23,150 nucleotides of DNA from a virus, in the IMG/VR virus record IMGVR_UViG_3300048922_000447, positions 1 through 23,150 of that record; one strand, 5' to 3'. Below the pieces are notes generated by a model. It had not been told where the DNA came from. It saw only the letters and a list, made by a program, of their open reading frames with translations, and did not search any database. The translations under genes and the position numbers were made by a program. Position 1 is the first letter of the stretch; each line of letters opens with the position of its first letter. This document shows, piece after piece, positions 1-23,150 of this stretch.

Positions 1-1326
1 ATGGCACGCACCGTTACGCCCCTGTCAGACCCCAAATGCGAGGCCGCCAAGCCGCGGGACAAGGACTACACCCTGTTCGACGGCCAGGGCCTGTTCCTGC
101 TGGTCAAGAAGAACGGCAGCAAGATCTGGCGCATGAAGTTCAAGCGGCCTGATGGCAGGGAGGGGCTGGCCACCTTCGGCAACTACCCGGCGCTGAAGCT
201 CAAAGCTGCCCGTGAGCGCCGGGCCGAAGCGCTGGAGTTGTTGGCGCATGGCAAAGACCCGATCGAGAGCGCTAGGCAGGGGAAGGTCGAAGCGGCGAAC
301 GCGAGGGCCAACACCTTCGGTGTGCTGGCCAAGGACTGGCACGACGCCTGTTCTAAAAAATGGTCACTAGGCCATGCCGCGACTGTGTGGCGGCGGATCG
401 AAACTTATCTGCTCCCCGCCCTGGGCCAGCGCCCGGTGGCTGGCCTCAAGACCCGCGACCTGCTGGCGCCGCTCAAGGCGGTGGAGAAGCGCGAAGTTCT
501 GGATACCGCTGCCCGGCTACGGCAGTACATGACCGGAATCATGCGTATGGCCGTACAGCACGGGCACATCGACACCAACCCAGCGGTGGACCTCCAGGGC
601 GCAACCGCCACACGCAAGACTGTCCACCGGCCTGCGCTGGCGCTTGAACGCCTGCCTGAGCTGATGCAAAGGATCGAGAGCGACACGGGTAGACCCCTGA
701 CTCGGCTGGCTACCCAGCTAACGCTGCTGGTATTCATCAGGTCCAGTGAGCTGCGGTTTGCTCGTTGGCCAGAGATCGACACCAGCCGCTCCATGTGGGA
801 GATCCCCGGGGAGCGCCAGCAAATCGAAGGCGTGAAGAACTCGCACCGCGGCTCCAAGATGAGCACACCCCACCTGGTGCCTCTGAGCCGCCAGGCACTG
901 GCCACGCTTGAGCAGGTGCGCCAGCTCACCGGGCGCTTCGACCTAGTGTTTGCAGGTGACAGCAACCATTGGAAGCCCATGAGCGAGAATACCGTGAACA
1001 AGGCGCTTCGGCGCATGGGCTACGACACCAAGACTGAGGTGTGCGGGCACGGGTTTAGGGCGATGGCATGTTCCGCCCTGGTCGAGTCGGGACTGTGGAG
1101 CAAGGACGCGGTGGAGCGCCAAATGAGCCACCAAGAGCGCAATAGCGTGCGCGCGGCATACATCCATAAGGCCGAGTACATCGAGGAGCGCCGGCTGATG
1201 GTTCAGTGGTGGGCGGACTACCTTGAGGCGAATCGCCAGAAGCACATCACTCCATACGACTTCGCGAATTTGGCCGTTGAGTCAAAGAATATCGTGCGTG
1301 GAGCATTTGTGGGAACAAGGCGCTGA
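1..1326 (+). CDS. int: P4-type tyrosine recombinase (integrase)
   Basis: This 441-residue protein has the P4-integrase layout. Residues 1-95 form the DUF4102-type N-terminal arm-binding domain, about 105-200 the core-binding SAM-like domain, and about 210-390 the catalytic domain. Visible catalytic residues are R247 (in FIRSSELR), K286 (beta-hairpin lysine before PHLVPLS), H350 and R353 (HGFR), H377 (MSHQ) and nucleophile Y387 (AAYIH). The full R-K-H-R-H-Y set and usual length suggest an active enzyme. It would catalyse site-specific integration and excision at a chromosomal site, typically a tRNA gene 3' end in this family. The window starts at its ATG, so its ribosome site and the adjacent attachment site are not visible. 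It is transcribed toward the element's other genes. Confidence 0.95.
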   Translation: MARTVTPLSDPKCEAAKPRDKDYTLFDGQGLFLLVKKNGSKIWRMKFKRPDGREGLATFGNYPALKLKAARERRAEALELLAHGKDPIESARQGKVEAANARANTFGVLAKDWHDACSKKWSLGHAATVWRRIETYLLPALGQRPVAGLKTRDLLAPLKAVEKREVLDTAARLRQYMTGIMRMAVQHGHIDTNPAVDLQGATATRKTVHRPALALERLPELMQRIESDTGRPLTRLATQLTLLVFIRSSELRFARWPEIDTSRSMWEIPGERQQIEGVKNSHRGSKMSTPHLVPLSRQALATLEQVRQLTGRFDLVFAGDSNHWKPMSENTVNKALRRMGYDTKTEVCGHGFRAMACSALVESGLWSKDAVERQMSHQERNSVRAAYIHKAEYIEERRLMVQWWADYLEANRQKHITPYDFANLAVESKNIVRGAFVGTRR

Positions 1327-1351
1327 GCAGACATATGGCTAAGGATAAGTA

Positions 1352-2242
1352 ATGGAAAAACTACTACCACTTAAAGACTGGTTTACATTGGATGAGGCCG
1401 CAGTTCGGATTACGAGGTCTGCTAATGAGGCAGTCACACCTGCAGACCTGCTGAGGCTTGCGATAGACAACCACCTACAAATTTCGTTGTATTTTGATGA
1501 CCTCATTACGGTTAGAGAAGTCAGTTTCGAAACCGAGGTGGTAAATGGTGTTGAAAGCCTAGTGCTAGGAGATGGGGCGCAAGAGGCTGTGGGGGTCGAA
1601 GGGGTGTGGGATCTTGCTGCGTATGGAGTCGGACGCGAGGAGCTTGAGGCGTTATACAGGAAGGAAAAGGCGATAAGCGCTCGTGTTAGAGGGCTTCCAT
1701 CCCGCACCGGGCTTTATCTTCACGATGCTGAAAGAACACGAGTACTTGAAGTTATAAGCAGTAAACTGAATTTTCAGTTTGTCACCAAGGGTACTCAAAA
1801 GCTGATAGATAAAGACAGCCCCGAAGATGATCGCTCGCTTACAGTCAAAGCCGATCCCGACATGCTTAGCGAGATAAGCTCCATGCTAGAGCAGAAGCTA
1901 GATGATTTCGGGCCGGTGATAGTTGAGCGGCTGCATAGCTACTATCGAGCGACTGAGCTGCCCAGCAATGCACTTGTAGTCGTGCGAAAAGATGAATTGA
2001 TAGCGTTCGAAAGAAAGCATTTGAGCACCCTGCTAAAACCAGAACTTTCTACGGCAGAGCGCGCGAGCACCCAAAAGGTGATCGCCGTGTTAGCCGCGAT
2101 GGCAGGTATTGACGTTTCGAAGCCTTATGCAGCACTGGAAGCCATCAAAGCATCGGCTGCAAAGCACGGACTGGAGCTTCCTGCCAGCGATGAGACGATT
2201 GTGAAGTACCTAGGACGCCCCGATCGAAAGCGGCTCAAGTAA
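1352..2242 (+). CDS. Hypothetical phage/island protein, probable DNA-binding N-terminus
   Basis: A 296-residue protein of no firmly recognised family. The first ~55 residues (LKDWFTLDEAAVRI, then TPADLLRLAIDNHL) look like the MerR-like helix-turn-helix seen at the start of many prophage proteins. The C-terminal ~60 residues (AERASTQKVIAVLAAMAGID, then SKPYAAL and a basic end) match a tail I remember from such proteins; both statements are from memory. ATG at 1352 is supported by AAGGA at 1341-1345 with a 6-base spacer. The gene is visibly AT-richer than its neighbours, which suggests separate acquisition. It sits between the integrase and the AlpA-type regulator, so a regulatory role is plausible but unproven. 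Confidence 0.75.
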   Translation: MEKLLPLKDWFTLDEAAVRITRSANEAVTPADLLRLAIDNHLQISLYFDDLITVREVSFETEVVNGVESLVLGDGAQEAVGVEGVWDLAAYGVGREELEALYRKEKAISARVRGLPSRTGLYLHDAERTRVLEVISSKLNFQFVTKGTQKLIDKDSPEDDRSLTVKADPDMLSEISSMLEQKLDDFGPVIVERLHSYYRATELPSNALVVVRKDELIAFERKHLSTLLKPELSTAERASTQKVIAVLAAMAGIDVSKPYAALEAIKASAAKHGLELPASDETIVKYLGRPDRKRLK

Positions 2243-2244
2243 AC

Positions 2245-2274
2245 CCCATTGGGGTTGTAGTCAGCCCCAATAGG
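2245..2274 (+). terminator. Possible hairpin after the 296-residue gene
   Basis: The arms CCCATTGGGG (2245-2254) and CCCCAATAGG (2265-2274) pair over 10 positions with one mismatch around a 10-base loop, just after the stop at 2242. No U-run follows, so it is a weak candidate for an intrinsic terminator. It could equally be a processing or regulatory hairpin upstream of the AlpA-type gene. Confidence 0.35.
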
Positions 2275-2335
2275 ACACAGGCCTCATATCAATTCGCATC
2301 CTGTCTCCCGTCGTCATCAACAACGGGATACAGAC

Positions 2336-2593
2336 ATGAGCAGCATCCGCTCGATTAACGTAGGCACAGCCCCTCAGTTCGACCCTGCAAACACCATCAT
2401 CCGCTTCCCTGAGGTCGAGGCCATCACCGGCTTGGCCCGCGCCACCGTCTACAAGCGCCTCAAGGATGACCCGACTTTCCCCAGGCCTGTATCGCTGAGC
2501 AACAGCAAGTCGCGTGGCTCGCCTGTGGGGTTTGTTCTCGCTGAGATTCAGGCGTGGGTGCGCCAGCGCATCGCATTGCGCGAGGTGGCTTAA
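2336..2593 (+). CDS. AlpA-family transcriptional regulator
   Basis: This 85-residue protein has the short MerR-like winged helix-turn-helix of AlpA / phage excisionase regulators. The recognition region is at about residues 23-45 (RFPEVEAITGLARATVYKRL). The family hallmark of proline-rich turn, beta wing and final helix follows (PRPVSLS, then VGFVLAEIQAWV, residues 49-75). AlpA proteins activate integrase expression or act as excision factors in P4-like islands (established for CP4-57 AlpA). Its position near the integrase and directly upstream of a P4-like leader fits. A purine-rich GGGA lies 8 bases before the ATG. The next gene's ATG abuts its stop codon, implying one transcript. Confidence 0.88.
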   Translation: MSSIRSINVGTAPQFDPANTIIRFPEVEAITGLARATVYKRLKDDPTFPRPVSLSNSKSRGSPVGFVLAEIQAWVRQRIALREVA

Positions 2594-2947
2594 ATGAAAA
2601 AGAGCCAGCCCCAAAGTAAGCAGGCCAGCCCGTCGCAAGGCAATGTTACCACCAGCAAGCCGCCGAGCAAGATCGCCCGTGTGCTGGCGTACATGCTGAA
2701 TGACGGTAGCCTGCAACGGTTCGAAGCTGAGCGCCTGGGCGACCACTGCTTGCACTCGACCATCAGCAGCCTGGCCAATGGCTATGGCCTGAAGTTCCAG
2801 CGCCAACTCGAGCGTGTACCTAATCACTGGGGCGAGCCTTGCACCGTGACCCGGTACACCCTTCCTGTCAGCGAGCGCCACCGCGCTAGCGCCGTGCTGG
2901 ATATGCTGTGCTCGCCGTTGAAGCAGCGCCAGCGGGTGGCGGCATGA
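2594..2947 (+). CDS. Winged-helix DNA-binding protein (hypothetical)
   Basis: A 117-residue basic protein with a disordered, Q/S/K-rich N-terminus (1-25) and a compact winged-helix-like segment at about residues 25-92 (SKIARVLAYML, RFEAERLGDHCLHSTISSL, then a beta wing ending TRYTLPV). Proteins of this shape are common next to alpA in Pseudomonas islands (recollection, not checked). The start codon follows immediately after the AlpA stop at 2593, so the two are probably translationally coupled. The stop overlaps an ATG at 2944 that opens a frame running through the structured leader; I doubt that frame is a real gene. A role in regulating the downstream early operon is inferred from position only. 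Confidence 0.7.
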   Translation: MKKSQPQSKQASPSQGNVTTSKPPSKIARVLAYMLNDGSLQRFEAERLGDHCLHSTISSLANGYGLKFQRQLERVPNHWGEPCTVTRYTLPVSERHRASAVLDMLCSPLKQRQRVAA

Positions 2948-2998
2948 TTAGTTTGGCGCTCAAGAACCGCGATGAACGGTCGATATTTCTGGTTGCAG

Positions 2999-3114
2999 GC
3001 AATCGTGATGCTCGGTATGGTTCGCCCGTTGCTGCAAATTCAGCGACCGGGTTTGGCGACCCGTCACACGTTAGGCGCATAGGCGCCCCCATCACGATTG
3101 CAGGCGCTTTTTTT
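2999..3114 (+). promoter_or_regulatory. Leader attenuator-like structure: 12-base inverted repeat plus T7
   Basis: GCAATCGTGATG (2999-3010) is the exact reverse complement of CATCACGATTGC (3090-3101). The second arm lies in the loop of a short GC hairpin (GCGCC 3083-3087 with GGCGC 3103-3107) that is followed at once by seven T (3108-3114), which looks like an intrinsic terminator. AGGCGC occurs three times (3073, 3081, 3102). Pairing of the long arms would compete with or pseudoknot the hairpin, so premature termination may be switchable. A weak sigma70-like TTGCAG (2994) / TATGGT (3016) pair is also present. Confidence 0.5.
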
Positions 3115-3118
3115 GTGC

Positions 3119-3200
3119 CCGCAGTCCCGTGTTATGGCGGCTGTGCGCGGGAGGCCTTCGGGTCTGCCGGGTTCCTAACGTCCCGGTTCGCCAACCTGCG
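3119..3200 (+). ncRNA. C4 / P4 CI-like antisense RNA (approximate ends)
   Basis: This segment contains a UUCG-capped stem (AGGCC 3152-3156 with GGTCT 3161-3165). Two antisense stretches follow, CCTAACGT (3174-3181) and TCGCCAA (3188-3194). Both have exact complements upstream (TTGGCGA 3053-3059, ACGTTAGG 3068-3075) and again downstream (TTGGCGA 3223-3229, ACGTTAGG 3250-3257). That is the seqB versus seqA/seqC layout of the P4 CI immunity RNA and of C4 antisense RNAs, which act on the leader of an early phage operon. The downstream target overlaps the AGGAG ribosome site of the gene at 3268, so pairing would hide it. Ends are guesses; processing is not visible in sequence. Confidence 0.65.
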
Positions 3201-3203
3201 TAC

Positions 3204-3261
3204 AGCTGCCACCCCAAATCGTTTGGCGACGGTTCGTGGCAGCTCCTCAACGTTAGGAGCT
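3204..3261 (+). promoter_or_regulatory. Structured target/ribosome-site region of early operon
   Basis: AGCTGCCAC (3204-3212) pairs with GTGGCAGCT (3236-3244), and the loop holds a second hairpin (CCAAA 3214-3218 with TTTGG 3222-3226). Next to it AGCTCC (3241-3246) pairs with GGAGCT (3256-3261), burying the AGGAG (3255-3259) that serves the ATG at 3268. The same bases take part in the antisense pairing from 3174-3194, so at least two exclusive folds control access to this ribosome site. Confidence 0.6.
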
Positions 3262-3267
3262 CGACCC

Positions 3268-3495
3268 ATGCACGCCCTCAATCCGTCCGAAATATCCCGC
3301 GAGCATCAGCGCGCCTACTGCTCAAAGCTGCTGAAAACGCTTACGCGCTATTCCACCCCCTCTGAGCTTTCCCGTATCACTGCCACCCTTGAAGGTGAGG
3401 TGGCGAAGACCTTGGCAATTCGCTTCGTCCCTGGCCTCAATGATGCAGCCTATGAGGTCTACCGCAGCTTCTGGCTGAAGGGTGGTGCCCAGTGA
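3268..3495 (+). CDS. Small hypothetical protein, first gene of early operon
   Basis: A 75-residue protein beginning MHALNPSEIS. It is predicted mostly alpha-helical (REHQRAYCSKLLKTLTRYSTP, then PSELSRITATLEGEVAKTL) and has no recognised domain. ATG 3268 is chosen because AGGAG (3255-3259) sits 8 bases upstream inside the regulated hairpin. The frame is open back to 2944 but that part overlaps the structured RNA. It occupies the place of kil in phage P4, directly behind the antisense-controlled leader; a shared function is only inference from place. Its stop overlaps the next start (TGATG), the first of a long chain of overlapping genes. Confidence 0.7.
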   Translation: MHALNPSEISREHQRAYCSKLLKTLTRYSTPSELSRITATLEGEVAKTLAIRFVPGLNDAAYEVYRSFWLKGGAQ

Positions 3496-3644
3496 TGAAG
3501 AACATCAGCCTTCGCGCATACGCCCACCGCCGCCTGGCTTTGGCCGCACTTCGCGCAAACTCTTCCCTTTCTGTCCGTCTCGCCCGCTACAACCATCACG
3601 CCAAGATCGCCCGCGCTCTGGAAGCGCAAGGCGGTGCCCTGTGA
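3495..3644 (+). CDS. Very small basic hypothetical protein
   Basis: A 49-residue, strongly basic protein (starts MKNISLRAYAHRRLALAALR, ends ALEAQGGAL). ATG 3495 overlaps the preceding stop by one base, and its own stop overlaps the next GTG start (GTGA), the pattern kept by every gene around it. This argues that it is real despite its size. Alternating Arg and Ala residues suggest an amphipathic helix. I recall similar short proteins from Pseudomonas prophages but cannot name a function. A weak AAGGGTGG ribosome site lies about 10 bases upstream, so translation probably depends on coupling. Confidence 0.6.
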   Translation: MKNISLRAYAHRRLALAALRANSSLSVRLARYNHHAKIARALEAQGGAL

Positions 3645-3973
3645 CTTGCGTCCAGCAGGCCGTCGAGGCTGTACAGGGCTTCATTCAGTCTCAGGTTGTG
3701 GTCACCATGCCTGGCCAAGCGATGTTCCGCATTCCTCCGGTGATCGGCTGCGGCATTGCTACGGATATTGCGGCCATCGTGGGCGCTGATTTCCCGTCCG
3801 CATCAATCAGCATTCAAGGTCGCTGCCGCGGTTCATTGGCCGGCCTGGATCATGCCTTGCGCGTATCGAAAGAAGTTTCCGCCGCGCTGGAGAAATGCCA
3901 GCGCCAGCCGCGCCCAGGCGCTGCGCTGGTAGAGCATTTCAAGGCCGCAGCCCAATCCGGAGGTGCTCAATGA
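3641..3973 (+). CDS. Small hypothetical protein (GTG start)
   Basis: A 110-residue protein starting at GTG 3641, which overlaps the previous stop by four bases (GTGA). An in-frame GTG at 3482 would overlap two other genes and is rejected. The sequence begins MTCVQQAVEAVQGFIQSQ. A beta/glycine-rich middle (PGQAMFRIPPVIGCGIATDI) and a helical end rich in basic residues (about 60-110) follow. No family is recognised. It lies in the overlapping early operon and ends with an ATGA overlap into the next gene, whose strong GGAGGT ribosome site is embedded in its last codons. Confidence 0.65.
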   Translation: MTCVQQAVEAVQGFIQSQVVVTMPGQAMFRIPPVIGCGIATDIAAIVGADFPSASISIQGRCRGSLAGLDHALRVSKEVSAALEKCQRQPRPGAALVEHFKAAAQSGGAQ

Positions 3974-4269
3974 CTAATTTCCCGGCAGTAGCGGCTATCG
4001 ACGGTGAGGTTCTGTCTGAGGCGGTGTTGGACGCCCGCGAGATGTGCTACATGAATTTCGCCCGCGAAGAGCACAGGAGGCTGGAGAAGATCCTGCTGAC
4101 GCTGGTGATCCCGGCGATGGGCGGGTATCACAATGAGCTGGCCTGCGATATTGCCCGTCACCTCGAGCAGATACAGTCGTTCAGTGGCAATTATTGCTGG
4201 CGCCATCGCCACCTTGGTGCCTCGCATGGTGTAGTTGGCCAGCCTGCTGCTAACGGAGGTCTTGTATGA
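3970..4269 (+). CDS. Small hypothetical protein
   Basis: A 99-residue protein; ATG 3970 is preceded by GGAGGT (3959-3964) with a 5-base spacer and overlaps the previous stop. Residues 10-75 are predicted helical (VLSEAVLDAREMCYMNFARE, then EEHRRLEKILLTLVIP). The C-terminus is rich in His, Arg and Gly. No catalytic motif or known domain is visible. It is part of the early operon between the leader and the replication genes; the next gene starts inside its stop (ATGA). Confidence 0.65.
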   Translation: MTNFPAVAAIDGEVLSEAVLDAREMCYMNFAREEHRRLEKILLTLVIPAMGGYHNELACDIARHLEQIQSFSGNYCWRHRHLGASHGVVGQPAANGGLV

Positions 4270-4481
4270 CTCCCGTTATTCAGTCCCCGAGCACTGTCCA
4301 GGACGATCTGCGTGACGTGCAAGGTGTGCTGGTGCTGCTAAGTATGGCGCTAGGTGTTATTGCATCGCCCACCACGCCCATCATCGCCGCCCGTGTCACC
4401 GCCGTGATGGCGCAGCACACCGCCATGGCCTGGGCCGAACTGCTTGACGACATGGTTGCTGAGCAAGGGGGTGATCTGTGA
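4266..4481 (+). CDS. Small hypothetical protein
   Basis: A 71-residue protein with a hydrophobic stretch at about residues 19-36 (GVLVLLSMALGVIASPTT) and an amphipathic helix after it (IIAARVTAVMAQHTAMAWAE). The hydrophobic part is short and could be a helix core rather than a membrane segment. GGAGGT (4255-4260) lies 5 bases before the ATG, and both ends overlap neighbouring genes by four bases. No family recognised. Confidence 0.6.
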   Translation: MTPVIQSPSTVQDDLRDVQGVLVLLSMALGVIASPTTPIIAARVTAVMAQHTAMAWAELLDDMVAEQGGDL

Positions 4482-5194
4482 GGACCGATACCACCCTGCG
4501 CATCACACGCACGCAATACCGTGGTTTCGCCGAACTGGCCAAGGAGAGCGGCCTGGGTTTGACGATCACCACCTTCACCAAGCTTGGCGGAATTTGGGGC
4601 GAATATAGCTGCTGGGCGCAACCTATCGTGCGTGACGCTTCGAGCGATCAAATCCAGTGTGACGAGCGGGTTGCTATCAAGCTGGCTACCAGCATCAACG
4701 CAGGCCGCTTCCGCAGCGTTGCTCGCCCGGAAATCGACTGGTCGGCACTGGATGATCGCGAGATTTATCCGTTCATCTTGCATCACGAGATCGGCCATCA
4801 CCTCGACAACTTCTCGCTTTGGAATTTGCTCCTCGCACCCGATCAGGTGACAAGCGACCAGTGCCACAAAGTGATTTACCGCGTGAACGAGATGCTTGCA
4901 GACCGCTACGCCTGGGAGCAAGTCCGCCCTGGCGAGCCGCTGCCTTTGAGCGAGACGGGCAAGCGTATGCAGGAGGTCATGGCCAATGATCTCGCGCTGC
5001 TGCAAAGGCACTTCCCTCGCAAGCGCAGGATGCCCAGGGCGTTACCGACCGGCCAGTATGCCTCTGTACCGACTTCAATGCTGAAGACCGAGGAGCTGGC
5101 CGCATTCGTCGGACCGCACGTCTCGCCGGCGTTGATTGAGCACACCCGAAACCACCGCCGCGTTCATCGCCGCGACTCCAGACTGAGGGGTTAA
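4478..5194 (+). CDS. Predicted zinc metallopeptidase (HExxH), ImmA/IrrE-like active site
   Basis: A 238-residue protein starting at GTG 4478, with AAGGGGG (4465-4471) 6 bases upstream and a GTGA overlap with the preceding stop. The motif H103-E104-I-G-H107 is a classic HExxH zinc site. About 30 residues later comes E138-M-L-A-D-R-Y-A, which resembles the third-ligand ExxAN/DxFA signature of ImmA/IrrE-type gluzincins. The C-terminal 60 residues are basic and probably disordered. ImmA-type proteases cleave or antagonise phage and ICE repressors, so a protease in the early operon could inactivate a repressor or host factor. That role is inference; the family is judged from the motif alone, and the domain before the motif was not matched to a known fold. 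Confidence 0.7.
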   Translation: MRTDTTLRITRTQYRGFAELAKESGLGLTITTFTKLGGIWGEYSCWAQPIVRDASSDQIQCDERVAIKLATSINAGRFRSVARPEIDWSALDDREIYPFILHHEIGHHLDNFSLWNLLLAPDQVTSDQCHKVIYRVNEMLADRYAWEQVRPGEPLPLSETGKRMQEVMANDLALLQRHFPRKRRMPRALPTGQYASVPTSMLKTEELAAFVGPHVSPALIEHTRNHRRVHRRDSRLRG

Positions 5195-5196
5195 AC

Positions 5197-5481
5197 ATGA
5201 CCAGTTTTCAACAGCGCCTCGCTGCGCTGACGGGATCGGCTTGCCCGAAGAACACCACCGAACTGTTTTACGTGAGCCATCCGAAGGCCGAACGAGCCTT
5301 GCTGGGGCCATTCCTCAGCCAGCCCGACGCCGAGTGTGGCCGCGTAATTCTGCGAAGTGCTGAGGCCGTGGTGACGGCCTGTCTCGTCGAGTCGCTGGAC
5401 GACCTGACCTACTGGCACGCGGTGAACAATGGCCAGGTCTGCCGGGCCTTCGCTGGCGCCGAGGGCGTGAGCCATGAGTAA
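5197..5481 (+). CDS. Small hypothetical protein
   Basis: A 94-residue protein; ATG 5197 follows the metallopeptidase stop by two bases and has GAGGGG about 7 bases upstream. It is a mixed alpha/beta sequence with no recognised motif (starts MTSFQQRLAALTG; middle ECGRVILRSAEAVVTACLVE). Its last 8 bases overlap the next gene. It is a probable accessory protein of the replication operon, function unknown. Confidence 0.6.
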   Translation: MTSFQQRLAALTGSACPKNTTELFYVSHPKAERALLGPFLSQPDAECGRVILRSAEAVVTACLVESLDDLTYWHAVNNGQVCRAFAGAEGVSHE

Positions 5482-5701
5482 GGTCACGCCTATTCGCCGC
5501 AAGGGTGCCGGTGGTCCACCGACTGCTGGCTCCCACATCGACAGCGCCAGCTATGCGCTGCTAGTGGAAATCCTGGTGGGCTTCCTGGAACTGCGCATTG
5601 CCGAGGGTGGTGCTGGTCGTCACTGCCCTGAACTGGAGCGCCTGACAAATCAACTGGAGCGGCTCGCCAAGCGATTCACGCCACCGCAGGGGGCCGCATG
5701 A
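5474..5701 (+). CDS. Small hypothetical protein
   Basis: A 75-residue protein with a basic, Gly/Pro-rich N-terminus (VTPIRRKGAGGPP) and two predicted helices (YALLVEILVGFLELRIAEGG, then CPELERLTNQLERLAKRF). ATG 5474 has GAGGG (5461-5465) 8 bases upstream and overlaps the preceding gene by 8 bases. Its stop overlaps the primase start (ATGA). No family recognised; its position suggests co-translation with the primase. Confidence 0.6.
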   Translation: MSKVTPIRRKGAGGPPTAGSHIDSASYALLVEILVGFLELRIAEGGAGRHCPELERLTNQLERLAKRFTPPQGAA

Positions 5702-6588
5702 CCGACGCGACGATCCTTTTTCGTGACGTGCTCCAGTCGGCCTACGGGCCGCTCGACTGGCTGCCCCTGGACGATGGCGATATCCACCGCTTCCACGTTC
5801 CCGGCGACAAGCCTGGCACGCTCAATGGCTGGTACTGCCTGTTTGCTGATGGCATTGCCTCGGGCGCGTTCGGGAGCTGGAAGACGGGCGGCACCAACAC
5901 CTGGTGTAGCCGTGAACCGGTGGACGCCCGCGAAGCCGAGCATGTGCGCCAGCGAATCGAGCAGGCCCGGCGACAGCGGGAGGCCGAACGGCAGCGGCGC
6001 CAGCTCAGAGCGGCCGGCCTGGCGCAGCGCTGGTGGCGTGATGCCCGTCGTGCTGATCCGGCCCACCCCTACCTGGTCGCCAAGGACATTCGAGCCCATG
6101 GTTTGCGCCAGCGTGGTGACGACCTGCTGGTCCCCCTGTATGCCGGTGGTGTGCTGGTGAACCTGCAACGGATCGCCCCGGACGGCGACAAGCGCTTCCT
6201 GTATGGCGGGCGGATCAAAGGCGCCTATTCGCCACTGGGGCGCATCACGCCGGGCAAGCCACTGTGTATCTGTGAGGGATGGGCCACGGGTGCCACGCTT
6301 CACGAAAGCGGCTACACGGTCGCTTGTGCGATGAACGCCGGGAACCTGAAACCGGTGGCGTTGGCGCTACGGGCCGACCACCCCGACACCGAAATCATCA
6401 TCGCCGGCGACGACGACCGCCAGACCGAGGCCGAGGGCAAGGGCAACCCTGGGCGCACAGCCGCCCATGAGGCCGCTGCCGCGTGTGGCGGCCTGGTGAC
6501 TCTCCCCGAGTGGCCAGCCGATGCGCCGCTGACCCTTACCGACTTCAACGACCTAGCTGCTTGGAGGTGCCGCCATGCGCCCGCCTGA
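5698..6588 (+). CDS. Toprim-domain primase-like protein
   Basis: A 296-residue protein. The N-terminal ~70 residues are compact with conserved Trp/Cys (NGWYCLFADGIASGAFGSW). A basic coiled segment (about 80-115) comes next, then a region leading into a Toprim fold. Visible Toprim residues are E193 in CICEGWATGATL and the acidic cluster D238-D240 in IIIAGDDD. This matches the primase half of the P4 alpha / phage primase lineage: making primers or loading on the element's replication origin. No Cys4 zinc-ribbon primase motif is obvious. It overlaps the helicase gene by 14 bases. In P4 primase and helicase are one protein; here they are split into two adjacent genes. Confidence 0.85.
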   Translation: MTDATILFRDVLQSAYGPLDWLPLDDGDIHRFHVPGDKPGTLNGWYCLFADGIASGAFGSWKTGGTNTWCSREPVDAREAEHVRQRIEQARRQREAERQRRQLRAAGLAQRWWRDARRADPAHPYLVAKDIRAHGLRQRGDDLLVPLYAGGVLVNLQRIAPDGDKRFLYGGRIKGAYSPLGRITPGKPLCICEGWATGATLHESGYTVACAMNAGNLKPVALALRADHPDTEIIIAGDDDRQTEAEGKGNPGRTAAHEAAAACGGLVTLPEWPADAPLTLTDFNDLAAWRCRHAPA

Positions 6589-8374
6589 TACCAACGTCAT
6601 CAACCTGCGCCCCGAGGCGCCCAAGGTTGAGCCTGACCGCCCGTGCTGGGGTGTGTATGAGCACTGGGTGACCAACGAGAAGGGCCGCAGGCTCAAGCCC
6701 GGCGTGTACTGGCACGGCTTCAAGCGCAGCGCCGGCGACGACGACAGCGACGACGATAAGGCCGACCGCCCGATCACTGACGAGTGGATCGCCACGCCGG
6801 TGACCGTCGCTGCCCGCACCACCAACAGCGACGACGGCAGCGAAGGCCGGTTCCTACGCCTGTTCACCGACAACGGCCCCAAGGACTGGATCATTCCTAT
6901 GGAGGTGTTCGGCGGGAGTGGCGAGGACGCCAGGCGGACGCTGTTCGGCATGGGCGTCATCATCGCCCTGAAGAAGCGCGGCCAGTTCATGGAGTATCTG
7001 CTGGAGCAGCGGCCTGCAGAGGTGTTCGCCACCACCTGCCGCCCCGGCTGGCATGAGTCAGGCGCCTTTGTGCTGCCTGGGCGCACCATCGGCAGCGACA
7101 AGGTGCGCTATCAGGCCAGCGCCAAGGGGCAAAACCTTTTCAGTGTGCGCGGCAGTCTGGAGGGTTGGAAGGCCGAGGTGGCGGCCAAGTGCGAGGGCAA
7201 CCCGATACTGACCTTGGCCATCGGCTGCGCCCTCGCTGGCCCGCTGCTGAGCCTGGTGGGTGTGTTGGGTGGCGGTGTTCACCTGGTGGGCGACAGCTCC
7301 AGCGGCAAGTCGCTGGCGCAACTGATCGGCTCATCCGTATGGGGCGACCCCGGCATCTTCGCCGCATCGTGGGACATGACCAAGGGCGGCTTGGAGATCG
7401 AGGCGTCCAGCCGTAACGACACCATGCTGCCTTTGGACGAGATCAAGCGGGCCGATCCCAAGCGCGTACAGGAAATGGCCTACTCGCTCGCCAACGGCCA
7501 GGGCAAGGGCACCATGACCCGTGACCGGGAGGCCCGCGGCAAACTGAGCTGGCGCCTGCTGGCGCTGTCCAGCGGTGAGCGCTCTCTTTCCGAGCACGCG
7601 GCCATCAGCGGCAATGCCGCCCACGCTGGCGCTGAGCTGCGCATGGTTGACGTGAACGCCGGTACCCGCACACACCGCGCCTTCGATGAGTTGCATGGCC
7701 TGGAGGGCGCTGACTTCCACCGCCAGCTCACGGTGGCTGTAGGAGCGAACCATGGGCACATCGGGCCGGACTTCGTGGAAAAGCTGCTGGCCAGCGATGA
7801 CCGCCCTGGCCTGCTGGAGGACTTCGCCGGTATCCGCGCCCAGTTCACCGAGGACAACGCCCAGGCCGGACGGGTGGCGGATCGCTTCGCGGTGATCGCG
7901 CTGGCCGGCGAAATGGCCATTGCCTACGACCTTTTGCCCTGGACGCCGGGCACCGCTCTGGCCGACTGCCAGTTGCTGTACGGCGAGTGGCTGAGCCGGG
8001 TGGGCGGTGGCAATGCCGAAGACCGCCAAATCCTGGCCGGCATCCTCGACTTCATCGACAAGCACGGCAGTAGCCGGTTTTCGGACGTAGAAGACCAGAC
8101 GTCGGACACCAAGGTGTTCAACCGCGCCGGGTACTGGGAGGTGGTGGGCGCCAAACGCCTGTACCTGTTCAACAAGTCCGCACTGATTGAGGCCGCTCAT
8201 GGGCACGGGCTGGCGCGTGTCGTGAAGGCGCTGGAAGGCGCTGGCGCTCTCGCCAAGCACGATACCGATCGGGACAGCCGCAGGACCAAGAAATACCGCC
8301 TGCCTGCTGGTGGGTCTGCCCGCCTGTATGTGATCGATCCCGACGCCTTGGATAGCGAAGGCGGTGGCCTATGA
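6575..8374 (+). CDS. DUF927-domain superfamily helicase (replication)
   Basis: A 599-residue protein; ATG 6575 is preceded by GGAGG (6563-6567). Residues 20-200 hold the DUF927-type N-terminal region (CWGVYEHWV near 24, CRPGWHESGAFVLPG near 155). An ATPase core follows with Walker A GDSSSGKS (239-246) and an acidic Walker B-like LPLDE (285-289). The C-terminal ~120 residues resemble a small winged-helix domain (RFSDVED near 500, YLFNKSALIEAA). Such proteins are the helicase partner of Toprim primases in P4-like islands and would unwind the element's origin. The gene ends with ATGA into a short frame, and GGGGAAC iterons begin about 50 bases after its stop. Confidence 0.87.
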   Translation: MRPPDTNVINLRPEAPKVEPDRPCWGVYEHWVTNEKGRRLKPGVYWHGFKRSAGDDDSDDDKADRPITDEWIATPVTVAARTTNSDDGSEGRFLRLFTDNGPKDWIIPMEVFGGSGEDARRTLFGMGVIIALKKRGQFMEYLLEQRPAEVFATTCRPGWHESGAFVLPGRTIGSDKVRYQASAKGQNLFSVRGSLEGWKAEVAAKCEGNPILTLAIGCALAGPLLSLVGVLGGGVHLVGDSSSGKSLAQLIGSSVWGDPGIFAASWDMTKGGLEIEASSRNDTMLPLDEIKRADPKRVQEMAYSLANGQGKGTMTRDREARGKLSWRLLALSSGERSLSEHAAISGNAAHAGAELRMVDVNAGTRTHRAFDELHGLEGADFHRQLTVAVGANHGHIGPDFVEKLLASDDRPGLLEDFAGIRAQFTEDNAQAGRVADRFAVIALAGEMAIAYDLLPWTPGTALADCQLLYGEWLSRVGGGNAEDRQILAGILDFIDKHGSSRFSDVEDQTSDTKVFNRAGYWEVVGAKRLYLFNKSALIEAAHGHGLARVVKALEGAGALAKHDTDRDSRRTKKYRLPAGGSARLYVIDPDALDSEGGGL

Positions 8375-8529
8375 CCGTCATCACCATCCAACGCCAATGC
8401 CCGAATCCACAGGAACCTAAAAACGTGGGGAACAGGGGGAACGGGGGAACGGCCAGTAAACACGCGGCCTGTAGCCGTTCCCCCTTCATGAAGTTCTGGG
8501 GAACAGGGGGAACACAAACATGTTTTTGA
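8371..8529 (+). CDS. Possible 52-residue protein over the iteron region
   Basis: ATG 8371 overlaps the helicase stop (ATGA), matching the coupling used by the other genes of the operon. The product (MTVITIQRQCPNPQEPKNVG, then Gly/Asn/Thr-rich) is largely dictated by GGGGAAC repeats, which read as GN/GT. Low-complexity content and overlap with a repeat array make it uncertain; it may only be a coupled leader-like frame. Confidence 0.3.
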   Translation: MTVITIQRQCPNPQEPKNVGNRGNGGTASKHAACSRSPFMKFWGTGGTQTCF

Positions 8530-8655
8530 ATATAAGCGCCTGTGCCTTTCCTGATGTTTGGTTATCACTGTTCCCCCGTTTTTCGGGTGGGGAACACGTA
8601 CCCCCGCTGGAGGCCCCGGAAACACTGGGTGTTCCCCGCGTTCCCCCGTTCCCCC
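8427..8655. repeat. GGGGAAC iterons in both orientations; candidate replication origin
   Basis: The heptamer GGGGAAC (often GGGGGAAC) occurs in forward orientation starting at 8427, 8436, 8444, 8498, 8507 and 8589. It occurs inverted as GTTCCCC at 8477, 8570, 8631, 8640 and 8648. Three forward copies open the region and three inverted copies close it, and a run of eight T follows (8658-8665). A local hairpin forms at 8570-8595 (GTTCC/GGAAC outer, CCCG/CGGG inner, T5 loop). P4 alpha binds type I iterons that I remember as GGTGAACA-like, in both orientations at ori and crr. The similarity of word and layout, directly behind the helicase gene, suggests an origin. A terminator function for the T8 end is an alternative. 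Confidence 0.6.
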
Positions 8656-8710
8656 GATTTTTTTTCACAGACACATTTGGGCTTTATGGAAATTCGGGCG
8701 AGGTGACGCC

Positions 8711-9013
8711 GTGAGCCTCCTATCCGACCTGCTCAATCACATGCCGCCGAATGTTGCTGGCGCAGGCAAACCACTAATGGCGAAACGCGTCCCGGATCGT
8801 CCGCGCCTGGTGCTGGTCGAGCCTGCCCGATTGCCATCAGGCCCTTACGCCAACGCCGCCAATGCCACGGCTGAATGGCGTCAGGCCCGCGACCGGTATA
8901 TCAGCCATGTGATGACCTGCCGGGGCTGCTATGCGCCCGCTGGTCGCCACTGCCTGATCGGTACCGAGCTGCGCGCCACCTACGACAACACGCCCATGGA
9001 GGCCCACCCATGA
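8711..9013 (+). CDS. Small Cys-rich protein, putative zinc-binding
   Basis: A 100-residue protein from GTG 8711 (AGGTGA at 8701-8706 upstream); the open frame extends back to 8558 but that part lies in the iteron region. Residues 54-92 contain W56 and H66, then C70-R-G-C73, H80-C81 and a GTELRATYDN end. The spacing W..H..TCxxC...HC..G..L...Y is one I recall from small proteins of Pseudomonas islands; it may form a zinc knuckle. Function unknown. It is the first gene after the putative origin and overlaps the next gene by four bases (ATGA). Confidence 0.65.
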   Translation: MSLLSDLLNHMPPNVAGAGKPLMAKRVPDRPRLVLVEPARLPSGPYANAANATAEWRQARDRYISHVMTCRGCYAPAGRHCLIGTELRATYDNTPMEAHP

Positions 9014-9609
9014 CCATGACCCCGACCATGCGCCTGTGCGATATCGCCTCAAAGCCCGGTATCAGCGCCAGCACGCAGCTCATCACCACCCGGCGTATCT
9101 GCCGCAACATCGGCCGCAACTTGGATTCGATCCACGCTGAGCGCCGCGTCATGCGCCGCCAGGCGGGCAAGCTGAAAGCGTTCCTGCCGTTCACCCGCCA
9201 GGCCATTGCCGATCTGGAGGAGCAGGCGCAGACCCACCGATCCGTAGAGCGAGCCAAGGCGCTGGTGGCGCTGGCCGGGTTTGGCCGGTCACTGCTGTTC
9301 GATCATGACGGGCTGGCTCAAACCCTGGGGGTCGACCGCCTGTGCGACCTGTTGAACGTGAACACGCTGGAGCGCGAAAAGGCTAGGCGGGAGGGCGTCA
9401 CCAATCTGGAAGACCTTGTGTTCACCTATGCGCTGGAGGACAGCGCAGAGCGCCGGGCGCAGGAGTGGAATGACGCGCCGCTGTTCAACGCCTGTCACGC
9501 GGCAATGGCGGACTTCATCAGGGATTGCCCGGATGGCGTATTGCCTGACCCGTTCGCACCTGGCGCGCCACTCGGGCCGAAACTGCCACCCAAGCTAAGC
9601 GTGGTGTAA
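9010..9609 (+). CDS. Hypothetical helical protein
   Basis: A 199-residue protein starting at ATG 9010, chosen for GGAGG (8998-9002) at 7 bases and the ATGA overlap with the preceding stop; longer in-frame starts would overlap that gene. It is almost entirely predicted alpha-helix. It has a basic N-terminal third (TTRRICRNIGRNLDSIHAER, then RRVMRRQAGKLKAFL), which could bind nucleic acid, and a Pro-rich end. No known domain. A regulatory or structural role cannot be told from sequence. Confidence 0.6.
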   Translation: MTMTPTMRLCDIASKPGISASTQLITTRRICRNIGRNLDSIHAERRVMRRQAGKLKAFLPFTRQAIADLEEQAQTHRSVERAKALVALAGFGRSLLFDHDGLAQTLGVDRLCDLLNVNTLEREKARREGVTNLEDLVFTYALEDSAERRAQEWNDAPLFNACHAAMADFIRDCPDGVLPDPFAPGAPLGPKLPPKLSVV

Positions 9610-9612
9610 GCC

Positions 9613-10557
9613 ATGGCCGCACCAGCAATGAAACAGGCGGATTCACCCGCCAAGACGAAACAGCGGGTTTCAGACGAGCAGCGCCAGCAGGTGCTGGAGC
9701 TACGCCGCCGCCACTCGCTGCGTGAGGTGGCCGAGATCACCGGTCTGCCGCTGGGAACGGTGAAGACCCTGATTTCACGGTCCGGGGCATTCCGCGACAA
9801 CGAGCAGCATCGCGCCTTGTTCACCCTGCCGCCGATCAGCGCCAGCACCGAGACGCTGCCGAGCGTGCCCGAGCTGCCGCCGCAGGAGGTGATTACCGGC
9901 GACAAGGAAGTGGATGCGGTGCTCTGGCTGCGCTCGATCATCAGCACCGGGCAGAGCGCCCTGATTGAACGGGCCATGGAGGGCGCCAAGAAGATCAGGA
10001 CGCCGCTCGATGCGCTGGAGAAGCAGTACCGGGATTACCTGGTGGCCACAAACCCTGGCCACCCATTCGCCGCCATGTCGTCGTTCGGCTTCGCTGACCT
10101 GGATGCGCTGGCCACGCGGGCCATCGAGCAGCACCGGCTACGTCTGGAAGGCGCCGCCCGCTTCGGTGATGCCCTGCTGGCCGACACCGAGGCGGAATCG
10201 TTCTGTATCGATGCGCTGCGCGGGCTGCGGGCTGACGGGCAATTCGGTGACTTCGACAAGGGCCAGGTAGCCGCCCGGTTCAACGCCCGCCCTGAGCTGC
10301 TGCCTCGCACCCTGGCTGATTGCCTGTACGAGCTGGGCTACTGGGACCACCTCTACCGGCTGCGTAACGCCGTAGACCGGGACGCCAGCGATGGGCCGCC
10401 TGACGCGACGGCGCGTGACTGGTTCGTGTTCGGCCTGCTGGCGCAAATCAGGCCACGCGATAAGGCCGAGGCGCTGGCGGTATTCCGCTACTTGATCGCC
10501 AGCCAGCGAGACGACATGGCGGAGTCAGAGGCAATTCTTTGCAACCTGATCGGGTGA
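9613..10557 (+). CDS. HTH-containing hypothetical protein
   Basis: A 314-residue protein with a resolvase/sigma-type helix-turn-helix near the N-terminus (about residues 24-58: LRRRHSLREVAEIT, then GLPLGTVKTLISRSG). A Pro-rich linker (72-95) and a ~200-residue helical domain follow. ATG 9613 has no strong ribosome site; ATG 9628 is an alternative. A DNA-binding role is likely. It precedes the tail genes, so control of late expression is possible, but a small-terminase-like role cannot be excluded from sequence. A short GGGCA/TGCCC hairpin lies at 10581-10592 after its stop. Confidence 0.65.
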   Translation: MAAPAMKQADSPAKTKQRVSDEQRQQVLELRRRHSLREVAEITGLPLGTVKTLISRSGAFRDNEQHRALFTLPPISASTETLPSVPELPPQEVITGDKEVDAVLWLRSIISTGQSALIERAMEGAKKIRTPLDALEKQYRDYLVATNPGHPFAAMSSFGFADLDALATRAIEQHRLRLEGAARFGDALLADTEAESFCIDALRGLRADGQFGDFDKGQVAARFNARPELLPRTLADCLYELGYWDHLYRLRNAVDRDASDGPPDATARDWFVFGLLAQIRPRDKAEALAVFRYLIASQRDDMAESEAILCNLIG

Positions 10558-10623
10558 CCAGCCCTATCAATCACACCACCGGGCATCTGCCCACAACAAG
10601 CGCCAGCGGCGCCAGAGGTACCC

Positions 10624-11016
10624 ATGACAGAACCAAGCAACAGCAGCACCTCACAGCCAACACACCGTGAGCGCTTTGCGGAGGCCTGCAAGAGCACGGA
10701 CTTCGAAGAGCACCCAACAATGGTGGCCGGTTACAAGGTCTGGAACGTGTCCGACATTGTGAAGGGCGGGCGTAAAGACTTCGATGGCCCGTACTTCACT
10801 GAGGAAGAGGCGAAGATCGCAGAGGAGCTTTGGCAAGCAACACCAGAGCGCAAATGCGCCCGTGCCGAGGTGGCCTTCCACTGCGCGGCCTGGAACCCAG
10901 ATCCACGACGAGAAAAGGCCATCCGAGAGGATGCGATGGCCGCTCGCATGATCCTTGCCGAGTTGATCGGCGCCGCTGTTCCCAAATCAAGCGCAACTGG
11001 CGCAGAGGAAAAATAA
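10624..11016 (+). CDS. Hypothetical protein preceding tail genes
   Basis: A 130-residue acidic protein. ATG 10624 has GAGG (10615-10618) 5 bases upstream. The N-terminus is Ser/Thr-rich and disordered. The middle has a compact alpha/beta stretch (HPTMVAGYKVWNVSDIVKGG) and the last third is helical (REKAIREDAMAARMILAELI). No family is recognised. It ends two bases before the tail assembly gene, so the two are probably co-transcribed. Confidence 0.6.
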   Translation: MTEPSNSSTSQPTHRERFAEACKSTDFEEHPTMVAGYKVWNVSDIVKGGRKDFDGPYFTEEEAKIAEELWQATPERKCARAEVAFHCAAWNPDPRREKAIREDAMAARMILAELIGAAVPKSSATGAEEK

Positions 11017-11018
11017 CG

Positions 11019-11609
11019 ATGGCCGCTATCGTTCGTAGTACCCCAGAGATGACGACTGTGTATCTATCGGGCCCGCTGATTCGGAAGTTTTTCCGCAAGA
11101 AAAACTATCTGTTGGACAGCCAGAACACCTGGGAGGTGTTTCGTGCCTTGAAGGCTACGCTGGAAGGCTTTGAACGGGAGATCAAGCGACTAGAGGCGCT
11201 GGGCATGAGGTTCGCAATTTTCAGGAATCGAAAGAACATTGGTACAGATGAGTTCGACCGGGGAGGAGCCAGAGAGGTGCGCATTGTGCCTGTCATCGCC
11301 GGCAGTAAACGCGGTGGTGTTCTGCAGACTGTGTTGGCGGCTGTCCTGATCGTCGTTGGTGCGGTTGCCCAGCAGCCATACCTAGTTCAAGCAGGTGCTG
11401 CCTTGGCGATTGGAGGAGTCATGCAGATGCTTAGCCCCCAGGCAAAAGGCCTCTCCCAAAGCGCAGCACCTGAAAACCTACCCAGTTACGCCTTCGGCTC
11501 AGCCAAGAACACCACAGCCAGCGGCAACCCGGTCCCGATCTGTATCGGCGAGCGGCGCTGGGGCGGCGCGATTATCTCTGCCTCGATTGAGGCGCAGGAC
11601 AAGGCATAG
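11019..11609 (+). CDS. Lambda-like tail assembly protein I
   Basis: A 196-residue protein matching the phage lambda gpI / tail-tip assembly family as I know it. The order is an N-terminal beta segment (TTVYLSGPLIRKF), then EVRIVPVIAGSKRGG (86-100), a hydrophobic, Gly/Ala-rich stretch to IGGVMQMLSP (101-140), and the C-terminal signature YAFGSAKNTTASGNPVP (157-173) with WGGAIISASI. Known gpI acts in assembly of the tail tip. ATG 11019 gives full family length; the frame is open upstream to 10830 but overlaps the previous gene. In lambda-type modules I precedes J and follows H/M/L/K; here it comes directly before a tape measure gene with none of the others, an unusual order. Confidence 0.85.
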   Translation: MAAIVRSTPEMTTVYLSGPLIRKFFRKKNYLLDSQNTWEVFRALKATLEGFEREIKRLEALGMRFAIFRNRKNIGTDEFDRGGAREVRIVPVIAGSKRGGVLQTVLAAVLIVVGAVAQQPYLVQAGAALAIGGVMQMLSPQAKGLSQSAAPENLPSYAFGSAKNTTASGNPVPICIGERRWGGAIISASIEAQDKA

Positions 11610-11617
11610 GAGGGGGT

Positions 11618-14600
11618 ATGACAAGCATTGCTCAACTTGGGATACAGATTGACAGTGAAGACGCTACTCAAGCGGCCTCTGATCTCGACAAGCTGACGGA
11701 CGCCGGTAAGCGCAGCGAGGAGTCGGCGGGCAGGACTGGGCGGGCGTGGGAGTCGGCCCTGGCAGGTATGCAAGGCGATACCCGCCAGATCGTGATAGAG
11801 CTTCAGCAGCTCAACCAGAAGCAGGCCCAACTGGCACAGCAGATGATCACCGTGGGGCGCGCAGTCACCACTGCGTCCACGGCGTTCAGCGGTGCGGCGG
11901 CCAACATTACCGCTCTCCATGCTGGCGCTGAGAAGGCCGGACAGGCCCAGGAAGCGCTGGCGACCGCAAACGACGCTAGCGCGCAAGCTGCCCGCCGATC
12001 TGCAGAGAGCGCCGAGGAGCAGCAGGCCCGCTTGCTGGGTATGGCCAAGGCCTCGCTGGAGGCCAGCGATTATGTCCAAACCCTGAACCGGGCCACGCAG
12101 CAGACGGTCGAGGTCACCCGCCAGGCCAACGCGGTGCTGTCGGATCGCGCCAGCCAACAAGCCGCTGTTGCCAGAAGGGCGCAGACAATTCTGGCCAACG
12201 AGGATCGGCTGGCTGCCGCGTCCAAGGCGACCGCTGCTGCTCAGCGCGAGGAGAGCAAGGCCCTGGGTGAACTGCTCGGCAAGATTGACCCGACAGTGGC
12301 CGCTTTGGGCCGCCTAGATGACATGGAGCGCAGGCTAGGGGGGTACCGGTCTTCCGGCGCGCTGGATGCTGAGACGTTCGCCGAGTATCAGGAGAAACTC
12401 AACCAAGCCCGCACGGCCTTGGGCGGTGTGGACACGGCCCTGGGCAAAACCGGCATGAGCGCGAAGCAGACCGCTGCGGCCATGCGGATGCTGCCGGCGC
12501 AGTTTTCGGACGTAGTGATCAGCCTGCAAGCCGGCCAGTCGCCGCTGACCGTTTTGCTTCAGCAGGGCGCCCAGGTCAAAGACTCGTTCGGCGGCGTTGG
12601 TGCCGCTGCTCGGGCCATGGGCGGCTATGTCGCCGGCCTGGTCACGCCAGTCAGCGCGGCGGCGGCTGCGGTAGGCGTGCTCGGCGTTGCCTACTACCAG
12701 GCCGGCAGGGAGCAGGATGCCTTTAACAAATCCATCATCCTGACGGGCAACTACGCTGGCACGTCCGGTGCCAAGCTGACCGAGCTGGCCAGGCAGATCA
12801 GCAGCACCGTGGGCACCACTGGCGCAGCCTCGTCCGTGCTGGCGCAAATTGCTGGCGCGGGTGATCTCGCCGGCGAGAGCTTCAAAACCGTGGCCACCAC
12901 GGCCATCGAGATGGAGAAGGCAACAGGCCGGGCGGTGGACGAGACACTGGCAGACTTCCGCAAGATCGCGGATGACCCGGTGAAGGCCGCGGAGGAGCTG
13001 AACAAGCGCTATCACTGGCTGACGGCATCCACCCTCGAGCAGGTCCGGGCCCTGGTGGATCAGGGCGAGAAAACCGAGGCTGTGAGGCTGATCACCGAGC
13101 AGTTCGGAGAGACCATGACCCGTCGAGCGCAGATCATCCGGGAGGAAATGAGCGGCCTGCCCAAGCTGTTCAATGAGATCGGGGATGCCGCCGCCAAAAT
13201 GTGGGATGGCATCAAGGGTGTATGGCGCGACCCCACCCTGGATAAGGTTGCGGATGGTCTACGCCTCCAAATCCAGTCCATGGAGAATATCCGTAAGGAG
13301 TTCCGCAACGACAAGAATTATGACCCCGAAAAACTGAAGGTTTGGAGGGCCAGGCTGGCTGAAATTGAAGGCCTCTCAAAGCCTGCTGCCGGCGTGGTGA
13401 GTACCGAAGGGCAGACAGCCTACAAGTGGATTCAAGACGAGCTGGATAGGACCGCTCCAAAGGCGGAAAAGCTCAAGAAGGCGCTGGATGAGGTCGACCG
13501 AGCCGTGGCCAAGGCGCGAGCTGACGGTCTGACGGTGACTGATGCTCAGGTTGAAACGCTGAAGCAGCAGGAGCGGGAAAAATACAAGCCGGCCCGGGGA
13601 AGAAGCACACCGGTGAATATGACGGATGTGAGCGACTCCCGAAATGCGCTGACTATGATCCTTTCCGACTATCGCGGATACGAGAAGGAACTCAACGCGA
13701 TCCAGAAGTTTGGCGTGATTTCGCAGGAAGCGGTGTATGCGCAACGGGTGGCCTTGGCCAAGCAAGAGAGGGCCGACGTGACGGGCGCCTACATGGAGGA
13801 GATCCAAGCGCTCGAGGAGGCCAAGGGGCGTGCCTCCACCACCGGCGAGCAGCGCATTCAGCTTGACCAGCGAATCGCCAAGGCTCGCTCTGACATGGTC
13901 CGTGCCCAGCGGGAGGCAGACTCCGAACTGGCGGTGCTGGCGACTGCCGAGCAGGGTCGCCAGGAGAAACAAACAGCCGCGTCGAAGGCTTTCGTCGATC
14001 AGCTTGAGCGTGAGCGCCAGGCGCTTGCCACGCGAGGTGATCGAGCGGCTGTGAGCGTTGGCCTGGGCGACCGCCAGGCAGGGCTACAGCGAGAGCTGGA
14101 TGATGTGACGGACAACTTCAACCGTAAGCGCGAAACACTCCTCGATCGCCGGCGTACCGCGCCCGACAAGTACACGAAGGAAGACCACCAGAAGGATCTT
14201 GCTGAACTCGAAGCGGCGGAGAACAAGTACCGGGATACGGTCGTCTCGAACTACGACAAGATGACCACTGCCCAGGGCGAGTGGCGAAACGGTGTCTCCT
14301 CTGGGTTCCAGAACTATCTGGAGAGCGCCAGAGACTTCGCGGGGCAGGCTCAGAGTGTTGTCACCGGGGCCTTCCACGGCATGGAAGATGCGCTGGTTCA
14401 GTTCACCATGACCGGCAAGCTGTCGTTCGCTGATTTCACGAAGGCGATCATTGCCGATATCTCGCGCATTGCCGCTCGGCAGGCCTTGGCCGGTTTGGCC
14501 GGCAGTGTGATCGGCTCGTTTGCCGGATCGGTGTTCGGGGGTGGCGGTACCACTGTCAGCCGCAGCGGTTTCAGCGAAGGCGGCTTTGTATCAGGTGGGC

Positions 14601-14986
14601 GCGCTTCGGGCGGCCCGGTATCACCAAACTCCATGTATGAGGTGAACGAGCTGGGGCCGGAGCTGCTGAACCACGGTGGGCGCACCTACCTGATGATGGG
14701 AGCCGAGGGCGGGAGCATCACTCCGCTTGGCGCCAGTGCGATAACGCCGCTTGCGGTGCCCCAGCAGATCATGGGCAGCGGCGGGAGCGGTGCGGCAGTT
14801 GCTCCGGTGGTGAACATCCAAATCAGCCGGGACGGCAGCTCTGAGGTTTCCGGTGACGCAGAGCTAGGGCGGAGCCTCGGGCCGCAGATGGTGAATCTGA
14901 TCCGTGCTGAAATCGCCGCTAACGAACGGAAGACGCTGAGCCCCAGCGGTGGGGCAACGTGGCGAGCCATTCAAGGGAGACGCTGA
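11618..14986 (+). CDS. Lambda-type tail tape measure protein
   Basis: A 1122-residue protein with an excellent AGGAGGGGG (11608-11616) before ATG 11618. Residues 1-220 are Ala/Gln/Glu-rich coiled coil. About 285-327 carry the lambda-H signature (MLPAQFSDVVISLQAGQSP, LLQQGAQVKDSFGG), followed by a hydrophobic stretch (335-362). Residues 480-900 are helical. Residues 921-975 match the lambda-family C-terminal domain (GMEDALVQFTMTGKLSFADF, ADISRIAARQAL), and the Gly-rich end has SEGGFVSGG and YEVNELGPELL. Tape measure proteins set siphophage tail length and help DNA delivery. The frame is intact. Its presence without tube, chaperone or capsid genes is odd: either a remnant or a protein supplied to a helper phage's tail. 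Confidence 0.9.
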   Translation: MTSIAQLGIQIDSEDATQAASDLDKLTDAGKRSEESAGRTGRAWESALAGMQGDTRQIVIELQQLNQKQAQLAQQMITVGRAVTTASTAFSGAAANITALHAGAEKAGQAQEALATANDASAQAARRSAESAEEQQARLLGMAKASLEASDYVQTLNRATQQTVEVTRQANAVLSDRASQQAAVARRAQTILANEDRLAAASKATAAAQREESKALGELLGKIDPTVAALGRLDDMERRLGGYRSSGALDAETFAEYQEKLNQARTALGGVDTALGKTGMSAKQTAAAMRMLPAQFSDVVISLQAGQSPLTVLLQQGAQVKDSFGGVGAAARAMGGYVAGLVTPVSAAAAAVGVLGVAYYQAGREQDAFNKSIILTGNYAGTSGAKLTELARQISSTVGTTGAASSVLAQIAGAGDLAGESFKTVATTAIEMEKATGRAVDETLADFRKIADDPVKAAEELNKRYHWLTASTLEQVRALVDQGEKTEAVRLITEQFGETMTRRAQIIREEMSGLPKLFNEIGDAAAKMWDGIKGVWRDPTLDKVADGLRLQIQSMENIRKEFRNDKNYDPEKLKVWRARLAEIEGLSKPAAGVVSTEGQTAYKWIQDELDRTAPKAEKLKKALDEVDRAVAKARADGLTVTDAQVETLKQQEREKYKPARGRSTPVNMTDVSDSRNALTMILSDYRGYEKELNAIQKFGVISQEAVYAQRVALAKQERADVTGAYMEEIQALEEAKGRASTTGEQRIQLDQRIAKARSDMVRAQREADSELAVLATAEQGRQEKQTAASKAFVDQLERERQALATRGDRAAVSVGLGDRQAGLQRELDDVTDNFNRKRETLLDRRRTAPDKYTKEDHQKDLAELEAAENKYRDTVVSNYDKMTTAQGEWRNGVSSGFQNYLESARDFAGQAQSVVTGAFHGMEDALVQFTMTGKLSFADFTKAIIADISRIAARQALAGLAGSVIGSFAGSVFGGGGTTVSRSGFSEGGFVSGGRASGGPVSPNSMYEVNELGPELLNHGGRTYLMMGAEGGSITPLGASAITPLAVPQQIMGSGGSGAAVAPVVNIQISRDGSSEVSGDAELGRSLGPQMVNLIRAEIAANERKTLSPSGGATWRAIQGRR

Positions 14987-15270
14987 TGAACAACGAAGAA
15001 CGGGCACGGCTGGTCACGGCGGTCAGCGACACAATCACCAATCAGTTCATGCTGATGATGCCGGCGCAGCCCGATGCGCAGACCGTGAGGGCGTTGCTCG
15101 AGGAGATGATGGAGGCCGTCACACTGGCGACCGCCGCCCTCTTGCCGGGTTTCGAGGAGAATCCCGCCCATTACATCCAGATGGGGCGTATTGGAGCTGC
15201 CCCGTCACTCGAGCGGATGATGAAAACGGTGATGGCGCCGGGTAGCAAGGCTTGGTCGCCACCGAGCTAA
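14986..15270 (+). CDS. Small hypothetical protein downstream of tape measure
   Basis: A 94-residue, helical protein (starts MNNEERARLVTAVSDTITNQ) rich in Met and Glu. ATG 14986 overlaps the tape measure stop (TGATG) and has AAGGGAGA (14973-14980) upstream. No family is recognised. Its coupling to the tape measure gene and the terminator right after it make it the last gene of the tail operon. Confidence 0.65.
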   Translation: MNNEERARLVTAVSDTITNQFMLMMPAQPDAQTVRALLEEMMEAVTLATAALLPGFEENPAHYIQMGRIGAAPSLERMMKTVMAPGSKAWSPPS

Positions 15271-15278
15271 GTCGGAAT

Positions 15279-15309
15279 GAAGAAGCCGCCTGGAGGGGCG
15301 GCTTTCTTC
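15279..15309. terminator. Intrinsic terminator, probably bidirectional
   Basis: AAGCCGCC (15283-15290) pairs perfectly with GGCGGCTT (15297-15304) around a 6-base loop. The stem extends into GAAG/CTTC, with a T-rich tail (TCTTCT). It lies between convergent genes (stop 15270 on + and stop 15319 on -), and the mirrored purine/pyrimidine flanks would also give a U-rich tail on the minus strand. Confidence 0.85.
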
Positions 15310-15318
15310 TGCCGGCAT

Positions 15319-15927
15319 TTACTGGAGATCGGAGACATACGATTGCAGAGTTTCGACGTAGGGCGTGTACTGCTTTTCCCACTCATCGTCACCTGACAGC
15401 ACGTTGCTTTCGTCATGCCGGTAGACCTGCGCAACTTTCCAGCCACCTTCGGTCTTCTCGATCAGGTACTTGAAGTGCGCTCCCATCTTCCTGGCCCGCA
15501 GTTGGTCTGAAGTCCCTGTTGAGCTTGAAGGAGTGGCATTGGTGATCTTTGCGAAGGCGATCGCCCGTGTGTCGGTCTCCTGCTTGACCTGCAGAATCTC
15601 TCGGTCATAAACGGATCGCCAGCACACCGCTCTGGAGCTGTTCACCGACTGCTCTACGGCACCTGTCGACACGCTGGCCACGTCGAATCCATTCACATCT
15701 TTCTGGACAAAGGACTGGCATCTGGCGAGCTCTACAGCTTCCTTGGTGTCTAGGTAGCGCCACCACGTCTTCAAGGCCTGGTCAGGCGATGTGGTATTGA
15801 TCTCGAAGTCATAGCTGACAGTCGCTGCTGGCGCTTCGGACGGCGAACTCGTGCCTAAGGCAGACGACACCTTGTCGCAGGACGTGAGGATCAAGCACAG
15901 GGGCAGGAGGGCAAGTGCCTTTCTCAT
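15319..15927 (-). CDS. Predicted outer- or inner-membrane lipoprotein
   Basis: A 202-residue protein with a type II signal peptide: positively charged start (MRKALALLPL), hydrophobic core and lipobox L14-T15-S16-C17. Asp follows the lipidated Cys, which by the +2 rule favours inner-membrane retention. The mature part is alpha/beta (PDQALKTWWRYLD, then GGWKVAQVYRHDES), somewhat like small NTF2-fold lipoproteins; I do not assign a family. The start at 15927 is preferred over 15936 and 15972 because the signal peptide begins there and a GAGAA lies about 9-10 bases upstream. It is transcribed against the tail genes and sits like a phage-carried cargo (moron) gene that could alter the host envelope. 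Confidence 0.75.
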   Translation of the reverse strand: MRKALALLPLCLILTSCDKVSSALGTSSPSEAPAATVSYDFEINTTSPDQALKTWWRYLDTKEAVELARCQSFVQKDVNGFDVASVSTGAVEQSVNSSRAVCWRSVYDREILQVKQETDTRAIAFAKITNATPSSSTGTSDQLRARKMGAHFKYLIEKTEGGWKVAQVYRHDESNVLSGDDEWEKQYTPYVETLQSYVSDLQ

Positions 15928-16121
15928 AAAGTCCATTTCTCGATGGCGGGTAAGATCGTGGCATTCTGCCAATCATGCGGCCTGCTGGCTAGGCGAGCGG
16001 CCAAGTGATCAGCGCGAACAAATCCCGCGCCACTAAATGCGATCTCACCGTTTTGTGGCGCGAGACAGGCAAAGGGGCCTTTGAATGTTGTTGTGTATTG
16101 CTCCAATTTTTAAACTAAATG

Positions 16122-16146
16122 AGTGCTTTCAGTACGCTGTAGCACT
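16122..16146 (-). terminator. Possible terminator of the PIN/ATPase operon
   Basis: AGTGCT (16122-16127) and AGCACT (16141-16146) form a 6-base stem just past the PIN gene stop. On the minus strand it is followed by an A/T-rich stretch (CATTTAGTTTAAAAATT). The stem is short and the U-run imperfect, so it is only a candidate. Confidence 0.35.
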
Positions 16147-16157
16147 GGATTATGTAA

Positions 16158-16673
16158 TCATGTTTTCAAGATCCATTCTGTAGGTATAAAGTCCGCGTTT
16201 CCAACTAAGGCCACAATGCGTTCGCACTCAGATGTAGGGGAAACCCAAATTATTTCGCCGATACTTCCAGAGTGTTGTCCTAGTATTTTGAATACCGCAC
16301 GTGCAGCATTGTCGTTAGATGCTATGATGCTTTTAACCAGAATGGCAGCATCCACAACGTGTGCGTCTTTCTTTGCAATCAGCTTCTGGGTGTCGCTAAT
16401 TTGTGCTGCGTCAATTATTTCCGAGACACTAGATGTTATATTAACTCGGTCTATTTTTTTCTTCGCGGTCATCGACGAGTGCCATCTAGTCGAATATAGA
16501 GATTTATGCTTGTTCCATTCATCTCGTAAAGTTGGGCAGAATACAGCTCTCGCCTCTGACTCTAATATGGCTTTGAGTACCTCTCGAGCCCCTTTCGAAA
16601 CTGGGTTCTCTGATACCCCTGCTGCCCTTGCCACGTCAGCATCGACAACAAAACTCTGGCACTTAATTTTCAT
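16158..16673 (-). CDS. PIN-domain nuclease-like protein, partner of ATPase
   Basis: A 171-residue protein. It shows a PIN-type acidic set: D11 (VVDADVA at the end of strand 1), E52 (RDEW), D103 and D108 (KKDAHVVDAAIL), and D121 (IASNDNAA) after a beta strand, in the canonical order. PIN domains are Mg-dependent RNases/nucleases of toxin-antitoxin, RNA decay and defence systems. Start 16673 is chosen because AGAGG lies 9 bases upstream and PIN strand 1 begins there; the frame is open to 16712. It overlaps the ATPase end by 11 bases, so the two are translationally coupled. Both are AT-rich relative to the phage genes, a sign of recent transfer. The likely role is an ATPase-controlled nuclease effector. 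Confidence 0.75.
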   Translation of the reverse strand: MKIKCQSFVVDADVARAAGVSENPVSKGAREVLKAILESEARAVFCPTLRDEWNKHKSLYSTRWHSSMTAKKKIDRVNITSSVSEIIDAAQISDTQKLIAKKDAHVVDAAILVKSIIASNDNAARAVFKILGQHSGSIGEIIWVSPTSECERIVALVGNADFIPTEWILKT

Positions 16674-17970
16674 TTTCAGCGGCCTCTTCAGCGGCCTCTT
16701 CAACGGCATCAAGATATTCTTGCTCTACGTCTAGGGCCACGCTGTCGAAATCTTCGGGCCAGTCGCCAAACGCGCCAAAGTTATCCAGCTTTGATTTATT
16801 TATCTGAGTCTGACCCGTTGTTGGGTCTTGAGTGAACCAATTTAAATTAACTTGTTCGCCTTTGAGAAAGCCTTTTGCAACCAATATTTGAATTCCGCGA
16901 ATTAGTATGGAGCTATGAGTTTCGATGACTACGTGTACGCCGCCGTCAATCACAGCGCTTGCGATTATTTTGGAAAGCTCATACTGAGCTCGAGGGTGTA
17001 AATGAAGCTCCGGTTGCTCCACATATACAACTTGCCCCTTCTTAGCTGAAAGCAGTGCGACGAGTACTGGCAGGGTTTGTGAGACGCCAAACCCTACATC
17101 AGCAATATTTACATAATCAGATTTGGCCGCCGCACATCCTCTATGTCGGGAGATTAGGATCTCGAGGCGCGTATCATTTATTGGAGAAATGTCAATTGAT
17201 GTGGCCAAACCCAGATCTTTCAATTGAGCGATCAAAGTTTTAAATTTTTGTTGGTTGGTTCGTGTGTTTTTCCAGCGGCTGATGATACTGGCTATGTATC
17301 TTTCAAAAGAGCCGGGGAATTTTGATTCGGATGAGGCTACTTTGTACGATCTTTCCGGATTTCCTCGTAGTCCGGGAACGTGAATCAAATCTGAGGTTAG
17401 TCTTTTCAAACCCTCTGCTGGCAGTACGCCTGCGGAGAATGGTAATCTTTTGGAAGAGTGGAGTTTCAGCCCCAAAAAGCAACGATCCCTGACCACTCGC
17501 CAACTCAGTCCTTCAAAGTTTTCAAATACACCCTTGAATGGTTCAAATTTTTCGTTTGTCAGAATGGATTGGATCTCAGTGTTTTTCATTCCTAGGCGGA
17601 TTTCAGATCCCTGGTTGAAATCACCTCCACTCATGCTCATTTTTTCAACGGTTATTCCGCGCTTTGCATTGAATTTGTAAGATGCGGTAATGCTCTTTTC
17701 AGCAGATTCAAGCGTGACGCTAAATGAGTTTAGATTCGATTCGGGAACTTTTGATATTATTTCGCTGGAGTCGGTTAGTCTGACGTTTGCACCGTCTAGA
17801 AGAAGCGAGCCCGAGTCAAATTCATTCTCAATCGACTGCTTCATTAATAGTAGAGGTTGCATAAAACTAGATTTGCCTGAGCTATTGGCTCCGGCAAGGA
17901 TTGTTAATCCACCAATTTCAATAGAGCGTGGTTTGGCTATGGATTTGTAGCCTTCAATTGTTATCTTCAT
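16663..17970 (-). CDS. AAA/ABC-type ATPase (OLD-like, DUF3696-like C-terminus)
   Basis: A 435-residue protein starting at 17970, with AGGAGGGG about 4 bases upstream; the frame opens earlier at 17997 but without a ribosome site. The N-terminus MKITIEGYKSI leads to Walker A G27-ANSSGKS (27-34). A long insertion follows, then the Walker B/D-loop region VVYVEQPELHLHPRAQ and the H-loop ETHSSILIRG. The C-terminal DNFGAFGDWPEDF stretch resembles DUF3696. These RecF/OLD-type ATPases act as sensors in several defence systems (Septu, PARIS, Gabija), each with a different nuclease partner. Here the partner is a PIN protein. The C-terminus ends in an acidic EEAA repeat encoded by a 12-base tandem repeat (16678-16701) that also supplies the next gene's ribosome site. 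Confidence 0.85.
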   Translation of the reverse strand: MKITIEGYKSIAKPRSIEIGGLTILAGANSSGKSSFMQPLLLMKQSIENEFDSGSLLLDGANVRLTDSSEIISKVPESNLNSFSVTLESAEKSITASYKFNAKRGITVEKMSMSGGDFNQGSEIRLGMKNTEIQSILTNEKFEPFKGVFENFEGLSWRVVRDRCFLGLKLHSSKRLPFSAGVLPAEGLKRLTSDLIHVPGLRGNPERSYKVASSESKFPGSFERYIASIISRWKNTRTNQQKFKTLIAQLKDLGLATSIDISPINDTRLEILISRHRGCAAAKSDYVNIADVGFGVSQTLPVLVALLSAKKGQVVYVEQPELHLHPRAQYELSKIIASAVIDGGVHVVIETHSSILIRGIQILVAKGFLKGEQVNLNWFTQDPTTGQTQINKSKLDNFGAFGDWPEDFDSVALDVEQEYLDAVEEAAEEAAENEN

Positions 17971-18351
17971 GACCCCTCCTTGGGGAAAATTTTGCATTTA
18001 TATCATTCTCCGCGTTCAAAAGGGAACTGGACATTGGCTCAGGAAGCCTGGAGATACGGGGATCAAAGGGATTGATGCGACATTGCTAGCCCGGCTGGCT
18101 GTAGCGTTACCCATCGGATGCCACCGCCTTGAGTGACTACCTTCTGTCCAGGGAACCTTTGAGAGGGGGGGGGGCGCTCGTCATGGGCGAATCGTTAGGA
18201 CGTTGGCCGGGCAACGAGTAATGGCAGACGATTCGGCTTGCAGCCGGGCCAGTTCGCACCGGTGGTTCGCACGCAAGGTTCGCAACCACTATGCGCGAAC
18301 CTGGTGACTACAATTGCACATCAATCTCTCCCGCGCATGAGGAGTATATGT
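17971..18351. other. 381-base divergent intergenic region
   Basis: This region separates the leftward ATPase operon from the rightward HEPN-like gene and must hold both promoters; I see no convincing -35/-10 pair. It contains a run of ten G (18165-18174), a possible slippage site. Near its right end is a cluster of GTTCGCA words (listed separately). No open frame with a ribosome site is apparent. Confidence 0.6.
18252..18302. promoter_or_regulatory. GTTCGCA repeat cluster, candidate operator
   Basis: GTTCGCA occurs at 18252, 18265 and 18278, exactly 13 bases apart each time. An inverted copy makes an 8-base palindrome with the last (AGGTTCGC 18276-18283, GCGAACCT 18295-18302). It lies 50-100 bases before the start of the HEPN-like gene, the right place for a regulator-binding site or 5' UTR hairpin. 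Confidence 0.45.
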
Positions 18352-19134
18352 ATGTGGGTTTTTGAGTTGACTGTGCCTGGCGTTCGCCTTGAGATGGAAG
18401 ACCGTCAATTGTCTTGGGAACTGGAGGGCCTGCTTCGGCACCTTGAAGGGAGTTTTTTTGAAGCCAATACAGCTCTGAACCTATTTCATCAAGCTCGGAT
18501 AATCGATTTCCAAAATTCGTCGTTCAGTCCCGACGACTGGGAGAGGGATAGGGCGCGCCGCAGCGAGATACAGGACGCGCTGATCAACGCCAGGGGTGGC
18601 TTTAGTCATGACCACTACATGGAGACCTATTTCGAGGCTGAGGTTATTCATAAGCGGGAGAAATGGTCTAAAGGCCATATCCCCCGGGAGCTGAAGCACA
18701 ACGTCGTTTTCATCTACGCCAGAGCTTTCCTCTACGCGATGGACGCGTTCGACAAATTCCTCACGGTTCTCAGCAAAACTGACGGCGTACCTCCAGAAAT
18801 CGCCCACTTAAGCAACAAGATGAATGAGCACTTCCCTGATTTGCGAGGTGTCAGGAATTCAGCTCAGCATCAGGAGGATCGAGCGAGGGGGCTCGGAGTG
18901 CGTGGGGCTAAAATAGACCTCAAGCCGATCGACAACACGCTAGTAAAAGCCCCGGGCGGGGCGTTGATGCTGAACTGCTTGAATGGATCAAAGTACGGCT
19001 CAACAATGGCTGACGGGCACTACGGCGAAGTTGATGTTTCTCCCGAATCGATGGAGCGCTTACAGTCTGTGCTCATTGAGGTGCTGAATTGCTTCAACTG
19101 GAGCGGTCCCAAGCGGCACCTTCCTAGCGACTGA
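18352..19134 (+). CDS. Hypothetical helical protein with HEPN-like RNxxxH motif
   Basis: A 260-residue protein. ATG 18352 is chosen because GAGGAG (18339-18344) lies 7 bases upstream; the frame is open from 18238. Residues 15-180 are predicted helical. A hydrophobic helix VFIYARAFLYAMDAFDKFL (about 119-137) is followed at 168-173 by R-N-S-A-Q-H, which fits the Rx4-6H catalytic motif of HEPN ribonucleases and is placed in the last helix as in that fold. HEPN proteins are frequent defence and toxin effectors. The C-terminal 80 residues look beta-rich. The assignment rests on one motif and helix order, so it is tentative. It lies between the ATPase-PIN operon and an HNH nuclease gene. Confidence 0.6.
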   Translation: MWVFELTVPGVRLEMEDRQLSWELEGLLRHLEGSFFEANTALNLFHQARIIDFQNSSFSPDDWERDRARRSEIQDALINARGGFSHDHYMETYFEAEVIHKREKWSKGHIPRELKHNVVFIYARAFLYAMDAFDKFLTVLSKTDGVPPEIAHLSNKMNEHFPDLRGVRNSAQHQEDRARGLGVRGAKIDLKPIDNTLVKAPGGALMLNCLNGSKYGSTMADGHYGEVDVSPESMERLQSVLIEVLNCFNWSGPKRHLPSD

Positions 19135-19243
19135 CGAGCCATTCGTGATTGTGACTCTCACTGCTGGTTCGTCCATTCAAGCTCCGGCAATGGCGTGACC
19201 TGGGCGGGCCGCCTGTTGAGAAATGTTGAGGTTGCCAGTCGAT

Positions 19244-19291
19244 GGTTTCCACTGGGGTTTCCACGGTATGGCAGCCTTGCCAGTGGGAACC
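19244..19291. repeat. Direct and inverted repeats upstream of HNH gene
   Basis: GGTTTCCAC occurs at 19244-19252 and 19256-19264, one helical turn apart. GGTTTCCACTGG (19244-19255) pairs with CCAGTGGGAACC (19280-19291) over 12 positions with one G-T wobble. A further pair of TGTTGAG words 10 bases apart lies at 19214 and 19224. The 291-base gap between the HEPN-like and HNH genes otherwise shows no gene. Confidence 0.5.
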
Positions 19292-19425
19292 GGCCCAGCG
19301 CGGCCAGTTCGAATGACCACATCAAAACCACGAATCTCGCCGGCTAGCATCAGCCGATGATGGCAGGAGTGCCATTATGTCCGTCTGCGAATAAGATCTG
19401 ACCACTTTTCTCAAGGGGAGTCGCT

Positions 19426-20178
19426 ATGGCGAGGACGGCGGTAACTGAAAAGATGTATCAGGAGGCTTATCGCCTTGGTGCAAATATCTGGAGCCGCAGG
19501 ATTACTCCCTCCGAGGCGCGGAGAACGCTGGAGAATGAGTACGGCTTGAACGCAAAGACGGCAAGTGCATATCTGGGTGCGTATGACGGGCTACGTAGGG
19601 GGAGAACCCTAAAATTGACACCTAAGGTGGAGGCGTTGAGGTACATGATTAGTCAATTGAAAAATGATGTCGGCCACTCTGCTTTGCTGCCCGCTTTGCA
19701 ATCGTTGGGCGGCCATATCGAGTACCTTGATTCTTTCCCATCTACCAAGCTGTCCAAGCAATCATCACTCCGGAACCTCTATGAGGAGTTGCTTCCAGAA
19801 TTGTCGCCTGTGGCGAAGGCTGCCGATGAAGACGAGACTTTTGCTCAACAGGTCGCCGACGCAATTGCTGACTCTGCTTTTGACCGAGCCAAACGTCTTG
19901 CCCATGCCAATCCTGTGCCTCTGGTAAGGCACCAGATTGTAAAAACATTTCGCCGCAATCCCGATGTTGTGGCAGAGGTACTGCTTCGTGCCAAGGGAGC
20001 TTGTGAGGGGTGTCGTTTACCCGCTCCATTTCAGCGTCCGGATGGCAGTCTCTACCTGGAGGTTCATCACATAACGCGCTTAGCTGATGGGGGGCACGAT
20101 ACTGTAGAGAACGCCCTTGCCCTGTGCCCAAACTGTCACAGAGAAAGGCACTATGGGCGACAGCTAAATCCAGCGTGA
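19426..20178 (+). CDS. HNH endonuclease
   Basis: A 250-residue protein with AAGGGGAG (19413-19420) before ATG 19426. The C-terminal 60 residues form an HNH nuclease: C193-x2-C196, the catalytic EVHH (214-215), N229 and C234-x2-C237-H238, with DGGHDTVENALALCPNCH characteristic of McrA-like enzymes. The N-terminal ~105 residues (TEKMYQEAYRLGANIWSRRI, ending LGGHIEYLDS) match an accessory helical domain that I recall upstream of HNH domains in many bacterial proteins. A modification-dependent restriction role is plausible but the target is unknown. It is followed directly by the tandem repeat array, with no clear terminator between. Confidence 0.85.
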   Translation: MARTAVTEKMYQEAYRLGANIWSRRITPSEARRTLENEYGLNAKTASAYLGAYDGLRRGRTLKLTPKVEALRYMISQLKNDVGHSALLPALQSLGGHIEYLDSFPSTKLSKQSSLRNLYEELLPELSPVAKAADEDETFAQQVADAIADSAFDRAKRLAHANPVPLVRHQIVKTFRRNPDVVAEVLLRAKGACEGCRLPAPFQRPDGSLYLEVHHITRLADGGHDTVENALALCPNCHRERHYGRQLNPA

Positions 20179-20210
20179 TAGTTCCGGCTACTTTGACCAT
20201 GCCTTTACGA

Positions 20211-21007
20211 AATGTGAGACAGGCATGAGACGGAAGCCGCATGACTTGCGCGTCCGAGGCCAGGTGCCAGGCCGTGCCGGTTAAGACTGGTGGTCGGCAA
20301 CGTCTCACATTGCCGGTGATACTGGACGCTATTTTGACCACGCTTTGACGGATTACGGGCCAGGCAGAACGCGGTGGGGCCGGGTGCTGGTCGTCTGAGG
20401 TCTCCCGGTACTGGAAGCCGTCAAAGTATGGGCCCTGTGGCCATATCGCACCCCTGATAGGCCTAAGACGGATTTTGGACAGCTTTGGACGCATCCTCGC
20501 AGGCTTTGCGTAGTGGTGCTGGCGCTATGGCACGTGATGGCTGGGCTGCCGGCCTGGCGGTGGTCTGTTCCGGCTGTACACTCGTCCAGAGTCGCCGGGC
20601 GAAACTAGACCAGCACTAGACGATAACCGACGGGGGTCGGCCGCCTAATCCGCTAGGTCACTGGCTGGCTTGGCGTGGGCCTAGGTGTGAGGGACTAGCG
20701 TGGGCAATCCCCTTTAATACCGAGGCCGGAATTCTGGACAGGCTCTGGACGGATCGGCGCCAGCACCAGCAGGTTGAATGGCGTTGGAGCGGTGATTTAC
20801 TTGGAGCGCGGAGGCTGGCCACCATCGACCGGCGCGTGTCCGTCCAGAATGGCCAGGGGCGGCGAAATTCTTGACAGGCCTTGACGGATTCAGCCGCTGG
20901 CGCTTCATCAGGATCGGCTGTAAGCCTTTCTGCGTAGGGCTGGAGTGATATCTGATTTACCTGTGGGAGCGGAGGTCGTCAAGAATTTCCGGGTGTGCTC
21001 GTCAAGG
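20211..21007 (+). repeat. Tandem array of six structured non-coding units, period 120-140 bases
   Basis: Each unit starts with two direct copies of a short word, GAC-to-GAC 10-11 bases apart. Direct-copy starts are 20211/20226, 20331/20343, 20471/20483, 20604/20615, 20731/20744 and 20864/20879. In five units an inverted copy lies about 65-95 bases downstream: 20301-20311, 20418-20428, 20583-20593, 20839-20850 and 20977-20989, plus a second at 21000-21007. Words differ between units (TGAGAC, TTTGAC, TTGGAC, CTAGAC, CTGGAC, CTTGAC) but the three copies agree within a unit, so the inverted copy can pair with either direct copy. Wobble pairs in units 2 and 3 are U-G on the plus strand, hinting at a plus-strand RNA. 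Unit 4 lacks a clear inverted partner. Confidence 0.75.
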
Positions 21008-21255
21008 GAAAAACCGGCAGTCACGAACCTGTCAAAACCTGTCATGCCGAGACTGCGAAGGGGGCGACCAAAGTGATCAAATCTCGGTCGGTGGGCACAC
21101 CGTGGGACCGGGAGCCAGGCCACCACCTCGGATGAGTAATGGTGGAGATCACCACGCCCTAGCGGCAAAAGGGCTCCGAGACGAAGATGCCCAGTGCATT
21201 TGCCAGCCGTTGTCGATCAACTATGGTTCTTCGACACCCCATTGGAGCGTCATGG
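21008..21255. other. Region between tandem array and next gene
   Basis: This stretch contains two ACCTGTCA words 10 bases apart (21028 and 21038), the reverse complement of the TGACAGG of the last array unit. It also has short hairpins such as CCGAGA/TCTCGG (21047-21052 with 21082-21087). No coding signal is seen until GGAG at 21244-21247, which serves the gene at 21256. Confidence 0.5.
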
Positions 21256-21471
21256 ATGAAAGAATTACGTACCGTCGCCGAGGTGCTTGAGCGCCTCAGT
21301 CACAACCAGGATGCGCTGAGGGCGTCAGTGGAGGAGCTGGCCAAGTGGGTTGGCGAGCGGGGATCTGATGCCGTGGTGGGAAACGTCAATGGCGCATTGG
21401 CGACCATGGACGATAACATCGACGCGGTGCGACAGGGGATCGCAGAGCTGGTGGCAGCAAGCGTCCGGTAG
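21256..21471 (+). CDS. Small hypothetical protein
   Basis: A 71-residue acidic, helical protein (starts MKELRTVAEVLERLSHNQDA; middle SVEELAKWVGERGSDAVVGN). ATG 21256 is favoured over the longer frame from 21187 and over ATG 21252 because GGAG (21244-21247) sits 8 bases upstream and the helical domain starts there. I recall similar proteins from Pseudomonas islands but know no function. No partner gene is obvious. Confidence 0.65.
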   Translation: MKELRTVAEVLERLSHNQDALRASVEELAKWVGERGSDAVVGNVNGALATMDDNIDAVRQGIAELVAASVR

Positions 21472-21660
21472 CCCTGCAGAGCCGGCCGGCCAGCGTTGGC
21501 GAAACTACCAATATCGAGCGAGTCGACGTTCTTTGATGATCTGGCAAAGTGGTGGTACCTGACAGCAGGCTGGAACTGGCTGGCGGTCAACGCTGGGTTA
21601 ACTACCCGGATACTGGGCGGTTATCAGATAATCAGGCGCCACCACATCGAGGGCCGCACC

Positions 21661-21864
21661 ATGTCCGTTATCGACTGCGATTACTTACCCCAATCGGAGC
21701 TGGTCCAGTTCCCACCAGAGCTGGCGCTACTGATCGTCAGGAAGGCCGGTGCCATGGCCGAGGCCTTCGAGAGCAAGGCGCTTGACCAGATGACCATGAA
21801 CGCCAGCAGGGCACTGCGCGACGGAATGGAGCCGCGCCGGATCATCAGGCAGATGGGGCTGTAA
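21661..21864 (+). CDS. Small hypothetical protein
   Basis: A 67-residue protein (starts MSVIDCDYLPQSELVQFPPE, ends RRIIRQMGL), predicted helical with a Met/Ala-rich middle. ATG 21661 has GAGGG (21649-21653) 7 bases upstream; an upstream in-frame start at 21496 would add 55 residues of unconvincing sequence. No family recognised. The end GMEPRRIIRQMGL may be a short DNA-binding-like helix. Confidence 0.6.
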   Translation: MSVIDCDYLPQSELVQFPPELALLIVRKAGAMAEAFESKALDQMTMNASRALRDGMEPRRIIRQMGL

Positions 21865-21867
21865 TTA

Positions 21868-21919
21868 CGGGGTTTCCCCGCAATTGCCTGGTCGAGGTGT
21901 TGCTGTCATCGCAACACCT
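21868..21919. terminator. Two hairpins after the 67-residue gene
   Basis: CGGGG/CCCCG (21868-21872 with 21876-21880, TTT loop) starts four bases after the stop codon. A 9-base perfect stem AGGTGTTGC/GCAACACCT (21895-21903 with 21911-21919) follows. Neither has a U-run, so they may end transcription inefficiently or act as RNA stabilisers. Confidence 0.45.
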
Positions 21920-21986
21920 GCCGGCGAGCACTCACGGTCATTGAGTGGTGAAGCGCCACCCCACCGTTTTTGGGGGAACGGTACCC

Positions 21987-22050
21987 GGCTATACACAAAC
22001 CCCCTGGGCATCGCTTTAACAATGGCTATACACAACCCCCCTGGCATCGC
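21987..22050. repeat. Imperfect 27-28-base direct repeat
   Basis: GGCTATACACAAACCCCCTG and eight more bases (21987-22014) recur as 22024-22050 with one base missing and one changed, a 37-base period. Such a pair could be a regulator-binding site or a duplication scar. Confidence 0.7.
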
Positions 22051-22184
22051 CGGTTTCCTCCATAGAAGCACCGGATTCAAATCGTTAATTACAGTGCACA
22101 TGCCGACAGAGCCTGCGTGTTTGTAAGAGAAGGCTTACGACTTTTCAGGCGAATGGCTTACAGAGAAGCCGCCTGTGCATGCTA

Positions 22185-22204
22185 TACTGTATAAATATAC
22201 ACAT
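22185..22204. promoter_or_regulatory. Near-consensus LexA (SOS) box
   Basis: TACTGTATAAATATACACAT matches the enterobacterial SOS box at 16 of 20 positions, with the invariant CTG (22187-22189) at the right distance from CAC (22200-22202) instead of CAG. A TATACT at 22183-22188 could be an overlapping -10 element. The altered second triplet lowers confidence in tight LexA binding. Confidence 0.45.
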
Positions 22205-22222
22205 ATTGACTGATGTGGATTC

Positions 22223-22250
22223 TTGACATAGTGCTTGAAATCTTCATAAT
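22223..22250 (+). promoter_or_regulatory. Sigma70-type promoter for Panacea operon
   Basis: A perfect -35 TTGACA (22223-22228) is followed after 16 bases by CATAAT (22245-22250), a 5-of-6 match to the -10 box. It lies about 50 bases before the ATG at 22304, with no other gene between. Confidence 0.75.
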
Positions 22251-22303
22251 TCCGCACCATTTTGATGGCAGCAGACTGTCAATCAGCCAAAGGAGGAGTG
22301 GTC

Positions 22304-22804
22304 ATGCTTAACAGCGAAGCCGTTGCCAACTACTTCATCCAGAAGTCGTTTGATACTGGCATTGGGCTTACGCCCATGAAGCTTCTGAAGCTCGTGTACA
22401 TTGCGCACGGCTGGCATCGTGGGTATTTCTCGGAGAATCTCATCAACGATGCGGTCCAGGCGTGGCGCTACGGCCCTGTGATTCCCGATCTGTACCGTAA
22501 AGTCAAAAGCTACGGTAAACGTGCCATAGATGCTCCGATTACTGGCTACGGTGTGGTGGGCGATGCTATGAATACGCCGCCGAACGAAAACACCATGGCG
22601 CTGCTGAACAGGGTGTGGGACGCCTATAGTCGTTTTGATGGCGTTCAGCTTTCGGCAATGACGCATCAATCCGGTACCCCATGGGATAAGACCTGGCGAG
22701 CCTCTGGCGGGGACAACTATTGCGGTGCAATCATCCCTAACGATTGGATTGAAGAGCACTACAAGCACAAAATCGCGGTAGCCTCCCAGAATGCAGCAGG
22801 ATGA
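22304..22804 (+). CDS. Panacea-domain protein (SocA/GepA-like), probable antitoxin
   Basis: A 166-residue protein. ATG 22304 is chosen for the perfect AGGAGGAG (22291-22298) 5 bases upstream rather than the frame's first start at 22262. The Panacea (DUF4065) signature is clear: LTPMKLLKLVYIAHGWHRG (22-40), then an acidic loop, then VQAWRYGPVIPDLYRKVKSY (51-70). Panacea domains serve as antitoxins for many unrelated toxins and also occur as phage-linked accessory proteins (established for the family). Here it shares a promoter with, and overlaps by 14 bases, a small membrane protein gene, the usual arrangement of a two-gene toxin-antitoxin operon with antitoxin first. Confidence 0.85.
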   Translation: MLNSEAVANYFIQKSFDTGIGLTPMKLLKLVYIAHGWHRGYFSENLINDAVQAWRYGPVIPDLYRKVKSYGKRAIDAPITGYGVVGDAMNTPPNENTMALLNRVWDAYSRFDGVQLSAMTHQSGTPWDKTWRASGGDNYCGAIIPNDWIEEHYKHKIAVASQNAAG

Positions 22805-23150
22805 TCCATTTGCCGCCATCGGATCGGCGGCTCTACCTGACTCCTCTCCTGAAGATCTCAAGCAAGCTGAGCAGGAAAAGAAGGTTCTAGAAGACCCGAA
22901 GGAAAAGGTTCAAAAAGAGGTCCACTCGCTTGCAATCTTTGCGCTTCGATTCGGTGCCGTCCTTTTTGCCCTGTTGATTTTGGTCAGATTTTGGCATTTA
23001 GCTGGGCCTGGCTCTATTTTGGGAGTCAGCGTGCGCTGGCTGACAGACACTGATCTTCAATCGATGGACAAGATGCTCTTCAGTAGCGCCTTTGGTGGGC
23101 TAGTGCTGGGCTACCTAAAGGAAATCATGTCTCCCATCAAAAAAGACTGA
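22791..23150 (+). CDS. Small two-helix membrane protein, candidate toxin of Panacea pair
   Basis: A 119-residue protein with a charged, soluble N-terminus (acidic 1-25, coiled KQAEQEKKVLEDPKEKVQKE at 24-43). A strong transmembrane segment follows at about 46-68 (SLAIFALRFGAVLFALLILV). A second, weaker hydrophobic segment is at 96-108 (LFSSAFGGLVLGY) before a basic end. ATG 22791 lies inside the Panacea gene, 14 bases before its stop, and has no strong ribosome site, so it is probably translated by coupling. Some Panacea partners are membrane-acting toxins, so it may depolarise the membrane when unpaired; that function is inferred from context. It ends at the last base of the window. Confidence 0.75.
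   Translation: MQQDDPFAAIGSAALPDSSPEDLKQAEQEKKVLEDPKEKVQKEVHSLAIFALRFGAVLFALLILVRFWHLAGPGSILGVSVRWLTDTDLQSMDKMLFSSAFGGLVLGYLKEIMSPIKKD

Follow-up and report, generated by a model that had tools for sequence, protein, structure and literature searches.

Putative DNA-delivery genes in a cargo slot of P4-like Pseudomonas satellites

The analyzed stretch of DNA (here, the window) is the whole IMG/VR record IMGVR_UViG_3300048922_000447, 23150 bases long, and it starts at the first base of an integrase gene. The tyrosine integrase (positions 1 to 1326; PF00589, PF13356, and PF22022) lies, like all features described up to gD, on the plus strand. It is of the tRNA-Thr type in relatives: L135, L137, and L158 have integrases 94 to 95% identical to it, sited behind tRNA-Thr. 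It is followed by an AlpA regulator (2336 to 2593; PF05930, 2.2e-13) and a P4-type immunity region (3015 to 3216), which consists of a C4 antisense RNA (3130 to 3216; RF01695, 83.3 bits) and an a1/b1 target (3015 to 3067; RF03163, 55.5 bits). The C4 antisense RNA is likewise present in L141, L143, and L169. Further downstream, a toprim primase (5698 to 6588) and a DUF927 primase/helicase (6575 to 8374) together span 5698 to 8374 (PF13362, PF06048, and phrog_1139). The last backbone genes, gB (phrog_7215) and gC (phrog_6204), occupy 9010 to 10557 and belong to PHROG families without a named function. Att-like repeats of the tRNA end bound five relatives: L141 (16.2 kb, with a tape measure), L143 (19.7 kb, ejection genes), L169 (25.7 kb, an ejection cassette), L138 (15.4 kb, gpI), and L155 (17.9 kb, two gpIs). 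Such a repeat was not found at many other satellite loci, nor did searches of the window reveal either of two att-like sequences known from relatives. We conclude that the satellite elements of this family are small and bounded.

The earlier note on this DNA, which was made from the sequence, had described a satellite-like element without capsid genes. Indeed, no capsid, portal, or terminase gene was present in the window among the Pfam and PHROG matches listed. When the 62 non-cargo ORFs of the window, L141, L143, and L169 were compared with PHROG, 49 families matched at 0.001, and none of the best 25 was a head, packaging, or additional tail family; the remaining 24 had a best E value of 2.4e-7 or weaker. 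By its gene content, we classify the element as a P4-like satellite of Pseudomonas and assign it to the type of phiAH14b, a 16.8-kb satellite (KU708005; Dziewit and Radlinska 2016) reported to be induced together with phiAH14a and packaged in phiAH14a heads (PMC4936722). The window helicase is 84.9% identical over 99% to phiAH14b p16, and both elements share the order integrase, AlpA, toprim primase, helicase, gB-like gene, c11, and gpI (gpI with 50% identity). In contrast to the window, phiAH14b has neither gC nor a tape measure, and its cargo is c11-gpI-lipoprotein. A helicase with 54% identity was also detected in PP003922 (Pseudomonas phage vB_Pae_U10, 10183 bp, P. aeruginosa), which was deposited as a phage and may be a satellite.

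Behind gC, a two-hairpin leader (10566 to 10626), conserved in satellites, precedes the first cargo gene, c11 (10624 to 11016). This gene encodes a small protein, for which phiAH14b was the only match among 50,697 phage records. It is located 5' of most satellite gpIs and was detected at 0 of 47 prophage loci. The AF2 model of c11 had a pLDDT of 80.5 and gave no Foldseek match at an E value of 0.001 or better in PDB or BFVD. Next come genes for a gpI-like tail assembly protein (11019 to 11609; phrog_32 "tail assembly protein," 3.2e-61) and a tail length tape measure protein of 1122 aa (11618 to 14986; phrog_24, 3.1e-207; Pfam PF06791 and PF09718). As the earlier note had stated, both frames are intact, the tape measure is of full length, and no other virion gene family was among the matches listed; purine-rich stretches are present 5' of both starts. 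The order of gpI and the tape measure gene is the reverse of that in lambda, also as described earlier, and in the Pseudomonas prophages examined the tape measure gene is upstream of gpI. Most of the full prophages L008 to L068 have a phrog_890/phrog_914-type lipoprotein gene directly 5' of gpI, and phiAH14a p83-p84 shows the same order.

Directly 3' of the tape measure gene is gD (14986 to 15270), which encodes a conserved helical protein of 94 aa. We take the ORF ending at 15270 to be a real gene; it is kept in P. monteilii (97%). Its AF2 model (mean pLDDT, 81.6) consists of four helices. gD had no match in the phage records and was found only in satellites and in one remnant (L226, a 27% match). 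On the minus strand follows c31 (15319 to 15927), a lipoprotein-like gene with the lipobox LTSC, which adjoins this type of tape measure and is present in the window, L139, L137, L071, and L073 (the latter being the same element as L139). A terminator behind the tail genes had been claimed before, and a terminator-like inverted repeat (GCCGCC/GGCGGC) with a T-rich tail can be read directly in the sequence at about 15280 to 15308, though the terminator scan did not list it. Farther downstream, the minus strand (16158 to 17997) harbors a gene for an AAA ATPase matching PADLOC NsnB (4.6e-58) beside a 184-aa gene without a match. The two probably form a defense pair, and the pair is nearly identical in L049. 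In addition, an HNH nuclease gene at 19426 to 20178 matched a type IV restriction model (4.3e-23).

Wherever the sequence of a satellite locus extended beyond the stop codon of the tape measure gene, an ORF of 94 to 110 aa came next (9 of 9). The idea of a satellite-specific partner 3' of every tape measure was refuted for the c65 type by a genome search: the c65-type gene was present in seven genomes, and in L227, L228, and L229 it is located behind the tape measure gene of a full prophage. Therefore, satellites of the c65 type probably captured the tape measure and the next gene jointly. At L230 (9982 to 10275), a c65-type gene stands alone in the chromosome, away from recognizable phage genes. 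Two fragments were also detected, the N-terminal third of a tape measure with 65% identity to that of the window in an open frame of only 412 aa (G376:C1:1931181-1932257) and a remnant in L226 (10384 to 11447), which combines the C-terminal end of a tape measure and a gD-like gene and has a resolvase close by.

Relatives were collected by a scan of genome contigs with gpI (67 loci), by a helicase search that had matches in 117 of 398 Pseudomonas genomes (the AH14b-like loci among them, plus weaker ones for comparison, are L135 to L181), and from viral contigs (18 further loci). The gene order highlighted by the earlier note recurred in P. monteilii NBRC 103158 (L002), which carries the run primase-helicase-gB-gC-c11-gpI-tape measure-gD-lipoprotein; an integrase was not found there using that of the window. 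Tape measures of the same clade were detected in the same slot of L137 and L071, and L090 is a partial case. The satellites L003, L028, L047, L049, L058, and L066 carry gpI without a tape measure. Neither a full morphogenesis module nor decayed gpI or tape measure genes, which according to the earlier note would indicate a prophage remnant, were seen in the same element among the related satellites examined. In four of five relatives, colinearity with the window ended at 10612 to 10614, just 3' of gC, and in L069 at 10555. By this comparison, we regard the break in colinearity behind gC as defining a cargo slot, in which the window carries the leader, c11, gpI, the tape measure, and gD as an operon apart from the backbone. 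For example, L072 and L140 share 8.1 kb of 98.4% identical sequence that ends with gC; beyond it, hub and spike genes are found in L072, and no cargo was recognized in L140.

The slot content varied between gpI, two gpIs, a tape measure, gpI with a tape measure, podovirus-type cassettes, an SLT-domain protein with a DNA ejection protein, and hub-spike genes. The podovirus-type cassette encodes an acetyltransferase, a short tail fiber, an internal virion protein, an SLT-domain protein, and a 2037-aa protein; other ejection cargo was identified as phrog_418 internal virion protein, SLT-domain ejection proteins, and DNA ejection protein, and the baseplate cargo as hub gp41, a spike N domain, and an Apex motif. 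With duplicates and short loci removed, recognized cargo was present in 47 of 56 slots: gpI in 21, two different gpI copies in 8, gpI plus tape measure in 3, tape measure alone in 7, ejection cassettes in 7, and hub-spike in 1; the other 9 had none recognized. This census leaves out the duplicates L073, L149, and L085, as well as L082, L167, and L172, which have too little sequence 3' of the helicase and had no cargo, and loci with helicases under 78% (L173 to L177 and L179 to L181), none with recognized cargo. Despite their shortness, L135, L075, and L079 stayed in the census, as they showed cargo, and L161 was moved from the none-recognized class to gpI after a direct match. Since L049, L058, and L066 came via the gpI search, the census is biased toward gpI. 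Among the slots drawn from the 398 genomes regardless of cargo, 28 of 36 carried cargo (gpI, a tape measure, or ejection proteins), and in 8 none was recognized (29 of 39 if L149, here counted as a duplicate of L093, L167, and L172 are restored). By these family assignments, the cargo consists of DNA-delivery parts of three virion types. The c11-gpI pair was also found on a different backbone in a second satellite-like type (L004 to L007, L026, L051 to L055, L059, L062, and L063); in L004, no head family was detected in the five proteins scanned.

The leader comprises about 60 bases with two short hairpins and is located 5' of the first cargo gene, whether this is c11, gpI, the tape measure, or the hub. 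A model built from 24 sequences gave one match each in 36 of 64 satellite loci, 12 of which lay outside the sequences of the model. The leader was present whenever the cargo was gpI, a lambda-type tape measure, or a hub (36 of 36) and missing from the 28 other satellite loci, namely, 4 whose tape measures are of other types, 7 with ejection cassettes, 9 in which no cargo was recognized, and 8 whose helicases fall under 78%. Furthermore, the leader was absent from the 20 full-prophage loci searched. Weak matches were obtained in the second satellite-like type, on the plus strand in L052, L053, and L055 and on the minus strand in L026. The leader matched no Rfam family at the gathering score. 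Its stems hardly vary and a covariation test revealed no compensatory change, which speaks neither for nor against an RNA structure.

In the comparison of the window with L139, dN/dS was lowest for gD (0.015), followed by gpI (0.067), the tape measure (0.084), the helicase (0.114), and c11 (0.13). A second species carries the same gpI-tape measure cargo under purifying selection (dN/dS 0.07 to 0.08). In most comparisons, genes of the ejection cassettes had values of 0.03 to 0.15 (about 0.05 for the two largest podovirus-type ejection proteins), and the range for cargo was 0.015 to 0.33. Distant tape measures of the other type gave 0.42, and the acetyltransferase of the near-identical pair L086-L169, with almost no synonymous change, was an outlier at 2.5. 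Between the window and L139, dS was 0.69 to 0.98 for gpI, the tape measure, and gD, and 0.26 to 0.36 for the primase, helicase, gB, and gC; c11 was backbone-like (0.31). The higher dS of the cargo, together with the colinearity break, indicates that the slot content has its own history. In a tree of 66 tape measures (a quick tree with some long branches), the 10 satellite ones need six label changes, from which we conclude that tape measures were captured by satellites several times. Those of the window, L139, L137, and L071 form one satellite-only clade beside the prophages L088 and L091. Separating satellites from prophages in a tree of 89 gpIs needs three label changes, and satellite gpIs are therefore old lineages; they form clades of their own, common to the second satellite-like type with another backbone.

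These data bear on the explanation that the tail genes are role-less leftovers of a prophage or debris of passing recombination. Repeated capture of tape measures and the decay seen in L226, where a tape measure end is accompanied by a gD-like gene, are in line with it. Opposed to it are the dN/dS values of the cargo, including those of most ejection cassette comparisons, the satellite-only clades, a leader common to unlike cargo, and the lack of any other structural family among the matches listed. A prophage remnant was rejected on the grounds of intact frames, purifying selection on gpI, the tape measure, gD, and c11 (0.015 to 0.13 versus L139), satellite-only clades, and slot structure, and we consider leftovers of either kind very improbable. 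The earlier argument that intact frames speak against decay is thereby supported.

The earlier note had also suggested that the element reprograms the tail length or host entry of a helper phage. Tail length does not fit: tape measures of the window's satellite clade have 1121 to 1143 aa versus 1116 to 1162 aa in eight prophages. Between satellites, the middle of the tape measure is most conserved and the last approximately 190 aa are most variable, a pattern that speaks for changed tip or injection properties rather than changed tail length. A change in host entry is consistent with the cargo spectrum of the satellite family, and we keep it as an inferred function.

Lambda gpI and the lambda tape measure both act at the tail tip initiator step. 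Starting from the directly established cargo identity, slot, leader, selection, and captures, we propose that helper particles receive delivery proteins encoded by the satellite, with an effect on cell entry. The helper phage would induce the satellite, which would borrow the helper head and tail tube and add its own gpI and tape measure, entering helper tails at the initiator step. By this inferred incorporation, DNA delivery from the resulting particles would rely on injection proteins encoded by the satellite. What the satellite would probably gain is entry where helper injection is blocked, for example, into lysogens that exclude via the tape measure or ejection proteins; alternatively, cells with another inner-membrane requirement could be entered. 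As the weakest step, the satellite would itself practice exclusion through the neighboring lipoprotein.

A report on P22 SieA, which also discusses Ltp and HK97 gp15, describes tape measure or ejection proteins as the targets of superinfection exclusion proteins (PMC10883804). These targets are of the classes found in the satellite cargo; those systems are on the blocking side, whereas the satellites carry would-be targets. Since all cargo types belong to the DNA-delivery apparatus and exclusion proteins target the tape measure or ejection proteins, we hold a supply of delivery proteins to be the most likely reading, tentatively and with a probability just short of even. In favor of it, the cargo is confined to delivery parts, evolves under purifying selection, and has a history apart from the backbone, and tape measures were captured repeatedly. 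The most variable part of the tape measure, the C-terminal 190 or so aa, lies at the end for which binding by Ltp has been proposed (PMC3952083). In addition, swapped ejection proteins are described to work in hybrids when the partners move together (PMC10883804). Several observations count against it. Enrichment for a coresident helper was weak: another lambda-type tape measure prophage was present in 15 of 37 genomes with these satellites versus 90 of 361 (Fisher p 0.05). G001 and G270, which harbor tape measure satellites, had no other tape measure match at an E value of 1e-60. Furthermore, most satellites carry gpI only, and gpI is reported to be absent from the mature tail (PMC4936722), so altered injection explains gpI-only cargo poorly. 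Finally, phiAH14a/b particles were reported to be tailless (PMC4936722). Their authors noted gpI in both elements, and the satellite of that strain carries c11-gpI-lipoprotein.

The tailless particles fit better with sabotage, in which the cargo mimics parts of the helper or a competitor, enters assembly, and jams it as a dominant-negative gpI or tape measure. The phage would lose tails or injection, and the satellite or the host would gain. phiAH14a has a full tail module (PMC4936722) and still yields such particles, satellite gpI clades stand apart from prophage gpIs, two different gpI copies are often present, and the window contains defense-like genes. Moreover, Tai tail assembly inhibition systems, likewise satellite-borne genes that act at phage tail assembly, are known from satellites and P4-like elements (PMC11364771). 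Sabotage would work in the manner of Tai, except that the cargo of the window consists of homologs of tail parts, which would serve as mimics. On the other hand, complete multigene ejection cassettes with lysozyme domains, a hub with a spike, tape measures of normal length, and strong purifying selection exceed the needs of a poison, and a satellite that strips its own helper of tails would lose transfer. We regard sabotage as the chief rival, less probable than a supply of delivery proteins but still a serious candidate.

The lipoprotein genes raise another explanation, namely, that gpI and its adjoining lipoprotein gene were taken from a tail module as a pair serving superinfection exclusion, with the tape measure riding along. 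In the set of 47 prophage loci, a satellite-like lipoprotein gene is located just 5' of gpI (three query lipoproteins gave 16, 21, and 6 loci in overlapping sets), and in satellites, members of these families (phrog_890 or phrog_914) are found just 3' of gpI. However, exclusion by a resident lipoprotein needs neither a tape measure nor ejection cassettes, and some gpI satellites have no recognized lipoprotein gene beside gpI; we judge this explanation quite improbable.

The satellites resemble several known systems. They share AlpA, C4 antisense RNA, primase-helicase, and the lack of a complete structural module with P4 and P4-like elements, but P4 remodels the helper head with sid, whereas the satellite of the window carries delivery genes (PMC4936722). 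Capsid-forming PICIs and the Streptomyces satellites MulchRoom and MiniFlayer also carry certain virion genes themselves (PMC10690885). These are heads and packaging functions, in contrast to the delivery parts without a head seen here; the PICIs borrow tails, and MiniFlayer also has its own tail fiber (PMC10690885). An own major capsid, portal, and terminase, which characterize capsid-forming PICIs, were not among the families listed for our satellites. Satellites of the phiAH14b type and their gpI have been known since 2016. In the parts consulted, that report (PMC4936722) describes neither a slot for cargo nor a leader, and it mentions no tape measure of a satellite and no ejection proteins. 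In open-licence PubMed Central articles, we found no description of the slot, satellite tape measures, ejection cassettes, hub-spike cargo, leader, or shared gpI lineages.

A broader version of the proposal that satellites supply delivery proteins is that Pseudomonas satellites carry exchangeable entry kits, one per helper morphotype (gpI and tape measure for siphoviruses, ejection cassettes for podoviruses, and hub plus spike for contractile tails, with the long-tail kits behind the common leader). With the injection machinery of the helper exchanged in this way, satellite particles would gain entry to helper lysogens or to hosts from which the helper itself is excluded. We consider this version doubtful. 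Known hijacking by satellites centers on heads and packaging; if the proposal is true, satellites also rewrite cell entry, and tests of recognition and of the evasion of superinfection exclusion could draw on the tape measures and ejection proteins of their cargo as a ready natural collection. Even if the cargo serves sabotage, it would represent a new use of tail parts as weapons.

Follow-up and report, generated by a model that had tools for sequence, protein, structure and literature searches.

A phage satellite carrying a candidate multi-helper array of terminase sites

A tandem array of word doublets at 20189-20989 of a virus record, together with two sites 5' of it (18252-18301 and 19230-19291), very probably constitutes a portfolio of pac-like sites for multiple helper terminases, and comparison with phage terminase loci and related satellites strongly supports a multi-helper terminase-site array. 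It is an open question which satellites a given phage mobilises, since pac sites are short and few of them are known (PMC11389934). In the present case, sites for two terminase families are legible from sequence, and a single satellite seems to have keys to many of them. Our search of the open-licence literature found no earlier description of multi-word pac-site arrays in satellites.

Results

The window resembles the satellite phiAH14b

The window, the whole 23,150-base stretch analysed here, is a virus record (IMGVR_UViG_3300048922_000447) with genes for an integrase, AlpA, a Toprim primase and a DUF927 helicase (Table 1). Capsid, portal and terminase genes were not recognised in the window, a record that is possibly incomplete, and a search of it for the two small terminase (TerS) types described below, DUF2280 and phrog_1206, found neither. 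The annotated element nearest to it in the array region, by nucleotide and gene-order similarity, is phiAH14b of the phiAH14a/phiAH14b pair from Pseudomonas sp. ANT_H14, which has a similar gene order to the window and shares the array type and the neighbouring small ORFs with it. Judged from its sequence, the window is a phage satellite of the phiAH14b-like (P4-like) type. Unlike phiAH14b, the window has a tape measure gene and defence cargo as well.

In the available text of PMC4936722, phiAH14b is described as a putative satellite that lacks a terminase and undergoes headful packaging in phiAH14a capsids, with both elements devoid of cohesive ends; packaging in helper capsids is reported there for phiAH14b only. 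The same text names a TerS candidate and mentions no pac site or array.

Table 1. Positions of the genes and predicted packaging-site features in the window
Feature	Position	Strand	Sequence and remarks
Satellite tyrosine integrase	1..1326	+	
Satellite AlpA-like regulator	2336..2593	+	
Satellite Toprim primase	5698..6588	+	
Satellite DUF927 helicase	6575..8374	+	bait for word-unbiased sampling of relatives
phrog_1206-type site	18252..18301	+	GTTCGCAC, GGTTCGCAC, GGTTCGCAA, then inverted GCGCGAACC
phrog_1206-type site	19230..19291	+	GGTTGCCA, GGTTTCCAC, GGTTTCCAC, then inverted GGGAACC
Unit 0, DUF2280-type, degenerate	20189..20212	+	TACTTTGACCATGCCTTTACGAAA; class ACTTTGAC
Unit 1	20211..20235	+	AATGTGAGACAGGCATGAGACGGAA; exact class upstream of DUF2280 in many phages
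Unit 1 inverted arm	20302..20311	-	GTCTCACATT, exact
Unit 2	20329..20354	+	TATTTTGACCACGCTTTGACGGATT
Inverted arm, units 0/2	20420..20428	-	GTCAAAGTA, exact
Degenerate unit, absent from the preliminary description	20451..20473	+	CCCCTGATAGGCCTAAGACGGAT
Unit 3	20471..20494	+	GATTTTGGACAGCTTTGGACGCATC; phage gene-linked TTTGGAC/TTTGGAC class in L289, L308
Unit 3 inverted arm	20584..20591	-	GTCCAGAG, one base off
Unit 4	20602..20624	+	AACTAGACCAGCACTAGACGATA; no convincing arm; nearest phage class TTCTAGACAGGCCCTAGACGG (L223)
Unit 5	20730..20755	+	AATTCTGGACAGGCTCTGGACGGATC; dozens of phages have an identical site ahead of DUF2280
Unit 5 inverted arm	20841..20850	-	CGTCCAGAAT, exact
Unit 6	20864..20890	+	GAAATTCTTGACAGGCCTTGACGGATT
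Unit 6 inverted arm	20978..20989	-	GTCAAGAATTTC, exact
Unit 6, second short arm	~21001-21008		CGTCAAGG
phrog_12397 small conserved ORF, 3' of array	21187..21471	+	homologue adjoins the phiAH14b array

The array consists of doublets whose words differ from unit to unit

The region 20151-21060 contains seven exact doublets (word of at least 6 nt, period 10-11), four of which have an exact inverted copy 45-135 nt further on, whereas 1000 dinucleotide-preserving shuffles gave on average 0.42 doublets (maximum 3) and 0.015 with an inverted partner (maximum 1). The six doublets reported in the preliminary description were all recovered in place, and its observation that the words match within a unit and differ between units was borne out. 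The general form of a unit is X-GAC-(A or C)(A or G)-spacer-X-GACGG, with GTC-X' 80-115 nt further on; X varies from unit to unit, whereas GAC is invariant. The layout of a doublet followed by an inverted copy, which had been proposed for five of six units, holds exactly for units 1, 2, 5 and 6, whereas the arm of unit 3 is one base off and that of unit 4 is unconvincing; the array is also longer than had been recognised, with two degenerate extra units (Table 1). Once one X and the spacer are taken out, the left side of unit 5 is complementary to its own right arm.

The GAC/GTC core does not covary, and the flanking letters alone do. The selection on the units that had been proposed is supported by these data, whereas selection for RNA or single-stranded DNA structure is not, because of the constant core. 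As had been noted earlier, the array is not CRISPR, since the words differ between units and a constant repeat is absent. The unit words share GAC, not AAC as in the paired R and L boxes (RYYYAAC/GTTRRRY) of attC sites, which adjoin an integron integrase, and the window integrase is a phage integrase.

The degenerate units also have counterparts elsewhere. The intact form of unit 0, class ACTTTGACCACACTTTGACGGAA, occurs in 18 other satellite loci, and its word ACTTTGAC is gene-linked in phages L214, L216, L218 and L219. The other degenerate unit, CCCCTGATAGGCCTAAGACGGAT, resembles CCCCTGACAGACCTAAGACGGA, an asymmetric phage site that precedes DUF2280 in L204 (class CCCT/CTAA). Further 3', at 21026-21044, lies a AACCTGTCAAAACCTGTCA doublet that recurs in many satellites, with no link to a terminase gene seen here.

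Units of the array type lie at DUF2280 genes of phages

Scans with unit-word patterns returned dozens of viral contigs with a unit just before a DUF2280 gene. In these Pseudomonas phages, the unit lies 15-45 nt upstream of the gene and its inverted arm within the gene, and the terL and portal genes come next. Other contigs had single TTGACAGG doublets that looked at first sight like noise, and many are in fact sites of DUF2280 genes. A further survey covered 80 DUF2280 loci plus some 60 taken from Pseudomonas genomes; the word changes from phage to phage and is consistent inside each site. The arm, located at nt 72-90 of the DUF2280 gene, changes with the word (GTCTCAC, GTCCAGA, GTCAAAG, GTCTTAA and others). 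In the TGAGAC class, it sits 12 nt nearer the start of the gene, and the protein has QVSQAV where others have QVVEAV, indicating that the DUF2280 coding sequence follows the site.

Across 52 phage site classes, the mean extension of the match between word and arm was 2.69 nt, compared to 1.26 +/- 0.14 nt when the arms were swapped, and the observed value was reached in 0 of 2000 swaps. Klebsiella and Pectobacterium phages have the same layout, and those of Acinetobacter a looser form; in Vibrio XM1 and Burkholderia BgManors32, the layout was looked for and not seen. For phiAH14a, one credible site was found in 55 kb, at the candidate TerS gene, compared to seven in phiAH14b. The phiAH14a site class, CTTGAC/CTAGAC, has no exact copy among the phiAH14b units, which include close forms only.

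DUF2280 is a candidate small terminase subunit

DUF2280 has no function assigned in Pfam and PHROGs. Across the loci, its gene is directly upstream of terL, and AH14a_p60, which was proposed as the phiAH14a TerS (PMC4936722, available text), is a DUF2280 relative. A DUF2280 model matched the G20c/P74-26 small terminases in the top 12 of 37 matches, although weakly (best E 0.36; pTM 0.35), and a sequence search of the PDB with DUF2280 gave nothing useful. From gene order, size, the proposal in that text and the weak fold match, we infer that DUF2280 is TerS; the site data offer a likely function for this family.

A second family of sites lies inside phrog_1206 terS genes

A doublet upstream of the phiAH14b array, GGTATCCACTCTGGTATCCAC, was also found inside a gene unrelated to DUF2280, which is annotated in PHROGs as terminase small subunit (phrog_1206) and is followed by terL and then by another ORF in the place of portal. 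In relatives of this gene, the corresponding place inside the gene has a word repeated three times in direct orientation plus one inverted copy, and the word varies among phages (GGTATCC, GGTTTCC, GGTTGCC, GGTACGC, GGTTCGC, GGTTAAC, GGTGACC or TCGCGCA). For 11 words, the arms matched 6.15 of 7 positions, compared to 5.10 +/- 0.16 when swapped, and in 3000 of 3000 trials the fit to the arm's own word exceeded that after swapping.

We then counted every GTNNNN doublet in the 3 kb upstream of the satellite arrays, with control DNA for comparison. Nine phrog_1206 words accounted for 97 of 123 satellite doublets but for 3 of 12 in the control, corresponding to 1.45 and 0.04 phrog_1206-word doublets per kb, respectively. 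GTATCC had led to the family and hence does not count as independent evidence; its exclusion leaves 85 of 111. Of the six commonest upstream doublet words, five belong to the phrog_1206 family, the exception being GTAACC.

The window has two sites of this type (Table 1). The word of the 18252-18301 site is present in three copies inside the terS genes of L380-L391, and the GGTTTCCA/GGTTGCCA words, to which the 19230-19291 site belongs by its GGTTGCCA copy, occur inside those of L364-L373. Just 5' of the latter site, at 19214-19230, is a TGTTGAGAAATGTTGAG doublet, which is also seen in L394.

Satellite arrays share words with phage sites and avoid duplicates

Using a few of the unit words, 28 satellite array loci were gathered, with 3-8 units each and 156 units in 36 word classes overall. 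Eight of the 36 classes, comprising 91 of the 156 units, equal a phage site in both half-sites and in spacing, including the asymmetric CCCTGAC/CCCAGAC class of L306, whereas two permutation schemes of 5000 trials each gave 1.85 (maximum 7) and 0.35 (maximum 3) exactly matching classes. Inside the arrays, words are duplicated 12 times, compared to 35.7 expected (minimum 22). The word order is similar among the arrays, and some units have no inverted arm.

A second sample of 32 elements, partly the same genomes as the first, was chosen by helicase similarity alone. A region of the packaging-site type is present in 21 of these, with at least three DUF2280-type units in 16 and at least two second-family doublets in 21. 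The 11 elements in which the array is absent comprise some short fragments, one with its own terS and others with different structural genes. L392 has its own DUF2280 gene (15353-15808) where others have the DUF2280-type array, its second-family sites being present, and L393 has a phrog_1206 gene (13898-14506) and no array. This swap of sites for an element's own terS fits a packaging role of the region.

Taken over the lineage, the arrays are likely to represent an order-conserved, diversity-maximised library of about 8 to 13 packaging sites per element, serving many helpers with terminases of two unrelated families, and the words would be a code that predicts helper-satellite pairs without data beyond the sequence. 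In the array regions of L016, L026, L032, L174, L183, L191, L194 and L196, a TTTACC...TTTACCGA doublet class was also seen, with ACC replacing GAC. A BLAST search of the array against plasmids gave chance-level matches only.

Discussion

A putative multi-helper packaging region

In the preferred interpretation, each unit would copy the predicted TerS-binding and packaging-start site of a particular helper phage, composed of a half-site, its repeat one helical turn on and an inverted half-site about 80-115 bp further. The unit words would differ because the specificities of the helper TerS proteins, in two unrelated families (DUF2280 and phrog_1206), differ. Any matching helper could then start headful packaging of satellite concatemers at a unit, and the presumed benefit of the array would be a wider helper range for the satellite. 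Word matching offers a testable rule for helper range, and the sites form a natural data set on the joint change of small terminases and their predicted DNA sites.

Alternatively, the array may be a decoy that titrates helper TerS and cuts helper packaging, for host protection or for the advantage of the satellite, which we regard as unlikely. Many sites on a replicating satellite would compete for TerS, and satellites do interfere with helpers, for example cos helpers (PMC5052747, available text). However, such a sponge would work best with repeats of one strong word, whereas the arrays avoid duplicates and keep the full footprint including the inverted arm; moreover, the satellite needs a packaging start, phiAH14b being a headful-packaged element (PMC4936722, available text). 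The decoy and packaging-start roles are compatible with each other and not exclusive.

It is very unlikely that the words are instead operators of a terminase or late-gene regulator, through which the satellite would sense helper late expression. The DUF2280 site, 15-45 nt upstream of the start codon, is in a possible operator position, but the terS coding sequence contains the inverted arm, and in the phrog_1206 family the site in its entirety, with the protein following the site, the same architecture is found at two unrelated terminase genes, and the satellite array controls no obvious gene.

The original proposal, of structured RNAs or of single-stranded DNA hairpins that adopt alternative folds, is highly improbable: the units do contain internal complementarity, and units 1 and 5 fold clearly better than shuffles (z-scores for units 1-6: -2.46, -0.93, -0.47, +0.38, -2.27 and -1.63), but the other four stay within two standard deviations of shuffles, a search of 20150-21060 against Rfam gave no match, the GAC core is constant with variable flanks, and units of the same kind occur at phage terminase genes, in part within their coding sequence. 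The suggested restriction of wobble pairing to the plus strand is a weak point as well, with unremarkable folding in four of six units. A cos site was also considered and rejected, as the satellites lack the conserved 31-nt stretch that precedes the phage sites, and phiAH14a and phiAH14b lack cohesive ends (PMC4936722, available text).

Relation to known systems

Like SaPIs and other PICIs, which have a pac or cos site like the helper's or their own TerS (compare L392 and L393), the window would be a satellite that lacks capsid genes and is packaged by way of helper-like recognition sites; it differs in that a single element combines, in one region, many distinct predicted sites for members of two TerS families. 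To our knowledge, known PICIs carry one type of packaging site. With P4, the window shares an integrase, an AlpA-like regulator, a primase, a helicase with GGGGAACA repeats close to its gene, and a match to C4 antisense RNA. Whereas P4 uses one cos site matching P2, the window has a multi-word array of headful-type sites. Some mobilizable plasmids have several oriT sites (example in PMC11389934), and these recognition sites widen the helper range as the satellite array might; they serve conjugation with relaxases, however, whereas the satellite sites would serve phage packaging.

Other features of the window

At 16158-20178, before and between the clusters of packaging-site candidates, lie defence-like genes encoding an ATPase (PADLOC NsnB match), a phrog_5322 protein and an HNH protein that matched type IV restriction models and for which a search of viral contigs found no relatives. 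The tie of the array to HNH or HEPN genes that had been suggested did not hold up, and an HNH-linked system was rejected, because the phiAH14b array has no adjoining HNH gene and the HNH protein fits type IV restriction models; from the former observation, the defence genes appear to be cargo.

Although a satellite, the window has a tape measure gene (1122 aa) at 11618-14986 and also a tail assembly gene; the tape measure protein has 36% identity to that of phiAH14a over nearly its full length. In the relatives L415 and L417, proteins of about 700 and 2037 aa are found instead. The GGGGAACA repeats, which are 3' of the helicase gene at 8427-8660 on both strands and are also present in other satellites, resemble P4-type replication repeats. 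Rfam matches at 3015-3216 correspond to C4 antisense RNA, its a1/b1 targets and isrK, and these C4/isrK matches suggest P4-like RNA immunity in the window.
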